Assembly: GCF_023699475.1 (NCBI RefSeq) | Contig: NZ_JALXFV010000008.1 | Location: 320,475 to 384,474, forward strand | Direction: 5' to 3' | DNA from: Halomarina rubra | GTDB lineage: Archaea; Halobacteriota; Halobacteria; Halobacteriales; Haloarculaceae | DNA length: 64,000 nt | In this document: positions 1 to 64,000 of the stretch, in pieces | How the letters are laid out: the number at the start of each line of letters is the position of its first letter | Numbering within the stretch: position 1 is the first letter of the stretch | Notes under the pieces: generated by a model | The model's database searches: none | The model's input: only the letters and a program-made list of their open reading frames with translations | Told to the model about the DNA's origin: nothing | Position numbers and translations under genes: made by a program

Positions 1-176
1 CGGGTGCGACCGGCGTCACCATCAGCGGGGCCGGCCCGACGATGCTCGCGGTCTGTCGGCCCACGACCCAGCAGGACGTCGCGCTGGCGATGGTCGACGC
101 GTTCGACGACAACGGCGTCGAGGCGACGGCGTTCCAGACTCGCGTCGGCGAGGGAACGACCGTCTACGACGACTGA
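1..176 (+). CDS. thrB: Homoserine kinase, C-terminal end (partial)
   Basis: Only the last 57 codons lie in the window, in the frame starting at base 3 and ending with TGA at 174-176. The segment holds the glycine-rich GHMP-kinase motif SGAGPTMLAV followed by a short alpha/beta tail ending in TTVYDD. This matches the C-terminus of archaeal homoserine kinase, which phosphorylates L-homoserine with ATP in threonine synthesis in the cytoplasm. Other GHMP kinases share the motif, but the SGAGPT-x-LA-V spacing and the acidic tail fit ThrB best. The N-terminus lies upstream of the window. Confidence 0.8.
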   Translation, partial: GATGVTISGAGPTMLAVCRPTTQQDVALAMVDAFDDNGVEATAFQTRVGEGTTVYDD

Positions 177-248
177 CCGCCCGACCCGCCGGTCTCCGGA
201 CCAGTCAGTGGGACGAACGTTTATGCGAGGCGGCGACGACTGCCGGCT

Positions 249-671
249 ATGGCCTACGAGTTCCCGAGCGAGGAGTGGATGGCGGCGTGGCAGGAGACGG
301 TCAACGCCGACGAGGAGTACGGCGAGAAGGCCGCCGAGTGGGGCGTAGACTTCGACGGCGACATGGTGTTCCACCTGACCGCCGACGACCGCCTCCCCGA
401 CGACCGGTTCTACTTCGTCGAGTTGGCGGGCGGAACGGCGCACGACACCTACGAGGTCGACAGCCTCGACGACGCCGACTACGGCTTCGTCTTCCGCGGG
501 ACGTACACCGACTGGGTGCGCCTCACCCAGGGCGAGGTCGGGGCCATCGACGGCCTGATGTCCGGCACCTTCGAGCTAGACGGCGACATGCAGCGAGTCC
601 TCCAGTACAGCGACGCTGCTGCCCGACTCGTCGACCTCGCCGCCGAGATCGACAGCGACTACTCCTACTGA
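249..671 (+). CDS. SCP2 sterol-binding domain protein
   Basis: A 140-residue soluble acidic protein. Its pattern resembles a single SCP2 (sterol carrier protein 2) fold: an amphipathic N-terminal helix, an FYFVELAGG-type strand, and a C-terminal half reading VRLTQGEVGAIDGLMSGTFELDGDM. The last segment corresponds to the SCP2 signature where a small lipid-binding cavity closes. In haloarchaea such stand-alone SCP2 proteins are common and lack an established substrate. The ATG at 249 lies about 70 bp after thrB, in the same direction but with its own start region. The family call is from motif pattern; the ligand is unknown. Confidence 0.75.
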   Translation: MAYEFPSEEWMAAWQETVNADEEYGEKAAEWGVDFDGDMVFHLTADDRLPDDRFYFVELAGGTAHDTYEVDSLDDADYGFVFRGTYTDWVRLTQGEVGAIDGLMSGTFELDGDMQRVLQYSDAAARLVDLAAEIDSDYSY

Positions 672-674
672 GGC

Positions 675-1529
675 TCAGGCGGTCGTCGTCCCGGCGTCGG
701 TGGTCGGCTCACTGGTCGTCGGGTCTGTCGTCGTGGGTTCTGCGGTCGGTTCTGCCGTCGTGGGCTCCGTGGTCGTCGAGAGCGTCGTCGTCTGCGTGGT
801 GGTCGGTTCCGTCGTCGGTTCCTGCGTCGTTGGCTCTTGTGTGGTTGGTTCCTGTGTGGTCGGCTGCTGAGTCGTGGGTTCTTGTGTCGTGGGTTCGGAC
901 GTCGTCGCCAGCGTCGTCGTCCGACTCGTCGTCGGCTGCGTGGTGGTCGGTTCCGTCGTGGGCTGTTGCGTGGTGGGCTGCGTGGTAGTCGGTCGCGTCG
1001 TCGTCGGCTCGGACGTGGTGGGCTGCGTGGTCGTGGGTTCTGGCGTCGGCTCGGGTGTCGGTTCTGGCGTCGGCTCGGGTGTCGGTTCTGGCGTCGGCTC
1101 GGGGGTTGGCTCCGGAGTCGGTTCCGGCTCTGGTTCTGGTTCCGGTTCGGGGTCCGGGTCCGGTGCGGGCGTGGGTTCCGGAGTCGGTTCTGGTGTCGGC
1201 TCGGGTGTCGGCTCTTGAGTCGGTTCGGGGGTCGGCTCCGGCTCCTCCGTCGGTGTGTCGGGGTCCGTCGGCTCCCCGCCGCCACCCTCGGTCGGTGCTG
1301 CAGTCGTCGGAGCCGCCGTCGGCTCGTCGGTTGCAGTGTCGGGCGGGGTCCGCTCGGGGGCCGCCGTCGGGACGACGGTGGCGTTGGTGTCGTTCGGCGC
1401 AGCGGACGCGGGTTCGTTGACGTCGACGACGTCGCCGACGAGCGTGAACCCGAAGTACGCGAGCGGGACGACCAGCAGGAGCGCACCGAGGCCTACGACG
1501 GCCAGGAAGGTGATGTCGTCAGTTTCCAT
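675..1529 (-). CDS. Membrane-anchored Pro/Thr/Glu-rich stalk protein
   Basis: A 284-residue protein with one N-terminal hydrophobic helix (about residues 7-33) after the start [12 protein letters not shown]. The rest is low-complexity ectodomain, first PEPT repeats (about 95-160), then TTxPTT/EPTT repeats to the end. No catalytic domain is visible. The composition suggests a threonine-rich, possibly O-glycosylated surface stalk with its N-terminus in the membrane; the localisation is inferred. Its first 20 residues resemble those of the minus-strand gene at 4113-4796, so the two look like paralogues with diverged stalks. They flank a glycosyltransferase and an oxidoreductase. The gene ends 3 nt after the convergent SCP2 gene. 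Confidence 0.7.
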
Positions 1530-1721
1530 TGGTGAGGGACTCGTACCTCCTACGACACCGGGGAGACGCTTAACTCAGCGGCCCTTAACTCGAAGGTACA
1601 GACTTTCAGCCCCGTGTTAGTGTACGATTTTGGAGAACGTAATCGGAGGGTCGTCCGTCGAATTGCCCCGACGGCCATGTGGTTAAACATTAATACTCTC
1701 GCTATCCGACACTGACCAGTA

Positions 1722-2816
1722 GTGTCTGTGGACTCTCCCCCCTCCGACCGACCGACAGTCTATATGTATCCGGACTACTCGGAGAGCAACGCCTACCAAC
1801 GCCACCTCCGCGACTCGATTAACGAACGCGGCTACGACGTGCGGATGATCGGTGCGGACCGGCCGCTCCCCCTCCTCGGCGCGGTTCGCGACTACGGGCG
1901 ACCGGACGTGTTCCACATCAACTGGCTCCACCGCCACTTCGTCACGGACTCGTCGGTGCTCACCACGCTCCTCGCGTTCCGCCTGCTGTTCGAACTGGTC
2001 GTGTTGCGGGCGCTCGGCGTCGAAATCGTCTGGACGGTCCACAACCTCGTCGAACACAGCCGTCGGACGCCACGGCTGGAACTCGTCGTCCGTCGAGCGG
2101 CCGCGATGCTCTGTGACCGCATCATCGTCCACTGCGAAAGCGCCCGCGAACTCGTCGTCGACACCTACCGCCTCCCCGACTCGACCGCCGACCGAATCGA
2201 AGTGGTCCCACACGGCCACTACATCGACAGCTACCCCAACGAGGTCAGCGTCGAGGCCGCTCGCGAGGACCTCGGGTACGAGGACGACCACACGGTCTAC
2301 CTCTACTTCGGCCTCATCCGGCCGTACAAGAACGTCCCCGACCTCGTCCGGACGTTCTCGACCATCGACGACCCCGACGCGCGCCTGCTCGTCGTCGGCA
2401 ACCCGATGGGCGACGACCTCGAGTCGGAGGTCCGCGCGCTCTGCTCGCGGGACGACCGGGTCACCTGCGAGTTACGGTTCGTCCCGGACGAGGAGATCCA
2501 GCGGTACATGAACGCCGCCGACGCCGTCGTCCTCCCGTTCGAGGAGGTGCTCACCTCCGGGACGGCCATCCTCGCGATGTCGTACGGCAAGGCGCTCATC
2601 GCCCCACGCGCGGGCTGTGTCGCCGAACTCCTCGACGGCGACGACACGCTGGGGTACGCCCCGCGAGACCCCGACGGGCTCCGGTCGTCGCTGGTCGCGG
2701 CCTCGTCGGTCGACCTCGACGCCGCCGGCCGGTACAACCACGAACTGGCGGCGACGCTCGACTGGGAGGGCATCGCCGACCGCACCGTCCGGGCGTACGC
2801 TCGGGGGGCGCGCTGA
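1722..2816 (+). CDS. Glycosyltransferase, GT4-like (GT-B fold)
   Basis: A 364-residue protein starting at GTG 1722. The N-terminal Rossmann half contains DVFHINWLHRHF and WTVHNLVEHS (about 63-113). VVPHGHY (161-167) marks the domain junction. The C-terminal half carries FGLIRPYKN (196-204) and PFEEVLTSGTAILAMSYGK (272-290), the region of the nucleotide-sugar-binding E-x7-E motif of GT4 enzymes. It probably transfers a sugar from a nucleotide donor during glycan or glycoprotein synthesis at the cytoplasmic face of the membrane; donor and acceptor cannot be read. The Gfo/Idh/MocA gene follows 90 bp downstream, which is common in nucleotide-sugar or glycan loci. Some haloarchaeal starts are internal, so the N-terminus is moderately certain. 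Confidence 0.85.
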   Translation: MSVDSPPSDRPTVYMYPDYSESNAYQRHLRDSINERGYDVRMIGADRPLPLLGAVRDYGRPDVFHINWLHRHFVTDSSVLTTLLAFRLLFELVVLRALGVEIVWTVHNLVEHSRRTPRLELVVRRAAAMLCDRIIVHCESARELVVDTYRLPDSTADRIEVVPHGHYIDSYPNEVSVEAAREDLGYEDDHTVYLYFGLIRPYKNVPDLVRTFSTIDDPDARLLVVGNPMGDDLESEVRALCSRDDRVTCELRFVPDEEIQRYMNAADAVVLPFEEVLTSGTAILAMSYGKALIAPRAGCVAELLDGDDTLGYAPRDPDGLRSSLVAASSVDLDAAGRYNHELAATLDWEGIADRTVRAYARGAR

Positions 2817-2906
2817 GCCGACGAGGCCACTCTTCGCACCCATAACGACCGACTACCACGTGGTAGCCGCCGTATACTGATGCCGGCTCCGCGCCGTTCG
2901 CCGACT

Positions 2907-4070
2907 ATGGGATATCGAGTCGCTATCATCGGCACCGGTGCCAATCCGGAGAAGAAAGACCGGACGGGCTACGCCATGGCGTACCGCCACGCACCGGGGT
3001 ACCTCCGCCTCGACGACTGTGACCTGGTCGCCTGCGCCGACATCGTCCCCGAGAACGCCCGGGCGTTCGCCGACCACTTCGACATCGCACAGACCAGCGT
3101 CTACGAGGACTACCAGGAGATGCTCGACGAGGAGGACCTCGACGTCGTCTCCGTCTGCGTGCCCGCCGCGTACCACGCCGACATCGTCGTCGGCTGTGCG
3201 GAACACGGCAGTCTCCAGGCCATCCACTGCGAGAAGCCCATGGCGACGACGTGGGCCGACTGCAAGCGCATGGTCGAGACCTGTGAACGCCACAACGTCC
3301 AGTTGACCATCGACAACCAGCGCCGCTTCGGAGCGCCGTTCCGCAAGGCGAAGGAGCTGCTCGACGACGGCACCGTCGGCGACCTCGTCCGCATCGAGTG
3401 GTCCGAGGACAACCTGTTCGACGCCGGCGTCCACACGTTCGACCTCTGTCGGTACTACACCGACGACGAGGAGGTCGACTGGGTGCTCTCGGGCATCGAC
3501 TTCAGCGAGGAGAACGTCTGGTTCGGCACGCACAACGAGAACCACGGCCTCACCCAGTGGAAGTACAAGAACGGCGTCTACGGCCTCGCCGCCACCGGCG
3601 ACGGCATGGAGATGGTCGGCGCGTACTTCCGACTCGTCGGCGAGAGCGGCGTCATCGAGTTGGGCGTCGACGACGGCCCCGCCCTCCGGTACCGGAAAGA
3701 CGGCGGCAAGTGGAACACCGTCAAGACCGACGACTCCATCCACGCCCCGGCGTACAGCCTCCCCCGTGCCGGCGCGCGGAAGGTCGTCAAGAAGCTCCCC
3801 GGCGTCTCGGACCGGACGTTCGCGAAGACGACGTTCTACGAGCGCGCCATCGAGGAGGTCCTCGACGCCGTCGACGAGGGGCGCGAACCGGAGATTTCGG
3901 GCCGGAACGCCCTCGCCGGGACGGAACTCGTCTACGCCTCGTGGGAGTCCTCGCGTCGCCGTGGCCGGGTGAACATCCCGCTCGACATCGAGGACAACCC
4001 GCTCACCGAGATGATCGAGGCGCGCAACGCCGACGACGAGGAGGGCGAAGAGGTCGAAGCGGCCGACTGA
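2907..4070 (+). CDS. Gfo/Idh/MocA family NAD(P)-dependent oxidoreductase
   Basis: A 387-residue protein when started at ATG 2907, which puts the Rossmann motif GYRVAIIGTGAN at the very N-terminus; an in-frame ATG at 2880 would add nine non-conserved residues. The NAD(P)-binding domain spans about 1-125 and includes CEKPMA with the conserved catalytic EKP lysine (109-111). The C-terminal alpha/beta domain has the family-type FDAGVHTFDLCRYY segment with a probable active-site histidine. Members oxidise or reduce hydroxyl groups on sugars or sugar nucleotides. It follows the glycosyltransferase closely, suggesting a joint role in surface-glycan precursor metabolism. The exact substrate is unknown. 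Confidence 0.88.
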   Translation: MGYRVAIIGTGANPEKKDRTGYAMAYRHAPGYLRLDDCDLVACADIVPENARAFADHFDIAQTSVYEDYQEMLDEEDLDVVSVCVPAAYHADIVVGCAEHGSLQAIHCEKPMATTWADCKRMVETCERHNVQLTIDNQRRFGAPFRKAKELLDDGTVGDLVRIEWSEDNLFDAGVHTFDLCRYYTDDEEVDWVLSGIDFSEENVWFGTHNENHGLTQWKYKNGVYGLAATGDGMEMVGAYFRLVGESGVIELGVDDGPALRYRKDGGKWNTVKTDDSIHAPAYSLPRAGARKVVKKLPGVSDRTFAKTTFYERAIEEVLDAVDEGREPEISGRNALAGTELVYASWESSRRRGRVNIPLDIEDNPLTEMIEARNADDEEGEEVEAAD

Positions 4071-4112
4071 CCCGCGGCGACGACCGTACCCGACCGGTCG
4101 CTACGTCGACGC

Positions 4113-4796
4113 TCAGTCGTCGTCTTCGTCGTCTTCACCGTCGCTATCGTCGCCGCGGTCGTCCTCGTCGTCGTCCTCATCGCCGCGGTCGTCGTCACTG
4201 TCGTCGCGGTCCGAACCGGCGTCGTTCGGTGGCCCTCGGTCGGCGCTCTCCTCGCCGTCGCTCTGGCCGTCTCCAGAGCCGTTCGGCCCCTCGTCCGCTG
4301 GTCCCTCGTCGGTCGTCTCGGGAGGCTCGACGGTCTCCGTCGTCGGCCGCTCGTCGGTGTCGGTCCCCGCCGTCGGTAGTGGGGTCGCCTCCGTCTCTCC
4401 CCCGTCGGTCGGGTCGGGCGTCACCGTCGGCAGCGGTGTGCTCGTCGTCCCGTCGGTCGGTGCCGTGGTCGTGGCCCCGTCTCCGGACGTATCGCCGTCG
4501 TCTCCCGGGCCGCCGTCTCCGGCCCCGGTGGTCTCGCTCGACGCGTCCCCGGCCGGCGGTTCGCTCGTCCCGGCGGTCGCTCCGTCGTTCCCCGTCGTCG
4601 GACCGCTCGTCGCGCCGCCCACTGCGTCGGTCTGGGTGTCGTCCTCGGTGACGGCGGGTGCGGCCGGTCCAGCGGCCGGGTCCGACCCGGCGTCGAAGAC
4701 GCCGAGTACCGTCAGCGCGCCGTAGCCGAGGAGCACCGCGAGGAACGCTCCACCGACGGCGACGACCGCGAGGAACGCCTTGTCGTCGGAGTCCAT
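4113..4796 (-). CDS. Membrane-anchored acidic low-complexity stalk protein
   Basis: A 227-residue protein beginning MDSDDKAFLAVVAVGG with one hydrophobic helix (about 7-33). It continues as a long disordered tract rich in T, G, P and D and finishes in a nearly pure Asp/Glu/Arg/Gly tail (DDDEDDRGDDSD-like). The N-terminal anchor matches the gene at 675-1529 in the M-[E/D]-[S/T]-D-D-x2-F-L-A-V-V pattern, so they appear paralogous. No enzymatic motif is present. The anchor with an acidic outer stalk suggests a cell-surface protein. It is convergent with the oxidoreductase gene, whose stop lies 42 bp away. Confidence 0.65.
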   Translation of the reverse strand: MDSDDKAFLAVVAVGGAFLAVLLGYGALTVLGVFDAGSDPAAGPAAPAVTEDDTQTDAVGGATSGPTTGNDGATAGTSEPPAGDASSETTGAGDGGPGDDGDTSGDGATTTAPTDGTTSTPLPTVTPDPTDGGETEATPLPTAGTDTDERPTTETVEPPETTDEGPADEGPNGSGDGQSDGEESADRGPPNDAGSDRDDSDDDRGDEDDDEDDRGDDSDGEDDEDDD

Positions 4797-4895
4797 CTCG
4801 TCGGGTCACGACGGCGTTCACCGGCATAGTTAGCCGCGGCTGAAGGCTCACGCACGCCGACGAGAAAACGGTTCGTAGCGTTCAGACCGACGGAC

Positions 4896-5804
4896 TCAGA
4901 CGCCGCGGCCCTGCAGTTTCTCCTCCTCGGGCATCGTCTCGTTGGCCTGGCCCTTCATCCCCCGGCCGATGTCCTTCGCGATCTCCTTGAGGGCCTCGGG
5001 GTCGTCGTAGTTGTTGACCGCTTCGACGACGGCCGTGCCCATCGCTTCGGGGTCCTCCGCGCCGAAGATACCGGAGCCGACGAAGATGCCGTCACAGCCC
5101 AGTTGCATCATGAGGGCGGCGTCGGCGGGCGTCGCGATACCACCGGCGGCGAAGTTGACGACCGGGAGCCGACCGCGCTCTGCGGTCTCGTGGACGAGGT
5201 CACGCGGGGCCTCGTTCTTGCGTGCCCACTCGTCACGTTCCTCGTAGGCCATGCCCGAGAGCTGTCGGATGGCGCGCTGGATGTTGCGCTGGTGGGTGAC
5301 CGCCTGATTGACGTCGCCGGTGCCGGCCTCGCCTTTCGTGCGAATCATCGCCGCCCCCTCGTCGATTCGCCGGAGCGCTTCCCCGAGGTTGCGCGCGCCA
5401 CAGACGAACGGTGCGGTGAACTCGCGCTTGTCGATGTGGTAGCGCTCGTCGGCGGTCGTGAGGACCTCGCTCTCGTCGACCATGTCCGCGCCCGTCGCTT
5501 CGAGGATCTGCGCCTCGGTGGTGTGGCCGATGCGGGCCTTGCCCATCACCGGGATGGACACCTCGTCGATGATCTCTTCGAGCAGTGCGGGGTCGGCCAT
5601 CCGGGCGACGCCGCCACGCTTGCGGATGTCGGCGGGCACCGCTTCGAGGCTCATCACGGCGACCGCACCGCAGTCCTCGGCGATGCGGGCCTGGTCTCGG
5701 GTCACCACGTCCATGATGACGCCGCCTTTCTGCATCTTCGCGAAGCCGCGCTTGACGAGGTCGGTGCCTCGCTTCAGGTCCTCGATGTCGGTCGCCTCGC
5801 TCAT
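4896..5804 (-). CDS. pdxS: Pyridoxal 5'-phosphate synthase, lyase subunit PdxS
   Basis: A 302-residue protein, the usual PdxS length. It makes pyridoxal 5'-phosphate from ribose 5-phosphate, glyceraldehyde 3-phosphate and ammonia in the cytoplasm; the ammonia comes from the glutaminase PdxT, which is not in this window. The TIM-barrel motifs are clear: GGVIMDVV near the N-terminus, [10 protein letters not shown] with the sugar-binding lysine (K89), and [11 protein letters not shown] with the second catalytic lysine (K157). ATG 5804 ([10 protein letters not shown]) is chosen because the upstream in-frame residues (MGPVPSIR) are outside the family's conserved start. Confidence 0.96.
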
Positions 5805-5907
5805 ACGAATGCTCGGGACGGGACCCACTTAACCCGTGTCCTTCCGGCCCGAAGCGCCCGAGGGGAGCGACCAGCAGCGTTTTGCTCGCCGCCTCCGACC
5901 CACCCGT

Positions 5908-6666
5908 ATGACCGCCGCCGACTCGCCGGGCGAACACCCCTCGACCAGTGTCGAGCGGTTCCTCGCGTTCGTCCGCGACGGCTCGCTTCCCCCCCGCGAC
6001 GACCTCCCGTGGTACCTCGCGCCCCTCCCGAAGCTCCTCGAAGACGTCGGCCTCCGGTTCGTCTGGCTGGTCGTCGTCGTCAACCTCGCGGGCACCGCGT
6101 TCGGCTTCTACTACTACGCCGGACAGTTCGCCGCGACGCCGACGCTGATGTGGCCGTTCGTCCCCGACTCGCCGATGGGGACGCTGTTCATCGCCGTCGC
6201 GTTCGGGTTGTGGGCACTCGGCAGACCCAACGAGTACGCCAACGCGTTCGCGCTGTTCGGCTGCATCAAACTCGGCGCGTGGACGCCCTACGTCCTGCTC
6301 GCGTTCTTCCCGGCGTGGGACTACGTCGGGTGGCCGATGTTCAACTTCCTGTTCTGGAGCCACGTCGCGATGGTCGTCCAGGCGTTCGTCCTGCATCGCA
6401 TCGCCGACTTCCCGGTGAAGGCCGTCGCGCTCGCCACCGCGTGGTACACCGTCGACCTCACCGTCGACTACTTCTACTCGCCGGTGGGTGAGGTGACGCA
6501 CACGTTCATCCCCGTGTCCGACGATGCAGGGTGGTTCCTCGACCCGACGATGACGAACCTCCAGATTGCGGCCGCGGGCGCGGTGGTGCTCACCATCGTC
6601 CCGCTGTTCGTCGGTCTCGCGACGCGCGTGAAGAAGTTCGAGGGCGGCGCACTGACGGCCGAGTAA
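5908..6666 (+). CDS. DUF1405 family integral membrane protein
   Basis: A 252-residue polytopic membrane protein starting at ATG 5908. I count about six hydrophobic segments, including FVWLVVVVNLAGTAFGFYYYAG, GTLFIAVAFGLWALG, FNFLFWSHVAMVVQAFVL and IAAAGAVVLTIVPLFVGLA. The order of conserved aromatic patches (FGFYYYAGQ, KLGAWTPYVL, TVDYFYSP) fits DUF1405, known as YpjA-like in Bacillus. The function of that family is not established. It sits alone between divergent pdxS and the convergent CARF-like regulator gene, whose stop lies 2 nt from this gene's stop. Confidence 0.8.
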   Translation: MTAADSPGEHPSTSVERFLAFVRDGSLPPRDDLPWYLAPLPKLLEDVGLRFVWLVVVVNLAGTAFGFYYYAGQFAATPTLMWPFVPDSPMGTLFIAVAFGLWALGRPNEYANAFALFGCIKLGAWTPYVLLAFFPAWDYVGWPMFNFLFWSHVAMVVQAFVLHRIADFPVKAVALATAWYTVDLTVDYFYSPVGEVTHTFIPVSDDAGWFLDPTMTNLQIAAAGAVVLTIVPLFVGLATRVKKFEGGALTAE

Positions 6667-6667
6667 C

Positions 6668-7585
6668 TCAGACCAGCGCGTCGGGGTCGCCGTCGGCGTG
6701 TGAGCGCACCCACAGCTCCCCGATGCGCGACAGCCGCGTCCGGTAGGATTTGCCCTGTTCTTCCTGCTCGATGTACCCCTTCCCGCCCGGCCCGAGTCGG
6801 TCGACGTTGTAGATGACCTTCGAGCGAAAGGAGTCGGTGTACTCCTCGCCCAACTCGCGAGCGAGCGTCTGTGCCAGTTCGGACACCGACGCGAACACGC
6901 CGTGTTCGCCCAGCGTGAACAAGATGAGCTCCTCGAACGGCTTGACGTTCGAGAACGAGGCGACGGGGAGTTCGACGACGTGGCCGCCCTCGACCTGCTT
7001 CGCGCCGATGGTCGTCCCGCGCTCGTCGAACTCCGCGAGCAGTTCGCGGGCGTCGTCGAGCCACCCGCCGATACGCTCCTCCTCGACGGAGGAGTCACGG
7101 ACCTCCGCGAGCAGGTCGAGACCCTGGCGCAACTCCTCGGCCAACTCGGTCTCCAAGTACTTCTCGGGGACCGTGTAGTAGGTGCGGATGCGCTCGCGGT
7201 CGCCCTGCCGTTCGACCATGATGGAGTGGGCGGCGGTCGCGAACGCGAACGAGACGGTGCGGGGCATCGAAGAGACGTTCACCCACACCTCGCCCTCTTC
7301 GCGGCCCTCGCGGTCGAGTTCGGTGTTGATGAGCCCGTACGCCTGCTCGAAGGCGGTGTCGTAGTCGTAGACGTCCTCGACGACGAACCGCTCGGTCTCC
7401 GCGCCGAGCAGGTTCCGGAAGTCCTTCTCCAGTTTCGTCGCGAGGTTGCGCGAGTACTCGACGTTGGCCTCGCTCCCCACCGCGCCCTCGAGGAGGATGA
7501 CGCGGTCGACGTCGAGTTGATCTCTGACGAGCGGGGCGATGAGCCGGTCGTAGTCGAACCCGACCGGGACGATGTGGGTTTGCAT
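6668..7585 (-). CDS. CARF-like sensor/wHTH regulator (HFX_2341, DUF6293 type)
   Basis: A 305-residue protein with two parts. Residues 1 to about 135 form a Rossmann-like domain starting MQTHIVPVGFDYDRLIAP, with VWVNVSSMPRT at 101-110, the place where CARF-type ligand-binding domains carry their conserved loop. A helical linker follows, and about 215-300 reads as a winged helix (FEELILFTLGEHGVFASVSELAQTL). This is the layout of the HFX_2341 family of haloarchaeal regulators. Binding of a cyclic nucleotide is a family-based guess. The first 53 nt of the gene lie inside the 58-bp repeat that bounds the integrated element, so promoter, start codon and about 18 codons were probably supplied by the element. 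The product is nevertheless intact. Confidence 0.82.
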   Translation of the reverse strand: MQTHIVPVGFDYDRLIAPLVRDQLDVDRVILLEGAVGSEANVEYSRNLATKLEKDFRNLLGAETERFVVEDVYDYDTAFEQAYGLINTELDREGREEGEVWVNVSSMPRTVSFAFATAAHSIMVERQGDRERIRTYYTVPEKYLETELAEELRQGLDLLAEVRDSSVEEERIGGWLDDARELLAEFDERGTTIGAKQVEGGHVVELPVASFSNVKPFEELILFTLGEHGVFASVSELAQTLARELGEEYTDSFRSKVIYNVDRLGPGGKGYIEQEEQGKSYRTRLSRIGELWVRSHADGDPDALV

Positions 7586-7590
7586 ACGTG
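7533..7590. repeat. Left attachment repeat (att), 58 bp
   Basis: Identical base for base to 12754-12811. It starts with GGGGCGATGAGCCGG and ends with GCATACGTG. On the minus strand it covers the start codon and first 17 and two-thirds codons of the regulator gene plus 5 upstream nt. Flanking bases differ on both sides (C/T before, A/G after), which fixes the limits. It restores the reading frame of the host gene after integration. Confidence 0.93.
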
Positions 7591-7608
7591 ATACGGTGGT
7601 CGGGTACT

Positions 7609-7615
7609 TATAAAA
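7609..7615 (-). promoter_or_regulatory. TATA box of the regulator gene, inside the element
   Basis: The plus strand reads TATAAAA, so the minus-strand promoter reads TTTTATA. It lies 24 nt upstream of the regulator ATG at 7585, the spacing of a leaderless haloarchaeal promoter. It lies beyond the repeat and therefore belongs to the element, not to the original host locus. Confidence 0.65.
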
Positions 7616-8168
7616 CGTACCAGACTACCGACCCTTGAACTGCACATCATCACTGTGTGCGGCTACGCCGTCACGGGCTTCTGAAGAACCATACAAGGCA
7701 ATCGGCTTAGAACTTGGTGTGCGAGCAACCGGCGCGACGACTGCTGCCCGCTGCCCCCGATGAATGAACCTGTCAAGGGAGTTGAGGAACTAACGGAGTG
7801 GCCAGTTGTTCAACTCGCCTGACAGTATAGTGGAACCAGCGGGAAGGCGCGAGCGACCACCCGAGCGCGTGGCCTCTGGCCCAAGCGAAGGGTGGGAGGG
7901 AGCAACTGACCGTTACTCTTGGGTGCGTACTCAGAAAGACAACCGAAAGTTGAGAAAACGACTTTCGACACCCCCAACTTCGTTGTACTGCATATAAGTA
8001 TGCTTCGTGTGGACACCACTCACTGCTTGCTATTCATGGATTCTGATACAACTCACTTGGACACCTACTCCGCAATCCCCATGTAGAGCAATTAGGACAA
8101 TGGAGAGAATCACTACGGTATATCTCGTTCTGAACCAGTCTGAGCTTCAAGCGATGCGTACAACCGAA
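7616..8168. other. Left-end non-coding region of the element
   Basis: About 550 bp of lower-G+C sequence without a convincing gene. The few short open frames (for example 7806-7997) have non-haloarchaeal composition, no neighbouring start signals and no recognisable motif. No long inverted repeat stands out here. It separates the swapped promoter of the regulator from the iteron-like repeats before the wHTH gene and may hold part of a replication origin, but nothing in it proves that. Confidence 0.4.
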
Positions 8169-8246
8169 TCGCACTTCTGCAACTAACCGCACATTCAGTC
8201 GCACTTCTGCGACTCAGCTGGTCGTTTGGTTCGCACTTTTGCGAAT
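8169..8246. repeat. Three iteron-like repeats, about one per three helical turns
   Basis: Three 16-bp units at 8169-8184 (TCGCACTTCTGCAACT), 8199-8214 (TCGCACTTCTGCGACT) and 8231-8246 (TCGCACTTTTGCGAAT). Start-to-start distances are 30 and 32 bp, which puts them on the same helix face. The third, with its flanking T, forms the palindrome TTCGCA-CTTT-TGCGAA. They end about 40 bp before the wHTH gene. They could be operator sites for the wHTH protein or Rep-binding iterons at the origin. Confidence 0.72.
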
Positions 8247-8287
8247 TACTAACAAGTCTTATCCCTCGCAACGATTTACAGGATAAT

Positions 8288-8557
8288 ATGGCCGCTAATT
8301 GCGACCCGAAGAACCTCGACAGAGCCGGAACACCGGGACCGGAACGCACGCTCAAGAGCCGTGAAGTGTACGACCACATGGCTGAGAGCGACCCACTGGT
8401 GACGGCGAAAGGGCTGGCCGACGAGCTTGGTGTCTGCCACGCGACGACCCGCCGACGGCTTGAGGAACTTGCTGAACACGGCTACATCGGCAAGCGACGA
8501 CTCCACGCCAAGACAGTCGCGTACTGGCATCCTGAAGCTTTGACTACCGACGTGTAA
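8288..8557 (+). CDS. Winged-helix DNA-binding protein, element regulator
   Basis: An 89-residue protein. Residues about 20-85 form one winged helix: a helix with SREVYDHMAESDPLV, the HTH in TAKGLADELGVCHATTRRRLEEL, and a wing/strand GYIGKRRLHAKTVAYW. This resembles small MarR/ArsR-like wHTH proteins common in haloarchaeal plasmids and viruses. It is the first gene of a two-gene unit: its TAA stop (8555-8557) directly abuts the ATG of rep, suggesting translational coupling. Three palindromic repeats stand upstream, and a weak TATA-like CTTATC lies about 28 nt before the start. It probably controls rep transcription or assists initiation. Confidence 0.75.
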   Translation: MAANCDPKNLDRAGTPGPERTLKSREVYDHMAESDPLVTAKGLADELGVCHATTRRRLEELAEHGYIGKRRLHAKTVAYWHPEALTTDV

Positions 8558-9394
8558 ATGCAGACAACAAGAACAGCCTCAGCGAACCTTTCCTTTGGCG
8601 GGTGGGGTTCGCTGGCTACTGAAACGTTGGTTCCGCACGCTCATAGCATTTCCGACACATTCCCCGACGTCCTACGCAACGACGATGGGACCGCGAAAAC
8701 GTGGCGTGAGGCAACAGGCGAGTACGCAGCGATTCAGCAGCACTGGCTCAATACGGAACCGAGCAAGTCGAAGTTGAAGGACACGCGAAGACACTACAGG
8801 CGGATGCTCGACGCCGACCGGCGATTCAGGGAGGAGTACGACATGACTGCTGTATTCTTGACTCTTGAACAGTCGCCGAGCGACGACATGGGCAATCGTA
8901 TCGCTCCGTGGACACTTGCCGAAAACCTCGCTCACGCAAAGCGGTCGAAAATCCCGAAGGACGTCAAGCGGGCACTTGGACACAAGGACGTTGACCGCGT
9001 GGAGTGGTTCAGCGTAATGGGCGTGACCGACAACGGAACACCGCATGAACACTATACGTTCCTCGCAGACGACCCGGACAACGTGGTGACAGCAGACGAC
9101 TTCATGCCCGCGCTGAACACGCACGTCAAGCATGTACCGACTGCTAACTGGGACAAGCATATGCACGATGGCCCTGCTGTCCAAGTCCAACACGCGCCCG
9201 AGAGAGCCAAGAACGGAGCGACGGCAGCAACAACCTATACGGGCAGGAACCTCGCTCACTGGAAGCTCCGTGGCTACGCGGATGACGACGGACCGAATCC
9301 CACCAATGCCGACTACCTCAGTGGGACACTCGCGTGGGCACGCGGCAAGAAGGAGCAGTGGGTACGCTTCAGTCGGGGAATCAAAGCGGAATAA
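8558..9394 (+). CDS. Putative HUH-type rolling-circle replication initiator
   Basis: A 278-residue protein with the three ordered motifs of HUH Rep endonucleases: FLTLEQ (100-105, motif 1), PHEHYTFL (162-169, motif 2, the metal-binding H-x-H at H163/H165), and ATTYTGRNL (224-232, motif 3, with Y227 as candidate nucleophile and an Arg where many Reps have Lys). Such enzymes nick the double-strand origin and start rolling-circle replication. The N-terminal 95 residues are not recognised. It immediately follows the wHTH gene and lacks a helicase domain. The function is inferred from motif order; a relaxase role is an alternative. Confidence 0.66.
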   Translation: MQTTRTASANLSFGGWGSLATETLVPHAHSISDTFPDVLRNDDGTAKTWREATGEYAAIQQHWLNTEPSKSKLKDTRRHYRRMLDADRRFREEYDMTAVFLTLEQSPSDDMGNRIAPWTLAENLAHAKRSKIPKDVKRALGHKDVDRVEWFSVMGVTDNGTPHEHYTFLADDPDNVVTADDFMPALNTHVKHVPTANWDKHMHDGPAVQVQHAPERAKNGATAATTYTGRNLAHWKLRGYADDDGPNPTNADYLSGTLAWARGKKEQWVRFSRGIKAE

Positions 9395-10733
9395 GGGACC
9401 ACCATGTGCTGAAACGTCAAGCACGTCGGATGTCGTGAACGTTTCCTGCTCACTGGTACGCTATCAACTCCCTACACAACTCATTGTGTCACCAGTAGCT
9501 CACCCGTTATTCATGCTCTCTTGTATGTCGCCGGCAACCCATGCGTGCGTCCGATGGCTGGCAAGCTGGCAAGCTCACTCGCGTACCGCCGCCTTCCCGC
9601 GTGTCCAACTCTGTTGTCCCACTTGTCGGTAGGCTTCATCCCTACCAGCACCACCCACGGGGCACTGCTCGACTCCCTGCGCCATTCTATGTCTGAAGCT
9701 AATGAATCATGCTCGCAAAACCACCCCTGCTCAGACGCCATGTGACGGACTCCGTGATCAAGGCCCTGTGTCACTCCGTGCGTCGGGAGGTAGACTGGTG
9801 GACATCCATCACTGCTTGGGTGTCCATACTTGCTGGTTGCCACGACACTTTGACGCCATGCACGCTTTGCCGGATTTGTTAGACACAGAGCGTGAGTGTA
9901 TCAGTCCCGAGTAAAGCGACCCAATCGGGGGACAGTGTTCAACTTCTATACTTGTCGGCAGTCTTATGTGTGTCTGACACAGACCCGTGTGTAGGAGCAC
10001 TCGTTAGAACGGACAACAGGTGGAAGAGGTGGGGACGGTTGTCCGTGCCCAGAACGACCTGTTCCTGACGACCGACGCCTCAGCCAAAGGCCTCTGACAT
10101 CCTTCAAAGCGGGGTGTCGTCGTCGCTGTTTCCTACGCACCCAGTCTCACTTATACCTTTATTTTGACATAGAGAGTATCACACGCTCAGAGGCAACCTC
10201 CGCCAACTCACGCGATATACACGCGGCACACGTCTACCAGCTGCGTCACACCGAGCCGGCGTGAAAGAAAGGTGGTTGTCCAACATTGTGGAGCGGGCCA
10301 GTCGGGTTGGCTTCCCGCGTGATCCCGTCCGTGTTCACCGCGTTGCTCCATCATGTGATGGGCATGCGGTCCCATCACCGCCTCACTCAACTACAGCACC
10401 AACCACGCGCACAAACCACTGGCAACCTGTTGCTCGTACTCCATGGCAACCGAACCCCCTACCCCCTTTCTGACATTGACGACCTGACAAGGTGATGCAC
10501 ATGGGTAAGTTTCATAGAGAATTTCCCAGTTTTCAGTTGTCTCATAGGTGCTGTTCCCCGTCTTGGTGTCCACCCAGTTGCTCAATTGCGGGATGGCGGG
10601 GGTGACTGCGGGAAGCGGTAGGCGAAAGCCCGTGCGTTGAAGGCAACAGGAACGTGAAGGATAGGGCGACGTCCAAACCCACCTTTCTTGTGTTGTTCGC
10701 GGAGTTTTTGTGGGTTCGTTTATTCTATAGACT
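9395..10733. other. Long gene-poor region of the element with hairpins
   Basis: A 1.34-kb stretch without a credible coding gene: open frames are short, in conflicting directions, and lack acidic haloarchaeal composition. It contains structured sites. There is a palindrome TGTGTC-T-GACACA (9969-9981). Two overlapping inverted repeats follow: CGGACAAC (10010-10017) can pair with GTTGTCCG (10038-10045), while AACAGGT (10015-10021) can pair with ACCTGTT (10057-10063), so the two stems exclude each other. GTGATGGG (10355-10362) pairs with CCCATCAC (10371-10378). An A+T-rich TATA-like patch lies near 10149-10165. Candidate roles are replication origin or regulatory RNA. Confidence 0.5.
10718..10727 (+). 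promoter_or_regulatory. TATA-like promoter of the cargo gene pair
   Basis: The sequence around GTTTATTCTATAG is A+T rich in an otherwise mixed context. Its centre is about 27 nt before ATG 10749, giving a leaderless start there, whereas the ATG at 10734 is too close to be used from this promoter. Confidence 0.45.
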
Positions 10734-10748
10734 ATGCGACAACTCAGT

Positions 10749-10976
10749 ATGGACCCGCTGAGTGAGGAAGAAGCAATGTCAAGGAGTGATTCTGGTGAAC
10801 AAGCTATATTTACTCCTAATGGCTCCCCTGCTTTTTCGAGCGACCCAGCAAGTGTCGAATATATCTGCCATGACTGTCAGTGCGTTTTAGCAAAGCTGTT
10901 TCAGACCATCTACCTGAATACAATCGTCCAATGTCCCAATTGCGAGTCATATAATGAGTTTCCTCACAGTCCCTAA
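10749..10976 (+). CDS. Small zinc-ribbon protein (element cargo)
   Basis: A 75-residue protein if started at ATG 10749, chosen from the upstream TATA spacing; an in-frame ATG at 10734 would add five residues. The C-terminal half has two Cys pairs, ICHDC (C40/C43) and QCPNC (C62/C65), spaced as a treble-clef or zinc-ribbon knuckle pair; the N-terminal 35 residues look disordered. No enzymatic domain is visible. The last 23 nt overlap the next gene in another frame, so the two are probably co-transcribed and translationally linked. I do not recognise the family. It may be a DNA-, RNA- or protein-binding partner of the downstream membrane protein. Confidence 0.6.
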   Translation: MDPLSEEEAMSRSDSGEQAIFTPNGSPAFSSDPASVEYICHDCQCVLAKLFQTIYLNTIVQCPNCESYNEFPHSP

Positions 10977-11541
10977 CGGTACAGGAACTTCCCAGATATT
11001 CACTTGGACAAACCTCGAACTGGTGCTTACCTTGTGCCAAGTTGGACTCACTGCTCTGATTGGTCTTACAGCCCCCTTGCACCCACGATTCTCCCGCTAC
11101 AAGAACCAAGCAATAGAGGGGATAAATACACTCGAACAACCTGTATTTGACTTCGGTTCAATTCGTGTTGGCGTTGTTGAGTCCGGTGAGCGCGGGTTTG
11201 AGGAGCTTGAAGATGCAATTTCATCACATTATCCACTGTCCGGGCCTGTACGTCGTGTCAAAGTAGCACTTGGACACCCAGAGTCGATCAAGAATCAACT
11301 GGACATGGAACTCGGGGCGATGGTTGGACCTAATGCTGTGGTGTTTGTCGAATACGATGAAGACGTGGAACGGGAGCGCGACATCATCACGTTTCACCCA
11401 TTTGACCCGGCACAGACGCTCAAGCTAACCGAACTGCGGCGTTGGGTCCAGTCACGAACACAAGACAGAGGCCATGCAATCATCGTTGCGTCCACTCTCC
11501 TTTGGACCGTTGTTTCAATGACCATCGCAGTCTGGTTTTGA
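10954..11541 (+). CDS. Two-TM membrane protein of unknown family (element cargo)
   Basis: A 195-residue protein. A moderately hydrophobic segment at about 20-40 (LELVLTLCQVGLTALIGLTA) and a strong one at about 174-195 (HAIIVASTLLWTVVSMTIAVWF, ending at the stop) flank a soluble region of about 130 residues. That region has strand-like stretches (SIRVGVVESG, VRRVKVALGHP, NAVVFVEYDED) and looks alpha/beta. The topology would place the central domain on one side of the membrane, tethered at both ends. Its start overlaps the zinc-ribbon gene by 23 nt. It has no match I can name; an accessory role such as host interference or exclusion is only a guess. Confidence 0.6.
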   Translation: MSFLTVPNGTGTSQIFTWTNLELVLTLCQVGLTALIGLTAPLHPRFSRYKNQAIEGINTLEQPVFDFGSIRVGVVESGERGFEELEDAISSHYPLSGPVRRVKVALGHPESIKNQLDMELGAMVGPNAVVFVEYDEDVERERDIITFHPFDPAQTLKLTELRRWVQSRTQDRGHAIIVASTLLWTVVSMTIAVWF

Positions 11542-11687
11542 GACTTGACGTTTGCACAACGGTGATACAACGCAGACTTAGCCTCAGGATAGAAATACTG
11601 GGCCGTCTTGCCTCTTGGTAGATCCCCGTTTTCACAAGCTCTGTAAACGACCTAAGACGAGTATGGGCTACCTGTACGAAACCTCGC

Positions 11688-12710
11688 CTACAACCCCTCC
11701 AAATACCCCCGGCGTTGCTCCACCTTCACCTCCTCTGACCGCCTATCGTAGTGCGCTTCCAGTACATCAGGACTCACGTTCATGCGGTCACTCACAACCT
11801 CAACAGGCACGTCCTCCGTCAAGTGATGCGTAATCGCTCCACGTCGCCATGCATGTGGACTCCGGGCAGATGGACAGGTGGACGGCGCTTTGTTCGGTGT
11901 CGTGAGTGCTTGGCAACTGTCCATCTCTTTCCCATGCGGGCACTGTCCACCGTTGTACTGACACGGGTGTGTCCACTTGTAGCACGTCGCCCGTATCGTT
12001 GACCGGGACACTCGACCAAACTGCGTGGTGAACAGCGGTTGCCGCCCGTCGTCGTCAACTACGTCGTCACGGGTGTGGTCAACGTAGTCGTTCAACACTT
12101 GGCAGGTGTCCGAGCTTAGGGCAATCAACCGCTCACCGTTCTCCTTGTTCTTGAGCGGTGTGCCTTCCCGATGGACAGCACGTAGCCGCGCGTTCTCCCG
12201 GTCGTAGTCCTGTACGTCAAAGGCGCGTATCGTTCCGGAGCGCACGCCACACCGCCAGAGAACCGACAGCAACGTGTGGTGCATAGAGGCGAACTTGAAC
12301 CGAGCGAGGTAGGTCAGCACACGCTCCGCCTGCTCTTTGTCCACCAGCACGTCACGCTCCCTATCCCCTTGATTGAGCGAGGGCGAGAGTACCTTGTTGT
12401 GAAGGTCTTGCTCCACCGCGTCTATGGACTCACAGAACCGAACAAATGACCGTAGCGTGTCCAACTGCGCCTTGAGCGAGACAGGTGCGAGGTCTTGTGC
12501 GCGGTGTTGCTTGAACGCCAGTAGCCGCCTGCCCGTCAACTCGTTGAGGTTGCCGATGCCCTCGGACTCGCACCACTCGGTAAAGTGGCTCAGTTTGTAC
12601 GCATACGAGTCGAGCGTCTGGCTTGCCAGTTCCGCTCGTCGGTCGGTCAGATAGAGGTCAACTGCATCGTCCGGTGCGATTGGTTCGAGTGTGGTTTCGG
12701 AGTGTGACAT
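11688..12710 (-). CDS. Tyrosine recombinase/integrase of the element
   Basis: A 340-residue protein. The N-terminal SAM-like core-binding domain (about 10-100) contains SQTLDSYAYKLSHFTEWCE. The catalytic domain shows CGVRSGTIRAF with catalytic R157, PHAWRRGA with the H-x-x-R pair H286/R289, and LEAHYDRRS with nucleophile Y321. A cysteine-rich insert (C250, C257, C266, C279) precedes the HxxR box and could bind zinc, as in other haloarchaeal integrases. The second conserved His/Trp before the tyrosine is not obvious. The gene ends at 11688 and its start is 44 bp from the right att repeat, fitting a self-integrating element. Confidence 0.92.
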   Translation of the reverse strand: MSHSETTLEPIAPDDAVDLYLTDRRAELASQTLDSYAYKLSHFTEWCESEGIGNLNELTGRRLLAFKQHRAQDLAPVSLKAQLDTLRSFVRFCESIDAVEQDLHNKVLSPSLNQGDRERDVLVDKEQAERVLTYLARFKFASMHHTLLSVLWRCGVRSGTIRAFDVQDYDRENARLRAVHREGTPLKNKENGERLIALSSDTCQVLNDYVDHTRDDVVDDDGRQPLFTTQFGRVSRSTIRATCYKWTHPCQYNGGQCPHGKEMDSCQALTTPNKAPSTCPSARSPHAWRRGAITHHLTEDVPVEVVSDRMNVSPDVLEAHYDRRSEEVKVEQRRGYLEGL

Positions 12711-12731
12711 CTTGGCTCCGAAGCCCGGTAT

Positions 12732-12806
12732 TCAGGGTAGCTGAACCCCCTGTGGGGCGATGAGCCGGTCGTAGTCGAACCCGACCGGGACGATGTGGGT
12801 TTGCAT
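12732..12806 (-). pseudogene. Severed 5' end of the regulator gene, now a 24-codon leader
   Basis: Reading from ATG 12806, the first 18 residues are identical to the start of the HFX_2341-type regulator. After the repeat boundary the frame runs six more codons (QGVQLP, starting from the junction) to TGA at 12732-12734. The integrase start lies 21 nt beyond. It is the leftover of the host gene, still behind its probable original promoter. It may be translated as a leader peptide ahead of the integrase. Confidence 0.7.
12734..12757. repeat. Inverted repeats at the inner edge of the right att site
   Basis: CAGGG (12734-12738) pairs with CCCTG (12748-12752), and CCCC-TGT-GGGG (12747-12757) spans the element/repeat boundary. 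TTCAG-GGTAG-CTGAA at 12731-12745 is a further alternative stem. These overlapping palindromes lie between the integrase start and the repeat and may be integrase or regulator binding sites. Confidence 0.4.
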
Positions 12807-12811
12807 ACGTG
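12754..12811. repeat. Right attachment repeat (att), 58 bp
   Basis: Exact second copy of 7533-7590. Its outer side (12812 onward) is host sequence with a TATA box in the same relative position as the one beside the left copy. The inner side leads into the integrase gene. Confidence 0.93.
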
Positions 12812-12829
12812 GTATGGCGCGAGACGGCG

Positions 12830-12836
12830 TATAAAA
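12830..12836 (-). promoter_or_regulatory. Probable native TATA box of the regulator, now facing the integrase
   Basis: TATAAAA on the plus strand, 24 nt before ATG 12806, exactly the spacing seen at 7609-7615 and 7585. Bases between the TATA box and the repeat differ from the left copy, so the two promoters are separate. Transcription would run through the 24-codon remnant into the integrase gene. Confidence 0.65.
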
Positions 12837-12895
12837 TCCAGCAGTCGCTACCGGCCCAGGCGTCGAAAGAAAGGAGACGAGCGTGGGTTGGCCGC

Positions 12896-14773
12896 TCAGT
12901 GCTCCGCGTCGGGGAGGTCGACGGTGAAGGTGTAGGTGCCACCGTCGAGGGTCATGGTCTCGGCGTCGACCATCGTCTGGGTCTCGTCCCAGTCGAACGT
13001 CGCGTCGGGAGTCTCGTAGCTGACCAGCGAGAGGGTCAGGGACTCGCCATCAGCGACCGTGACCGTCACCTCGGCGGTCTCACCGTCCTCGCTGATTTCG
13101 ATGTCGGACGCTTCGATGGCGTCGCTGTACTCGGGGTTCAGCGAGCTAGCGGTCGCAGAGGACGTCTCACCGTCGGCGGTGGTGCCGTGGAGGTAGCTGA
13201 CGAGGCGACCCTCGGGACTGTAGAAGTCCTCGGTCGTCTCGCCGAGTTTCTCGTTGGGCTCGCCGACCACGAGGTCGACCTGGTAGTAGCGCTCCTCGCT
13301 CGAATCGTCGTTGTTCTCGTCCTGATTATCGTCGCTATCGTCGTTGTTCTGCTCGTCGTCGCTGTCGTCCTGATTGTCGTCCGGCTCGGTGAACGTCACT
13401 GTCGCCGTCGTGTAGGCCGTCCCGTTCGTGTCCGGAACGTTTCGCGTCCGGAGGATGATAGTGCCGTCACCAGCATCGAACCCGGAAGTGTCGAGTGAGA
13501 CGTCGATGGTCGTCGATTCGTTGTGCTCGAGGCCCACACGGGAGCCCAGTCGCTCACTGTCGATCTCGCCATCGTCGTCGTAATCTGCACCGATTTCGAC
13601 GTACTGGTAGTCGGTTCCGCCATAGTTCGTCAGCGTCGCCGAAACCTGAATCTCCTCGCCAATCACGGCTGTCTCGGGAACAGAGACGTTCGAGTACTCG
13701 AACAGGCCGGGATCGACGTCGTACGGGTCGTCCGCAGTCACCGGTCGTGAGTCGCCGTTCTGGTCACCGCGGACGATGAGCGTGTGCTCGCTGTCGACGA
13801 GATTATCGGTCGACAACTCGAACGTGACGTCCTCGACGCCCTCGTATGCGAGCGTCAGGTCGCGCTCGGTACCGACGTCGATCTGGGAGTCACCGTCGGT
13901 GTCGAACCCAGCTTCGAGGGTCTCGGTACCGTCGTCGCCCACGTTCGAGACCGTCGCGTTGACGGTGTAGGTCTCGCCGACCATCACGGTCTCGTCGTAG
14001 TCCGTGATCTCGACCATGAACTCGCTGGAGCCGGCGTCGCTCTCGGTGACGGTCAGGGTCGTCCGGACCATCTCCGACGGGGTCGAGACGACGACGTCGT
14101 ACTCGCCGGGTTCGAGGTCGTCGGCCGATAGCTCGAACTCGACGGTCTTGCGCTCGCTGTAGTTGAGCGTCAGGTTCTGTGTCGCACTGACGTCGGTCGC
14201 GTTGTCACCGTCGTAGACGGTCGCGCTCACGGGCAGGGTGCCGGCGTTACCGGTGTTGCTGACATTCGCCGAGACGGTGAACGTCTCACCTTCGGTCACC
14301 GTGTCGGGTGCGTCCGGTTCAGTCGGGATGAACTCGCCGGGGTACTCGTCCCCGACGATCGTCACCGTCGTCGAAGCCGTGTCCGTGTCGGACTTGACGA
14401 GAATGGTGCCTTCGCCGAGGTCGAAGCCGACGGTCTCGACGGAGAATTCGACGGTCGTCGACTCGTTGGTGGCGAGCGTCAGCGACTCGCCGTCGAGTCC
14501 GCCGAGGCCGCCTTCGATGTCGCCGTCGTCGTCGGTGTCGGCACCCGCGTACACGTCCTGCGTGTCGTTTGCACCGACGTTCGTCACGGTCGCCGTGACG
14601 ATCACCTTCTCGCCGGACTCGGCGGTGTCCGGTGCGGAGACGTCCGAGATGACGAAGTCGCCCGTGTCTGTACTGTCGTCCTGGAGGGTCACCGCTCCGA
14701 CACCCGCCAACCCGGCCGAGGAGACCAGAAGGAGGGCCATCAAAGCAACAGATGTCTTGTAGAGTTTCTTCAT
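12896..14773 (-). CDS. Secreted protein with four CARDB-like domains
   Basis: A 625-residue exported protein. Residues 1 to about 28 are a Sec-type signal peptide (MKKLYKTSVALMALLLVSSA). Four Ig-like CARDB repeats follow, each with a V-TATVTNVG-type strand and a D-rich DTDDDGDI-like loop: about 40-140, 145-240, 250-345 and 355-465. An Asp/Asn/Gln-rich linker (about 467-500) leads to a C-terminal domain of about 120 residues that I do not recognise. There is no visible PGF-CTERM or C-terminal TM, so it is probably released or held non-covalently. The acidic loops may bind calcium. It lies just outside the integrated element and points toward it. Confidence 0.8.
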   Translation of the reverse strand: MKKLYKTSVALMALLLVSSAGLAGVGAVTLQDDSTDTGDFVISDVSAPDTAESGEKVIVTATVTNVGANDTQDVYAGADTDDDGDIEGGLGGLDGESLTLATNESTTVEFSVETVGFDLGEGTILVKSDTDTASTTVTIVGDEYPGEFIPTEPDAPDTVTEGETFTVSANVSNTGNAGTLPVSATVYDGDNATDVSATQNLTLNYSERKTVEFELSADDLEPGEYDVVVSTPSEMVRTTLTVTESDAGSSEFMVEITDYDETVMVGETYTVNATVSNVGDDGTETLEAGFDTDGDSQIDVGTERDLTLAYEGVEDVTFELSTDNLVDSEHTLIVRGDQNGDSRPVTADDPYDVDPGLFEYSNVSVPETAVIGEEIQVSATLTNYGGTDYQYVEIGADYDDDGEIDSERLGSRVGLEHNESTTIDVSLDTSGFDAGDGTIILRTRNVPDTNGTAYTTATVTFTEPDDNQDDSDDEQNNDDSDDNQDENNDDSSEERYYQVDLVVGEPNEKLGETTEDFYSPEGRLVSYLHGTTADGETSSATASSLNPEYSDAIEASDIEISEDGETAEVTVTVADGESLTLSLVSYETPDATFDWDETQTMVDAETMTLDGGTYTFTVDLPDAEH

Positions 14774-15020
14774 GTTGCTGCGACTGGGCCAAATCGTGTC
14801 TCCCGATTAGTTAATGGTCAAACGGACGTTTGAGCGATAGAAACCTCTAACCGCTACAGTGTCTCTCCCGTGACTGTGTTCGTTACACCGTGTTCTCCGG
14901 TGGTTGTGGGCCGATACCTCCTCTCGCGGCCGTAATCCTCGTCTTACCGGACCGTACACTCCAGTTAACTGGACGTTCACACTGCTCCGACAGGACGTTC
15001 CGTGGCACCGTGGGACAGAG

Positions 15021-15809
15021 TCAGTGCCGCGCTATTCGCGGCGACAGCGCGTACTCCACCTGGCCCGCACCGTCGGCCGTCGCGAACGACAGCGAGAGCG
15101 GAACTTCGGTCCCCAATCGGAGCGTCACGTCGGTCCCGGCGGGAATCGGACGCACTATCGAGCGTAGGTAGTCGACGGAGTACAGCGACTCGGCCTCCCC
15201 CACCGAGCAGTCGACCAGTTCGTCGCGACGGAGTCGGTGAGCGACGTCGTCGGTGTCACCCGATGCGCTGACGACGAACGCGTCGGTGTCCGGGTCGACC
15301 CCGACCGTGGCGTGGGTCGACACCATGTCCGCGGCCCGGACCGACCGCGAGAGCGCCCCCGAATCGAGGGTGACCGACGCCGAGTACTCGAAGTCGAGTT
15401 CGTCGAGGTCCGGCGGCGACCTGATGGCGTCGGGGTCGACCAGCGCCATCGTGTACTCCAGGCCCGCGACCGCGACGTGTAGGCGTCGCGTCTCGGGGTC
15501 GAGCGTCAACGACACGAGGTCGTCGCCGCTCGCCATCGACAGCACGTCGTCGAGGCGTTCGAGGGGGACGCCGAGGCGCTTGTCCTCGACCTCGTACGTC
15601 TCGAAGGCGCTCGGCGAGAGGTCGAGCGACACCGACGCGACGGTCGCGGGGTCCATCGCCGCGACGTGCAGACCCTCGTCGTCGAACCGGACGCGACACT
15701 CCTCGACGAGTGCACCGAGTACGTCGGTGGCGGTTCGGAGCGTCGCGGCGGGGACGACGAGTCGGAGCGTCGAGTCGGCAAGTGGAGCGGTGAGCGTGGA
15801 TTCGGACAT
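15021..15809 (-). CDS. pcn: DNA sliding clamp (PCNA), apparently a divergent copy
   Basis: A 262-residue protein with the PCNA plan. The first half has ECRVRFDDEGLHVAAMDPA and the hydrophobic core YEVEDKRLGVPLERL; the interdomain connector follows YTMALVDPDAIRSPPDL; the second half has RAADMVSTHATV, SGDTDDV and the C-terminal YALSPRI. The trimeric ring tethers DNA polymerase and repair enzymes. ATG 15809 is chosen; upstream residues to 15860 look unrelated. Compared with the usual haloarchaeal PCNA, which starts MFKAIV and is close to 247 residues, this one has about 12 extra N-terminal residues and many changes at family positions. No priL gene is adjacent, although it often is, so it may be a second clamp paralogue. 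Confidence 0.86.
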   Translation of the reverse strand: MSESTLTAPLADSTLRLVVPAATLRTATDVLGALVEECRVRFDDEGLHVAAMDPATVASVSLDLSPSAFETYEVEDKRLGVPLERLDDVLSMASGDDLVSLTLDPETRRLHVAVAGLEYTMALVDPDAIRSPPDLDELDFEYSASVTLDSGALSRSVRAADMVSTHATVGVDPDTDAFVVSASGDTDDVAHRLRRDELVDCSVGEAESLYSVDYLRSIVRPIPAGTDVTLRLGTEVPLSLSFATADGAGQVEYALSPRIARH

Positions 15810-15929
15810 GGTGAGTCGTCCCGACCGAGCGTAACGGGAGTGAAAAGCGTTGTGTCGCATTCCTAGCTGATAATCGGAATTGCAGTATCATTATAGGCGT
15901 GCAGCGCCATGCATAACCCGATACAAAGT

Positions 15930-16502
15930 ATGAGTGGTGACGACGACCGCGGCCGTGGCATCCTCAGTCCGGCCGACCGACGATACCTGCGCGGGGCGGC
16001 GAACCTGTCGAGTGTCCAGTCCGAGCGAAACGCTCGGGCGCGCATCCGCGACCGGGTGTACGACGGCGCGCTGGACTTCGAGTTGCTGGTCGAACGCCTC
16101 TCCGAACGCGACCGACGACTCGTGTTCGAGAAGCGGTTCGGCGGGATGGCGGGGACCGACGCGTTCGACGCGCTGGTCTCGATGCTCGCGTTCTGCTATC
16201 TCGCGGTCGGCGACACGGACGTCGAGTTCGAGCGCGCCCTCCGCGAGGCTATCAACGTGGCCGAAGCGGGCGACGAACGCGCGGCGAGCGTCGACCTCGA
16301 CGTGACTTACCACTCGCTGACCGTCCCGGAACTCCGGCGAAAACTCGACCGCGAGGAGTCGCTGTCGCTGACCGAACTCTCCTTCCTCCAGTCGAGCGAG
16401 GCGGTGAGTCTGCGCGAACTGGCGCGGTACTTCGGTGACGCCGACGCCGCCAGACGTGGCATCGACGACGGTCGCATCCAGTCGAAGGTGACGGAGTTCT
16501 GA
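15930..16502 (+). CDS. Hypothetical haloarchaeal protein
   Basis: A 190-residue soluble acidic protein from ATG 15930; an ATG at 15909 would add seven residues but is only about 15 nt from the TATA-like ATTATAGG (15888-15896), so the later start fits a promoter better. It is almost wholly alpha-helical, with charged segments such as LSPADRRYLRGAANLSSVQSERNARARIRDRVY and LTVPELRRKLDREESLSLTELSF; the latter resembles a small helical DNA- or protein-binding module. No catalytic residues are evident. It is divergent from the PCNA gene and shares its 120-bp promoter region. Confidence 0.65.
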   Translation: MSGDDDRGRGILSPADRRYLRGAANLSSVQSERNARARIRDRVYDGALDFELLVERLSERDRRLVFEKRFGGMAGTDAFDALVSMLAFCYLAVGDTDVEFERALREAINVAEAGDERAASVDLDVTYHSLTVPELRRKLDREESLSLTELSFLQSSEAVSLRELARYFGDADAARRGIDDGRIQSKVTEF

Positions 16503-16683
16503 GGTGGCGCTGCGGGCTGCCCCGCGACCGTCGCGTCCGAGGGCCTTCGAGGTCGTGACCTCGCGGCCGACTCCGCCGGAGACGTCCGAGAACTTCACCA
16601 CCGGAACGACTCCGCCTCAGAACCCACTACGGACGCGTCCCCGACTGACAAACCCTTTAGCCGAAACCGCCCCAGTCGCGCGT

Positions 16684-17616
16684 ATGGAGAGTCTCAATCG
16701 GATGGCGCTGGAACTCGTCGACGAGGCCATCGAGTTCGCCGACGAACTCGCCGTCGACGCCTACGAACTCGACAACGGCGCGACGGTCGTCGACTTCGGT
16801 ATCGACGCACTGGGCGGGGTCGAAGCCGGCCTGTTGCTCGCCGAGATCCAGTCGGCAGGTCTCGCGACGATGTCCGCACGCATGGGCGAGGTCGCCGGCA
16901 CACCCCGTACCGTGGTCGACGTCTCGACGGACAACCCCGCGCTCGCGCTGCTCTGCTCGCAGAAGGCGGGTTGGGAGGTCACCGTCGAGGAGTTCGAGGC
17001 GCTCGGGAGCGGCCCCGCTCGCGCGCTCGTCGCCGAGGAAGAGGAGTTCCAGCGCGTCGGGTACGCAGACGCGTTCGAGTTCGCCGTGCTCGCACTGGAG
17101 ACCGACGACCACCCCACAGAAGCCGTCGCCGAACACGTCGCGGACCTCGCGGACGTCGACGTAGGCAGCGTCTTCCTCCCGACGTACCCGACGGCGAGCA
17201 TCGCCGGGAGTGTCGCGACGGCGGCCCGCGCGGGCGAACTCGCTACGTTCCGCCTCTCGGAACTGGGTTACGACCCGCTGGACGTCCTGTCGGTGACCGC
17301 GAACGCCCCCGTCGCCCCCGTCGCCGAGGACGAGCGGGTCGCGCTCGCCCGGACGAACGACGCGCTGGCGTACGGCGGGCGCGCCCACCTCGTCTGTGAG
17401 ACGCCGTTCGACCGGTTCGAGGAGGTCGCCTCGACCGCCGGCGAGGAGTACGGCGAGTCGTTCGCCGACGTGTTCGAACGCATCGACTGGGACTTCTACG
17501 AGGTGCCGACGAGCGTGTTTGCCCCCGCACAGGTCACCGTCGACGTTGTCGGCGAGGGGGCCACCAGCTACGGCGAACTCGACGAGGACGTCCTCGCGAC
17601 CTCGTTCGGGCTGTGA
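16684..17616 (+). CDS. mch: Methenyltetrahydromethanopterin cyclohydrolase
   Basis: A 310-residue cytoplasmic enzyme, the typical length for Mch. It hydrolyses the methenyl bridge of tetrahydromethanopterin to the formyl form, and in haloarchaea acts in one-carbon metabolism, probably with tetrahydrofolate-type cofactors. Family segments seen are VDFGIDALGGVEAGLLLAE near the N-terminus, DNPALALLCSQKAGW, VSVTANAPVAPV (here SVTANAPVAPVAEDE), RTNDALAYGG and AQVTVDVVG. ATG 16684 (MESLNRMALELVDEAIE) is the conserved start. It heads a run of three closely spaced genes. Confidence 0.93.
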   Translation: MESLNRMALELVDEAIEFADELAVDAYELDNGATVVDFGIDALGGVEAGLLLAEIQSAGLATMSARMGEVAGTPRTVVDVSTDNPALALLCSQKAGWEVTVEEFEALGSGPARALVAEEEEFQRVGYADAFEFAVLALETDDHPTEAVAEHVADLADVDVGSVFLPTYPTASIAGSVATAARAGELATFRLSELGYDPLDVLSVTANAPVAPVAEDERVALARTNDALAYGGRAHLVCETPFDRFEEVASTAGEEYGESFADVFERIDWDFYEVPTSVFAPAQVTVDVVGEGATSYGELDEDVLATSFGL

Positions 17617-17626
17617 GGGCAGCGCG

Positions 17627-18136
17627 ATGAAGTTCAAGGTCGTCCCCGAACCGCGGTCGCTGACGTTCGTCAGGGAGGCGACGCTCGCGCTCCCGCTGGT
17701 GCCAGGTAGCGAGGACGACTGCTGTGCGCGGCTGATGGCCGACGCCGACGTCGCCTCGCGGGACGCCGCCAAAGAGTGGCTCACGTTCCTCCGTGCGCTG
17801 GGTCTGCTCGCCGAGAGCGACGGGAAGTACTACCAGACCCGCACGGACCCCGACGACGCCGAACTGGCGCGGGCGTTCCGCGAACGCGTCCACCCCGTCG
17901 ACGACCTGCTGGCGGTTCTGGACGCCGCCGAGGAGAGCGGCGCGACGCCGCTGTCGCCCGAAGCCGCCTACGAGCGCGTCCGCCAGCGCGTGCCGCAGTG
18001 GGAGCGCTCGCGACGTACCGACTGGGAGGACGTCTGGCTGACCCGCGTCGAACGGGCGCTGGCGTGGGCCGAGACGTTCGGGTTCGCCGAGCGCGTCGAC
18101 GACGGCTACAGCCCCGCCACCGACCCGCCGGTATGA
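17627..18136 (+). CDS. Hypothetical haloarchaeal protein
   Basis: A 169-residue cytoplasmic protein starting 10 nt after mch (ATG 17627). It begins MKFKVVPEPRSLTFV and is mostly helical, with Arg-rich patches (YERVRQRVPQWERSRRTDWEDVW) and no membrane segment. The pattern of two helical halves with RALGLLAESDGKYYQT resembles a winged helix, but the match is weak. Its stop overlaps the start of the HAD gene (ATGA at 18133-18136), so the three genes mch, this one and the HAD gene probably form one transcript. I do not know its function. Confidence 0.75.
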   Translation: MKFKVVPEPRSLTFVREATLALPLVPGSEDDCCARLMADADVASRDAAKEWLTFLRALGLLAESDGKYYQTRTDPDDAELARAFRERVHPVDDLLAVLDAAEESGATPLSPEAAYERVRQRVPQWERSRRTDWEDVWLTRVERALAWAETFGFAERVDDGYSPATDPPV

Positions 18137-18855
18137 CCCGAGCGGGCGACGCCGAGACCGGCGTCGGCACGGTTCGAGCCGTGCTGTTCGACCTCGACGG
18201 CACGCTCTGTCGCTACCGGCGCTCGCCGGGCGAGGTGCTGGCGGTCGCGTTCGAACGCGAGGGCGTCGACCCGGTGTTCACCGTCGAGGCGTACCGCGAG
18301 GCGTTCGACCGCTTCGCCGAGGACGCCGACAGGATGGCGGACCTCCGCGAGCGCTGTTTCGCGGCGCTCTGCGCCGACCGGGGCCACGACCCCGAACTCG
18401 GCCGCACGCTCGCCCGGACGTTCGCCGACGAACGCGACCAGACGGACGTCGTCCCCACGCCGGGGGCGGAGGAGACGCTCGACTCCCTCGCGGGTCGCTA
18501 CCCGCTCGGCGTCGTCACCAACGGCCCACGGGACGCCCAACTGGCGAAGCTCGACGGTCTGGGCCGCCGCGAGGCGTTCGACGTCGTCGTCTGCGCGGGC
18601 GACGACACCCCCGCGAAACCCGCGCCAGCCCCGTTCGAACGGGCGTGTGCGACAGTCGGCGTCGACCCCGACTCGGCCCTGTTCGTCGGCGACTCGCCGG
18701 AGACGGACGTCGTCGGCGCGAACGCTGTCGGTCTCGTCAGCGTCCTCGTCGGGGAACGGGACGCGACCGACCCGTCGGGAGTCGCCGCGCCCGACCACCG
18801 CCTCTCCTCGCTCGCCGACCTCCCCACCCTTCTGTCGGCGCGATACGGACACTGA
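18133..18855 (+). CDS. HAD-superfamily hydrolase
   Basis: A 240-residue protein with all HAD motifs: VLFDLDGTLCRY (about 18-29, nucleophile and acid Asp), VVTNGP with the motif 2 Thr (about 125), AKPAPAPF with the motif 3 Lys (about 160), and LFVGDSPETDV with the motif 4 Asp pair (about 180). The helical cap between motifs 1 and 2 makes it a class C1 enzyme, like phosphoglycolate-type phosphatases. The substrate is unknown. It starts within the stop codon of the preceding gene, a translational-coupling overlap. Confidence 0.86.
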   Translation: MTRAGDAETGVGTVRAVLFDLDGTLCRYRRSPGEVLAVAFEREGVDPVFTVEAYREAFDRFAEDADRMADLRERCFAALCADRGHDPELGRTLARTFADERDQTDVVPTPGAEETLDSLAGRYPLGVVTNGPRDAQLAKLDGLGRREAFDVVVCAGDDTPAKPAPAPFERACATVGVDPDSALFVGDSPETDVVGANAVGLVSVLVGERDATDPSGVAAPDHRLSSLADLPTLLSARYGH

Positions 18856-18987
18856 GACGCGGTTCAGTGGGTGGGTATAACCACTCGCCGTGGCACGTTC
18901 TGCCATGACGACGTGTTCTCCCGACCGACCGCCGGCTCACGTTCGACGGACCGACGACCGACGGACCACCGGGCGAAGCGGGGGCGG

Positions 18988-19362
18988 ATGATTCGCGACG
19001 GCGACGATTCGACCGACGACGAACCGAACACCGGCGCACCCTCGCTCGACACCCTCTTCGACCTGCTGTCGGTCGAACGACGGCGACTCGTCCTCTATCA
19101 GCTCACCGCCGAGCACGAGCGCTCGCTCGCGGACCTGACCGACGCCGTCGTCGCGGCCGAGCGGCGACGTGGCCGTCGCGGTGCCGACCGACGAACGGTG
19201 GCGGCCTCGCTCGCCCACGTCCACCTGCCGCGCCTCGTCGCCGCCGGGGTCGTCGAGTACGACCGCGAGGCGGCGACCGTCCGCTACCGACCGGAGCGGA
19301 CGCTCACGGCGTGTCTCGACTGGGTGCGGCGGTACGAGGAACCGACGCCGACGTGTGAGTGA
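18988..19362 (+). CDS. DUF7344-type winged-helix protein
   Basis: A 124-residue protein from ATG 18988 (MIRDGDDST); longer readings from 18871 or 18905 would add Arg-rich non-family sequence. The core LDTLFDLLSVERRRLVLYQL, an HTH-like region, then LAHVHLPRLVAAGVVEYD and a beta-wing are the pattern of the haloarchaeal DUF7344 family of small wHTH proteins. These are presumed DNA-binding regulators with unknown targets. A second member of the same family lies at 40480-40830. Confidence 0.75.
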   Translation: MIRDGDDSTDDEPNTGAPSLDTLFDLLSVERRRLVLYQLTAEHERSLADLTDAVVAAERRRGRRGADRRTVAASLAHVHLPRLVAAGVVEYDREAATVRYRPERTLTACLDWVRRYEEPTPTCE

Positions 19363-19391
19363 CGACGGGGTGGTGGTGCTCGTCGGGGGCC

Positions 19392-19622
19392 TCAGACAGC
19401 GCGCCCGGTGATGCCCGAGGTCCCGAGCGAGAGCGTGCCGACGACGATGAGCGCCACCGACATCAGACCGATGAGTATCTGGAGCGGCATGACGAGCGGC
19501 GCGAACACGAGCAACGAGATGAGGAGCGTCCCGACGACGATGAGCAACGCTCCGCCGCGTATCTTCTGGCGCTCGCTCAACGAACGGTTGTAGTCGCGTA
19601 TCTGCTGGCCGACCGTTGACAT
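19392..19622 (-). CDS. Small two-TM membrane protein
   Basis: A 76-residue protein starting MSTVGQQIRDYNRSLSERQ (ATG 19622). Two transmembrane stretches follow a basic helix: ALLIVVGTLLISLLVFAPLV (about 25-44) and LQILIGLMSVALIVVGTLSL (about 47-66). It resembles short haloarchaeal membrane proteins of unknown role. It stands between the DUF7344 gene and the GTPase gene and is transcribed away from the latter's stop. Confidence 0.6.
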   Translation of the reverse strand: MSTVGQQIRDYNRSLSERQKIRGGALLIVVGTLLISLLVFAPLVMPLQILIGLMSVALIVVGTLSLGTSGITGRAV

Positions 19623-19691
19623 ACCATAGATAGGGGCCGACCGCTCGTAAATCGCTCGCCGTGTCATGATTTATCGTGACACGACGGCCGC

Positions 19692-21320
19692 TCAGGAGTC
19701 GACCGGCGTCACGTCGGTGATGGTCCCCACCCCCTTCGACTGGCCCTCGCGGAAGACGAAGCGCTGGCCCTCCTCGACGTGGTAGGGGCGGAACTTGAAC
19801 CGGACGCGGGTCCGTCCGTTGTCGCCGGGCAGCAGGTGGCCCGTCTCGGGGAGGAACTCCGCGGCCTCGCTCACCGTCTCGACGTGGACGACGGGTTCGT
19901 ACCCCGACTGGATGCGTGTCGGGTGGTTGAGCACCATCACCTCGGCCTCGAACTCGCGGACGGCCCGCACGTCGGCGTCGCGAGGTAACAGGACCATCCC
20001 CCGTTCGACCTCCTCCTCGCGGACGCCCTTCAGCGCGACGCCGACGATACGCCCGGCCTTCGCCTCGTCGACGCGGTGGTAGTGCATCTCGATGCTCCGG
20101 ACCTCGACCTCGCGGAACGACCCGTCGCTCATCGGGCCGAGCAGGAGTTCGTCGCCCGCGCTGACCGTGCCCGTCCGGACCGTCCCCGACGCGACGGCCC
20201 CGACGCCGGCGACCTTGTAGCTCCGGTCGACGTACATCGAGAACTCGCCCGCGCCGTCGGCCGTCTTTGGCAGTCGCTCGAACATCTCGTCGAGCAACGA
20301 GAGGCCCTCCATCGTCACGGCGCTCGTCGAGAGGATGGGGACGACCTTCTCGCTGATCTCCTCGATGGCCGTCTCGACGCCGTAGCGGTCGATTCGCAGC
20401 GGCGTCCGGTCGGCGTTCCGGAGCAGGCCTTCGACCTCGCGTTCGACCTCGGCCAACCGCTCGTCGCTCACCACGTCCGCCTTCGTGATGGCGACGATGG
20501 TCGGTAGTTCGGTCGCGAGCAGGATGCCGAGGTGCTCGCGGGTCGTCTTCGTCGGCCCGTCGTCCGCCGCGACGACGAGCAGGCCGTAGTCGAGTTTCTG
20601 GCCGACCAACCCTCGAATCGTCGTCCGGAGCCACGGCTCGTGACCGACGGTGTCGACGAACGAGACGAGGCGGTCGGCCGACTCAACGATGCCCGCGCGG
20701 TCGGTCTTTCGGTGGGGGTTGTCCATCCGGACGGGGTCGCCCTCGCGGAAGCCGTAGACGCCGTACGAGAGGTCCGCCGAGAGGCCGCGTTCGACCTCGT
20801 GGGGCTGGACGTCGAGGAAGCCGCGGGTGCCGCCCTCGCCGTCGTCGGGTTGGCCGGTGACGAGCGAACCGACGAGCGTCGACTTCCCGTGGTCGACGTG
20901 GCCCGCCGTCCCGACGACGATGTGCTCGTCGTCGACGTCGAGCATCGCCCCCTCGCGGATGGTGGCGACGCCGACGAGGCCGTTTCCGCCTTCGGTCCCC
21001 GAGGCGTCGGGGACGCCCCACGTCTGGACCTCGTCGATGTGGGCGCTGGCCTCCTCGGCCAGCAACGAGAGCACGTCCATCGTCTCGGAGAACTCCTCGG
21101 GAGTGATGCCCGCGAGACCGCCGTCGTCGGTGACGCCGACGACGTACGTCGCCTCGCCGTCGCCCGAGAGGACGCGGTGACGCAGTTGTGCCGCGAGGCT
21201 CTCCAGTCGGCCGTCCGCGAGGTGGAGGGTCCGGGTGAGGCGTTCTTTGAACTCCACACTCCCGCCCTCCTGCTCGCCGCGTTCGAGCGCGCGCTCCAAC
21301 ACGGCCCGGTCAGGGCTCAT
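19692..21320 (-). CDS. GTPBP1-family translational GTPase-like protein
   Basis: A 542-residue protein. The N-terminal 130 residues are family-specific. The G domain starts with GTAGHVDHGKSTL (P-loop, 138-150), then DTVGHEPW (G3) and TKAD (G4, about 283). Domain 2 (GVGAVASGTVRTG) and domain 3 (EAEVMVLNHPT...GTITDVTPV) resemble EF-Tu domains II and III. This layout fits GTPBP1/GTPBP2 proteins, whose eukaryotic members help rescue stalled ribosomes and mRNA turnover; the archaeal role is not settled. No tRNA-binding specialisation can be read. Its stop lies about 70 bp from the small membrane gene, with which it shares direction. Confidence 0.88.
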   Translation of the reverse strand: MSPDRAVLERALERGEQEGGSVEFKERLTRTLHLADGRLESLAAQLRHRVLSGDGEATYVVGVTDDGGLAGITPEEFSETMDVLSLLAEEASAHIDEVQTWGVPDASGTEGGNGLVGVATIREGAMLDVDDEHIVVGTAGHVDHGKSTLVGSLVTGQPDDGEGGTRGFLDVQPHEVERGLSADLSYGVYGFREGDPVRMDNPHRKTDRAGIVESADRLVSFVDTVGHEPWLRTTIRGLVGQKLDYGLLVVAADDGPTKTTREHLGILLATELPTIVAITKADVVSDERLAEVEREVEGLLRNADRTPLRIDRYGVETAIEEISEKVVPILSTSAVTMEGLSLLDEMFERLPKTADGAGEFSMYVDRSYKVAGVGAVASGTVRTGTVSAGDELLLGPMSDGSFREVEVRSIEMHYHRVDEAKAGRIVGVALKGVREEEVERGMVLLPRDADVRAVREFEAEVMVLNHPTRIQSGYEPVVHVETVSEAAEFLPETGHLLPGDNGRTRVRFKFRPYHVEEGQRFVFREGQSKGVGTITDVTPVDS

Positions 21321-21397
21321 TGGCAGGTGCTAGTCGTTCACCCGTGAAAAGGCTTCCCGCGGGTGGTTATCGTTGTCACAGTAGGGCTCGGCCCGCC

Positions 21398-22075
21398 TCA
21401 GAGCGACCGAATCGCGTCCAGGGCTTCGAGGAAGCCGTCGGCGTACGACGCCTCCGTCTCGAAGTCGGCGGTCGCCTTCGCGGCGTCGTCTGCGTTGGCG
21501 ACGGCGTAGGAGTGACCGACGCGTTCGAACGCCGCGGCGTCGTTCTCGGAGTCGCCGACCATCGCGAACTCCTCGACCGAGCGGTCGAGTCGGTCGCAGA
21601 TCGCCTCCAGCGCGGTCCCCTTGTCGACACCCGGACTCGTCACGTGGTAGGCGTAGCCGGTGTCGAACAGGTTCATCCCCTCGGCGGCGGCGAGTTCCCG
21701 GAGCGGTTCGAGCGGCTGGTCGAGGCTGACGGCGAGTTCGGTCTCGCGCCAGCGGTTCGTCAGGTCGACGTCGCCGTAGCCGAGGTCGTACCCCCGCTCG
21801 CGGTAGGCGTCGACGACGCGCTGGGCGGCCTCGCGGTCCCCGACGAACACCAACTCGTCGTCGTCTTCGAGGTACGCCGCGCCGCCGTTCTCGGCGACGA
21901 CGCGCGTCGGGATGCCGACGAAGTGACAGAGCGCGACCGGGTACGGCAGGGCCTTCCCGGTGGCGACGACGACGGGTTCGGGCCACTCTCGGAGCGGCGT
22001 CATCACGCGCGGGTCGAGCGCCCCCGTCCCGTCGGTGAGCGTACCGTCGATGTCGACGGCCAGTGGTGGGGTCAT
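21398..22075 (-). CDS. pgp: Phosphoglycolate phosphatase (archaeal, HAD type IIB)
   Basis: A 225-residue HAD phosphatase. LAVDIDGTLTDG (5-16) has the nucleophile Asp and acid Asp. VVATGK is motif 2, GVDKGTALEAI motif 3 lysine, and FAMVGDSENDAAAF the motif 4 metal ligands. The cap sits between motifs 2 and 3, as in the archaeal phosphoglycolate phosphatases of the SPP/Cof type. It hydrolyses 2-phosphoglycolate, a metabolic waste product. Archaeal sucrose-phosphatase-like enzymes share this fold, so the substrate is assigned from family resemblance. It is divergent from the MBL gene. Confidence 0.88.
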   Translation of the reverse strand: MTPPLAVDIDGTLTDGTGALDPRVMTPLREWPEPVVVATGKALPYPVALCHFVGIPTRVVAENGGAAYLEDDDELVFVGDREAAQRVVDAYRERGYDLGYGDVDLTNRWRETELAVSLDQPLEPLRELAAAEGMNLFDTGYAYHVTSPGVDKGTALEAICDRLDRSVEEFAMVGDSENDAAAFERVGHSYAVANADDAAKATADFETEASYADGFLEALDAIRSL

Positions 22076-22128
22076 ATCGAGGGTGGACGCGCCGAGCGAA
22101 TCAAGGCACCGCTTGACGAACCACCGAC

Positions 22129-22995
22129 ATGGACCCGCCCGTCCGTCCGACCCGCGTCGCCCCCGACACGTACCTCGTCGACGCGCTGTTGCTCGACACG
22201 CCCGGCGCGCTGTCGTCGTACGTTCTCGACGCCGACCGGCCGGTCCTGGTCGACGCAGGGACGACCTACGGCGCGCGGCGCATCCTCGACGCCATCGACG
22301 CGCTGGGTATCGACCCGCCGGACGTCGCGGCCATCCTCGTCACGCACGTCCACCTCGACCACGCCGCAGGCGCGGGCTTCCTCGCCGACCACTGCGAGAA
22401 CGCGACCGTCTACGTCCACGACCGCGGCGTCGACTACCTCACCGACCCCGAGAAGCTGACGCGCCTCCGCGCCAGCGTCGACGCCGCGACGGGAACGACC
22501 GACGCGTACGGTGTCCCCGAGGTCGTACCGGCCGACCGGACGGTCGCGGTCTCGGGCGGTGAGACCGTCGACTGTGGCAACCACGACCTCGCACTCGCCG
22601 ACGCGCCGGGCCACGCACCTCACCACTTCGCCGTCTTCGACGAGACGACCGACGCGCTGTTCTCCATCGACAGCGCGGGCCAGTTCTTCGACGAGCGACT
22701 CTACCCGACGACGCCACCGCCGTCGTTCGACCTCGAACGGAACCTCGCGACCTGCTCGCGACTGCGCGAGTTGGCCCCCTCGGTGAACCTCTACGGACAC
22801 TTCGGTCCGGGCGGTGACGACGCCGTCGGTGAACTGGAGACGTACGCCGCACTCCTGCCGGAGTGGGTCGACGTCGTCGAGGAACTGGCCGCGGAACACG
22901 GCGAGGACGTGGCCGCCATCGTCGGGGCGCTCGACGACCGGTGGCACTCGCCGACGGTCGGACGGGACGTGGCGGGCGTCCTCGCCGCGCGGTAG
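22129..22995 (+). CDS. MBL-fold metallo-hydrolase
   Basis: A 288-residue protein with the metallo-beta-lactamase fold. The metal motif THVHLDHAAG is at 72-81 (H73, H75, D77, H78 as ligands). Further ligands are the His in APGHAPHH (about 163) and the Asp of FSIDSAGQF (about 183), with YGHFGPGG near 223. The pattern is close to the glyoxalase II/hydrolase subfamily widely found in haloarchaea. The substrate is not readable; thioester or lactone hydrolysis is typical. It shares an intergenic region of 53 bp with divergent pgp. Confidence 0.85.
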   Translation: MDPPVRPTRVAPDTYLVDALLLDTPGALSSYVLDADRPVLVDAGTTYGARRILDAIDALGIDPPDVAAILVTHVHLDHAAGAGFLADHCENATVYVHDRGVDYLTDPEKLTRLRASVDAATGTTDAYGVPEVVPADRTVAVSGGETVDCGNHDLALADAPGHAPHHFAVFDETTDALFSIDSAGQFFDERLYPTTPPPSFDLERNLATCSRLRELAPSVNLYGHFGPGGDDAVGELETYAALLPEWVDVVEELAAEHGEDVAAIVGALDDRWHSPTVGRDVAGVLAAR

Positions 22996-23074
22996 GCACG
23001 CGCCCGTCGAGCCATCCCGCGTCCCGTCGGGCGAGACTGACCGTCCGTGCCCGACGCGGCGGTCGGAGCGGGAC

Positions 23075-25708
23075 CTACGAGGACCCGGTGACCTCGCGCA
23101 GCAGGTCGAGCACGTCGTCCATATCGGGTTCGTCGTCGCCGTCGCCGTCGCCCTCCCTACCCTTTCCGTTTCCACCCTTCCCGTTCCCGCCCGGTCCGTG
23201 GCCCTTCCCTGGGCCGCCACCGACGGGGAACCGGTCGTGGTCGTCGGTACTCCCGGTCGAGTCCACCGTGAGCGTGGTCGTCGGCCCGTCGTCGCCGACC
23301 GTCAGTTCGTAGTCGCCCGCCTCGACGACCTTCGGTGCGAGACCGAGGAGGTCGCCCGGGACGACCGCCAGCGCCGCGAGGTCGAGCGAGAGGTCGACGG
23401 TCGCCGTCTCTCCCGGCTCCAGCGAGACGCGGTCGTACCCCAGCAGCCGACGGAGCGGCTGGAGGACCGACCCGTAGGACTGTGTGTCGAACACCTCCAC
23501 GACGTGGTCGCCGGCCCGGTCGCCGACGTTCGTCACGTCGACGTTGAGCGTCACCTCGTCGGTCTCCGAGGGGTCGACGCCCGACGCGGACAGCGACGGC
23601 TCGCCGTACTCGAAGTCGGTGTAGCTCAGTCCGTGACCGAAGCGGTACAGCGGGGTGTTGTCGGTCGCTCCAGTCGACGTCGGCGGATATCGGTAGTACT
23701 GGACCGGCGTCGTCCCGACCGGCGTGCCGGGGTTGCGCGGCCAGCTGAACGCGAGCTTCCCGGAGGGGTTGTACTCGCCGACGAGCGCCTCGGCGATGGC
23801 CGCGCCGCCGTCGCTCCCCGGTTGGCCGGCGAACAACAGCGCGTCGAGCTCGTCGTACGTCTCGGCGGAGCCACGGGGACTGCCCGCGAGCACGACGCCG
23901 ACGACGGGGGTCTCCCCGTCGGTCTCCTCGGCGACGACGTCGACCAGTCGCTGCTGGGACTCGTCGAGGACGAGTTCGTCCCGGTCGCCGAACCCCTCGT
24001 TGTGGCTCCCCTCGCCGAGGACGAGCACGACGACGTCCGCGTCGGGGGCGGCCGACCGCATCGCCGACTCCTGTTCGTCGGTGAACGCGAAGTCGCCGTT
24101 CTCGTCGCTCTGCTGGTTCTCGCCGGTTCCCTGCCCGGCCCACCACGTCGAGTTGTCGTAGTACGTCGGGACGTGCGTGAGGCTCCCGACACGAGCCTCG
24201 AGTTCGTCGCTCAACAGCCGCTGTCGAGGGTACGGGCCGCCGTTGCTCGGCCCCTGCCACCCGAGCGTCCAGCCGCCGTGTTGCATCAGCGCGCGGGTGT
24301 TGTTGCCGTCGCCGTCGACGCCCGGCCCAGCGAGTAGGACGCTCTCGTCGCCCGACAGCGGGAGCGTCTCCTCGGCGTTCTCCAGGAGGACGAGCGACTG
24401 GCGGGCCATCTCCTCGGACGTCTCCCGTGCGCCGCCGAGGACGCCGCCGATGCGCGACTCGTCGACCGTCGGCGCTTCGAACAGGCCGAGGTCGACCTTC
24501 AGTTCGAGGACGTTCCGCACCGCCTCGTCGATTCGCTCTTCGGGAATCTCGCCGTCCTCGACGAGGCTCACGACCGTCTCGACGAACTGGACCGGGCCGG
24601 GGGCGGAGCCACCGTTGCCGATCATGTACATGTCGACGCCGGCGTTGATGGCCTCGCGCGTGCCCGCCCGGAAGTCCGGGACGTAGTCGTGGTTGGTCAC
24701 CAGCCGGTGGAGGTCGTCGTAGTCCGAGACGACCAGCCCTTCGAAGCCGTAGTGGTCGCGCAACAGGCGGGTCAGCAGCCAGTGGGAGGCGTGGGCGGGC
24801 TTGCCGTTGACCGCACCGCTGTTGACCATCACTGTCCCCGGTTCGGCCTTCAGCGCCTCCCGGTACGGTGGCAGGACGTTCGTTCGGAGGTCGCGCAGCG
24901 ACGTCGACGCCGGCGCGCGGTCGTTGCCGTTGTTCGGAATCGAGTACGCCGCGAAGTGCTTGACGCAGCTGGTGAGCCGGTCGTCGTCCTCCAGGCCGCG
25001 CGTGCGGGCCCGCGAGAAGTCGCCCTCCAGTTTCGGGTCCTCGCTGATACCCTCGAAGAACCGGCCCCAGCGGGGGTCGCGCTGGAGGTCTGTCGTCGGT
25101 GCGAACGTCCAGTGTGCACCCATCGACGCCGTCGAGTCGGAGGTGTGGCGCTCGGCCTCCTCAACGAGCGCCGGGTTCCGGGTCGCACCCATGTTCATCC
25201 GCTGTGGGAAGACGGTCGCTCCCTCCAGCAACCCGTTGCCGTGGGTGGCGTCGACGCCGTAGAGAAACGGGATGCCGTGGTCGCTCTGTTCGACGTTGTA
25301 CTCCTGGAGCGCGTTGACGCCCTCGACGACCGTCTGGGCGTCGAACGACGGCGGGGCGGCACCACCGGACAGTATCGACCCGACGCCGAGTTCGCTGAAG
25401 TACTCGCCGACGGTGTCGACGCCGAAGCTGTCGGGCACGTTCGACCCGTCGGGCTCGGGGTCGAACGACCCGACGGCGACCTGAGTCATCTGCCCGACCT
25501 TCTGTTCGAGCGTGAGGTCGTCGAGCAACGCCTCGACGCGGTCGTCTCGGCCGTCCTCGTCACCGTCATCGTCGTCGTCGTCCGCCGCGGCAGCACCCGT
25601 ACCGGCTCCCACCGCACTCGCCGTCGTGGCGACACCGGCCGCCTTCATGAACGTTCGTCTGGAGGTGTCCGATGCGTCACCGTCGTTCTCGTCTGAGTGC
25701 TCAGACAT
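23075..25708 (-). CDS. Secreted glycoside hydrolase family 3 (beta-glucosidase-like)
   Basis: An 877-residue exported enzyme. A Tat leader with SRRTFMKAAG (16-25) is followed by an acid-rich spacer. GH3 domain A contains YGVDATHGNG (150-159), KHFAAY (250-255) and VVSDYDD (327-332) with the likely nucleophile D329. The second alpha/beta domain (about 420-620) has VVLVLGEGSHNEGFGDR. A fibronectin-III-like domain (about 700-800) is typical of BglX-type enzymes. The C-terminus ends in a Gly/Lys/Asp-rich tail. It cleaves beta-linked oligosaccharides outside the cell, probably plant-type glucans; the exact substrate is not visible. It stands alone with its own promoter. Confidence 0.92.
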   Translation of the reverse strand: MSEHSDENDGDASDTSRRTFMKAAGVATTASAVGAGTGAAAADDDDDDGDEDGRDDRVEALLDDLTLEQKVGQMTQVAVGSFDPEPDGSNVPDSFGVDTVGEYFSELGVGSILSGGAAPPSFDAQTVVEGVNALQEYNVEQSDHGIPFLYGVDATHGNGLLEGATVFPQRMNMGATRNPALVEEAERHTSDSTASMGAHWTFAPTTDLQRDPRWGRFFEGISEDPKLEGDFSRARTRGLEDDDRLTSCVKHFAAYSIPNNGNDRAPASTSLRDLRTNVLPPYREALKAEPGTVMVNSGAVNGKPAHASHWLLTRLLRDHYGFEGLVVSDYDDLHRLVTNHDYVPDFRAGTREAINAGVDMYMIGNGGSAPGPVQFVETVVSLVEDGEIPEERIDEAVRNVLELKVDLGLFEAPTVDESRIGGVLGGARETSEEMARQSLVLLENAEETLPLSGDESVLLAGPGVDGDGNNTRALMQHGGWTLGWQGPSNGGPYPRQRLLSDELEARVGSLTHVPTYYDNSTWWAGQGTGENQQSDENGDFAFTDEQESAMRSAAPDADVVVLVLGEGSHNEGFGDRDELVLDESQQRLVDVVAEETDGETPVVGVVLAGSPRGSAETYDELDALLFAGQPGSDGGAAIAEALVGEYNPSGKLAFSWPRNPGTPVGTTPVQYYRYPPTSTGATDNTPLYRFGHGLSYTDFEYGEPSLSASGVDPSETDEVTLNVDVTNVGDRAGDHVVEVFDTQSYGSVLQPLRRLLGYDRVSLEPGETATVDLSLDLAALAVVPGDLLGLAPKVVEAGDYELTVGDDGPTTTLTVDSTGSTDDHDRFPVGGGPGKGHGPGGNGKGGNGKGREGDGDGDDEPDMDDVLDLLREVTGSS

Positions 25709-25846
25709 TGTGACAACTCACAATCGAGTTAACTTAATATCCATTCACGAAGTGGTGAACAATCTCATCGGCGATACTGTCGAAGCGCCGTGGTCAGGGG
25801 GGACGGTGTTCGAGGGTGGAGAATTCGCCGCTCGCCGGCGGCCTCG

Positions 25847-26416
25847 TCACTCCGAGAGTCGCTCGTAGGCCGCGGTCACGCGCTTGAACGCCTCCTCGCT
25901 CCCGCCGCGGTCGGGGTGGGTCTCCTTCACTCGCTCGCGGTAGGCGCGCTTGACCGCCGACTGGTCGGCCGACGGGTCCAGACCGAGGACGTCGTACGCC
26001 TCCGTCGCCGTCGGACCCGAGTCGGGTTTGGGCGGTCGTCGCCGCCGCTGGCGCGTGCGCTGGCGACCGGTCGCCTCTGCGCGTGCTCGTCGTCCCGCCG
26101 CCGTCCGACTGCGCGACTGTCGAGGGCCGGCCCCGAACCCGCCCCGGCCGCCGTCGGCTTCGGCGGTCCGGCGGGTCCGACGACCCGTCGCGCGGGCACG
26201 CTCGTCGACGCGTGCCTGTCGCTCGACGCTGGCGTAGACGCGCCGCAGGAGGCGACCCGACGCCTGGTACCACAGCAGGTACGCGACGACGGCGAACGGC
26301 ACGGCGAGCACGAGCGCCAGCGGTTCGAGGAGGACGGCGAACAGCGTGAGGAGGACTGCCATCCCCCCGAACGTCGCGGCGAGCGCCGTCACGATGCGTG
26401 AACGGTCCACGGACAC
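25847..26416 (-). CDS. Membrane-anchored J-domain protein
   Basis: A 189-residue protein. Two transmembrane stretches open it (about 9-33 and 34-50, ALAATFGGMAVLLTLFAVLL and LALVLAVPFAVVAYLL). An Arg-rich, low-complexity linker follows (about 55-135). The C-terminal J domain (about 138-189) begins EAYDVLGLDPSADQSAVKRAYR and has the HPD motif in KETHPDRGG, needed to stimulate Hsp70 ATPase. It would recruit DnaK to the membrane. No zinc or client-binding domain is present, so it is a type III J protein. The linker's Arg richness is unusual for a haloarchaeal protein. Confidence 0.85.
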   Translation of the reverse strand: MSVDRSRIVTALAATFGGMAVLLTLFAVLLEPLALVLAVPFAVVAYLLWYQASGRLLRRVYASVERQARVDERARATGRRTRRTAEADGGRGGFGAGPRQSRSRTAAGRRARAEATGRQRTRQRRRRPPKPDSGPTATEAYDVLGLDPSADQSAVKRAYRERVKETHPDRGGSEEAFKRVTAAYERLSE

Positions 26417-26493
26417 ACTAACGGCCGGGCGTGCCTAAACCCCTCGGCGTGGCAGGCCGTACCGTTAACCGACGGTAGCCGGTACGGCCGGGT

Positions 26494-26700
26494 ATGAGCG
26501 TCACCGGACTGTGCGAACTCTGTACGACGAACGAGGTCGTCGACGGCTGTGACCGCTGTGGCCGACTCGTCTGCGAGACCCACTACGACGAGCAGACCGG
26601 CCTCTGCACGGACTGTCTCAAGGAGGCCGGCGGCAGACCCGCTGGCGAGGAGGACGTCCAACCCGACGGTCCGGACGGGGTCGACACCTACCAGTTCTGA
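26494..26700 (+). CDS. Small HIT/B-box-like zinc-finger protein
   Basis: A 68-residue protein with a compact Cys/His array: CELC (7-10), CDRC (19-22), C-x2-HY (29-32) and C-x2-C at CTDC (38-41). The order resembles HIT- or B-box-type zinc fingers binding two zinc ions by cross-brace. The tail is acidic and disordered. Homologous small proteins are widespread in haloarchaea without a known job; protein-protein binding is likely. It is divergent from the J-domain gene. Confidence 0.75.
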   Translation: MSVTGLCELCTTNEVVDGCDRCGRLVCETHYDEQTGLCTDCLKEAGGRPAGEEDVQPDGPDGVDTYQF

Positions 26701-27028
26701 GCCGTCGTCGCCGCGACTATGGCCGCCGGCGAGACTCGTCGTATGGCCGCCTCTCCGACCCACACTCGCTCGTCTCGACGCACGGGTCCCGGTCGGTCCT
26801 AATCTATTAGGTGGAACCATCAGGTGTCACCCCGGCGTCTCCCGAGACGAAGCAGGCGGGGTCAATTCCGTTCGTGGGCACGAATATGGAAGGCTCACCT
26901 GCCTGCTTCTTCCTCACACCGTCAGTTCGCCGAGCGACGCCGCTCGGCACGACGCGCTATCACACTCATTGCGTGATACGACGGTCCGCGAAACACGACC
27001 AGCGACGACGCCGACCGGTCCGAGTCGG
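26701..27028. other. Non-coding region with a 61-nt imperfect stem-loop
   Basis: The 330-bp gap between the zinc-finger gene and pyrF contains no credible gene. A palindrome CCTAAT-CT-ATTAGG lies at 26798-26811. A long hairpin spans 26849-26909: GAAGCAGGC (26849-26857) pairs with GCCTGCTTC (26901-26909), continued by three more pairs, then TTCC (26866-26869) with GGAA (26888-26891), and TTCGTG (26871-26876) with CACGAA (26879-26884). It could be a structured RNA, a bidirectional terminator or the remnant of a small transposable repeat. Confidence 0.55.
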
Positions 27029-27820
27029 TCAGCGGTGACGATTCAGCCGTCCCGCGAGACGCTTCGCGGCCCGGCCCGCGGCCTTGTCGAACGTCTCACC
27101 CTCGCCCGCGAAGATGATGCCGCGCGAGGAGTTGACGAGGCCGACGCCGTCCGCGAGGCCGAACTCCACGGCCGCCTCCGCGTCGCCGCCTTGCGCACCG
27201 ACGCCGGGGACGAGGAAGGGGAGGTCCGGCACCAGTTCGCGGACGCGTTCGAGTTCGTCGGGCGTCGTCGCACCGACGACCAGTCCGACGTTGCCTTCGA
27301 CGTTCCACTCGCTCGCGCGCTGGGCGACGTACTCGTAGAGGTGCTTGCCGTTGCCGACTTCGAGGTTCTGGAAGTCCGAACCGCCGGGGTTCGACGTGCG
27401 ACAGAGGACGAACACACCCTTCTCCGAGCGCGAGAGGAACGGTTCGAGCGCGTCGCGACCGAGGTAGGGGTTGACCGTGATGGCGTCGGCGTGGTCGAGC
27501 AGTTTCGCGTACTGGCGGGCGGTGTTACCGATGTCGGCGCGCTTGGCGTCGAGGAGGACGGGGACCCCCTTCCCCTCGGCGTAGGCGATGGTCTCACGCA
27601 GCGCACGCCAGCCGTCGGCGTCCTCGTAGAACGCGACGTTCGGCTTGTAGCAGGCGGCGTACTCGTGGGTCGCGTCGACGATGCGCCGGTTGAACGCCCA
27701 CCGCGGTAGGTCGTGGTCCGCGAGGTGGTCGGGGAGTCGCTTCGGGTCGGGGTCGAGGCCGACGCTGACGACGCTGTCGACGGCGTCGATGCGCGCGCCG
27801 AGTCGCTCGAAGAAGCTCAT
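27029..27820 (-). CDS. pyrF: Orotidine 5'-phosphate decarboxylase
   Basis: A 263-residue TIM-barrel enzyme that makes UMP from OMP in pyrimidine synthesis. SVGLDPD (about 19-25) opens the barrel, VLLDAKRADIGNTA (about 88-101) holds the catalytic D-x-K-x2-D array, and VGATTPDE and VPGVGAQGGD close the phosphate site. The sequence is of the longer class (about 270 residues) rather than the short archaeal type. ATG 27820 (MSFFERLGARI) is preferred to the upstream in-frame start at 27841. It is a single gene with divergent small ORFs upstream. Confidence 0.95.
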   Translation of the reverse strand: MSFFERLGARIDAVDSVVSVGLDPDPKRLPDHLADHDLPRWAFNRRIVDATHEYAACYKPNVAFYEDADGWRALRETIAYAEGKGVPVLLDAKRADIGNTARQYAKLLDHADAITVNPYLGRDALEPFLSRSEKGVFVLCRTSNPGGSDFQNLEVGNGKHLYEYVAQRASEWNVEGNVGLVVGATTPDELERVRELVPDLPFLVPGVGAQGGDAEAAVEFGLADGVGLVNSSRGIIFAGEGETFDKAAGRAAKRLAGRLNRHR

Positions 27821-27981
27821 TGCGAGCGGTGATGCGCCCACCGAATAGAGTGTTGCTATCTCCGCGCAGTTACAGCTAAGTGACCTGTCTTCTTTCGTGA
27901 GTGTATGTCGTCACGCCGTGCGGTCTGCTGGCGAGTCGTGAGCGATGTGGTTGTGTCCGTCCTGCGCGAGCGCGACCGCAC

Positions 27982-28161
27982 GTGACGCGACCACACCTCC
28001 ACCGGGCGCTGGTCGCTGCCTGGGTGCTCGCGTGGGCGTTCGGGGTCGCGATGGTGCTGGCGGTCCCACGCTGCGGTCACGTCTGTCCTGCACCCACGCT
28101 CGCCGTCGTCGCGTTCGTCGTCGGGACCGTGGCCATCCTCCTCGACGACGTGGTCGGCTGA
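27982..28161 (+). CDS. Possible small two-TM protein
   Basis: A 59-codon frame from GTG 27982 with two hydrophobic stretches (ALVAAWVLAWAFGVAMVLAV and TLAVVAFVVGTVAILL) separated by CGHVC. A 26-codon frame starting at ATG 27905 ends in TGA overlapping this GTG (GTGA), as coupled genes do. The composition is compatible with a membrane microprotein, but there is no family match and the start is uncertain. It may also be non-coding sequence between pyrF and the PHP gene. Confidence 0.3.
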   Translation: MTRPHLHRALVAAWVLAWAFGVAMVLAVPRCGHVCPAPTLAVVAFVVGTVAILLDDVVG

Positions 28162-28256
28162 CCGAACCGTGACACCCGTCGACGTGACTCGTTTTCGCGA
28201 GGCTCAGTGTGTAGCCGGAACCCCTCTATACGGACAGGCCTCCAGTACCGACAGTC

Positions 28257-29039
28257 ATGGGCCGCGAGGTATCCGTCGCGCTCGACCCACACGTCCACTC
28301 GGAGGGGTCGTACGACGGCCACGAACCGGTGGAACGGCTGCTCGAACGGGCGGTCGAGGTCGGACTGGACGGCATCGTCGTCACCGACCACGACACCATC
28401 GAGGAGTCGCTTCGCGCGGCCGAGTTGGCCCCCGAGTACGGCCTCGTCGGCATCCCCGGCGTCGAGGTGTCGACCGCGGACGGCCACCTGCTCGCCATCG
28501 GCGTCGAGCAGTGTCCCGCCGCGGGCGAACCGTTCGCAGACACCGTCGACCGCGTCCGGGAACTGGGCGGCGTCGCCGTCGTCCCCCACCCGTTCCAGCG
28601 GACCCGCCACGGTGTCGGCAAGGGCGTCGTCGAGGACTGCGACGCTGTCGAGGTGTACAACGCCTGGGTGTTCACGGGCTATCGGAACCACCGTGCCAAA
28701 CACTTCGCCGACGCGAACGGCTACCCCGGCGTCGCCGCCAGCGACGCCCACTCTGCGGCGTACGTCGGGCGGGCGTACACCGAGATGCTACTCGAGGTCG
28801 ACTCGTTCGACGAGTTGACCGCGGACCGTATCGTCACGGAGCTCGCGGGCGACGGCGCGTCTATCGCGGGTCATCGCCAACCGCTGTGGCGCAGCGCGAG
28901 CCACTACGCCGCCTGTACGGGGCGGAAGGCACGCGGCGTCGACCCGCGACGACCGTCGCTCCGGACGCTCGGCGCGCTGGCTGGTGGCGTCGTCGCCGGC
29001 AGCGTCGCCCGTCGCGGCGTCGGCCAGTTCCGCTCGTAG
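28257..29039 (+). CDS. PHP-domain phosphoesterase
   Basis: A 260-residue protein. The PHP metal ligands are visible: DPHVHSEGSYDGH (10-22), VTDHDT (about 43-48), IPGVEVST (about 65-72), HPF (about 107) and ASDAHSAAY near 163. These form a trinuclear metal site that hydrolyses phosphate esters. The C-terminal 50 residues are basic, ending in a Gly/Ala/Val stretch that could touch membrane. TATA-like TCTATAC at 28225-28231 lies about 28 nt before the ATG. The substrate is unknown; family members act on histidinol phosphate or nucleotides. Confidence 0.85.
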   Translation: MGREVSVALDPHVHSEGSYDGHEPVERLLERAVEVGLDGIVVTDHDTIEESLRAAELAPEYGLVGIPGVEVSTADGHLLAIGVEQCPAAGEPFADTVDRVRELGGVAVVPHPFQRTRHGVGKGVVEDCDAVEVYNAWVFTGYRNHRAKHFADANGYPGVAASDAHSAAYVGRAYTEMLLEVDSFDELTADRIVTELAGDGASIAGHRQPLWRSASHYAACTGRKARGVDPRRPSLRTLGALAGGVVAGSVARRGVGQFRS

Positions 29040-29104
29040 TAAGACGCGGCGTGGGGCGGAACTCGGAGTCCGACCCCCGACTCGTTCTCTCCTCTCGGTC
29101 GTAG

Positions 29105-30412
29105 TCAGTCGCGGTCGTACGCGCCCGCCCGCTCCAGTTCACCACGTTCGCGGAGCACCGACGGCGTCCGGCACATCCCCGGCGCACCGGTCGCCTGCGG
29201 GACGATGCAGTTGTTGCAGTCCGCACAGAGCGCCGCGCTCTCGGCGTCGGCCAGCAGTCGCGCCGGCAGTTCCGGTTCCGCGTAGAACGGTCGGCCGAGA
29301 CCGACCGCGTCGGCGGCCGCCGGTGCCCCGCCGTTCCCGAGCAGGCGGTCGATCTGCCCGCGCTCGCGGACGCCACCCTCACAGAGCACGGGGACGTCGA
29401 CGCGCTGGCGGACGCGCCGGCAGAGGTCGGCGTTCCACCCACGTGCGGGCGGGTTGCGGACCGCCTCGACGCGCGTGGCGGCGGCGACGAGACGCGCTCG
29501 CAGGCGACTCCCGAACGCCGCCTCGTAGCCCGACTGGAACTGGCTGGCGGCCCACCCGCGCCGTGGGTACTCCCCCCGAATCAGGCTCATGTCCCAGAAC
29601 GTCGAGCCGTGGACGGGGACGAGCGCGTCGTAGCCGTACTCGGCGAGGCGGACCGCGAGGGCGACCGCGTCGTCGGTCGACAGCCCCGTCCGGACGAACG
29701 GCGGGCGGTGTTCTTCCGTCGGGACCTTCGTGAACAGCGGCACGTCGCCCGCCCGTTCGCGAATCTCGTCGTGGACCAGTTCGAGGAAGCGCCCGCCGTC
29801 CGCGAACTCGTCCTCGCGGCGGTTGTAGTACGGCGAGCAGAACTGCTGGACGATGCCCATGTTGGCACTGGAGAGGTGGACGCCGTCGTAGCCCACGTCG
29901 ACGGCGCGACGGGCCGCACGACCGAAGTCGGCCGCCAGTTCGTACACCTCCGCCGTGGAGAGGACGTGTGCGTCGTACTCCAGAAAGCCGGTCTTCGCGG
30001 CGGCCCGGAGGTGGAACGGGACGGGCGAGACGGCCAACTGCTCGCGGTCGGCCGCGGCGCGGTACTCCCGGTGCCAGGTCTCCAGGCTCCGCAGGCCGCC
30101 GTGGTCGAGTTGGACGACGATGCGACCGCCCGCCTCGTGGACGGCCTCGGTGACGGCTCGCAGGCGTTCGGCCTTCTCGGCCGTGTCGATTCGCGTCATG
30201 TTCGGCGCGACGGCCCCTCCCTCGCCGCGGACGAGCGTCGCGCCCTGGAAGACGAGCCCCGCCCCGGCGCGCGCCGCGGGGACGAGTTCCTCGGCGAGAC
30301 GTTCGCCGGCGTCGGCGTCGTCGCCCGCACACTCCAGCAGGGGCGCGCGATACAGTCGGTTCTGGAGGGTGAGACCGCCGATATCGAGCGGTTCGTCCAA
30401 CGCCGCGGTCAT
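29105..30412 (-). CDS. Old yellow enzyme-family NADH:flavin oxidoreductase
   Basis: A 435-residue FMN-binding TIM barrel. LQNRLYRAPL (about 16-25) opens the fold, QLDHGGLRS (about 101-109) has the barrel glycine-histidine, YDGVHLSSANMGIVQQF (about 175-191) supplies substrate-site residues, and CEGGVRERGQ with AVGLGRPFYAEPEL makes the phosphate site. The last 40 residues carry Cys 396, 399, 402 and 414, comparable to the iron-sulfur site of 2,4-dienoyl-CoA reductases. The FAD/NAD domains those enzymes have are absent, so it needs a separate electron donor if the cluster is real. The substrate is not readable. Confidence 0.86.
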   Translation of the reverse strand: MTAALDEPLDIGGLTLQNRLYRAPLLECAGDDADAGERLAEELVPAARAGAGLVFQGATLVRGEGGAVAPNMTRIDTAEKAERLRAVTEAVHEAGGRIVVQLDHGGLRSLETWHREYRAAADREQLAVSPVPFHLRAAAKTGFLEYDAHVLSTAEVYELAADFGRAARRAVDVGYDGVHLSSANMGIVQQFCSPYYNRREDEFADGGRFLELVHDEIRERAGDVPLFTKVPTEEHRPPFVRTGLSTDDAVALAVRLAEYGYDALVPVHGSTFWDMSLIRGEYPRRGWAASQFQSGYEAAFGSRLRARLVAAATRVEAVRNPPARGWNADLCRRVRQRVDVPVLCEGGVRERGQIDRLLGNGGAPAAADAVGLGRPFYAEPELPARLLADAESAALCADCNNCIVPQATGAPGMCRTPSVLRERGELERAGAYDRD

Positions 30413-30487
30413 GGCCGGAGCGAGGCGACCGCCGGGGAAAAGGGTGCGGACTACGACGGTAGCCGGTCGCTCGAGGAGCGCCCGGCG

Positions 30488-30943
30488 TCAGTCGTGGGCC
30501 GCGTCGTCGCTGGCCTCGACGGCCGCGTGGACGGCCGCGAGGACTCGCTTCACCTCGCCGCCGTCCTCGACGAACACGAGGGTGCGCGGCGGGTCGACGG
30601 CCTTCGGCCGGACACGGAGGTCGGCGTCCTGGGCGGCCGCGGCAACCGCGTCGACGCCGGCGCGGAACTCGACGCGGGCGCGGTCGTCGTGGGCGTACAC
30701 GTCGGCGAGTCGGGTCCGCTCGCCGGTCCCGTCGCCTTTGCTCTCCGTCTCCTCGTCGGCAGCCACCGACTCGTGGAGGACGACGCCGTAGGCCAACTCG
30801 CCGAGTTCGTCCGGGTCGAGCGCGTCCGAGTCGGCGACGTCGACCAGTTCGAGACGGGCGAGCGGGCCGTCGGTCCGGGCGACGAGTTCGCTGGCGAGCA
30901 GTTGGGCGAGGCGGACGCCGAACGGCGGCGCGTCGTCGCTCAT
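30488..30943 (-). CDS. Hypothetical haloarchaeal protein, operonic with DUF2240 gene
   Basis: A 151-residue acidic cytoplasmic protein. The N-terminal half (FGVRLAQLLASELVA, LARLELVDVADSDAL) and C-terminal half (ARVEFRAGVDAVAAAAQDADLRVRPKAV) suggest an alpha/beta fold of two strands packed on helices. No catalytic motif is visible. Its start overlaps the stop of the DUF2240 gene by 4 nt, so they are co-translated. In other haloarchaea similar small genes sit beside DUF2240 and S8e genes. The function is unknown. Confidence 0.7.
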   Translation of the reverse strand: MSDDAPPFGVRLAQLLASELVARTDGPLARLELVDVADSDALDPDELGELAYGVVLHESVAADEETESKGDGTGERTRLADVYAHDDRARVEFRAGVDAVAAAAQDADLRVRPKAVDPPRTLVFVEDGGEVKRVLAAVHAAVEASDDAAHD

Positions 30944-31386
30944 GCGGTCAGGTCCTCGCGCGCCCGCTCCGCGAACGTGGTCACGTCCAGACCCTGGCGG
31001 TGGGCGTAGAGCACGGCCGCGGCCTCGATGGTCAGGCCCGCCTCCGACTGGAGCGCGTTGATGGCCGCGACGGCCTCCTGTTTCTCCGTGCCCGCGTCGA
31101 CGACGGCGTCGAGGATTCGCTGGAACGTCGAGCGCTCCTGGATGATGGACTCGTCGGGGGCGAACTCCTCGGGAATCCGCTCGTCGGTCGCGGGGAACTG
31201 CGCGATGAGGTCGCCCTCTTCGCGTGCGACGAGGCCCTCGCTGACGGCCACGTCGATGAGACGCTTTGCCTGGTCGGGGGAGAACCAGTCGCGGTCGAGA
31301 CTCAACGCGACGACGAACTCGCTTTCGGCGATGCGCTCGCGCCCCTTCGCTCGGAACGGCGCGGCGACGGCCTGCCGGAGACTCAT
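30940..31386 (-). CDS. DUF2240 family protein
   Basis: A 148-residue protein. MSLRQAVAAPFRAKGRERIAESEFV and DWFSPDQAKRLIDVAVSEGLV fit the DUF2240 N-terminal winged-helix pattern; the second half (ILDAVVDAG, AVAAINALQSEAGL, AAVLYAHRQGLDV) is helical. DUF2240 is an archaeal family without an assigned biochemical role; the wHTH pattern hints at nucleic acid binding. It is divergent from the S8e gene, separated by 93 bp. Confidence 0.82.
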   Translation of the reverse strand: MSLRQAVAAPFRAKGRERIAESEFVVALSLDRDWFSPDQAKRLIDVAVSEGLVAREEGDLIAQFPATDERIPEEFAPDESIIQERSTFQRILDAVVDAGTEKQEAVAAINALQSEAGLTIEAAAVLYAHRQGLDVTTFAERAREDLTA

Positions 31387-31479
31387 CGGCGGATGGGGGG
31401 TCGCGGGGGGCTAAAGCCCTCCGGACCGGGGCGCGGCCGCATCGAAGCCTTCTTGTCCGTCTCGGGGCTGGTTCACCGT

Positions 31480-31851
31480 ATGAAATTCCAAGGGCGCTCG
31501 GAGACGAAGCGGACCGGGGGACGACGCCGTCCCATCCGGAAGAAGCGTAAACACCAGCTCGGCCACGCGGCGACGGAGACCCGCGTCGGCGACCAGAAGC
31601 TGAAGACCGTCGAGTCGTGGGGCGGCAACACGAAGGTCCGCGCCATCCAGACCGACGTCGCCAACGTCGCCACCGACGACGGCGTCGTCCACGCGACCAT
31701 CGAGACCGTCGTCGAGAACGGCGCGGACCCGAACTACGCCCGCCGAAACATCATCACCCGCGGTGCGCTCATCGAGACCTCCGAAGGGAAGGCGCGCGTC
31801 ACCTCGCGACCCGGCCAGGACGGGCAGGTCAACGCCGTCCTCGAAGAGTAA
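31480..31851 (+). CDS. rps8e: 30S ribosomal protein S8e
   Basis: A 123-residue protein from ATG 31480. It begins MKFQGRSETKRTGGRRR, the basic rRNA-binding arm, and continues with KHQLGHAATETRVG and NAVLEE at the end. NYARRNIITRGALIET is the conserved core of S8e. It belongs to the small ribosomal subunit in archaea and eukaryotes. It is a single gene, divergent from the DUF2240 pair. The assignment rests on a nearly full family pattern and standard length. Confidence 0.95.
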   Translation: MKFQGRSETKRTGGRRRPIRKKRKHQLGHAATETRVGDQKLKTVESWGGNTKVRAIQTDVANVATDDGVVHATIETVVENGADPNYARRNIITRGALIETSEGKARVTSRPGQDGQVNAVLEE

Positions 31852-32012
31852 CGACCGCGACCCGACCAGTTTTCTCACCCCGACCGCCGAGCGACGGCAG
31901 CGGTCGGGACCGATAGCTCGCCGCACCGACGCCGACGGACGGAGCGTTCGCTGTGGCGGTGGTACGTCCGGAAAACGGTGGTCGGGGGTCGGAGTCGAGG
32001 TGCAGGGTGGTG

Positions 32013-33008
32013 TTACGGTTTCGGTGCGGCCTTCTGCAGGGCGGTCTCGGCGATGTTGCCGCCGTAGTCGGCGGCCCGCGACAGCGAGTCGACGACGAGA
32101 CCGAGCAGTTGGGCCTGCTGGGGGTCGAGGTCGCGGACCTCCTTGTCCACCTGGCGGGCGTAGTCGTCGACCTCGTCGACCTGTCTCCGTGTCGTGTTCG
32201 CCTGCCGGGTAGCGGTTTCGCTGTCGTCTTCGAGGAGCGCGTCCATCGACGTCTCGATGACGTCGTTGGCCTGCACCTGGAGCTCTTGGAGACTCTCGGC
32301 GGGCGTGTCGGGGACGTCCTCGAGGTCGAGGGCGAGTTCCGCGATCTTCGTCGCGTGGTCGGCGACGCGTTCGAGTTGCCGGGCGCTGGTGTGGTAGTCG
32401 AAACACACCTCCCGCGGGAGGCCGACCTCCGTCGCCGTCGACGGGTCACGGAGGACGCCGCGGAACACGCGCGAGGTCATGTACCAGAGGCGGTCGACGT
32501 CGTCGTCGCGCTCGACCACGTCGCTCGCGAGGTCGTCGTCGTTCTCGACGAGCGCCGTGATGGAGTCGGCGAGCATCGACAGCGCGACCAGTCGCATCCG
32601 GGTGATGGCGTTGACGATCGAGAGCTCCGAGGAGTCGAGGAGGTCCTGGAGCATGACCGTCTCACCGGTCTCACCGATGACCTCCAGGCCGACGAGGCGC
32701 TGGGCGGCCTCACGGATGGCGCGGCGCTGAGCGGCGGTGACGCGCGCCGTCTCCAGGTTGATGATGTCGAACCCGCTGACGTACATCGTCACGACCGCAC
32801 GCATCAACTGCTCGCCGTCCAGGTCGGTGATGTCGAGCGTCCCCTCCGTCCGGTCTTCCTCGCTCTGGGGCGTCAACAGCAACGAGTCCTCCTCCGGGTA
32901 GAACTCGACGACGCTCCCGGCGCTGATGCCGTTGTCCGTCGCCCACGTCTTTGGTAGCGATACGGTGTACGTCGACCCGCCGGTCACCTGCACCTTCCGG
33001 GTTTCCAT
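32013..33008 (-). CDS. AbrB-PhoU phosphate uptake regulator
   Basis: A 331-residue protein from ATG 33008. Residues 1-48 (KVQVTGGSTYTVSLPKTWA, ISAGSVVEFY) are an AbrB/SpoVT-type DNA-binding fold. The rest contains two PhoU-like helical repeats with acidic metal-binding patches: DYHTSARQLERVADHATKIAELA (about 226-248) and DSLSRAADYGGNIAETAL near the end. Such fusions are annotated in haloarchaea as phosphate uptake regulators and probably link the phosphate state to transcription. The TATA box TATAAAT (33033-33039, plus-strand reading) is 25 nt from the ATG. It is divergent from phoU. Confidence 0.9.
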   Translation of the reverse strand: METRKVQVTGGSTYTVSLPKTWATDNGISAGSVVEFYPEEDSLLLTPQSEEDRTEGTLDITDLDGEQLMRAVVTMYVSGFDIINLETARVTAAQRRAIREAAQRLVGLEVIGETGETVMLQDLLDSSELSIVNAITRMRLVALSMLADSITALVENDDDLASDVVERDDDVDRLWYMTSRVFRGVLRDPSTATEVGLPREVCFDYHTSARQLERVADHATKIAELALDLEDVPDTPAESLQELQVQANDVIETSMDALLEDDSETATRQANTTRRQVDEVDDYARQVDKEVRDLDPQQAQLLGLVVDSLSRAADYGGNIAETALQKAAPKP

Positions 33009-33032
33009 GGCAGAAGTTGTCCAGCGATAGCA

Positions 33033-33039
33033 TATAAAT
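33033..33039 (-). promoter_or_regulatory. TATA box of the AbrB-PhoU regulator
   Basis: The plus strand reads TATAAAT, so the minus strand promoter is ATTTATA, located 25 nt before ATG 33008. It gives a leaderless transcript. Confidence 0.6.
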
Positions 33040-33245
33040 CGATTCATCTCTATATACCGAATGCGAGGAGACCGGTCTCTCACCCACTCGACGCCACGAG
33101 ACCCAATACGGACCCTGGGGTTCGGACTGCCATCGCGCCGGCCGCCAGCTCCACCGAGCGGCCATGACAGCGGTCCGCTCCGCACCGAACGTACTTCTAT
33201 ATATGCAAATTGTGCTAAATTGTACCATACGTTCGCATGAGTTAG

Positions 33246-33251
33246 TTATAT
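33246..33251 (+). promoter_or_regulatory. TATA box before the phoU leader ORF
   Basis: TTATAT in an A+T-rich stretch. Its centre is about 28 nt before ATG 33277, so transcription probably begins at or very near the A of the mini-ORF. The region 33195-33252 has several A+T-rich direct and inverted patches that may be regulator sites. Confidence 0.55.
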
Positions 33252-33276
33252 GAATCTCCGTGGACACCGAACGAGT

Positions 33277-33303
33277 ATGAACGCAGACGAGGTGAGCCAC
33301 TGA
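33277..33303 (+). CDS. 8-codon leader ORF overlapping phoU
   Basis: ATG 33277 reads MNADEVSH and stops with TGA at 33301-33303; phoU starts with ATG at 33303, sharing one base (TGATG). It begins just where a leaderless transcript from the TATA box 33246-33251 would start. It may serve to load ribosomes for phoU translation by termination-reinitiation. It could also be the residue of a lost upstream gene. Confidence 0.45.
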   Translation: MNADEVSH

Positions 33304-33974
33304 TGGCTCGACGGGGGTTCCAGGACCAACTCGTCTCGCTCGAAGAGGACGTCCTCTACATGAGCGAGTTGGTCTCGGAGCGACTCCGTATGGGGTTGAG
33401 CGCGCTCGAACAGAAAGACCGGGAGCTCGCGATGGAGGTCATCGAGGGAGACGACGAGATCAACAGCCTCTACCTCAAACTGGAGGGCGACTGCATCGAC
33501 CTGCTGGCGCTCCAACAGCCAGTGGCGGGTGACCTCCGGTTCGTCGCGTCCTCGTTCAAGGTGATCACCGACCTCGAACGCATCGGCGACCTCGCGACGA
33601 ACCTCGGGACCTACACGCTCGACGCCGAGCGCGACGTCTACCCCGACGTCGACGTCCAAGCCATCGGCGACATGACCGTCGAGATGATCGAGGACGCGAT
33701 GACGGCCTACGAGAACGAGGACCCCGAGGCGTGTTTCGCCATCGCCGACCGCGACGACGAGCTGGACCGTCTCTGTGAACGAGCCTCCGAGATCGTCGTC
33801 CGTGACCTCATCGAGTCCGAGATAGAGGACGGCGAGGACGTCGAGAGTACGATGGCCGACGTCTCGCGACTGCTCCTGACGATTCGGGACCTCGAACGCG
33901 TCGGCGACCACGCGGTCAACATCGCCGCTCGAACCCTCTACATGGTCGAGAACAGCGACGAACTGATCTACTAG
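33303..33974 (+). CDS. phoU: Phosphate signalling protein PhoU
   Basis: A 223-residue all-helical protein made of two three-helix PhoU repeats. VASSFKVITDLERIGDLATNLG (about 80-101) and RLLLTIRDLERVGDHAVNIAARTL (about 186-210) are the classic E-R-x-G-D-x-A-x-N motifs binding metal clusters. PhoU restrains phosphate uptake through the Pst transporter. No pst gene is seen nearby; upstream is the divergent AbrB-PhoU gene instead. Start ATG 33303 overlaps the stop of the 8-codon leader. A hairpin follows the stop directly. Confidence 0.94.
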   Translation: MARRGFQDQLVSLEEDVLYMSELVSERLRMGLSALEQKDRELAMEVIEGDDEINSLYLKLEGDCIDLLALQQPVAGDLRFVASSFKVITDLERIGDLATNLGTYTLDAERDVYPDVDVQAIGDMTVEMIEDAMTAYENEDPEACFAIADRDDELDRLCERASEIVVRDLIESEIEDGEDVESTMADVSRLLLTIRDLERVGDHAVNIAARTLYMVENSDELIY

Positions 33975-33979
33975 AACAC

Positions 33980-34020
33980 CCAGGTTTTGCTGCGCTCACT
34001 CGCTCGCTGGCAAAACCTGG
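33980..34020. terminator. Hairpin after phoU, possible bidirectional terminator
   Basis: Perfect 11-bp inverted repeat: CCAGGTTTTGC (33980-33990) and GCAAAACCTGG (34010-34020) with a 19-nt loop rich in CTCGCT. It begins 6 nt after the phoU stop and lies before the converging CDC48 gene. Such hairpins are frequent between haloarchaeal genes. Confidence 0.55.
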
Positions 34021-34030
34021 ACTAAAAGCG

Positions 34031-34054
34031 CTCCCTCACTCCCTCACTCCCTCA
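34031..34054. repeat. Tandem 8-bp repeat CTCCCTCA x3
   Basis: Three consecutive copies of CTCCCTCA in the gap between phoU and the CDC48 gene, followed by further GCTCGCTCG-type simple sequence to about 34120. No gene is present in 33975-34193. Confidence 0.7.
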
Positions 34055-34193
34055 GTCGCTACGCTCCTTCGAGGGTTCGGCCGGCCCGCTCGCTCGTTGC
34101 ACTCGCTCGCGGTACTACAGAGAGCAACCGCTCGTCGGTGAGCGCGCGAGAACGAAGTCCGAGCGGGGGTGCCGCTCGTCGTGGTCGAGTGCG

Positions 34194-36413
34194 TTACTGG
34201 AAGCCGATGCGACCGGTCGACTGCTCCGGGCCGCGCGTGCCGCCGCGGAACTGGTCGGCGATCTCCTCGTAGTACGCCCGGATGTCGTCGTTGATGGTCG
34301 GGCGGACCGACTCCATGGCGGTGCGGAAGTGCCGCATCTCGACCTCGTCGGCGTCGTGGTCCTCGCGGAGCGCCTCGATGGCGGACTCACGCGCGATGGA
34401 CTCGAGGTCCGACCCGACGTAGCCCGAGGTGACCTCCGCGAGTTCGCGCAGGCTCACGTCGGGAGCGAGCGGCGTCTTCTGCGTGTGGATACGCAGGATC
34501 TGCTCGCGACCCTCCAACTCGGGTTCGCCGATGAACACGAGGCGGTCGAACCGACCCGAACGGATGAGCGCCGGGTCGATCATGTCCGGACGGTTGGTCG
34601 CACCGATGACCATCACGTTCTCCATCTCCTCGAGGCCGTCCAACTCGGTCAGCAGCTGGTTGACGACCCGCTCGGAGACGTTCGACCCGACGTCGCCGCC
34701 CCGACCGGGCGCGAGCGAGTCGAGTTCGTCGAAGAAGATGACCGTCGGGGCCACCTGGCGGGCCTTCCGGAACGTCTGCCGGATGGCCTTCTCGGACTCG
34801 CCGACCCACTTCGACAGCAGTTGCGGGCCACGCACCGAGATGAAGTTCGCGTTCGTCTCGTTGGCGACGGCCTTCGCCATCAGGGTCTTCCCGGTGCCGG
34901 GCGGGCCGTAGAGGAGCACCCCGGACGGCGGGCTGACACCCATCCGTTCGAAGCGCTCGGGGGAGTTCATCGGCCACTCGACGGACTCCTGGACCTGCTG
35001 TTTGGCGTCGTCGAGGCCGCCGACGTCGTCCCAGGTGACCTTCGGGAGTTCGACGAGCACCTCGCGCATCGCCGAGGGGTCGACCTCGGAGAGCGCGCCG
35101 CGGAAGTCCCCCTTCTTGATGATCATCTTGTCGATGAGGCTCGGGGGGATGTCCTCCTGGTCGAGGTCGATCTCGGGGAGGTAGCGCCGCAGCGCCTTCA
35201 TCGCGGCCTCCTTGGTCAGGGACTCGATGTCCGCACCGACGAAGCCGTGGGTCTCGTCGGCGAGGTGGTCGAGACTGACGTTGTCCGACAGCGGCATCCC
35301 GCGGGTGTGGATCTGGAGGATCTCCTTGCGACCCACCTCGTCGGGGACGCCGATCTCGATCTCGCGGTCGAACCGGCCCGGACGACGCAGGGCGGGGTCG
35401 ACGGAGTCGACGCGGTTCGTCGCCGCGATGACGATGACCTGGCCACGCGATTCGAGGCCGTCCATCATCGTCAGCAGTTGGGCGACGACACGACGCTCGA
35501 CCTCGCCGGTGACGTCCTCGCGCTTCGGGGCGATGGAGTCGAGTTCGTCGATGAAGATGATGCTCGGGGACTCCTCGCTGGCGTCCTCGAATATCTCGCG
35601 TAACTGCTGTTCGGACTCGCCGTAGTACTTCGAGATGATCTCCGGGCCGGCGATGGAGAAGAAACTCGCCGAGGTCTCGTTGGCGACGGCCTTGGCGAGC
35701 AGCGTCTTCCCGGTGCCCGGCGGCCCGTGGAGCAACACCCCCTGTGGCGGCTCGATGCCGAGTTTCTTGAATATCTGAGGGTGTTTCATCGGCAGTTCGA
35801 CCATCTCGCGGACCCGCTGGATCTCACCCTGGAGGCCGCCGATGTCCTCGTAGGTGATGCCGCCGCCGGTCTTCTCGAAGCCCGAGATCGGCTCCTCGCG
35901 GAGTTCGACCTCGGTGTCCTCGGTGATGAGACAGACGCCCTCGGGTTCGGTCTCGACGGCGATGAGCGGAATCGCCTGTCCCGGGGAGCGCATGAACGGG
36001 TGGTTCGTAGAGGACATCACGGGCACGATGTCGCGCTCGACGACCGGCCGTTTGAGGATCTGGCGTTTGACCATGCCGGCGGCGTCAGAGCCGAACTGGA
36101 CCGACGCCTCCTCGGGTGGCGCGAGGACGAGTTTCTCGGCTTTCGTGGCCTCGGCCTTCCGAATCGTCACGCGCTCGCCGATGCCCACGTCGGCGTTCTG
36201 CCGAGTGAACCCGTCGATGCGGACGGTGTCGGTGTTCCAGTCCTGTCGGTCGGCGCGCCAGACCTTCGCCGCGGTCGTGTCGCCGCCCTCGATCTCGATG
36301 ATGTCTCCAGGACTCAGCTTCAGGTGCAACAGCGTATCCGGGTCGAGGCGTGCGATGCCGCGCCCCGAGTCGTTGGGGTACGCCTTCGCCACCTCTAGTT
36401 GGACTTCGTTCAT
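34194..36413 (-). CDS. cdc48: CDC48/VCP-type AAA ATPase
   Basis: A 739-residue double-AAA protein, full length for archaeal CDC48. The N domain (1 to about 180) has the double-psi barrel opening [16 protein letters not shown]1 has GPPGTGKT (230-237), FIDELDS (287-293) and an ATNR motif. D2 has GPPGTGKT (503-510) and FFDELDS. It forms a hexamer that unfolds substrate proteins for the proteasome. ATG 36413 is chosen from the conserved MNEV start; upstream in-frame residues are not family-like. It is divergent from larC. Confidence 0.96.
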
Positions 36414-36538
36414 TACGGGGGTATGGTGTGTCGTCCGGTACGGCCGGACATATCCCTTTTGCTCATGTGTCACACACGTACGCGAGTGCGACGGGCGATA
36501 CCACGACCGACGGCCTCCGTCGCCCTTGTAATACGCCT

Positions 36539-36553
36539 GCTACTTCAAGTAGC
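36539..36553. promoter_or_regulatory. 15-bp palindrome between cdc48 and larC
   Basis: GCTACTT-C-AAGTAGC is a perfect palindrome with a single central base. It lies 126 bp before cdc48 and about 120 bp before larC in the 260-bp divergent region. It may be an operator; no regulator is proposed. Confidence 0.35.
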
Positions 36554-36674
36554 TTGCCGGGTCGAACGGTTCCGACCGGTGGTAGGCCCATGCTACCGCG
36601 GAACATGACAGGTCGGCGCGGTCGCGGGGGCAGGTCCCGGACCGTTTTAGCCCACGCCGCGCCGAGCGATGCGC

Positions 36675-38051
36675 ATGAAGACGCTCGCGTTCGACGGCCG
36701 GATGGGTGCCAGCGGCGACATGCTCCTCGGCGCACTGCTCGCCGCCGGTGCGGACTCGTCAGTCCTCGACCCGGTCGAGGCGGCACTGCCGGTCCACTAC
36801 GACGTCGGCGAGGCCGAGAAGAACGGTATCGTCGCGACCCGGGTCGTCGTTCGACTGGACGACGCCGACGGTCACGGCGCGGACCACAAGAGCCACGACT
36901 CGTCCACCGACCACCCCCACGACGGCGACGGTCACTCACACCCCCACGACCACGACGACCACGGACACCAGCACCACCACGGCGACGAGAACGGCGGGCA
37001 CGACCACCAGCACGACGACCACCAGCACGACGACCACCACCCCGACGACCACGCCGAGGGCCACGGCCACCTCCGGACGTACCCCGAAGTCGTCGAACTG
37101 GTCGAGGGGATGGGCCTCCCGCCGGCGGTCGAACGCGACGCGCTCGCCACCTTCGAACTGCTCGGGGAGGCCGAGGCGCGGGTCCACGGCACCGACCTCG
37201 GCGAGACGCACTTCCACGAGGTCGGCGCGGACGACGCAATCGCCGACGTCGTCGGCGTCTGTCTCCTCCTCGAGGACCTCGGCGTCGAACGTGTGGTGAC
37301 GACGCCGCTCGCCACGGGCGGCGGCGAGGTGTCGATGAGTCACGGCACCTACCCCGTGCCCACGCCCGCGACGACGAACCTCGCCGCCGAGGCGTCGTGG
37401 TCGCTGCGCGGCGGCCCCGTCGAGATGGAACTGCTCACCCCGACCGGTGCGGCGCTGCTCGCTCACTTCGCCGAGGGCGTCGAGTCGCTGCCGACGCTCG
37501 GAGTCGAGCGCTCGGGCTACGGTGCGGGCGGCTACGACGTGTCCGAGTACCCGAACGCCCTCCGAGCAATCGTCGGCGAGTCGGTGGACAGCCTGCGCCG
37601 CGACCCCGTCCGAGTGCTGGAGACGAACGTCGACGACGTCGCTCCCGAAGTGCTCGGCAGCCTCCACGAGACGCTCGCCGAGGTCGGCGCACGGGACGTG
37701 TCGGTCCTCCCGACGACGATGAAGAAGTCCCGACCCGGTCACCTCGTGAAGGTCGTCGTGAGTGCCGAGGACGCAGACCGCGTCGCCCGGCGACTCGCCG
37801 AGGAGACCGGGACGCTCGGCGTCCGCGAGACGGGCGTCCGCCACCGGTTCGTCGCCGACCGTGCCTTCGAGACGGCGCGGGTCGAGGTCGACGGTGAGAC
37901 CTACGAGGTGGCGGTGAAACTCGCCAGCGCGGGCGAGGAGCGCTTCGACGTGAGCGCGGAGTTCGACGACGCGCAGGCGGTCGCTCGCGAGACGGGCCTG
38001 CCCGTCCGCGAGGTGATGCGCCGCGCCGAGGAGTCCGTTCGGAGCGAGTAG
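36675..38051 (+). CDS. larC: Nickel insertion protein LarC, with a long His-rich loop
   Basis: A 458-residue protein. AFDGRMGASGDMLLGAL (5-21) is the family N-terminus, and LETNVDDVAPEVLG with MKKSRPGHLVKVV marks the C-terminal domain. LarC inserts nickel to complete the nickel-pincer cofactor of lactate racemase; LarB and LarE are not seen here. Between about 67 and 132 is an insert with 24 His plus many Asp residues, more than the short His tracts commonly seen. It probably stores or captures nickel. ATG 36675 is preferred; ATG 36669 adds two residues. The gene is uninterrupted, without the frameshift found between larC1 and larC2 in some bacteria. Confidence 0.92.
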   Translation: MKTLAFDGRMGASGDMLLGALLAAGADSSVLDPVEAALPVHYDVGEAEKNGIVATRVVVRLDDADGHGADHKSHDSSTDHPHDGDGHSHPHDHDDHGHQHHHGDENGGHDHQHDDHQHDDHHPDDHAEGHGHLRTYPEVVELVEGMGLPPAVERDALATFELLGEAEARVHGTDLGETHFHEVGADDAIADVVGVCLLLEDLGVERVVTTPLATGGGEVSMSHGTYPVPTPATTNLAAEASWSLRGGPVEMELLTPTGAALLAHFAEGVESLPTLGVERSGYGAGGYDVSEYPNALRAIVGESVDSLRRDPVRVLETNVDDVAPEVLGSLHETLAEVGARDVSVLPTTMKKSRPGHLVKVVVSAEDADRVARRLAEETGTLGVRETGVRHRFVADRAFETARVEVDGETYEVAVKLASAGEERFDVSAEFDDAQAVARETGLPVREVMRRAEESVRSE

Positions 38052-38060
38052 TCTCCCGAC

Positions 38061-38828
38061 TCACTCCTCGGTCGTCTCTCCGGCCTCGTCACCGCCGTTC
38101 TCGCGGTGTTCGGCGAGCGCCTCGTCCATCGTCAACTCCCCGCGGGCGACCCGGCGGGCGAGTCCCTCGGTGATGGTCCGGTCGCCCTCGCTGTGCTCTC
38201 TGGAGCGACGCTTGATGACCTGCAGTTCGCCCTTCGTGGGCGTGATGTCGCGTCCCTCGATGCGTTCGCCCGACCGGCGAGCGATGTTGACCGCCGCGAG
38301 GACGTCGCCCATCCCGCGTGCGCCGGTGCCGAGGTACGGGGTGGTGCCCGTCTCGTCGACGAGTTCCAGCGGTATCTCGGGGAGGTCGTCGACGATGCGC
38401 GACCCGTCGAGGCGTGCGCCGTCGCCGATGCGAATCGTGGGGTCGACGGCGTCCTCCAACTCCCGCCGGACGACGTCGCCGACGTCCGCACGCGGCACCT
38501 GGAACGCGGCGACGACGGTGTCGCCGACGACGACGGCGATGCCGGGGCGGTCGCCGGGGTCGATACCGACGACGGTCCGGGCGTCGCCGTCCCGGATGAG
38601 CGCCAGCGCCTCCTCGACCGCCGCTCGGGGGTCTTCGGGGTCCGCCCGGACCACGTCGACCGAGAGCTGTTCGGGGTACACCTCGTCGTCGGGGCCGGTG
38701 ACGAGCAGCGTCGTCCCGTCGGGGAGCTCCTCGTCCACCTCCAGGGTGGTGAACTCGACGCTCCGCTCGCGGAGCTCGTTGACGACGCCGTGGTACACCT
38801 CGAAGTCCTCGGTGGCGACGACTATCAC
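38061..38828 (-). CDS. RNase H-fold protein (DUF460/RuvC-like), function unknown
   Basis: A 255-residue protein from GTG 38828 (MIVVATEDFEVYHG). The first 85 residues form a small alpha/beta domain. Next comes an RNase H-like core starting VVGIDPGDRPGIAVVVGD (about 90-107), the pattern of RuvC, YqgF and DUF460 proteins, with the first metal Asp present. The C-terminal segment (RSGERIEGRDITPTKGELQVIKRRSRE) is charged. A nuclease role is possible but not shown. It lies between larC and radB, transcribed with radB. The GTG start is the only suitable one with the conserved opening. Confidence 0.7.
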   Translation of the reverse strand: MIVVATEDFEVYHGVVNELRERSVEFTTLEVDEELPDGTTLLVTGPDDEVYPEQLSVDVVRADPEDPRAAVEEALALIRDGDARTVVGIDPGDRPGIAVVVGDTVVAAFQVPRADVGDVVRRELEDAVDPTIRIGDGARLDGSRIVDDLPEIPLELVDETGTTPYLGTGARGMGDVLAAVNIARRSGERIEGRDITPTKGELQVIKRRSREHSEGDRTITEGLARRVARGELTMDEALAEHRENGGDEAGETTEE

Positions 38829-38935
38829 GAGCGACGTTGCCCCCCGATTCCCAAAAAACTCTCCCGACGTCCGCGTTCGACGTGACGGTCGCCGCGTCGT
38901 ATCGATTCCACCCGTGTGACCCGCCAGCGCCGGGT

Positions 38936-39628
38936 CTAGGGTTCGTCCCCGGCGACGAGGCCGTCGTCGGTGATGCGGAACCGAACGTTGCCGCCCGCGG
39001 GTTTCGAGCGGTGTTTCTCCAGAGTCGCCCGGCGGTTGCCCCCCCGGAACCGTTCGAGGCGGACGACGGCCGCCGACCAGTGACTCAGCGTGTGTCCCCC
39101 CAGGCCGCGCGAGCGGTCGCTGTCGGGGTCGGTGAACACCTGGTTCGTGATGAGCACCGCGACGTCGTGGCGACGCGCGAGGCTCAGCAGGTGGGTGATC
39201 TGGCGGACGACCTTCCGGAGCGCCGCGCCCTCGTCGTCGTTGTCGCGTTCGAGGCGGTAGAACCCGGTCGCGCTGTCGAGGACGACGAGGTCGACCTGCG
39301 AGGCGACCTCCGCGGCGTCCTTGACGGCTTCCTCCTGTTCGGCGAAGTCGAGTGCCTCGCTGACGATGACCCGGGAGGCGATGTCCTCGACCTCGTCGTC
39401 GCCACTCGCCGCCCGCGCTAACTGTTCGAAGCGGTCGGGCGAGATGCCTTCGGTGTCGATGTAGAGGGCGCTCCCGCCTCGGGCGGCGACGCCGACGGCC
39501 GCCGAGAGGGCGAGGTTCGTCTTCCCGGCCGCGGGTGCCCCGTACACCTGGGTCACTGCACTCCGTTCGAGGCCACCGTCCAGCAGGTCGTCGAGGGGGG
39601 CACACCCGGTCGAGATGTGGTCGCTCAC
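38936..39628 (-). CDS. radB: DNA repair and recombination protein RadB
   Basis: A 230-residue RecA-fold protein, the usual RadB length, from GTG 39628. GAPAAGKTNLAL is Walker A (about 30-41), VDLVVLDSATGFY is Walker B (about 112-124), and ITNQVFTDPDSD forms the later ATPase loop. It lacks the RadA N-terminal HhH domain. RadB assists RadA-mediated homologous recombination in Euryarchaeota. It lies just upstream of the RNase H-fold gene on the same strand and diverges from the HTH regulator. Confidence 0.93.
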   Translation of the reverse strand: MSDHISTGCAPLDDLLDGGLERSAVTQVYGAPAAGKTNLALSAAVGVAARGGSALYIDTEGISPDRFEQLARAASGDDEVEDIASRVIVSEALDFAEQEEAVKDAAEVASQVDLVVLDSATGFYRLERDNDDEGAALRKVVRQITHLLSLARRHDVAVLITNQVFTDPDSDRSRGLGGHTLSHWSAAVVRLERFRGGNRRATLEKHRSKPAGGNVRFRITDDGLVAGDEP

Positions 39629-39769
39629 TGCGCGAGCGTTCGTGTGGCCGCAGTAAAACGTCCCCGGTACGCCGCGCCGTGACCGGTCGCGCTCGTCGCC
39701 GACCGCCGACCGAGACGCCGTCGACGGCGGAGACGCCACCCATATGAGCGTCGCGTGCGCGGGTCGCGC

Positions 39770-40471
39770 ATGGAACCCCGACACACCCTCGCCCAGCAGA
39801 TGGCCGGCGAGGTGGTGATGAGCGACGACCCCGGCGGCACGCTCCGGAAGTGGCGGACGGACTTCGACGTCCCCCAGACCGACCTCGCGGGCCACCTCGA
39901 CGTCTCGCCGTCGGTCGTCTCGGACTACGAGTCCGGCCGCCGTCAGAACCCCGGCATCGGCGTCGTCCGTCGTCTCGTCGAGGGACTGCTCGACATCGAC
40001 GAGTCCCGCGGTGGAGGGCGCATCCGCCAGCACGCCCGCGTCCTCTCGGCGGGGTTCGACAGCGACGCCGTCCTCGACCTCCGGGAGTACCCGACTGCCG
40101 TGCCGCTGTCGCGGTTCTACGACGCCATCGACGCGACCGAACTCGTCGAAGGGACGGCGACGACCATCGCCGGCCACACGGTCATCGACTCCATCGAGGC
40201 CATCACGCGCCTCTCGTCGGAGGAGTTCTACCGACTGTACGGCCAGTCGACGAACCGCGCGCTCGTGTTCACGAACGTGACGCGCGGGGAGTCGCCGCTG
40301 GTGGCACTGCGGGTCGTGACACCGACGCCGACGGCCGTCGTCCTCCACGGCATCGACCCCGAGGAGACGTGGGAGCACGCCGCCGACCTCGCGCGAGCGG
40401 AGGGCTACTCACTGGCGGTGACGGGTCTGGAGACGAACGCGATGCTCGACGCGACGCGCGAAGTCGCCTGA
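39770..40471 (+). CDS. XRE-type HTH regulator with C-terminal sensor-like domain
   Basis: A 233-residue protein from ATG 39770. The HTH is TDLAGHLDVSPSVVSDYESGR (about 43-63). The following helix is RRLVEGLLDIDESRG. The C-terminal 140 residues are alpha/beta (YPTAVPLSRFYDAIDATELV, AITRLSSEEFYRLYGQSTNRA, TPTAVVLHGIDPEETW). The plan matches the archaeal COG1709-type transcriptional regulators, where the C-terminal domain is of unknown ligand. It is divergent from radB. Confidence 0.82.
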   Translation: MEPRHTLAQQMAGEVVMSDDPGGTLRKWRTDFDVPQTDLAGHLDVSPSVVSDYESGRRQNPGIGVVRRLVEGLLDIDESRGGGRIRQHARVLSAGFDSDAVLDLREYPTAVPLSRFYDAIDATELVEGTATTIAGHTVIDSIEAITRLSSEEFYRLYGQSTNRALVFTNVTRGESPLVALRVVTPTPTAVVLHGIDPEETWEHAADLARAEGYSLAVTGLETNAMLDATREVA

Positions 40472-40479
40472 GAATTCCG

Positions 40480-40830
40480 CTACAGTGCGTCGAGGGCCGT
40501 CTCCTCGACGTCGAGCACGAGGCCGTCGGCGTCGGCGCGGACGTACCCCTCGTGGAGCAGTTTCGGCAGGTGGACGTGGTGGAGTGCGATCGCGACGGGC
40601 TTGGTCGCGTCCTCGGCGAGCGTGTCCGGTGCGCTCTGGGTCTCGCTGGCGGCGATGGCCACGACGAGTTCGTCGAACGAGACGGGTGCGTCACACTCCG
40701 CGAGATACGCCAACGCCCGACGACGCCGCCCGTCCGCGAACACGTCCAGGCGGCCGCCGCTTTCGGTCTCACTACTGAGCGGGCTGACTGGTGCCGCCGG
40801 GACTCCGGCGTGCTTCTCTATCTCCGACAT
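40480..40830 (-). CDS. DUF7344-type winged-helix protein
   Basis: A 116-residue protein from ATG 40830 (MSEIEKHAG). The second half has LDVFADGRRRRALAYLAECD followed by IALHHVHLPKLLHEGYVRAD, the same HVHLP motif and spacing as the gene at 18988-19362. The wHTH is presumed to bind DNA; the targets are unknown. It stops 9 nt from the convergent XRE gene. It may form a regulatory cluster with the large HTH_10 regulator gene downstream. Confidence 0.75.
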   Translation of the reverse strand: MSEIEKHAGVPAAPVSPLSSETESGGRLDVFADGRRRRALAYLAECDAPVSFDELVVAIAASETQSAPDTLAEDATKPVAIALHHVHLPKLLHEGYVRADADGLVLDVEETALDAL

Positions 40831-40894
40831 CACAGTCCTGCCTTACGAGTAGAGGCCCCTGAACGCAAGGGCTAGACAGTTAATCACTGCTATT

Positions 40895-42913
40895 TTACAT
40901 ATCTGGTCTGTCGAGTAGCGCGCCGAAGATGCTACCCTGTGCACGTCTGAGGTGCTTGTGGACGGTCGGCGAGGAGACGCCGAGCGACTCGGCTATCTCC
41001 TCGGCCGTCGAGTCGCGAGGCCACTCGAAGTAGCCGGCGTAGTACGCTACCTCCAGGGTGGCCTGCTGGCGGTCGCTCAGCGTCTCCTCGACGGAGACGC
41101 GGGCACGGTCGGGGTGGTCGGAACGGGGTACGGTCCGCTGGGCGACGAGTTCGATGTCCTCGCGGCGCTCGCGGAGGCCGTCGACCAGCGCCCGAACGTC
41201 GGTGTTGTGGGGGAGTTCGGCGAGGATGCGGATGGCACCGTCCTCGACGACGGCCGACCGCACGCGCCCGCCGAACGTCGCGAGGTGGGCCGTGATGCTC
41301 GGACGGACGGCACGCAGTTCGTACACCGCCGGGTCGCCGTCGCGGATACGCCGGACCCCGTCACACCACGGGTAACGTTCGAGGATGGTCTCGAACCGTT
41401 CCGGCGAGATGTTCTCGACCTGGACGTACTGCAGGTAGTCGTCGCCGGTCGGGATGGTCCGCTCGAAGGTCACTCGCCCGTCCTCGCCGACCTCCTCGAT
41501 GAGCGCCGGGACGTGCTCGCTGGTCTGTAACTCGACTTCGAGGACGGTGTCGCTCATCAGCGCGGTCTTCCGTTCGAGGGCGTTGAGCGCGTGGCCGACC
41601 GCGCGCCCGAGGTCCGCCAGCACCGCCCGCTCGCGCCCGTCGAACACGTCGCCCTCGTCGGCGTACAGCGTGAGAACGCCGTACGGACGGCCGTCGTGGA
41701 CGACCGGGACGGCCGCACACGAGCGGAACGACTCCTCGAGCGCCTCCTCGCGCCACGTCGCCTCTGCCGTCGTCGCCTCGATGTCCTCGACGACCTGCAC
41801 CTCGTGGGTCTCCAGCGCCCTGGCGGTCGGACAGTCCTCGTCGTCGGCGTCGACGGTCGTCCCCACGTCGACGAACCCCCCGCCGTCGCCAGCGTGCGCA
41901 CGCTCGCGGACGACCGACCGACCCGGCGCGAGTTCGCCCACCCACGCGAACACGTAGGGTTCGGCGTCAACGAGTCGCGCACAGACGGTCCGTTCGACCT
42001 CCTCCCGGGTCTCGGCGTCGACGAGCGTCTGGACGATCTCGCGGATGACGCGGTTGACGCGGTTGAGTCGCGCGAGTTCGTCGCGGTGGGCGGCCAGTTC
42101 ACGCTCGCGACGGCGGCGCTCGCTGACGTCCCGGAAGATGCCCTGGACGACGCTCCCGTCGGGGAGGTCGGTCACCCCGGCGTTGATGTCGACGGGGACT
42201 CGTTCGCCGTCGCTGCGGACGATCTCGACCTCGTCCTCCGCGAGGACGCCGCCCGTCTCGGCGTGGTCGGCGAAGAGAGCCCGGTACTGCTCGACGTTCT
42301 CTTCGGGGTGGAGGTCGGTCTGGTGGCGACCGATGAGGTCCTCTCGCGTGCGTCCGAACAGGTCCGTAGCCGCCCGGTTGACGTCGAGCACCTCCCCGGT
42401 CTCCGCGTCGGCGGCGACGATGGCGTCCGGTGCCGCGTCGAGGAGACGACGGTACCGCTCGCGGGGGGCACGGAGCGCCCTCGACTCGTGCTCGCCGTCC
42501 TCATCGTCCGAATCGCCGCCAGGGGCGGTTTCCTCGTCGTCTTCGACCGCGTCCGGCCCGTCGACGACGGACCGAACGGTCACGGTCGACAGTCGCTCGC
42601 CCTCTCGTTCGACCGTCCGGACGGTGAGTCGGACGGCCCGGCCGTCCCCGACGGCCGCTTCGCACTCGCCGGTCTCGGGGAGGTCCTCGACGTCGACGAG
42701 TCCCCTCAACGACTCGCCGACGACGGTCGCCGTCGACAGGCCGAGGAGGTCGCGGAAGGCGTCGTTGGCGAAGACGACCCGGCCCTCGTCGTCGAGGGCA
42801 GCGAGCGGGTCGCTCGCCGTCTCCGCGACGGTCCGGAAGAAGGTCGCCTCGTCGAGCGCGCCCGGCGGTGACCCCTCGGACCCCGACTCGTCGTCCGACG
42901 TCTCGCTGCTCAC
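40895..42913 (-). CDS. Bacterio-opsin activator-like PAS/GAF/HTH_10 regulator
   Basis: A 672-residue protein. PAS domain 1 is about 22-118 (ASDPLAALDDEGRVVFANDAF), PAS 2 about 150-270 (LDAAPDAIVAADAETGEVLDVN, ending in the PAC-type VVQGIFRDVSERRR), GAF about 285-440 (CAAVPVVHDGRPYGVLTLYAD), the bat domain about 447-590, and the HTH_10 about 610-662 (LSDRQQATLEVAYYAGYFEWP, SLGVSSPTVHKHLRRA). It is a cytoplasmic transcription activator sensing redox, light or small ligands. No visible transmembrane segment is present. Target genes cannot be read. Confidence 0.93.
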   Translation of the reverse strand: MSSETSDDESGSEGSPPGALDEATFFRTVAETASDPLAALDDEGRVVFANDAFRDLLGLSTATVVGESLRGLVDVEDLPETGECEAAVGDGRAVRLTVRTVEREGERLSTVTVRSVVDGPDAVEDDEETAPGGDSDDEDGEHESRALRAPRERYRRLLDAAPDAIVAADAETGEVLDVNRAATDLFGRTREDLIGRHQTDLHPEENVEQYRALFADHAETGGVLAEDEVEIVRSDGERVPVDINAGVTDLPDGSVVQGIFRDVSERRRRERELAAHRDELARLNRVNRVIREIVQTLVDAETREEVERTVCARLVDAEPYVFAWVGELAPGRSVVRERAHAGDGGGFVDVGTTVDADDEDCPTARALETHEVQVVEDIEATTAEATWREEALEESFRSCAAVPVVHDGRPYGVLTLYADEGDVFDGRERAVLADLGRAVGHALNALERKTALMSDTVLEVELQTSEHVPALIEEVGEDGRVTFERTIPTGDDYLQYVQVENISPERFETILERYPWCDGVRRIRDGDPAVYELRAVRPSITAHLATFGGRVRSAVVEDGAIRILAELPHNTDVRALVDGLRERREDIELVAQRTVPRSDHPDRARVSVEETLSDRQQATLEVAYYAGYFEWPRDSTAEEIAESLGVSSPTVHKHLRRAQGSIFGALLDRPDM

Positions 42914-43116
42914 AGCGGGGTCTTGGCCTACTCTGGATTAAACGCGTTGGCCGCGGTGGGTCACAGTTCGCCACCTTCCACCCACGGCATTCGCGCACGC
43001 GGCCCGCGAGCGGACCTCTCTGCGAACTTTGTTATCGCAGTATACGATTTATATAGCGGCGGACGGCGTGGGCGCTCACCGATACGCGGGGCGTAAAAGA
43101 AGGTTCGGCGGGTGGT

Positions 43117-43500
43117 TCAGTCGATCTGTTCGGCGTAGGCGTCGGCGTCGAGCAGCGCGTCGAGTTCGTCCTCGTCGACGTCTTCGAGTTCGAGCATCCA
43201 GCCCTCGTCGTAGGGGTCCTCGTTGACGAGTTCGGGTTCGTCGAACAGCGTCTCGTTGACCGCGCTGACGGTGCCCGATATCGGGGCGTACAGGTCTGAG
43301 ACGGCCTTGATGGACTCGATGACGCCGAACTGTTCGTCCTGGGTGACGTCGTCGCCCTCCGCGGGGAGTTCGACGAAGACGACGTCGCCCAGTTCGTCCT
43401 GCGCGAAGTCGGAGATGCCGATTCGAGCGGTGCCGTCGTCTACGCGGGCCCACTCGTGCGTTTCGAGGTATCGTCGGTCGTCGGGAGTTTCGAAGCTCAT
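43117..43500 (-). CDS. gcvH: Glycine cleavage system H protein
   Basis: A 127-residue lipoyl carrier. [13 protein letters not shown] (about 38-50) and [16 protein letters not shown] (58-73) hold the lipoylated lysine K65. It shuttles the aminomethyl group from the P protein to the T protein. Its start overlaps the gcvT stop by 4 nt (ATGA on the minus strand), so both are made from one mRNA. The P subunits are 12 kb away at 55329-58078. Confidence 0.95.
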
Positions 43501-44576
43501 TGGAACGGTGTCTCGGTGATGCGGGCTTGTTTCTGTCGACCTCGGACGACCACCTGCACGTCGGTGCCGGGGGTCGCGTAGTCCGCCTGGACGTAGCCCA
43601 GGCCGACCGGTTTGTCGAGGGTCGGGCTCATCGTCCCGCTGGTGAGGTGGCCGACGACCTCACCGTCGTCGTTCTCGACGTCGTAGCCGTGACGGGGGAC
43701 GCCACGGTCGAGCAGTTCGAGGCCGACGAACCGCTCGCCCGGGTCGGTCGCGTCGACCAGCGCGTCGCGGCCGACGAACGCCGGTTCGACGTCCAGTTTC
43801 ACGACGAAGCCGATTCCCGCCTCGAACGGCGTCCGTGGCTCGTCGTCGGGGTCGAAGTCCTGCCCGGAGAGCAAGAACCCCTGTTCGATACGGAGCGTGT
43901 CGCGCGCGCCGAGCCCACAGGGCTGGCAGTCGAACGCCCCCCAGACTGTCTCGGCGTCCTCACTGGGACAGAGCAGTTCGAAGCCGTCCTCGCCGGTGTA
44001 GCCCGAACGGGCGGCGAGCGTCGGGACGCCCGCGATGGTCGTCTCGACCACGTCGAAGTTCGCGACGTCGCGGACGGACTCGTCGGCCGCCTCGGCGACG
44101 ACGTCCTCGGCGTCGGGACCCTGGACCGCGAACATCGCGTAGCGCTCGGTGGCGTCCTCGACCGTACAGTCCAGACCCCACTCGTCGCGGTGGTCGGTCC
44201 AGCGCTCGTACATCTGGACGTCGTGACCTGCGTTCGGGACGAACAGGTAGCCGTCCTCGCCCGGCAGGTCGTAGACGACGGTGTCGTCTAGCACGACCCC
44301 TCGGTCGTCGAGGATGGCCGAGTAGTGGCCCTCGCCCGGCGACAGCCGCGAGACGTCGTTGGTCGTCAGCCGTTGCATCAGTTCGAGCGCGTCGGGTCCC
44401 GTGACGTGAATCTCGCCCATGTGCGAGACGTCGAAGATGCCCGCGCCCTCTCGAACGGCGGTGTGTTCGGTGCGGATGGAGTCGAACTCCACCGGCATGT
44501 CCCACCCGCCGAACTCCGTGAATGTCGCGCCACGCTCGGCGTGCACCTCGCGTAACGGCGGCGTCCGAAGGGCCAT
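43497..44576 (-). CDS. gcvT: Glycine cleavage system T protein (aminomethyltransferase)
   Basis: A 359-residue enzyme transferring the methylene group to tetrahydrofolate and releasing ammonia. [25 protein letters not shown] is the family start; [14 protein letters not shown] and [14 protein letters not shown] are conserved folate-site patches; the C-terminal OB-like domain has [24 protein letters not shown] 44576 is chosen; upstream in-frame codons to 44744 are not conserved. It is the first gene of a gcvT-gcvH pair. Confidence 0.95.
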
Positions 44577-44835
44577 GTCGGCACCCTCGCGGCGAGCGAC
44601 GTAATGATTTGGCAATTCCCTCTCGACCCGGAATGAACTCCATGCGACGATACAGAAGCGGGCGGTAGTTCGACGGCTCTCACCGACAGTCACGGAACGA
44701 GTTCGGTCACGGAAACCGGTCGTAACCGTCCGTGGCACACTCACGAAAACTATCTAAAATTTGGGAGGAAGGTTGGTGTCAATTCGGAATACGGTTTTGT
44801 CCGGGACGGCACACCGGACGGTCGGTGGAACAAGC

Positions 44836-46434
44836 ATGACCAACCACGACGCCATCGAACGGCGTATCGAGGCCGGTGAGAGCTTCGCCGACCTCGTCGA
44901 GACCGACGGGACCGAGGCGGCGAGACGAGACGAGCGGTCGGCGGAGTCGCCAGTAGAGCTTCTGGAGCGAGTCGGTGGGGCACTCGACAGACGGGCGTTC
45001 ATGCGTCGTGCCGGTGCGGTCGGGGTCGGCGCGTTCGCGCTGTCCGTCGGAGGTAGTGGCGTCGCGGCGGCGGACCACGAACCGCCGATCTACGGGCTGA
45101 CACTCGTCCCGACCGACCGCGGCAAGGGCGAGGGGTCGGGGAAGGAGGTCGGGTACGCACTGCTGGCGACCGACGACGGGAACGCGCTCGTCCCGGTCGA
45201 CCTCGCGTCGGGGGCCATCGGGACCGACCACGCCGTCCACGTCTCTGGCGTCGGCGACCGACTCCTGCTCGGCGTCGACTACCGGCCCTCCGACGGGATG
45301 CTGTACTCGCTCGCGGCGGACGGCCAACTGTACCGCTTCGAGGTCCCTCGCGGGAACCGAAAGCGCGTCTCGGCGCACGCCGTGGGGTCGCCCAGCGACT
45401 ACCCCGACACGACGCTCTCGGACGGCATCGGCTTCGACTTCAACCCGGTCGCGGACGCCATCCGCGTCGTCACGACCGACAGCGACAGTTTCGTCACGAG
45501 CGCCGACGACGGCAGCATCGTCAGGCAGGACCCCGACACGTTCTACGCCGACGGCGACGCGAACGCCGGGACTCACCCGAGACTCAGCGCCGCGGGGTAC
45601 ACGAACAGCGTCCGCGACCCGGAGACGACCACGCTCTACGACATCGACAGCGACCTCGACGTGCTCGTCCAGCAGAACGCGAACCCGGACTCGCCCGACA
45701 CCAGCGCGCTCATGACGGTCGGGTCGCTCGGCGTCGACGTCGGCGCGGTCAACGGGTTCGACGTCTCCGGTCGGGACTCGACGGCCTACGCCCTGCTCGT
45801 CGTCGACGGGACGAGTCGCCTCTACACCGTCGACCTCGCCACTGGGGCGGCGTCTCCCGTCGGAGAGTCGACGGACGGCGGGATGGACGACGTGACGGAC
45901 GTCGACGTCCTCAACTACGCGCTGACGCTCGAACACCTCGAAGCGACGTACTACACGGAGGCGCTCGACCACTTCAGCGAGCGGGACTTCGAGGGCTTCG
46001 ACAGCCCCGGCATGGCTACGTTCGCGAGCAACCTACCGCGCTACGAGACCTACCAGAACTACGAGAAGATTCGTGACCACGAGATCGCTCACGTCGAGGC
46101 CCTGCGAGCGACCATCGAGGACCTCGGCGGGACGCCCGTCGAGGCTGCCGAGTACGAGTTCTCCTACTCCAGCGTCGAGGAGTTCGTCGTGCTGTCGGCG
46201 ACCATCGAGGACCTCGGCGTCTCGGCGTACGCTGGCGCGGCACCGCTCATCGATAACGACGACCTGCTCGCGGCGGCGCTCTCGATCCACAGCGTCGAGG
46301 CCCGTCACGCCACCTACATCCGCCTCCAGCGCCCCGGGTTCTCCCGACCGTTCGAGGGCCAGGAGGGCGCGTTCGACCCCGCCCGGTCGATGGAGGAGGT
46401 CGTCGACATCGTCGGCCAGTTCATCGTCTCCTGA
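44836..46434 (+). CDS. Tat-exported DUF4394 beta-propeller fused to a ferritin-like domain
   Basis: A 532-residue protein from ATG 44836. After an N-terminal charged segment, RRAFMRRAGAVGVGAFALSVGG (about 53-74) is a Tat leader. DUF4394 follows at about 85-355, with repeated propeller-like segments (LLLGVDYRPSDGMLYSLAADGQLYR, IGFDFNPVADAIRVVT, SRLYTVDLATGAAS). From about 360, LNYALTLEHLEATYYTEAL, RDHEIAHVEALRATI and HSVEARHATYIR form a four-helix ferritin-like domain (Ferritin_2) with E, E-x2-H ligands. The two families are usually separate proteins or appear side by side. A di-iron site outside the cell is suggested, but the activity is unknown. Confidence 0.85.
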   Translation: MTNHDAIERRIEAGESFADLVETDGTEAARRDERSAESPVELLERVGGALDRRAFMRRAGAVGVGAFALSVGGSGVAAADHEPPIYGLTLVPTDRGKGEGSGKEVGYALLATDDGNALVPVDLASGAIGTDHAVHVSGVGDRLLLGVDYRPSDGMLYSLAADGQLYRFEVPRGNRKRVSAHAVGSPSDYPDTTLSDGIGFDFNPVADAIRVVTTDSDSFVTSADDGSIVRQDPDTFYADGDANAGTHPRLSAAGYTNSVRDPETTTLYDIDSDLDVLVQQNANPDSPDTSALMTVGSLGVDVGAVNGFDVSGRDSTAYALLVVDGTSRLYTVDLATGAASPVGESTDGGMDDVTDVDVLNYALTLEHLEATYYTEALDHFSERDFEGFDSPGMATFASNLPRYETYQNYEKIRDHEIAHVEALRATIEDLGGTPVEAAEYEFSYSSVEEFVVLSATIEDLGVSAYAGAAPLIDNDDLLAAALSIHSVEARHATYIRLQRPGFSRPFEGQEGAFDPARSMEEVVDIVGQFIVS

Positions 46435-46676
46435 GACCCGCGCGGTCGGTGCCGGGCGACGGGCGGTGGTTCCGACATCGACCGACGACGACGACCGGCG
46501 GTCGGTCACACCACGGTCGCACCGTAGTCGGTCGCGTTGCGGTCGCACTGCGGTGGCGCGACCCCGGTATCGTCGTGGCGTGGTGACCCGACTGTGGCCC
46601 ATCGGAGACACGTCGGAGGAATGTCGAGCGGTTTCGGCGGCAACGTTTTTAGTTCGATGTCCGTTATCTGGTGACG

Positions 46677-47078
46677 ATGGACGACGTCTTCGTCGGCAGC
46701 CTGATGTCTTCGCCAGTTCACACCGTCGGAACCGACACGTCCCTGCGCGAGGCGGGACGCACCATGCTCGACCAGGGTATCGGGTCCGTCGTCGTCGTCG
46801 ACGACGATGACGGCCTCGAGGGAATCCTGACCGCGACCGACTTCGTACGGGTCATCGCCGAGTCGGGTACCGACCCCGAGGCGAACGTCACGACGGCGAT
46901 GAGCACGGACATCGTCACGACCACCGCGAGCGACTCCATCCAGGCGGTCGCGGACCTCATCGTGGAACACGGTTTCCACCACGTCCCGGTGGTCGACGAC
47001 GGGACGGTCATCGGCGTCATCACCACGACCGACCTCACCGCCTACCTCTCGAACAAGGAAGCACCGAGTCCCGCCTGA
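46677..47078 (+). CDS. Tandem CBS-domain protein
   Basis: A 133-residue protein from ATG 46677 (an in-frame GTG at 46671 is possible). CBS1 runs from VGSLMSSPVHTVGTDTSL to LTATDFVRVI and CBS2 from MSTDIVTTTASDSI to TTTDLTAYL. The pair forms one Bateman module binding adenosine nucleotides. No catalytic domain is attached, so it is a regulatory subunit for an unknown partner. It is monocistronic. Confidence 0.88.
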   Translation: MDDVFVGSLMSSPVHTVGTDTSLREAGRTMLDQGIGSVVVVDDDDGLEGILTATDFVRVIAESGTDPEANVTTAMSTDIVTTTASDSIQAVADLIVEHGFHHVPVVDDGTVIGVITTTDLTAYLSNKEAPSPA

Positions 47079-47239
47079 GTCGGCCGCCCGCCGTCGTCAC
47101 AATCGACGGCGAGGCGGCGAACCGCCGCTCCGTGACGACGTTCTCACCACGACCCCCGTCGGCCCAGTCGTCACTCGGGGTGTCGTGGTCTCAAAATCGA
47201 AAGTAGAGCCGGCGTCACTCGCTGTGACGGTCGGTGGAG

Positions 47240-47434
47240 TTACTGACGGACGACGTTCGTCGCGCGCGGACCCTTGTCTGCCTGTTCGATGTCGAACTCG
47301 AGTTCGGTCCCCTCGGTGAGGTCCTCGCCGCCGACGTCCTCCATGTGGAAGAAGACGTCCTCGTCAGCGTCGTCCGTCTCGATGAAACCGTAGCCGCCCG
47401 TGTCGTTGAAGAAGTCAACCGTACCGTTTGCCAT
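47240..47434 (-). CDS. cspA: Cold-shock domain protein CspA-like
   Basis: A 64-residue cold-shock domain. MANGTVDFFNDTGGYGFIETD contains RNP1-like GYGFIET, and DVFFHMEDV is RNP2-like. The ending GPRATNVV is typical. It binds single-stranded RNA or DNA and acts as an RNA chaperone. The basic surface of bacterial homologues is replaced by acidic residues, as usual in halophiles. It is monocistronic, with the CBS gene converging. Confidence 0.93.
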   Translation of the reverse strand: MANGTVDFFNDTGGYGFIETDDADEDVFFHMEDVGGEDLTEGTELEFDIEQADKGPRATNVVRQ

Positions 47435-47709
47435 TACGACCAGTCGTCAGGACCCCCCACTGATAGCTGTTGCGAGGGTGAAGGTACCACGACCCGTCGG
47501 GTGGGAGCGTCACGGATTCGACAGAAGGGCGCGAGCGTGCCCCGGCCGCACACCACCGGAACGGGTTCGCCACGGTCGGAGGGGCACTCCGGAACGGTCT
47601 TCGGGTCGGTCGACCACGGCGTCGCCACTGGGAGACACGTGGGTTCGGCGAGAAGGTCGGGGGGTCACGCCCCGACTCGGCAGCGGTCGACCGTCGGCGT
47701 CGGACCGAC

Positions 47710-47937
47710 TCAGCTCTCGAACGGTTCGTCGTCGCGGTGGTTGTCGATGTTCTCCTGGTCGGCGGCCTCCTCCTCGCGGACCTCGGACTTGCGCTCGACC
47801 TCCTCCTCGATCTCCTCGTTGCGCTGTTCGCGGGCGGCCTCCTTGGCCTCGGCTTCGGCCTCTTCGATGTCCTCGGCCTCCACTTCTTCGTCTTTCTCCT
47901 TCGCCATCGTTCGGTCGCGGTCGTGTTCGTCGGCCAT
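47710..47937 (-). CDS. Small highly charged coiled-coil protein
   Basis: A 75-residue protein from ATG 47937 (MADEHDRDRT). Almost half of the residues are Glu or Asp with regular Arg/Lys, and a long heptad-like stretch (about 18-60) suggests one amphipathic coiled coil. No other domain is present. The frame upstream of 47937 runs into less regular sequence. It may be a structural or stress-related microprotein. There is no family match I can state. Confidence 0.5.
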   Translation of the reverse strand: MADEHDRDRTMAKEKDEEVEAEDIEEAEAEAKEAAREQRNEEIEEEVERKSEVREEEAADQENIDNHRDDEPFES

Positions 47938-48048
47938 ATCCCGTCGTTCGCCAGCCACCAAGATATGCTTGGGGGCGGCCTCGGCAAGCCGTTCCGGAAC
48001 TCGGTGGCACACGGGCGGTCACCGTTCGGGGAGGGACCCCGTGGACGG

Positions 48049-49821
48049 TCAGTCGTTCACTCTGGCGTCGCCCTTCGGTTCGACGTCGAGGCCGAACTCG
48101 CTGGCGCGGGTCCGCCAGAACTCCGCGTAGCCCTCCTCGCCGGTCTCGACGGTCGAGTCGCCGCCCTGGACCTGGTCGAGTTTCAGGTCGACCTCGTCCA
48201 TCAGGCGGTCGCCGACGTCGTCGGTGATGACTCCCGACCGGACCGCGTCGAGGATGGCGCTCTTCTCGCGTCTGAGCACCTGCCGTTCGCCGACCAGCAG
48301 TCGCTCGTGGCGCAACTCGGGGTTCTTCGAGAGCAGGCTGGCGATGGTCTCTTGCAGTTCGGTCTGTTCCTGTTCGTACTCGTTCGTGAAGTCCTGGTAC
48401 ACCTCTCGGGGGAGGTCGCCCTGGTTCTTGAGCCGTTCTGCGGCCTCCAGAGCGGCGGTGACGGCCCGTCGCCGACCGACGAGCAGTTCGTACAGCTCCT
48501 CGGCGTCGGACCGGGTGATGATGCCGAGACCGTCGAGCAGTCGCTCCATCGTCAGCCCCTGGACGACGAGCGAGAACGCGGCGACACCGAACACCATCGC
48601 GCGCAGCTCCTCGCGGTAGGGGAACGGGCCGCCCCCCTCGATAGTCGCGGGCAACCCGAGGACGAGCGCGATGGGGATGGAGCCGTGGAGCCCGCCCCAC
48701 AGCATCACGTGCTGGTAGGACCGCGAGACGGTGGGTTGGTTGAACCGGTTGACGACGGCGGTGATCGGGTAGACGACGGCCGCGCGCGCGGCCAGCACCA
48801 GCGGGATGGCGAGCAGGATGAGCGGTGCGTGACGGACGAGTTGGTTGACGGGCGTCGTCACACCGATCATCAGGAAGATGAACGTGTTGACGAGGAAGGC
48901 GAGCGTCTCCAGTGAGTTGAACACCGATATCTTCGTCCGGGGACTCATCGCGTACTCCGCGCCGCGGTTGCCGATGAACAGGCCGGCGACGACGGTGGCG
49001 ATGACTCCCGAGACGTGGAGGTAGTGCTCGGCGACCAGGAACGACCCGTACGCGAGGATGAGCGTCAGGACGATTTCCGTCATGTGGTCGTCGAGGTTGT
49101 ACATCACGCTGTAGACGGCGTAGCCGAGCAGGAGGCCGACCGCGAGTCCGCCGAGGCTCACGACGACGATGTCGACGGCGAGGGTGCCGAGGCCGGCGGG
49201 GGTGAACAGCTCCTCGGAGGCGGCGTCGGCCTCGACGAGCGCGAGCAGCGCCGAGAACAGGACGACGCCCACACCGTCGTTGATGAGGCTCTCCCCCTCG
49301 ACAAGCACCGAGAGGCGGTCCGGCGCGCCCAACTCCTTGAACAGCGCGAGGACGCTCACGGGGTCCGTCGGGAGGATCATCGACGCGAACAGCAGCGAGA
49401 CGAGCAACGGGAAGCCGAAGACGTAGTTGCCCGCGACGCCCAGCAGGACGACCGAGACGATGAGGCCGACGACCGCCAGCGCCAGTACGGGGGTCAGGTT
49501 CCGACGCAGGCGCTCGAAGTCCGTCGTCGCCGCGCCCTCGAACAGCAACGGCGGGAGGAGGACGAGCAGGATGAGATCGTGAGAGAGCGCGATGTCGATA
49601 GCGAACGCGTCGGTGGCGAACCGGCCGATGGAGACGAGGATGCCGGCGAGCAGTAGTGCGATAGTGTAGGGGAACCGCCCGACTTTGGCGACGAAGACGC
49701 CGACCGCCGCCGCGATGATGGCGATAGGGAGGAGGTCGACGAGGAGGCCCTCGATGGTCGGCCCCTGTTCGCCCGCGTGCTGGAGCAGTGGGACGGCCAC
49801 CGACACGAAACCGAGTTCCAT
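48049..49821 (-). CDS. Na+/H+ antiporter, CPA1 (NhaP-like)
   Basis: A 590-residue membrane protein from ATG 49821. About 12 transmembrane helices span residues 25-425; ILPTDPVSVLALFKELG (about 157-173) and EGESLINDGVGVVLF (about 182-196) carry the Thr-Asp and Asn-Asp ion-binding motifs of NhaP/NHE antiporters. A cytoplasmic tail of about 150 residues is helical and charged (ERLKNQGDLPREVYQDFTNEYE). It expels sodium in exchange for protons, important for salt and pH balance. It is monocistronic. Confidence 0.92.
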   Translation of the reverse strand: MELGFVSVAVPLLQHAGEQGPTIEGLLVDLLPIAIIAAAVGVFVAKVGRFPYTIALLLAGILVSIGRFATDAFAIDIALSHDLILLVLLPPLLFEGAATTDFERLRRNLTPVLALAVVGLIVSVVLLGVAGNYVFGFPLLVSLLFASMILPTDPVSVLALFKELGAPDRLSVLVEGESLINDGVGVVLFSALLALVEADAASEELFTPAGLGTLAVDIVVVSLGGLAVGLLLGYAVYSVMYNLDDHMTEIVLTLILAYGSFLVAEHYLHVSGVIATVVAGLFIGNRGAEYAMSPRTKISVFNSLETLAFLVNTFIFLMIGVTTPVNQLVRHAPLILLAIPLVLAARAAVVYPITAVVNRFNQPTVSRSYQHVMLWGGLHGSIPIALVLGLPATIEGGGPFPYREELRAMVFGVAAFSLVVQGLTMERLLDGLGIITRSDAEELYELLVGRRRAVTAALEAAERLKNQGDLPREVYQDFTNEYEQEQTELQETIASLLSKNPELRHERLLVGERQVLRREKSAILDAVRSGVITDDVGDRLMDEVDLKLDQVQGGDSTVETGEEGYAEFWRTRASEFGLDVEPKGDARVND

Positions 49822-49936
49822 ACCGACTCCCACACGCGGGTGTCTCATAAGCGGGCGGCCCGCGAGACACGGAGAGCGCCGTAGCTATCGGTTCAGTGGC
49901 ACGAAAAAAGGTTCACGCTATCGAACGGGTGCGTCG

Positions 49937-51505
49937 TTACTGGTACTCGGTGATGGTCACCGTGTAGGAACCACCGCCGCTGTAGGAGTCGACGAGGATG
50001 GTGAGGTCCGTCGACGTGTCCGGGTTGTCGATGGTGATAGTCTCCTGGCTGTCGGCGGTCCACGAGCGGTAGTCGTAGCTCGACGTGCTCGGGCAGGTTC
50101 CCGTCCCGTCGCTGACGTAGAGGTCGAAGTCGGCGCTCGACGGGCCGTCGAGTTCGACGACGACCTGGCTCGGGGCCGAGTAGCTGAAGCCGTAGTTGTA
50201 ACACTGGCTGTCGTAGTAGCCGGCGAGCGAGCCGCTGGCGCTGGCGGACGTGGAGTCGCCGCTACCGCCGTCGCCACCGTCGTCGCCACCACCACCGCCG
50301 CTCCCGGGCGTCGTGGTGACCGCGTTGCCGGCGTCGACGCGACCGCTCCCCTGCTGGTCGGCGGGGAGGCCGACGTCGACGGCCGTCGCCTTGAGGTGGC
50401 TGCGCAGTTCGCTGTTCGTGAGGTCGTGGGCCGCGAGCGTCAGGCCCGCGACGCCGGCGACGACGGGCGTCGCCATCGACGTCCCCGAGATGGAGTTGTA
50501 GCCGTCGTCGGTCCACGTCGAGAGGACGTTCGTCCCCGGCGCGGCGAGTTCGATGTCGCTGCCGTAGTTCGAGTAGCTCGCGAGCGACTCGTCGGGGTCC
50601 AGCGCGGACACCGCGAGGCACTCGGAGTACGCGGCGGGGTACGAGACGCTCCCCTGACCGTCGTTACCGGCCGCGGCGACGACGAGCGACCCGTTGTTCG
50701 TCGCGTAGCCGACGGCGTTCTTCATCGTGTTCGTGTACCCACCGCCACCGAGCGAGAGGTTGATGACGTCGGCACCCTGGTCGGCCGCCCACTGGATCGC
50801 GTCGGCGATGTCGGCGGTGGACCCGGACCCGGCCTCGGACAGCGCGCGCCCGGAGATGATGCTGGAGTTGCCGATACCGGAGACGCCCTCGCCGTTGTTC
50901 GTCTCGGCGGCGGCGATGCCGGCGACGTGCGTACCGTGGTACTCGTCCGCCATCGAGTCGGGGTACGGGTCGGAGTCGCTGTCGACGAAGTCGTAGCCCG
51001 CGTCGGCGGCCATGTTCCCGTCGAGGTCGGGGTGGTCGTACTTCACACCCTGGTCGACGACGGCGACGGTGACACCCGAGTCACCGAACGTCGTGTCCCA
51101 CGCGGTCGGCGCGTTGACCATCTGGTCGGCGTACTGGTCGCCGAACCGGGGGTCGTTGGGAACTGCGAGCGACTCGAACGTCGCGTTCTCCTCGACGTAC
51201 TTCACGTCGGTCTTCTTCGCCATCGCGTCCGCGAAGTTCTGACGGGCCGTCTCGTTGCCCTTCCCGGGGAACTCGATAGCCGCGTAGCCGAGCGTCTCGT
51301 TGACGTGGACCATCTTCGCCTGCGCGGGCAGGTCGATGGCCGCCTTCACGTCTTTCGTCCCGGTGACGCCGACGAGCAGCTCGCCTTCTTTCGGCCCCGG
51401 TGAACGACCCGGAGTCGCACTCGCCATTCCAGTCAGCCCTGCCGCGCCCGCGAGCCCCGTGAGGCGCAGGAACATGCGACGGTCGAACGTGTTATTTTCT
51501 CCCAT
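49937..51505 (-). CDS. Halolysin-type S8 serine protease
   Basis: A 522-residue secreted subtilase. The Tat leader is DRRMFLRLTGLAGAAGLTG (8-26). A propeptide I9-like region (about 40-115) precedes the catalytic domain with D151 (VAVVDQGV), H190 (HGTHVAG), N281 (AAAGND) and S343 (SGTSMATP). After a Gly/Asp-rich linker (about 405-430) comes a beta-sandwich PPC-like domain (about 435-522) ending TVTITEYQ, the usual halolysin C-terminal extension. It degrades extracellular protein. It is monocistronic and fully intact. Confidence 0.95.
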   Translation of the reverse strand: MGENNTFDRRMFLRLTGLAGAAGLTGMASATPGRSPGPKEGELLVGVTGTKDVKAAIDLPAQAKMVHVNETLGYAAIEFPGKGNETARQNFADAMAKKTDVKYVEENATFESLAVPNDPRFGDQYADQMVNAPTAWDTTFGDSGVTVAVVDQGVKYDHPDLDGNMAADAGYDFVDSDSDPYPDSMADEYHGTHVAGIAAAETNNGEGVSGIGNSSIISGRALSEAGSGSTADIADAIQWAADQGADVINLSLGGGGYTNTMKNAVGYATNNGSLVVAAAGNDGQGSVSYPAAYSECLAVSALDPDESLASYSNYGSDIELAAPGTNVLSTWTDDGYNSISGTSMATPVVAGVAGLTLAAHDLTNSELRSHLKATAVDVGLPADQQGSGRVDAGNAVTTTPGSGGGGGDDGGDGGSGDSTSASASGSLAGYYDSQCYNYGFSYSAPSQVVVELDGPSSADFDLYVSDGTGTCPSTSSYDYRSWTADSQETITIDNPDTSTDLTILVDSYSGGGSYTVTITEYQ

Positions 51506-51660
51506 GCGACAGTACGTGACCGGGGAGAGTATTTCAACCTTACTATCCGGTAATTAAGTCAAAAAATTACACGTACGATTCAGTTACGGAACTTTCGGCG
51601 CGTTGTCACGCACCGGTCCGAACCAGTACCGCTTTCGGGCGTGCTCTCCCAGGAGTGGCA

Positions 51661-52119
51661 ATGAGCGGGTTGTTCCAGCGGTTCACGTCCGACGGCACTC
51701 GCGGCGAGGGCTCGGTCGGACTGTTCGTGGACGGGCCGAACGTGTTCCGTGAAGAGTTCGACGTCGACCTCGCGGACCTGCGGTCGGTCGCCGAGGAGCG
51801 CGGTCGGGTCGCGGTCGCACGCCTCTACGTCAACGAGCAGGCTCCCGCCGGGTTGATTCGGGCGGGCGAGGCTCACGGCTTCGAGGTCGTCACCACGAGC
51901 GGCGACGTGGACGTGAAACTCGCCGTCGACGCCGTCGCGGGTGCGGTCGCCGGCGAGTTCGACGTGCTCGCGGTCGCCTCCCGCGACATGGACTTCAAAC
52001 CCGCCCTCGAAGTCGCCGCACGCAACGGCGTCACGACGCTCGCCATCGCGCCGGGCACTCACGGCCGCTCTGACGCCCTCCAGCGAACCGCCCACGAGGC
52101 CGTCACGCTCGGGGACTGA
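51661..52119 (+). CDS. NYN-domain (PIN-like) putative ribonuclease
   Basis: A 152-residue protein from ATG 51661, with an AGGAG ribosome-binding motif at 51651-51655 just upstream, unusual here because most genes look leaderless. VGLFVDGPNVF (about 19-29) holds the first catalytic Asp; GDVDVKLAVDAVA (about 81-93) and VASRDMDFKPAL (about 105-116) hold the others. NYN proteins cut RNA. The target is unknown. Confidence 0.86.
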   Translation: MSGLFQRFTSDGTRGEGSVGLFVDGPNVFREEFDVDLADLRSVAEERGRVAVARLYVNEQAPAGLIRAGEAHGFEVVTTSGDVDVKLAVDAVAGAVAGEFDVLAVASRDMDFKPALEVAARNGVTTLAIAPGTHGRSDALQRTAHEAVTLGD

Positions 52120-52195
52120 GCGCACGTCGAGGCGACCCCACCCGTCACATCTCCGAACCGGCCCCGTTTTGGCCCGCGCGCTCGCACGCTCGCAC

Positions 52196-53035
52196 ATGAG
52201 CGACACCGACCCCGTCCTCGACGACCACCTCCACCTCGACCCGGTGAACGGTCGCGGCGTCGAGGCCGCCGAGGAGTTCGCCGATAACGGCGGCACGCAC
52301 CTGCTCGTCCTCAACAAACCCTCGTGGCACTACGACGTCGACGTGAGCGACGCGGACGACTTCCGGGTCGCCTACGACCACACCCTCGACGTCGTCGCGG
52401 ACTCCGACGACGTGCTCCCGGGGAAGGCGTGGCCCGTCCTCGGCGTCCACCCGGCGCTCGTCTCCCAGCTCGTCGACCGGGGGTTCTCGCCCGAGGAGGC
52501 CCGAGACCTCATGCAGACGGGACTGGACGTCGCCGCCGGGTACGTCGCGGCGGGCGACGCGCTCGCCCTCAAGTCCGGGCGGCCCCACTACGACGTGGAC
52601 GACGCGGTGTGGGACGCCTCCAACGACGTAATGCGTCACGCGTTCGCGCTGGGCGCGCGCGAGGACTGCGCCGTCCAACTCCACACCGAGGGTGGCGAGG
52701 ACTTCGAGGACGTCGCACGGTGGGCCGAGGCGGAGGGGATGGACCGCCAGCAGGTCGTCAAACACTACTCGACCGGCGGGGTCCACGGCCCGACGCCGAG
52801 CGTGCTCGCCGACAAGGACGAACTCGTCCGCGCCATCGAGCGCGACGTCCCGTTCATGATGGAGACGGACTTCATCGACGACCCGGACCGACCGGGGGCC
52901 GTGCTGGGGCCGAAGACGGTCCCCCGCCGGACGCGCTGGCTCCGCGAGGAGGGGTACGACGCCGCGCTGGAGCGCGCACACGTCGAGACGCCGCGATTGG
53001 TGTACGGTATCGACACCCGTGAGACGCTGTCGTAA
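52196..53035 (+). CDS. TatD-related metal-dependent hydrolase
   Basis: A 279-residue TIM-barrel protein from ATG 52196. DDHLHLDP (8-15) is the H-x-H metal motif at the barrel start, LGVHPAL follows (about 79), QLHTEGG (about 158) and VKHYSTGG supply further His ligands, and ETDFIDDP (about 222) the late Asp. Relatives are TatD-like nucleases and other amidohydrolases; this subfamily appears archaeal. It is 76 bp downstream of the NYN gene. Confidence 0.82.
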   Translation: MSDTDPVLDDHLHLDPVNGRGVEAAEEFADNGGTHLLVLNKPSWHYDVDVSDADDFRVAYDHTLDVVADSDDVLPGKAWPVLGVHPALVSQLVDRGFSPEEARDLMQTGLDVAAGYVAAGDALALKSGRPHYDVDDAVWDASNDVMRHAFALGAREDCAVQLHTEGGEDFEDVARWAEAEGMDRQQVVKHYSTGGVHGPTPSVLADKDELVRAIERDVPFMMETDFIDDPDRPGAVLGPKTVPRRTRWLREEGYDAALERAHVETPRLVYGIDTRETLS

Positions 53036-53092
53036 GGCGACCGGACCGGAGCAACGAAAAGGAATATCAGCGGTCGGTCGTACCTCAGTGGT

Positions 53093-53674
53093 ATGAGCAC
53101 CCCCGAAGGCGAGTACTACACAGACGAACGGTGGCAGAACTGGCTCGACAGACTCGACGAGGAGGGCGTCGACCTCGAAGACGAGGACTCCGCCCGCCTG
53201 CGTCTGAACATGCAAGACGACGTCGTCATCGCCGTCGCGAAGATCGTCTCCTCGTACGACGAGGGTGACCTCTCTCAGGAGGAGGCGATGGGCGAACTCG
53301 AGGACGTGAGCGCCATCGTCCTCGGCGAGGTCGACCGGTTCGACGACGAGGACACGCTGATGCTCGTCGACGCCGTCCAGACCGCGATGGTCTGTGTGTT
53401 CCACGCCTCCCAGGAGTACGTCGCTGCCGGCCCCGCCGAGGAGGGGAGCGTCGAACAGCACGTGGAGGCCGCCCGCGCCGCCGAGGCCGAGGAGGACCTC
53501 GACACCGCCCACGTCCACTGCGTCCAGGCGGGGACGCGCATCCTCGACGGCGAGGAGTTCGACATGGACAGCCTCGAAGAGATGGAGTACGGTCTGGTCG
53601 CCGAGTGGGTCAACGGACTCGACAGCCTCTACGAGGCCATGCGCGACCCCGAAGTCATCGAAGAAGACGAGTAA
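53093..53674 (+). CDS. DUF2150 family protein
   Basis: A 193-residue acidic helical protein. YYTDERWQNWLDRL (about 8-21), DDVVIAVAKIVSSYDEGDLSQEEA (about 42-65) and the later CVFHASQEYVAAG fit the DUF2150 pattern of haloarchaea and methanogens. Glu/Asp exceed a quarter of residues. The role of DUF2150 is unknown. It precedes the HMG-CoA synthase gene by about 110 bp in the same direction. Confidence 0.85.
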   Translation: MSTPEGEYYTDERWQNWLDRLDEEGVDLEDEDSARLRLNMQDDVVIAVAKIVSSYDEGDLSQEEAMGELEDVSAIVLGEVDRFDDEDTLMLVDAVQTAMVCVFHASQEYVAAGPAEEGSVEQHVEAARAAEAEEDLDTAHVHCVQAGTRILDGEEFDMDSLEEMEYGLVAEWVNGLDSLYEAMRDPEVIEEDE

Positions 53675-53785
53675 CGTCTCGGGGCCCTTCTCCGCCGGCA
53701 CGACGGTCGACGAGCGACCGCGACTTCGACAGTTGACGAACTCGTCGTCGTCAAACACTTATACCAGACGGTCCACCCCCCAGCA

Positions 53786-55126
53786 ATGACAGCCGTCGGC
53801 ATCGACGCCATCGAGATTCACACAGGGAAGCTCAAACTGGACCTCGCGGAGACGCTCGCGCCGGTCAAAGACAAGGACCCCGAGTACTACACGAAGGGCA
53901 TCGGCCTCGCGGCCTCCTCGTTCCCCGACACCTACGAGGACATCGTCACGATGGGCGCGAACGCCGCCTACAAACTGATGGACCGCCGCGGGCTGACGCC
54001 CCAGGACATCGGCCGCATCGACGTCGCCACCGAGAGCGCGTTCGACAACTCCAAGCCCGTCTCGACGTACGTCGCGGGCTGTCTCGAACAGGTGTTCGAC
54101 GGCGACTTCCACCACGCGAACAAGGGCGAGCGCAAGTTCGCGTGTATCTCGGGCACCCAGAGCCTCGACGACGCGTACAACTGGATTCGCGCGGGCCGCA
54201 ACCGCGGGCGGTCGGCGCTCGTCATCGCCACCGACACCGCGCTGTACGCCCGCGGCGACGCCGGCGAGGCGACCCAGGGTGCGGGCGCGGTCGCCATGCT
54301 CATCAGCGAGGAGCCGGACCTCGTCGAACTCTCCACGGAGCAGGGCTACGGGAGCGCCGACGAGACGGACTTCCTCAAGCCCAACCAGCAGTTCCCGAGC
54401 GTCGACGGCAAGCGCTCGGTGCAGGTGTACCTCGCACGCATGCGCGAGGCGCTGGAGGACTTCGAGAGCGTCGCGGGCGACACCCACCCCGACGACTTCG
54501 TCCTCGGGCCGTTCCACACGCCGTTCCCCGGCATGGTCCGGAAGGCAGCACTGCTGGCGTATCGCCACATGATTCGCGACACCGAAATCGAGGAGCAGTT
54601 GGCCGACGAGGTCGGTCGCCAGCCACGCCCCGAGGCGTTCGACTCCGACGAGGACTACGTCGAGGCGATGGGCGACTACACGGACCTCCTGAAGGGCACC
54701 GACACCTACCAGGAGTGGTACGACAGCACCATCGCGCCCACCCTCGAGATCTCCCGCGAGGTCGGTAACTGGTACACCGGGTCGGTCCACATCGCCCGCG
54801 CCAGCGGCCTCAAGGCCATGCTCGAAGCCGGCGAGGACATCACCGGCGACCGCCTGCTCGTCGGGTCGTACGGCTCTGGCGCACAGGCCGAGATTCACGC
54901 CGAGACCGTCCGGGAGGGCTGGAAAGAGGAGATAGCGGCGCTCACCATCGACGAGCAGATAGCGGCCCGCAGGGACATCTCCTTCGAGGAGTACGAGCGC
55001 GTCCACGACGTCCACAACCACGACAAGCAGGCCGACGACGTCGAGGAGTTCACCTCGCCCGAAGACGAGTTCGTCTTCGACGGCTGGGGGCGCATGGGCG
55101 AGCGGAAGTACCGCTACGTCGAGTAA
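53786..55126 (+). CDS. hmgB: Hydroxymethylglutaryl-CoA synthase
   Basis: A 446-residue thiolase-fold enzyme condensing acetyl-CoA with acetoacetyl-CoA to HMG-CoA, the second step of the mevalonate pathway that leads to archaeal isoprenoid lipids. VATESAFDNSKP (about 80-91) is the conserved N-terminal patch; FACISGTQSL carries the catalytic Cys120; GPFHTPFPGMVRKA (about 237) carries the catalytic His. The length and pattern match haloarchaeal enzymes. TATA-like ACTTATACC sits about 28 nt before the ATG (53757-53765). Confidence 0.94.
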   Translation: MTAVGIDAIEIHTGKLKLDLAETLAPVKDKDPEYYTKGIGLAASSFPDTYEDIVTMGANAAYKLMDRRGLTPQDIGRIDVATESAFDNSKPVSTYVAGCLEQVFDGDFHHANKGERKFACISGTQSLDDAYNWIRAGRNRGRSALVIATDTALYARGDAGEATQGAGAVAMLISEEPDLVELSTEQGYGSADETDFLKPNQQFPSVDGKRSVQVYLARMREALEDFESVAGDTHPDDFVLGPFHTPFPGMVRKAALLAYRHMIRDTEIEEQLADEVGRQPRPEAFDSDEDYVEAMGDYTDLLKGTDTYQEWYDSTIAPTLEISREVGNWYTGSVHIARASGLKAMLEAGEDITGDRLLVGSYGSGAQAEIHAETVREGWKEEIAALTIDEQIAARRDISFEEYERVHDVHNHDKQADDVEEFTSPEDEFVFDGWGRMGERKYRYVE

Positions 55127-55328
55127 CGACACACCGTCGCGCGCCCGCCGCGCTTCTCTCGCTCGCCGCACCACGGACGCGTAGTCACTGGCTCGCCTTC
55201 CGGGGGAGATGTCCACGAACGTGCATCGTTTCGAGTCCGTCGGACGGTAACCGAGAGTATGATATGCACCGTCCCGGTACTGTCGAGTATCAGATGTCCA
55301 GCCGACGGACGCCCGATTCTACCCCACC

Positions 55329-56666
55329 ATGAGCAGTGAATACACCCCAGACGGCAGTCCCTTCGCCCCGCACACGCCCGACGAGACGGCCGCGATGCTC
55401 GACGTCCTCGGCGTCGACAGCGAGGAGGACCTGTTCGACATCCCCGAGGCGGTCCGCTTCGACGGGTCGTTCGACATCACCGAACGCAGCGAGCGGACGA
55501 CGCGTCGCCACCTCGACGCGCTAGTCTCGCGCAACGACGACGTCGTCGAGTTCCTCGGTCGCGGTCACTACGACCACTACGTCCCCTCGCTGGTCGACGC
55601 GCTGTCGCTCCGTTCGGAGTTCATCACCAGCTACACGCAGTACCAACCGGAGGTCGCACAGGGCTTCCTGCAGGCGCTGTTCGAGTACCAGTCGATGCTC
55701 GTCGAACTGACGGGTCTCGACGTGGCGAACTGTTCGATGTACGACGCCGCCACCGCCCTCGGCGAGGCGGCGACGCTCGCGACCCGCGTTCGGAGCGTCT
55801 CCGGGTCGGTCGTGCTCGTCCCCGAGCTGCTCCACGAGGGCCGCCGCGGGACGCTGGAGAACTACGTCGCCGGCACCGACCTCACCGTCGAGTCCTACCC
55901 GATGGACGACGCGAACGTCGACCTCGACGCCGTCCGTTCCCGGATGGACGAGGACGTCGTGATGGTGTACGCCGAGAACCCGACCGTCGCCGGGACCGTC
56001 GAGGAGAACCTCGCGGCCCTCGGCGACCTCACCGACGACCACGACTCGCTGTTCTGTCTCGGGACGGACGTCGTCGCACTCGCGCTCCTCCAGGAACCCG
56101 CGAGCGTCGGTGCGGACGTCGTCGTGGGCGAGGCCGCCTCGCTCGGACTTGGCTACGCCGACGGGATGGGCATGGGCCTGTTCGCCTGCGACGAGTCGTT
56201 CCTCCGGCAGGTGCCGGGGCGACTGGTCGGCGTCAGCGAGGACGCGACGGGCAAGCGCGCCTACACGCTCACCCTCCAGACGCGCGAACAGCACATCCGC
56301 CGCGAACGCGCCACCTCGAACATCTGTACGAACCAAGCGTGGGTCGCGCTCCGGGCGGCCATCCACGCGGCGTCGCTCGGTCCCGAAGGGCTGGTCGACC
56401 TCGCGAACGACTGCGTGAGCGCCGCCACGGACCTCGCCGAGCGCGTCGACGCCGTCAAGGGGGTGCGTGCGCCGGTCCACGACCGCCACCACTTCCGTGA
56501 GTTCGTCGCCCACACCGACCAACCCGCGGCGGCCGTGGCCGCCGACCTCGCCGACGAGGGGTTCGCCGTCCACGTCGTCGGAGAGCACCGCATCCAGATC
56601 TGTACGACCGAACGGACCGACGGGCAGCGCGACGCGCTGGTCGAAGCACTGGAGGACGCAGCATGA
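55329..56666 (+). CDS. gcvPA: Glycine dehydrogenase (decarboxylating) subunit 1, GcvPA
   Basis: A 445-residue PLP-dependent subunit. [49 protein letters not shown] and [12 protein letters not shown] are conserved in the N-terminal half of P proteins. With GcvPB it decarboxylates glycine and loads the aminomethyl group on GcvH. Its stop overlaps the gcvPB start by 4 nt (ATGA at 56663-56666). It is divergent from nothing nearby; a 200-bp gap with its own promoter precedes it. Confidence 0.95.
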
Positions 56667-58078
56667 AGTACGAGCAAGCACGCTGGACCGACGACTCGGA
56701 GGAACTGTACGAACCGCTGCTGTCGGAGAAACACACCCGCGAGGTCGAGGTCGAGTCGGACCTGCCCGACCACCTCATCCGTGACTCGGTCGACCTCCCC
56801 GACCTCTCGGAACCCGAACTCGCGCGCCACTACACGCGGCTCTCGCAGATGAACTACGGCGTCGAGACGGGGCCGTTCCCGCTCGGGTCGTGTACGATGA
56901 AGTACAACCCGAAGTTCGCCGACGACGTCGCCGCTCACCCGAAGGCGGCGACTCACCCCGAGCGACCCGCATCCACGCGCCAGGGGACGCTCGAACTGCG
57001 CTACCACCTCCAGGACGTGCTCGGACGCATCGGCGGGATGGACGCCGTCACCCTCCAGCCACCCGCCGGCGCGGCCGGTGAGTTCACGGGCATCCTCGTC
57101 GCGAAGGCGTACCACCAGTCGCAGGGTGACGACCGCTCGGAGGTCATCGTTCCCGACTCCGCACACGGGACGAACTTCGCGACGGCCGCGATGGCCGGCT
57201 ACGACGTCGTGACGCTCCCCGGTGCCGACGACGGCCGCGTCGACATGGAGGCGCTCGAAGCGGCCGTGAGCGAGGAGACCGCCGCGCTGATGCTCACCAA
57301 CCCCAACACGCTGGGGCTGTTCGAGCGCGACATCGAGGCCATCGCCGAACTCGTCCACGACGCGGGCGGGTTGCTCTACTACGACGGTGCGAACCTGAAC
57401 GCGCTGCTCGGGCGCGCTCGTCCCGGCGACATGGGGTTCGACATCATGCACTACAACGTCCACAAGACGTTCGCGACGCCCCACGGCGGCGGCGGCCCCG
57501 GCGCGGGTCCCGTCGGCGTCTGTGAGCGCCTCGCCGAGTTCCTGCCCGACCCCCACGTCCGCAAGACCAACGGCGGGTTCGAGGAGTACGCCCCCGAGCA
57601 GTCCGTGGGGAAGGTCCACGGCTACGGCGGGAACTGGCTGGTGCTCGTCCGCGCCTACGCCTACATCGCCCGGCTCGGTGACGCCGGACTCTCCGACGCC
57701 TCCGCGAAGGCCGTCCTCAACGCCAACTACCTCGCCTCCCAGATCGACTACGACATCCCGTTCGGCCCGTTCCACCACGAGTTCGTCGCGAGCGCGGACG
57801 AGGACGCCGCCGACGTGGCGAAACGGATGCTCGACTACGGCGTCCACCCGCCGACGACGAAGTGGCCCGAGGCGGTCCCCGAGGCGCTGATGACCGAACC
57901 GACCGAGATCGAGAACCGCCGGTCGCTCGACCAGCTCGCCACCGCGTTCGACGCCGTCGCGAACGAGGACATCGACACCATCGAGCAGGCCCCCGAGAAC
58001 ACCGCCGCACGCCGCATCGACCAGGTGACGGCCGCGCGCTCGCCACGTCTCTCCTGGCAGGCGCTCGACGAGGAGTAA
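56663..58078 (+). CDS. gcvPB: Glycine dehydrogenase (decarboxylating) subunit 2, GcvPB
   Basis: A 471-residue PLP enzyme. [13 protein letters not shown] (72-84) and [12 protein letters not shown] are substrate patches; [13 protein letters not shown] (about 165-177) and [19 protein letters not shown] hold the PLP lysine K268. It works with GcvPA as the two-subunit P protein. The tail after 440 is helical. It is translationally coupled to gcvPA. A small hairpin ACCGT-CGAA-ACGGT downstream (about 58186-58199) may help terminate. Confidence 0.95.
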
Positions 58079-58262
58079 CGGCGGCCATCGGACCGCCCTC
58101 CGGACCACCCGCTCGACGACGCCGGTTGGCGGTTCGTCACCCGAACACGGAACCGGTGACCGCTTCGTCGGAACCGGGACCTGAAACCGTCGAAACGGTC
58201 GGAACCCGTGAACAACGGTGTCCAGTCGTTATATCTCGCCGAAGAGTACCGACACTCGTACC

Positions 58263-58406
58263 ATGGGAATACTAGGTCGCGTGATGGGCGGGAGCGAACC
58301 GACGCCGAAGTACCAGTGTTCGGCGTGTCGCGAAGTGTTCGAGTCGGAGACGACCGAGGGCCTCGTCTGCCCGGTCTGTGGCGACCACAACGTCAACCCG
58401 TTCTGA
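58263..58406 (+). CDS. 47-residue zinc-ribbon protein
   Basis: From ATG 58263, MGILGRVMGGSEPTPKYQC begins a short protein with C-x2-C pairs CSAC (19-22) and CPVC (35-38), the spacing of a zinc ribbon. The last residues are GDHNVNPF. It is of the rubrerythrin/transcription-factor-type knuckle, without other domains. TATATC lies about 30 nt before the ATG. The function is unknown. Confidence 0.7.
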   Translation: MGILGRVMGGSEPTPKYQCSACREVFESETTEGLVCPVCGDHNVNPF

Positions 58407-58547
58407 GTGGCCCGCGGGGCCGACCCTTCTCGTACTCCTCCTCACCTCCCCGAGCGGCCGCGTTCGCGCGCCGGCCGCCTCCCGACGACTGCACGGTCGG
58501 CGTCGCCCGCGAACAGAGCTTTCCCGGCAGCGTCCGTGCGTCTGCGT

Positions 58548-59228
58548 ATGTTCGACACCGACCGCGTCAGCGCCGTCACGTTCGACTCCTACAGCACGCT
58601 CGTCGACGTCGAGTCGGTCGAACGGGCACTCGCGGACCGGGTCGACGAGCCACGCCCAGTGTCCCGACTCTGGCGGTCGCGCTCGCTGGAGTACACGCTC
58701 GTCGCCAACCACGTCGACGCCTATCAGCCGTTCTACGAGATGAACCGCGACGCGCTCGCCTACGCCCTCGACGTCCACGACGTCTCGGTGAGCGAGGACG
58801 AACGCGACGACATCCTCGCGACGTACCACGAACTCGACGTGTTCGAGGACGTCCGCGGGAGCATCGAGCGACTCCACGACGCCGGCTACCCCTGTTACGT
58901 CGTCTCGAACGGCAACCCCGAGATGCTCGACTCGATGGTCGAGCACGCCGGCATCGACGACCTGCTCGACGGCACGGTGAGCGCCGACGAGGTCGGTCGG
59001 TTCAAACCGGACGACGAGTTGTACCGCCACGCCGCCGAGCGCGTCGACGAACCGCTCGAGGAACTCGTCCACGTCACCGCGCTGTGGCTCGACGTGCAGG
59101 GGGCACGCCACGCCGGGATGCAGGGGGTCTGGCTGAACCGCGACGACGACCCGTGGGAGCCGTTCGGCCCGGAGCCGTCGCTCGAAGTGGACTCGCTGAC
59201 GGCCTTCGCCGACGAACTGCTCGGCTGA
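58548..59228 (+). CDS. HAD-superfamily hydrolase, haloacid dehalogenase type II-like
   Basis: A 226-residue protein from ATG 58548. VTFDSYSTLVDV (10-21) has the nucleophile Asp in the F-D-S/A-Y-x-T-L form typical of L-2-haloacid dehalogenases, lacking the second Asp of phosphatases. VVSNGNPEML (about 118-127) is motif 2 and RFKPDDELY motif 3 with the Lys (about 149). Motif 4 is unusual: WLDVQGARHAGMQGVW in place of a typical DIxGA patch. Dehalogenase activity is thus family-based and not certain. Confidence 0.82.
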   Translation: MFDTDRVSAVTFDSYSTLVDVESVERALADRVDEPRPVSRLWRSRSLEYTLVANHVDAYQPFYEMNRDALAYALDVHDVSVSEDERDDILATYHELDVFEDVRGSIERLHDAGYPCYVVSNGNPEMLDSMVEHAGIDDLLDGTVSADEVGRFKPDDELYRHAAERVDEPLEELVHVTALWLDVQGARHAGMQGVWLNRDDDPWEPFGPEPSLEVDSLTAFADELLG

Positions 59229-59328
59229 ACGGTAGCGCGGGCGCGATGGCGACGGCGCGGTCGCGGCAGGGGCGGTCGCTCCGCTCTCTCGTCTCTCTTC
59301 GGTCGGGACCCGCGTGGCCCTCCTCCGC

Positions 59329-59454
59329 TCAGTCGACGAGGCCCACGTCGTGGACGTGACGACCGAGCGCCGCCGCCGTCTCGAACGTCCGTCCACAGGC
59401 CTCGCAGGTGTGTTCGCGCTCCCGGTCGGTCCGGTCGGTCTCGTCCCCACCCAT
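59329..59454 (-). CDS. 41-residue C2H2 zinc-finger protein
   Basis: From ATG 59454, a short acidic lead MGGDETDRTDRERE precedes a single classic finger: C-E-A-C, then 12 residues with conserved Phe and Leu (RTFETAAALGR), then H-x3-H, ending DVGLVD. It is too short for many gene finders. Such lone C2H2 fingers occur in haloarchaea, where one described example affects biofilm and swarming; a role here is not shown. Confidence 0.7.
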   Translation of the reverse strand: MGGDETDRTDREREHTCEACGRTFETAAALGRHVHDVGLVD

Positions 59455-59557
59455 ACCGTGGTATCGGCCCCCACGGAGATAACGCTTCACCCGTCAGTCA
59501 CGTCAACCTGAAAAAGGTTCATGTTCGACGCAACCTCGTCCGACTAGTGAGGACAGC

Positions 59558-60079
59558 ATGGGAGCACCCAACGACCACGAGCGACGCGTCGAACTGTACG
59601 TTCGGTCGCTCGCACCCGGCGGCACGCATCGCCAACAAGACACCGTCGTCCGCCGACTCGACGCCCTCCTCGGTGAGGGAGCCATCGCGGACTACGACGT
59701 GCGCGTCTGGGGGGACCGCATCTGTCGGAGCTCCGCGTGTGCACGCACGGCCGACGGGAAGCACGTCCAGGACCGCCTCGCGCGCGTCGAGCGCTGGGCC
59801 GAGCGTGAGGGCCGCTCGCTCGACGGCATCTACCGCGAGGTCGAGTGCGAGTCGACCATCACCGACGAGTCGTGGGTCGAGGTCCGGTTCCCCGAGATAG
59901 CGCTCGCGGAGTTCGAGGAGGACGAACTCGTCCACCTCGCACCGTCACACGACGTGGACGCCGACGAACTGATTCGCGTCACCGACCGACTCGCAGACCT
60001 CGCCGACGTCACCGACGAGTCCGACGAGCACTCGGACGGTCGTGGCCGACGCCTCGAGGCCGGTCCCGTCGACCACTGA
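59558..60079 (+). CDS. Hypothetical haloarchaeal protein, HTH-like
   Basis: A 173-residue acidic protein. The N-terminal half (ERRVELYVRSLAPGGTHRQQDTVVRRLDALL, VWGDRICRSSACARTADGKHVQDRL) has an alpha/beta appearance with paired Cys; the C-terminal half holds SWVEVRFPEIALAEFEEDEL and a helical acidic tail. Proteins of this pattern are common and unassigned in haloarchaea. No catalytic motif is visible. Confidence 0.7.
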   Translation: MGAPNDHERRVELYVRSLAPGGTHRQQDTVVRRLDALLGEGAIADYDVRVWGDRICRSSACARTADGKHVQDRLARVERWAEREGRSLDGIYREVECESTITDESWVEVRFPEIALAEFEEDELVHLAPSHDVDADELIRVTDRLADLADVTDESDEHSDGRGRRLEAGPVDH

Positions 60080-60124
60080 GCGACCTCTCTTCCCGACTCT
60101 CCCCTCCTCTCTCGAATCGCCGCC

Positions 60125-61549
60125 TCACTCCAGCCGCTCCTTCGCGTCCCGGAACAGACCGTCGAGAATCTCGGGCGTCGTCGGGTGGTACGCCCGGTCG
60201 GGAATCTCGCGGACGTCCATCCCTCCTTCGACGACCACCTGCATCGTCTTCGCCATCACGTCGGCGTGGTAGTGGAGTCCCTGGTAGCCCAGCACGGTGC
60301 CGTCCGTGCCGACGACGAGCCGAGCGAGGCCGCGAGGCGCGTCCTTCGTCTCGAACACGCCGTCCTGGTCGGCCGCACGGGTGACCGAGACGTAGTCGAG
60401 GCCGGCCTCCTCGGCGGCCGCCTCGGAGTGGCCGACGCGGGCGTAGGGGTAGACCGCCAGCCCCGAGAAGACGACGTGGTGGTGGGTGCTGTGGTACTCA
60501 AGGAGCGAGTCGCCGTCGCGGTGGCGCAGGACGTTGTCGGCGGCGACGTGGGCCTGCTCCTTCGCGACGTGCAGGATGGGTTCGCGGTCGTTGGCGTCGC
60601 CGACGACGAACACCCGCTCGTCGTCCCGGGTCTGCATCGTCGCGTCGACCCACCCCTCGTCGGGGTCGATTCCCCGAGCGTCCAGCCCGAGACCGTCGAG
60701 GGCGGGGCGACGCCCGGTGAACAGGTACAGGTCGTCGGCCTCGACCTGCTTCTCCTCGCCGTCCCGTTCGTAGGTGAGGCGGACCCCGGAGTCGGTCTCG
60801 TCGGCGTCGCCGTCGCCGACGCCCGTCGGCGCGACGCTCTTCTCCGTGGCGTTCGTCAGCACCTCGACGCCGAACTCCTCGCGGTACGTCTCGAGCAGTT
60901 CGTCGCCGAAGGCGGCGTCGGCCTCGTCGAGCGGACGGTCGTCGTGTTCGACGACCGTGACGTCCATCCCACCCGCTTCGGCGAGGTACGGCACCATCTC
61001 GAGACCGACGTAGCCAAAGCCCATCACGACGGCCGAGTCGCCGAACCCGGTCGCGTCGAGGACGTCCGCGCTGGTGTGGTAGTCGACGGAGTCCAGACCG
61101 GGGACCTCCGGGACGTTCGGCGTCGACCCCGTGGCGACGACGACGTAGTCGGCCTCGACGGTCTCCTCACCGATGCGGACCGACCCGTCCTCGCGGAGCG
61201 TCGCCGTCTCGTGGTGGAAGGTGACGTTCTCGCGGCTGGCGAGGTCCTCGACCGCCGCGCGTCGGTGTGCGGCGAAGTTCGAGACGTGCTCGTCTTTGGT
61301 GGCGACGACGCGATCGAGGTCGAGGGCCGGCGGGTCGCCGGGGAGGCGGTCGTCGACGCGGGTCTGGTAGTGGTGGGCGGCCGCCGAGTAGACGTCCTTC
61401 GAGGGCATACAACCCCTGAGGATACAGAGGCCGCCACCGGGGTCGCCGTTGTCCGCGAGGACGAGTTCGACGTCCGGTTCGTCCGCGAGGCGGTCGGCGA
61501 CGGCGACCCCCGCGCTGCCGTAGGCTCCGATGACGACGACACGTGTCAT
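60125..61549 (-). CDS. Dihydrolipoyl dehydrogenase-like flavoprotein disulfide reductase
   Basis: A 474-residue FAD enzyme. The FAD motif reads VVVIGAYGSAG, a departure from GxGxxG. The redox pair is in LCILRGCMPSK (C42, C47), as C-x4-C with non-standard intervening residues compared with the family's CLNxGC. The NAD site is VVMGFGYVGLEM (about 173-184). The C-terminal HPTTPE near 457 provides the His/Glu of the dimer-interface active site. It could be the L-protein of the nearby glycine cleavage system, or a related mercuric or glutathione-like reductase. It converges with the 59558-60079 gene. Confidence 0.85.
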   Translation of the reverse strand: MTRVVVIGAYGSAGVAVADRLADEPDVELVLADNGDPGGGLCILRGCMPSKDVYSAAAHHYQTRVDDRLPGDPPALDLDRVVATKDEHVSNFAAHRRAAVEDLASRENVTFHHETATLREDGSVRIGEETVEADYVVVATGSTPNVPEVPGLDSVDYHTSADVLDATGFGDSAVVMGFGYVGLEMVPYLAEAGGMDVTVVEHDDRPLDEADAAFGDELLETYREEFGVEVLTNATEKSVAPTGVGDGDADETDSGVRLTYERDGEEKQVEADDLYLFTGRRPALDGLGLDARGIDPDEGWVDATMQTRDDERVFVVGDANDREPILHVAKEQAHVAADNVLRHRDGDSLLEYHSTHHHVVFSGLAVYPYARVGHSEAAAEEAGLDYVSVTRAADQDGVFETKDAPRGLARLVVGTDGTVLGYQGLHYHADVMAKTMQVVVEGGMDVREIPDRAYHPTTPEILDGLFRDAKERLE

Positions 61550-61668
61550 ACCGGGTGCGCGTCCGGCAGTCGCTTAGCGCTTCGCCCGGGCCGCCCCTCG
61601 ACGCGACGACCGTCGCGACCGCTCTCCGTGTGGTGGTCTCGAAAATGGAGGTGTTCCAGCGAGGACCG

Positions 61669-61842
61669 TCAGATGTCCTGCGGTGGCTCGCGCGCTATCG
61701 GATAGGCGACGTCGGACTGAATCCACGCCCCGTTCGCGTCCGGGTCGTAGATGATGACCTGGCCGTCCTCGAGTTCGAGGGCGACACAGTCCGTCTCCGT
61801 CGGCTGTTCCGTCTGGGACTCGTCGTACGTCCGTGTGCTCAT
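61669..61842 (-). CDS. 57-residue DUF7331-like microprotein
   Basis: From ATG 61842, MSTRTYDESQTEQPTET leads to CVALELEDGQVIIYDPD and AWIQSDVAYPIA, ending PPQDI. The E-D-G-x-V-x-x-Y-D...AWIQSD core is found in a family of very small haloarchaeal proteins (DUF7331) of unknown role. It is too short for many gene finders. It stands alone about 120 bp upstream of the flavoprotein gene. Confidence 0.72.
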   Translation of the reverse strand: MSTRTYDESQTEQPTETDCVALELEDGQVIIYDPDANGAWIQSDVAYPIAREPPQDI

Positions 61843-62053
61843 TGTTGGGTTCGTGTTCTGTGGTCGTACCGTTCGACAATCGGTAGTATGTCACCAAGTA
61901 GCATAAGTCTTCCACTCGCGTGCCACGTTCTCGCAGTACCGCGAAACGCCGGTTGGGTGGACACAGGAAGCTCATCTCGGCTGTGTGTCAATCGTATGCA
62001 CTGCAGATAGTCGTCGGCCTCCCCGCGAGGACTACTCTCGAGAGCGGTGTGTC

Positions 62054-62212
62054 GTGGGACCGACGGTCCGGCGGGTCCTCGGCGACCAGGCGTCGAGCGT
62101 GCTCGTCTCGGCGTCCGGGGTGCTGATTCCGCTCTCGGCGCTGTTGCTCGTCGGGAGTCTGGTGCTCGTCGGCAGACGCGTCACTCCGGCCGGCGCGGCC
62201 GCTGGAGCGTGA
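62054..62212 (+). CDS. Possible single-TM microprotein
   Basis: A 52-codon frame from GTG 62054 with one hydrophobic stretch (SGVLIPLSALLLVGSLVLVG, about 21-40) and basic ends. An in-frame GTG at 61985 is also possible. There is no family match; composition alone supports it. Confidence 0.28.
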   Translation: MGPTVRRVLGDQASSVLVSASGVLIPLSALLLVGSLVLVGRRVTPAGAAAGA

Positions 62213-62248
62213 GTGTGTCGTGAGAACGGGTTGCGGGTGTCGCGCGGC

Positions 62249-62422
62249 TCAGGCCTGTACGTCGGCGTCGCTCTCGATGTCGCCGATGCGGACGAAGCCG
62301 TAGTCACACTCGCTGCACTGCCACTTCGTCTTCTCGCCGAGGTGGACGAGCGTGCTCGCCGTCCGCCAGAACGTCTGCTCCTCGCCGCACTCCGGGCAGT
62401 AGTGTTGGGTTTCGAGGCTCAT
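62249..62422 (-). CDS. 57-residue zinc beta-ribbon protein (DUF7838-like)
   Basis: From ATG 62422, MSLETQHYCPECGEEQTFW has the first C-x2-C, and KWQCSECDYGFVRIGD the second, forming a zinc beta-ribbon as in rubredoxin-like or ribosomal L37Ae-like knuckles. The upstream in-frame start at 62452 is not needed. Similar small haloarchaeal proteins are widespread with unknown function. It is divergent from the cobalamin gene. Confidence 0.78.
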   Translation of the reverse strand: MSLETQHYCPECGEEQTFWRTASTLVHLGEKTKWQCSECDYGFVRIGDIESDADVQA

Positions 62423-62550
62423 ACTCCGGCTTCCTCCCGCGGCGCACTTCACGCTTCGCTTTCACTCCGGACCGACGGTCACGTTCGTCGGTGGGTGGGG
62501 CGACCCTCGCCTCCGACCGGGTATAAGTCGGTGGCCGACGAGGGAGTGGT

Positions 62551-63084
62551 ATGAAGATCTACACCGGTCGCGGCGACGAGGGGATGACCGACCTCCGGAA
62601 CATGGCACGCGTCTCGAAGACCAGCGCGCGCATCGAAGCGTACGGCACCGTCGACGAGGCCAACGCGCTCATCGGCGTCATCCGCCCGTCGGGGCACGAC
62701 GACATCGACGAACACCTCCGGGCCATCCAGAACCACCTCCACGTCATCCAAGCGGACTTCGCGGACCCCGACGACGACAGCGACGTCCCCCGCATCGACG
62801 AATCGGACGTCGACGAGTTGGAGTCGTGGATGGACGGGTACGACGACGAACTCGACCCGCTGACCTCGTTCATCCTCCCCAGCGGGAGCGAACCCGGGGC
62901 GAAGCTCCACCACGCACGCGCGGTGGTCCGACGGGCCGAACGCCGCGCCGTTCAGTTGGCCGCCAGCGACCCCATCAACGTCGAGGCCATCGCGTACCTG
63001 AATCGGTTGTCGGACGCGCTGTTCGTGTTCGGACGCGTCGTCAACAAACGCGAGGGCGTCCCCGAGGAGTCACCGACCTACTGA
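62551..63084 (+). CDS. Cob(I)alamin adenosyltransferase, PduO type
   Basis: A 177-residue enzyme. KIYTGRGDEGMTDL (2-15) is the PduO ATP-binding start, RIEAYGTVDEANALIGV (27-43) the second conserved patch, and HHARAVVRRAERRAVQL (about 119-135) the third with the arginine cluster. It transfers the 5'-deoxyadenosyl group from ATP to the cobalt of corrinoids. Halophilic archaea use it in cobamide salvage or synthesis. No cob genes are adjacent. TATA-like GTATAAGT is about 30 nt before the ATG. Confidence 0.93.
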   Translation: MKIYTGRGDEGMTDLRNMARVSKTSARIEAYGTVDEANALIGVIRPSGHDDIDEHLRAIQNHLHVIQADFADPDDDSDVPRIDESDVDELESWMDGYDDELDPLTSFILPSGSEPGAKLHHARAVVRRAERRAVQLAASDPINVEAIAYLNRLSDALFVFGRVVNKREGVPEESPTY

Positions 63085-63137
63085 ACGTCACACGACAAGG
63101 GAATCGTTAAGTCCCGGGACCGATTTCGTTCGACTGC

Positions 63138-63212
63138 GGGTTGGTGATCTAGGCCGGTTATGATACCTCCTTCACACGGAGGAAGTCGGCGGTTCAAATC
63201 CGCCCCAACCCA
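63138..63212 (+). tRNA. tRNA-Val (anticodon CAC)
   Basis: A 75-nt cloverleaf. The acceptor stem pairs GGGTTGG (63138-63144) with CCAACCC (63205-63211). The anticodon stem CCTCC/GGAGG (63166-63170/63178-63182) encloses the loop TTCACAC, with anticodon CAC (63173-63175) reading GUG. The T arm has GGCGG-TTCAAAT-CCGCC. CCA is not encoded. No intron is seen. Confidence 0.94.
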
Positions 63213-63337
63213 CTCCTCTCGGTTACGTCTCCCACCCAGAGCGTAGCGGCGAGCAGTCGACACTCACGGTCGGTCTCGGTAAGTAGCGAACCGAGTGCTA
63301 CTGGGCGGTGAGCACGAAGAGAAGGTCCGAGAGTCGG

Positions 63338-64000
63338 TTACTGCTGTCGCCGTGCCAGCAGCGCCGCGGCAACGAGTGCCACGAGCGCCGCGACGACGCC
63401 GAAGCCGGGGCCGAAGCCGCTGGAGGAGTCGGTGGTTTCGCTGTCACCGCCTCTGACGACGTCGGTGACGCCCTCGGTCGAGTTGTTGTTGCTCACCGGT
63501 GCGGCGGGCCCTGCAGCCACGTCCTCACCGTCGGTCGTGGTCGTTGCGGAGCCGCCGTCGGTGGTCGGGGCCGGTTCGCTGGTGGTCGGAGCGGGCGTCG
63601 TCGTGTCGTCCGCGCCGTCCGAGGTTCCGCTGTCGGTGTCGCTCTCGCCGTCGGTGTTCGTCTCGTCGGAACTCGACGAGTCGTCACCGCTGCCGACGTC
63701 GGAGTCGCTGCTGGAGTCGGACCCGTCGTTCGTTCCCGAGGTCGAGTCCGACCCGTCGTCGCTGGAGTCGTCCGTCTCCGAACTGGTGTCGGAGTCGTCG
63801 CTCGTGTCGGACGAGGTGTCGTCGGTGCTGTCGTCGGTCGGATCGTCGCTGGTGTCCGAATCGTCGGACGACGAGTCGTCGGAGCTCTGGTCGTCCGTGC
63901 CGTCGTCGGAGTCACTCGAATCGTCCGAGTCGTCGGTTTCGGAGCCGTCTCCGCTCTCGGGAGTGCTCGTGTCGTCCGAACCGTCGCTGTCGGTGTCGGA
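63338..64000 (-). CDS. PGF-CTERM surface protein, C-terminal part (partial)
   Basis: The stop lies at 63338 and the frame is open to the window edge, so at least 220 codons continue beyond. The visible part is a Ser/Asp/Thr-rich stalk (repeats such as DSSSDD and SDTSDD, about 100 residues), then a TTTPAPTTSEPAP segment, and a C-terminal tripartite signal: GPGF motif, a hydrophobic span (GVVAALVALVAAALL) and a terminal ARRQQ. This is the PGF-CTERM signal processed by archaeosortase ArtA with lipid attachment. The protein is therefore probably a lipid-anchored cell-surface protein or S-layer-like glycoprotein. The catalytic or structural N-terminal part lies outside the window. Confidence 0.82.
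   Translation of the reverse strand, partial: SDTDSDGSDDTSTPESGDGSETDDSDDSSDSDDGTDDQSSDDSSSDDSDTSDDPTDDSTDDTSSDTSDDSDTSSETDDSSDDGSDSTSGTNDGSDSSSDSDVGSGDDSSSSDETNTDGESDTDSGTSDGADDTTTPAPTTSEPAPTTDGGSATTTTDGEDVAAGPAAPVSNNNSTEGVTDVVRGGDSETTDSSSGFGPGFGVVAALVALVAAALLARRQQ

Follow-up and report, generated by a model that had tools for sequence, protein, structure and literature searches.

Promoter exchange at the start of the HFX_2341 regulator gene: an integrated element of Halomarina rubra and its integrase clade

The 64,000-nucleotide stretch of Halomarina rubra DNA analyzed here (the window) contains a regulator gene whose first codons are present twice, several kilobases apart. How can a mobile element occupy the start of a protein gene and leave that gene whole, and is this placement peculiar to one genome? 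The answer developed below, to which we assign a probability of about 0.9, is that the intervening segment is a mobile element that has integrated here and is probably an integrative plasmid. It encodes an SNJ2-type integrase from a clade that specializes in the opening ~50 nt of the gene HFX_2341 (crr), and insertion of the element exchanges promoters.

Boundaries of the insertion and empty sites

The target gene (6668-7585, minus strand, start codon at 7585) is intact and encodes a 305-aa protein that matches PF19810, PF24989 and NF051475, the last with 568.6 bits, above the cut-off of 500. An earlier reading made from the letters alone (the sequence-only reading) had described a perfect 58-bp direct repeat over the first 53 nt of this gene, bracketing a segment of lower G+C content, and all three claims are borne out. 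The copies at 7533-7590 (gene side) and 12754-12811 (integrase side), both taken on the minus strand, are identical 58-mers bounded by mismatches on either side. The chance expectation for such a pair in a 64-kb window is ~1.6e-23. The gene-side copy consists of the first 53 nt of HFX_2341 and 5 nt upstream of it. G+C content is 55.3% in the 5.2-kb interior between the copies and 66.9% in the flanks.

An empty site with one repeat copy had been suggested as the feature to look for in relatives, and two genomes of the same genus, G002 and G007, have it. When the flanks of the window are joined in silico, the product aligns to these genomes without gaps across the junction (726-727 nt, 90% identity). 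Integration, rather than an ancestral gene order, is also what four other lineages display. Upstream neighbours of HFX_2341 are displaced there, relative to empty relatives, by exactly the length of the element: 7297 nt in G117, 15305 nt in G114, 3687 nt in G135 and 4431 nt in G012. In G002 and G007 the PCNA gene lies directly upstream of HFX_2341, whereas the window has the two separated by the element and a CARDB-type gene. The latter (12896-14773, between element and PCNA) encodes a secreted CARDB/Ig-like protein and is a separate insertion, because the same-genus relatives lack it at that place.

An integrase clade with a single target

SNJ2-type integrases are tyrosine recombinases with SAM-like N-terminal and catalytic domains that occur only in Halobacteria (PMC8371274). 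The integrase named in the sequence-only reading is a tyrosine integrase of this kind, encoded at 11688-12710 on the minus strand (340 aa), with a GGAG motif at 12716-12719 ahead of its ATG. PF02899 (Phage_int_SAM) and PF00589 (Phage_integrase) both score above cut-off, the same domain make-up as in SNJ2-type integrases. The type is defined by at least 30% identity over 60% of the length to the SNJ2 integrase (PMC8371274), and the window protein reaches 45.6% over 98%. An att site at a tRNA 3' end is usual for the type, and an int operon that also encodes two small helpers is optional, but neither defines it; the att site in the window is the 5' end of HFX_2341, not a tRNA 3' end. The catalytic R...HxxR...Y set is complete (R157/R162, HAWR at 286-289 with H286 and R289, and Y321) and invariant in the clade.

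Close relatives of this integrase occupy the same spot in HFX_2341 in many other haloarchaea. Ten genomes from four family-level groups, including Haloglomus halophilum, Haloferax profundi and Halobacterium sp. CBA1126, encode an intact integrase at least 67% identical to it. Each of the 10 is preceded by a copy of the opening ~15-20 codons of HFX_2341, which starts ~80-100 nt before the integrase. Eight of them share a contig with the complete HFX_2341 gene, situated 4.5-21 kb further downstream; the remaining two come from fragmented drafts, and in one of these the assembly breaks at the repeat. The contig of the Haloferax profundi draft (L132/L221) opens at precisely codon 18 of HFX_2341, with the assembly interrupted at the repeat. 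Truncated integrases occupy the same place in G010, G117, G135, G470 and other genomes.

The 10 integrases form one clade with support of 100/100. Beside int in the next relatives (46-57% identity, n=19), the repeat ends in a predicted tRNA 3' end in 14 cases, with tRNAs for Arg, Pro, Phe, Ile and Tyr. A single clade at HFX_2341, with tRNA use in 14 of the 19 more distant relatives, suggests as the simplest reading that one integrase lineage switched its target once, leaving tRNA genes for the first codons of a conserved protein gene. Since the whole clade does likewise, the window insertion is not a one-off. More than a dozen occupied sites and many empty ones thus provide a natural, testable series for a change of target in an archaeal integrase lineage.

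Exchange of promoters

The sequence-only reading held that the element rebuilds the 5' end of a protein gene. This is right, and in addition the promoter is replaced, while the displaced native promoter faces the integrase. On the gene side, the element supplies a promoter (7602-7623, minus strand) with TTTTATAA at 7608-7615, ~27 nt from the ATG and within a CTGGTAC/GTACC palindrome. This TATA box has the same position as in other occupied sites, at leaderless spacing. Immediately upstream is a conserved element end (7624-7665, minus strand; GTGATGATGTGCAGTTCAAGGGTCG), recognized by an nhmmer signature with E 1e-8 in the window genome. The signature, a profile of the distal upstream part, matches at occupied or decayed sites only.

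On the integrase side, the native promoter of HFX_2341 (12812-12847, minus strand; TATA at 12830-12836) now stands ahead of a stub ORF and int, and it matches the promoters at the empty sites of G002 and G007. The stub (12732-12806, minus strand) contains the displaced first 18 codons of HFX_2341, reads MQTHIVPVGFDYDRLIAPQGVQLP to its stop codon and ends before int. The TATA-to-ATG distance in the window (~27 nt, leaderless) is equal on both sides. In six occupied genomes the int-side promoter is the native one of an empty relative in the same genus (occupied/empty: G117/G044, G114/G116, G135/G134, G012/G086, G109/G080 and, for the window genome itself, G000/G002). The rebuilt HFX_2341 genes have a different upstream region, one common to elements across genera.

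These arrangements are what a simple recombination would yield. A circular form of the element, presumably released by excision, would carry in order its own promoter, attP (a copy of the HFX_2341 start) and int. Recombination between attP and attB within the first codons of HFX_2341 would restore the full ORF and exchange the promoters. The element's TATA promoter, at unchanged leaderless distance, would then drive HFX_2341, and the promoter that formerly served HFX_2341 in the host would drive int by way of the short stub ORF; both promoters are presumably active. No free circle and no plasmid or viral form was found in viral, phage and plasmid collections.

Element-borne and displaced native promoters differ in sequence. 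The mean TATA match to TTTATATAA is 7.9 of 9 for the former versus 5.6 of 9 for the latter, and in 15 pairs the element promoter scores higher in 12, ties in 3 and is lower in none; p-values for this comparison are optimistic because element ends share ancestry. Element promoters also have a palindrome over the TATA box that is mostly missing from native promoters. In G391 the signature lies ~30 bp further upstream, and a TATA box is absent at the usual distance. An element-like CTGGTnnTTTW is present just ahead of the TATA box in 17 of 82 native HFX_2341 promoters too, where it might serve as an operator for whatever protein regulates HFX_2341, or mark old element ends.

The principle has precedents in bacterial dusA islands and archaeal pTN3-type integrases. 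As in dusA islands (PMC4482086), a protein gene is entered at its conserved 5' end by a dedicated integrase family, its ORF is restored, and the incoming DNA provides a promoter-like sequence. Those islands differ in being bacterial, in targeting a tRNA-modification enzyme and in using another integrase family, whereas here the gene encodes a regulator and the promoter is an archaeal one with a TATA box. With HFX_2341 in place of dusA and its dusA-specific integrase, the element resembles them in mechanism alone. For pTN3-type integrases, too, attB falls within a gene's 5' half, and the recombinant gene is read from the integrase promoter (PMC8371274). Unlike the HFX_2341 clade, they target tRNA genes, and their int gene contains att and is split on integration; the window int is whole, at 340 codons. 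SNJ2 itself and most relatives compared use tRNA 3' ends, in contrast to the protein-gene 5' end and promoter swap of this clade.

Other archaeal elements with att inside a coding sequence are BJ1, in the HMG-CoA reductase gene, and NitGar-E6, in an AsnC regulator gene. In the part of PMC8371274 that treats them, these are given as scattered single cases, with neither a dedicated clade nor a promoter exchange, and the HFX_2341 site has both. The literature searched held no earlier report of the HFX_2341 target or of this integrase clade, though a mention in work on SNJ2 integrases is possible.

Choice of target, element content and decayed sites

Why this gene start is used has a better-than-even answer in neutral target choice: the clade would use a stretch that contains a dyad and is better conserved than any other in a gene found in nearly all haloarchaea, and the promoter brought along would merely keep that gene working. 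Of 104 windows taken along HFX_2341, the first 54 nt rank top in nucleotide identity, with 0.92 versus a median of 0.81. The att core, CCGGTCG-GGTTCGACTA-CGACCGG, carries an inverted repeat (arms separated by 10 nt) flanking TTCGA. Codons CCG, GTC and CGG of the dyad arms are invariant among 22 genomes, and synonymous constraint over the whole 19-codon att stretch is unremarkable (rank 24 of 253). As a lead, TTCGA within an inverted repeat recalls the T-arm of the tRNAs that related integrases use. Neutral choice alone leaves unexplained the better TATA match and the palindrome of the element promoters.

These two features could instead point to a takeover of the regulator. HFX_2341 (crr) is a global repressor in Haloferax mediterranei, where its overexpression strongly lowers cas mRNA and its deletion changes cas expression only modestly; species that lack CRISPR have it as well (PMC11434293). 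Replacing the promoter of such a regulator could accordingly have consequences for the host, in keeping with the earlier suggestion that integration could affect host signalling, and manipulation of host defence is imaginable. The element promoter would raise or rewire the repressor, host defence (including CRISPR-Cas) or metabolism would then tolerate the element, and the site would be favoured for that reason. In its fullest form, which we regard as speculative, the clade takes over HFX_2341 through a stronger, operator-bearing promoter that damps defences or couples repressor level to the element. The displaced host promoter would tie int to the state of the host, and the element promoter could outlast a decayed element as the gene's permanent one.

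The cas repression, the TATA scores, the palindrome and the survival of element promoters at some decayed sites are consistent with such a takeover. It is nonetheless doubtful. TATA match is a weak proxy for promoter strength, and the scores come from element ends of shared ancestry. The regulator is global and not confined to species with CRISPR. A CRISPR-specific benefit, considered as the main explanation, is unsupported because Cas1 is absent from the genomes of the window and of G001; nor is Cas1 clearly enriched among occupied genomes. Neutral target choice is the likelier reading. The reciprocal exchange concerns a global regulator that is conserved and linked to cas expression, and most elements that use the site bring restriction-modification genes. 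It further suggests a testable idea about a self-spacer hotspot that was named at HFX_2341, near a putative transposable element, in H. mediterranei (PMC11434293) and is otherwise unexplained. In a search for such an element at the hotspot, a published primer had no match in 52 Haloferax-group genomes.

The genes between the repeats bear on what kind of element this is. Three iteron-like repeats (TCGCACTTyTGCrAnT, 8169-8246) form a candidate replication origin upstream of a gene pair on the plus strand. The first gene encodes the winged-HTH protein that the sequence-only reading had named (8288-8557, 89 aa), with PF09339 at 23.1 bits, just above cut-off. The second encodes a 278-aa Rep-like protein (8558-9394) related to DUF1424, which presumably drives replication. 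Its description as 'HUH-like' is plausible and stops short of proof because the library match comes by way of homologues: these occur in 14 haloarchaeal genomes, and several score as PF07232/DUF1424 'putative rep protein', while the window protein itself has no direct family-library match. It keeps the PHEH (HxH) motif and a conserved Tyr.

The cargo genes that had been claimed correspond to two plus-strand ORFs in common with the element of G001. One (10734-10976, 80 aa) is zinc-ribbon-like, with a weak PF08271 match and a 58% homologue there. The other (10954-11541, 195 aa) has hydrophobic segments near both ends and a 68% homologue; it has no family match and no PADLOC hit. Related elements mostly carry restriction-modification genes: Type I systems in G114 and G338, an Eco57I-type enzyme in G436, an N6-methylase/HsdR-like protein in G117, a DUF1156 methylase in G470, Mrr-type nucleases in G357 and G391, and a D12 methylase in G330. 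No tandem second element was found beside the one in G357.

That the element is a pleolipovirus-like provirus rather than a plasmid is improbable. Among named elements its integrase is nearest to those of the temperate pleolipoviruses SNJ2 and HHPV4 (44-46%), but a PHROG search of the window element's genes found no virion proteins, including the spike and membrane proteins of Pleolipoviridae. Rep has no match in the phage collection, and the cargo of other members is restriction-modification.

Elements at this site also decay. An extra 5' stub of HFX_2341 is present in at least 9 of the 136 host-family genomes that have the gene. Five further host-family genomes have the element-type promoter alone, with neither intact integrase nor stub nearby (G014, G028, G025, G146 and G005; loci L154, L155, L156, L190 and L044). 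By their sequence, these sites appear to be decayed elements or retained promoters. In G025 a remnant of ~2 kb is left, and HFX_2341 still has the element promoter.

In G278, of the Haloferax group, the promoter and 5' end of HFX_2341 are duplicated 1.6 kb apart without an integrase (L209, positions 976 and 2608), perhaps through another mechanism or as a deep remnant. Such small duplications might suggest that the window repeat is itself a local duplication or transposon artefact made without the integrase, an origin that the empty sites and the clade refute at this locus and that is scarcely credible given exact empty sites, displaced neighbours and, in all intact cases, an integrase next to the stub. 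The window element has itself received a MITE-like insertion (9862-10270), with copies of 94-98% identity elsewhere in the same genome. Near-identical ones lie at C15:315547-315909 and C9:550228-550608 of G000, together with many partial copies.
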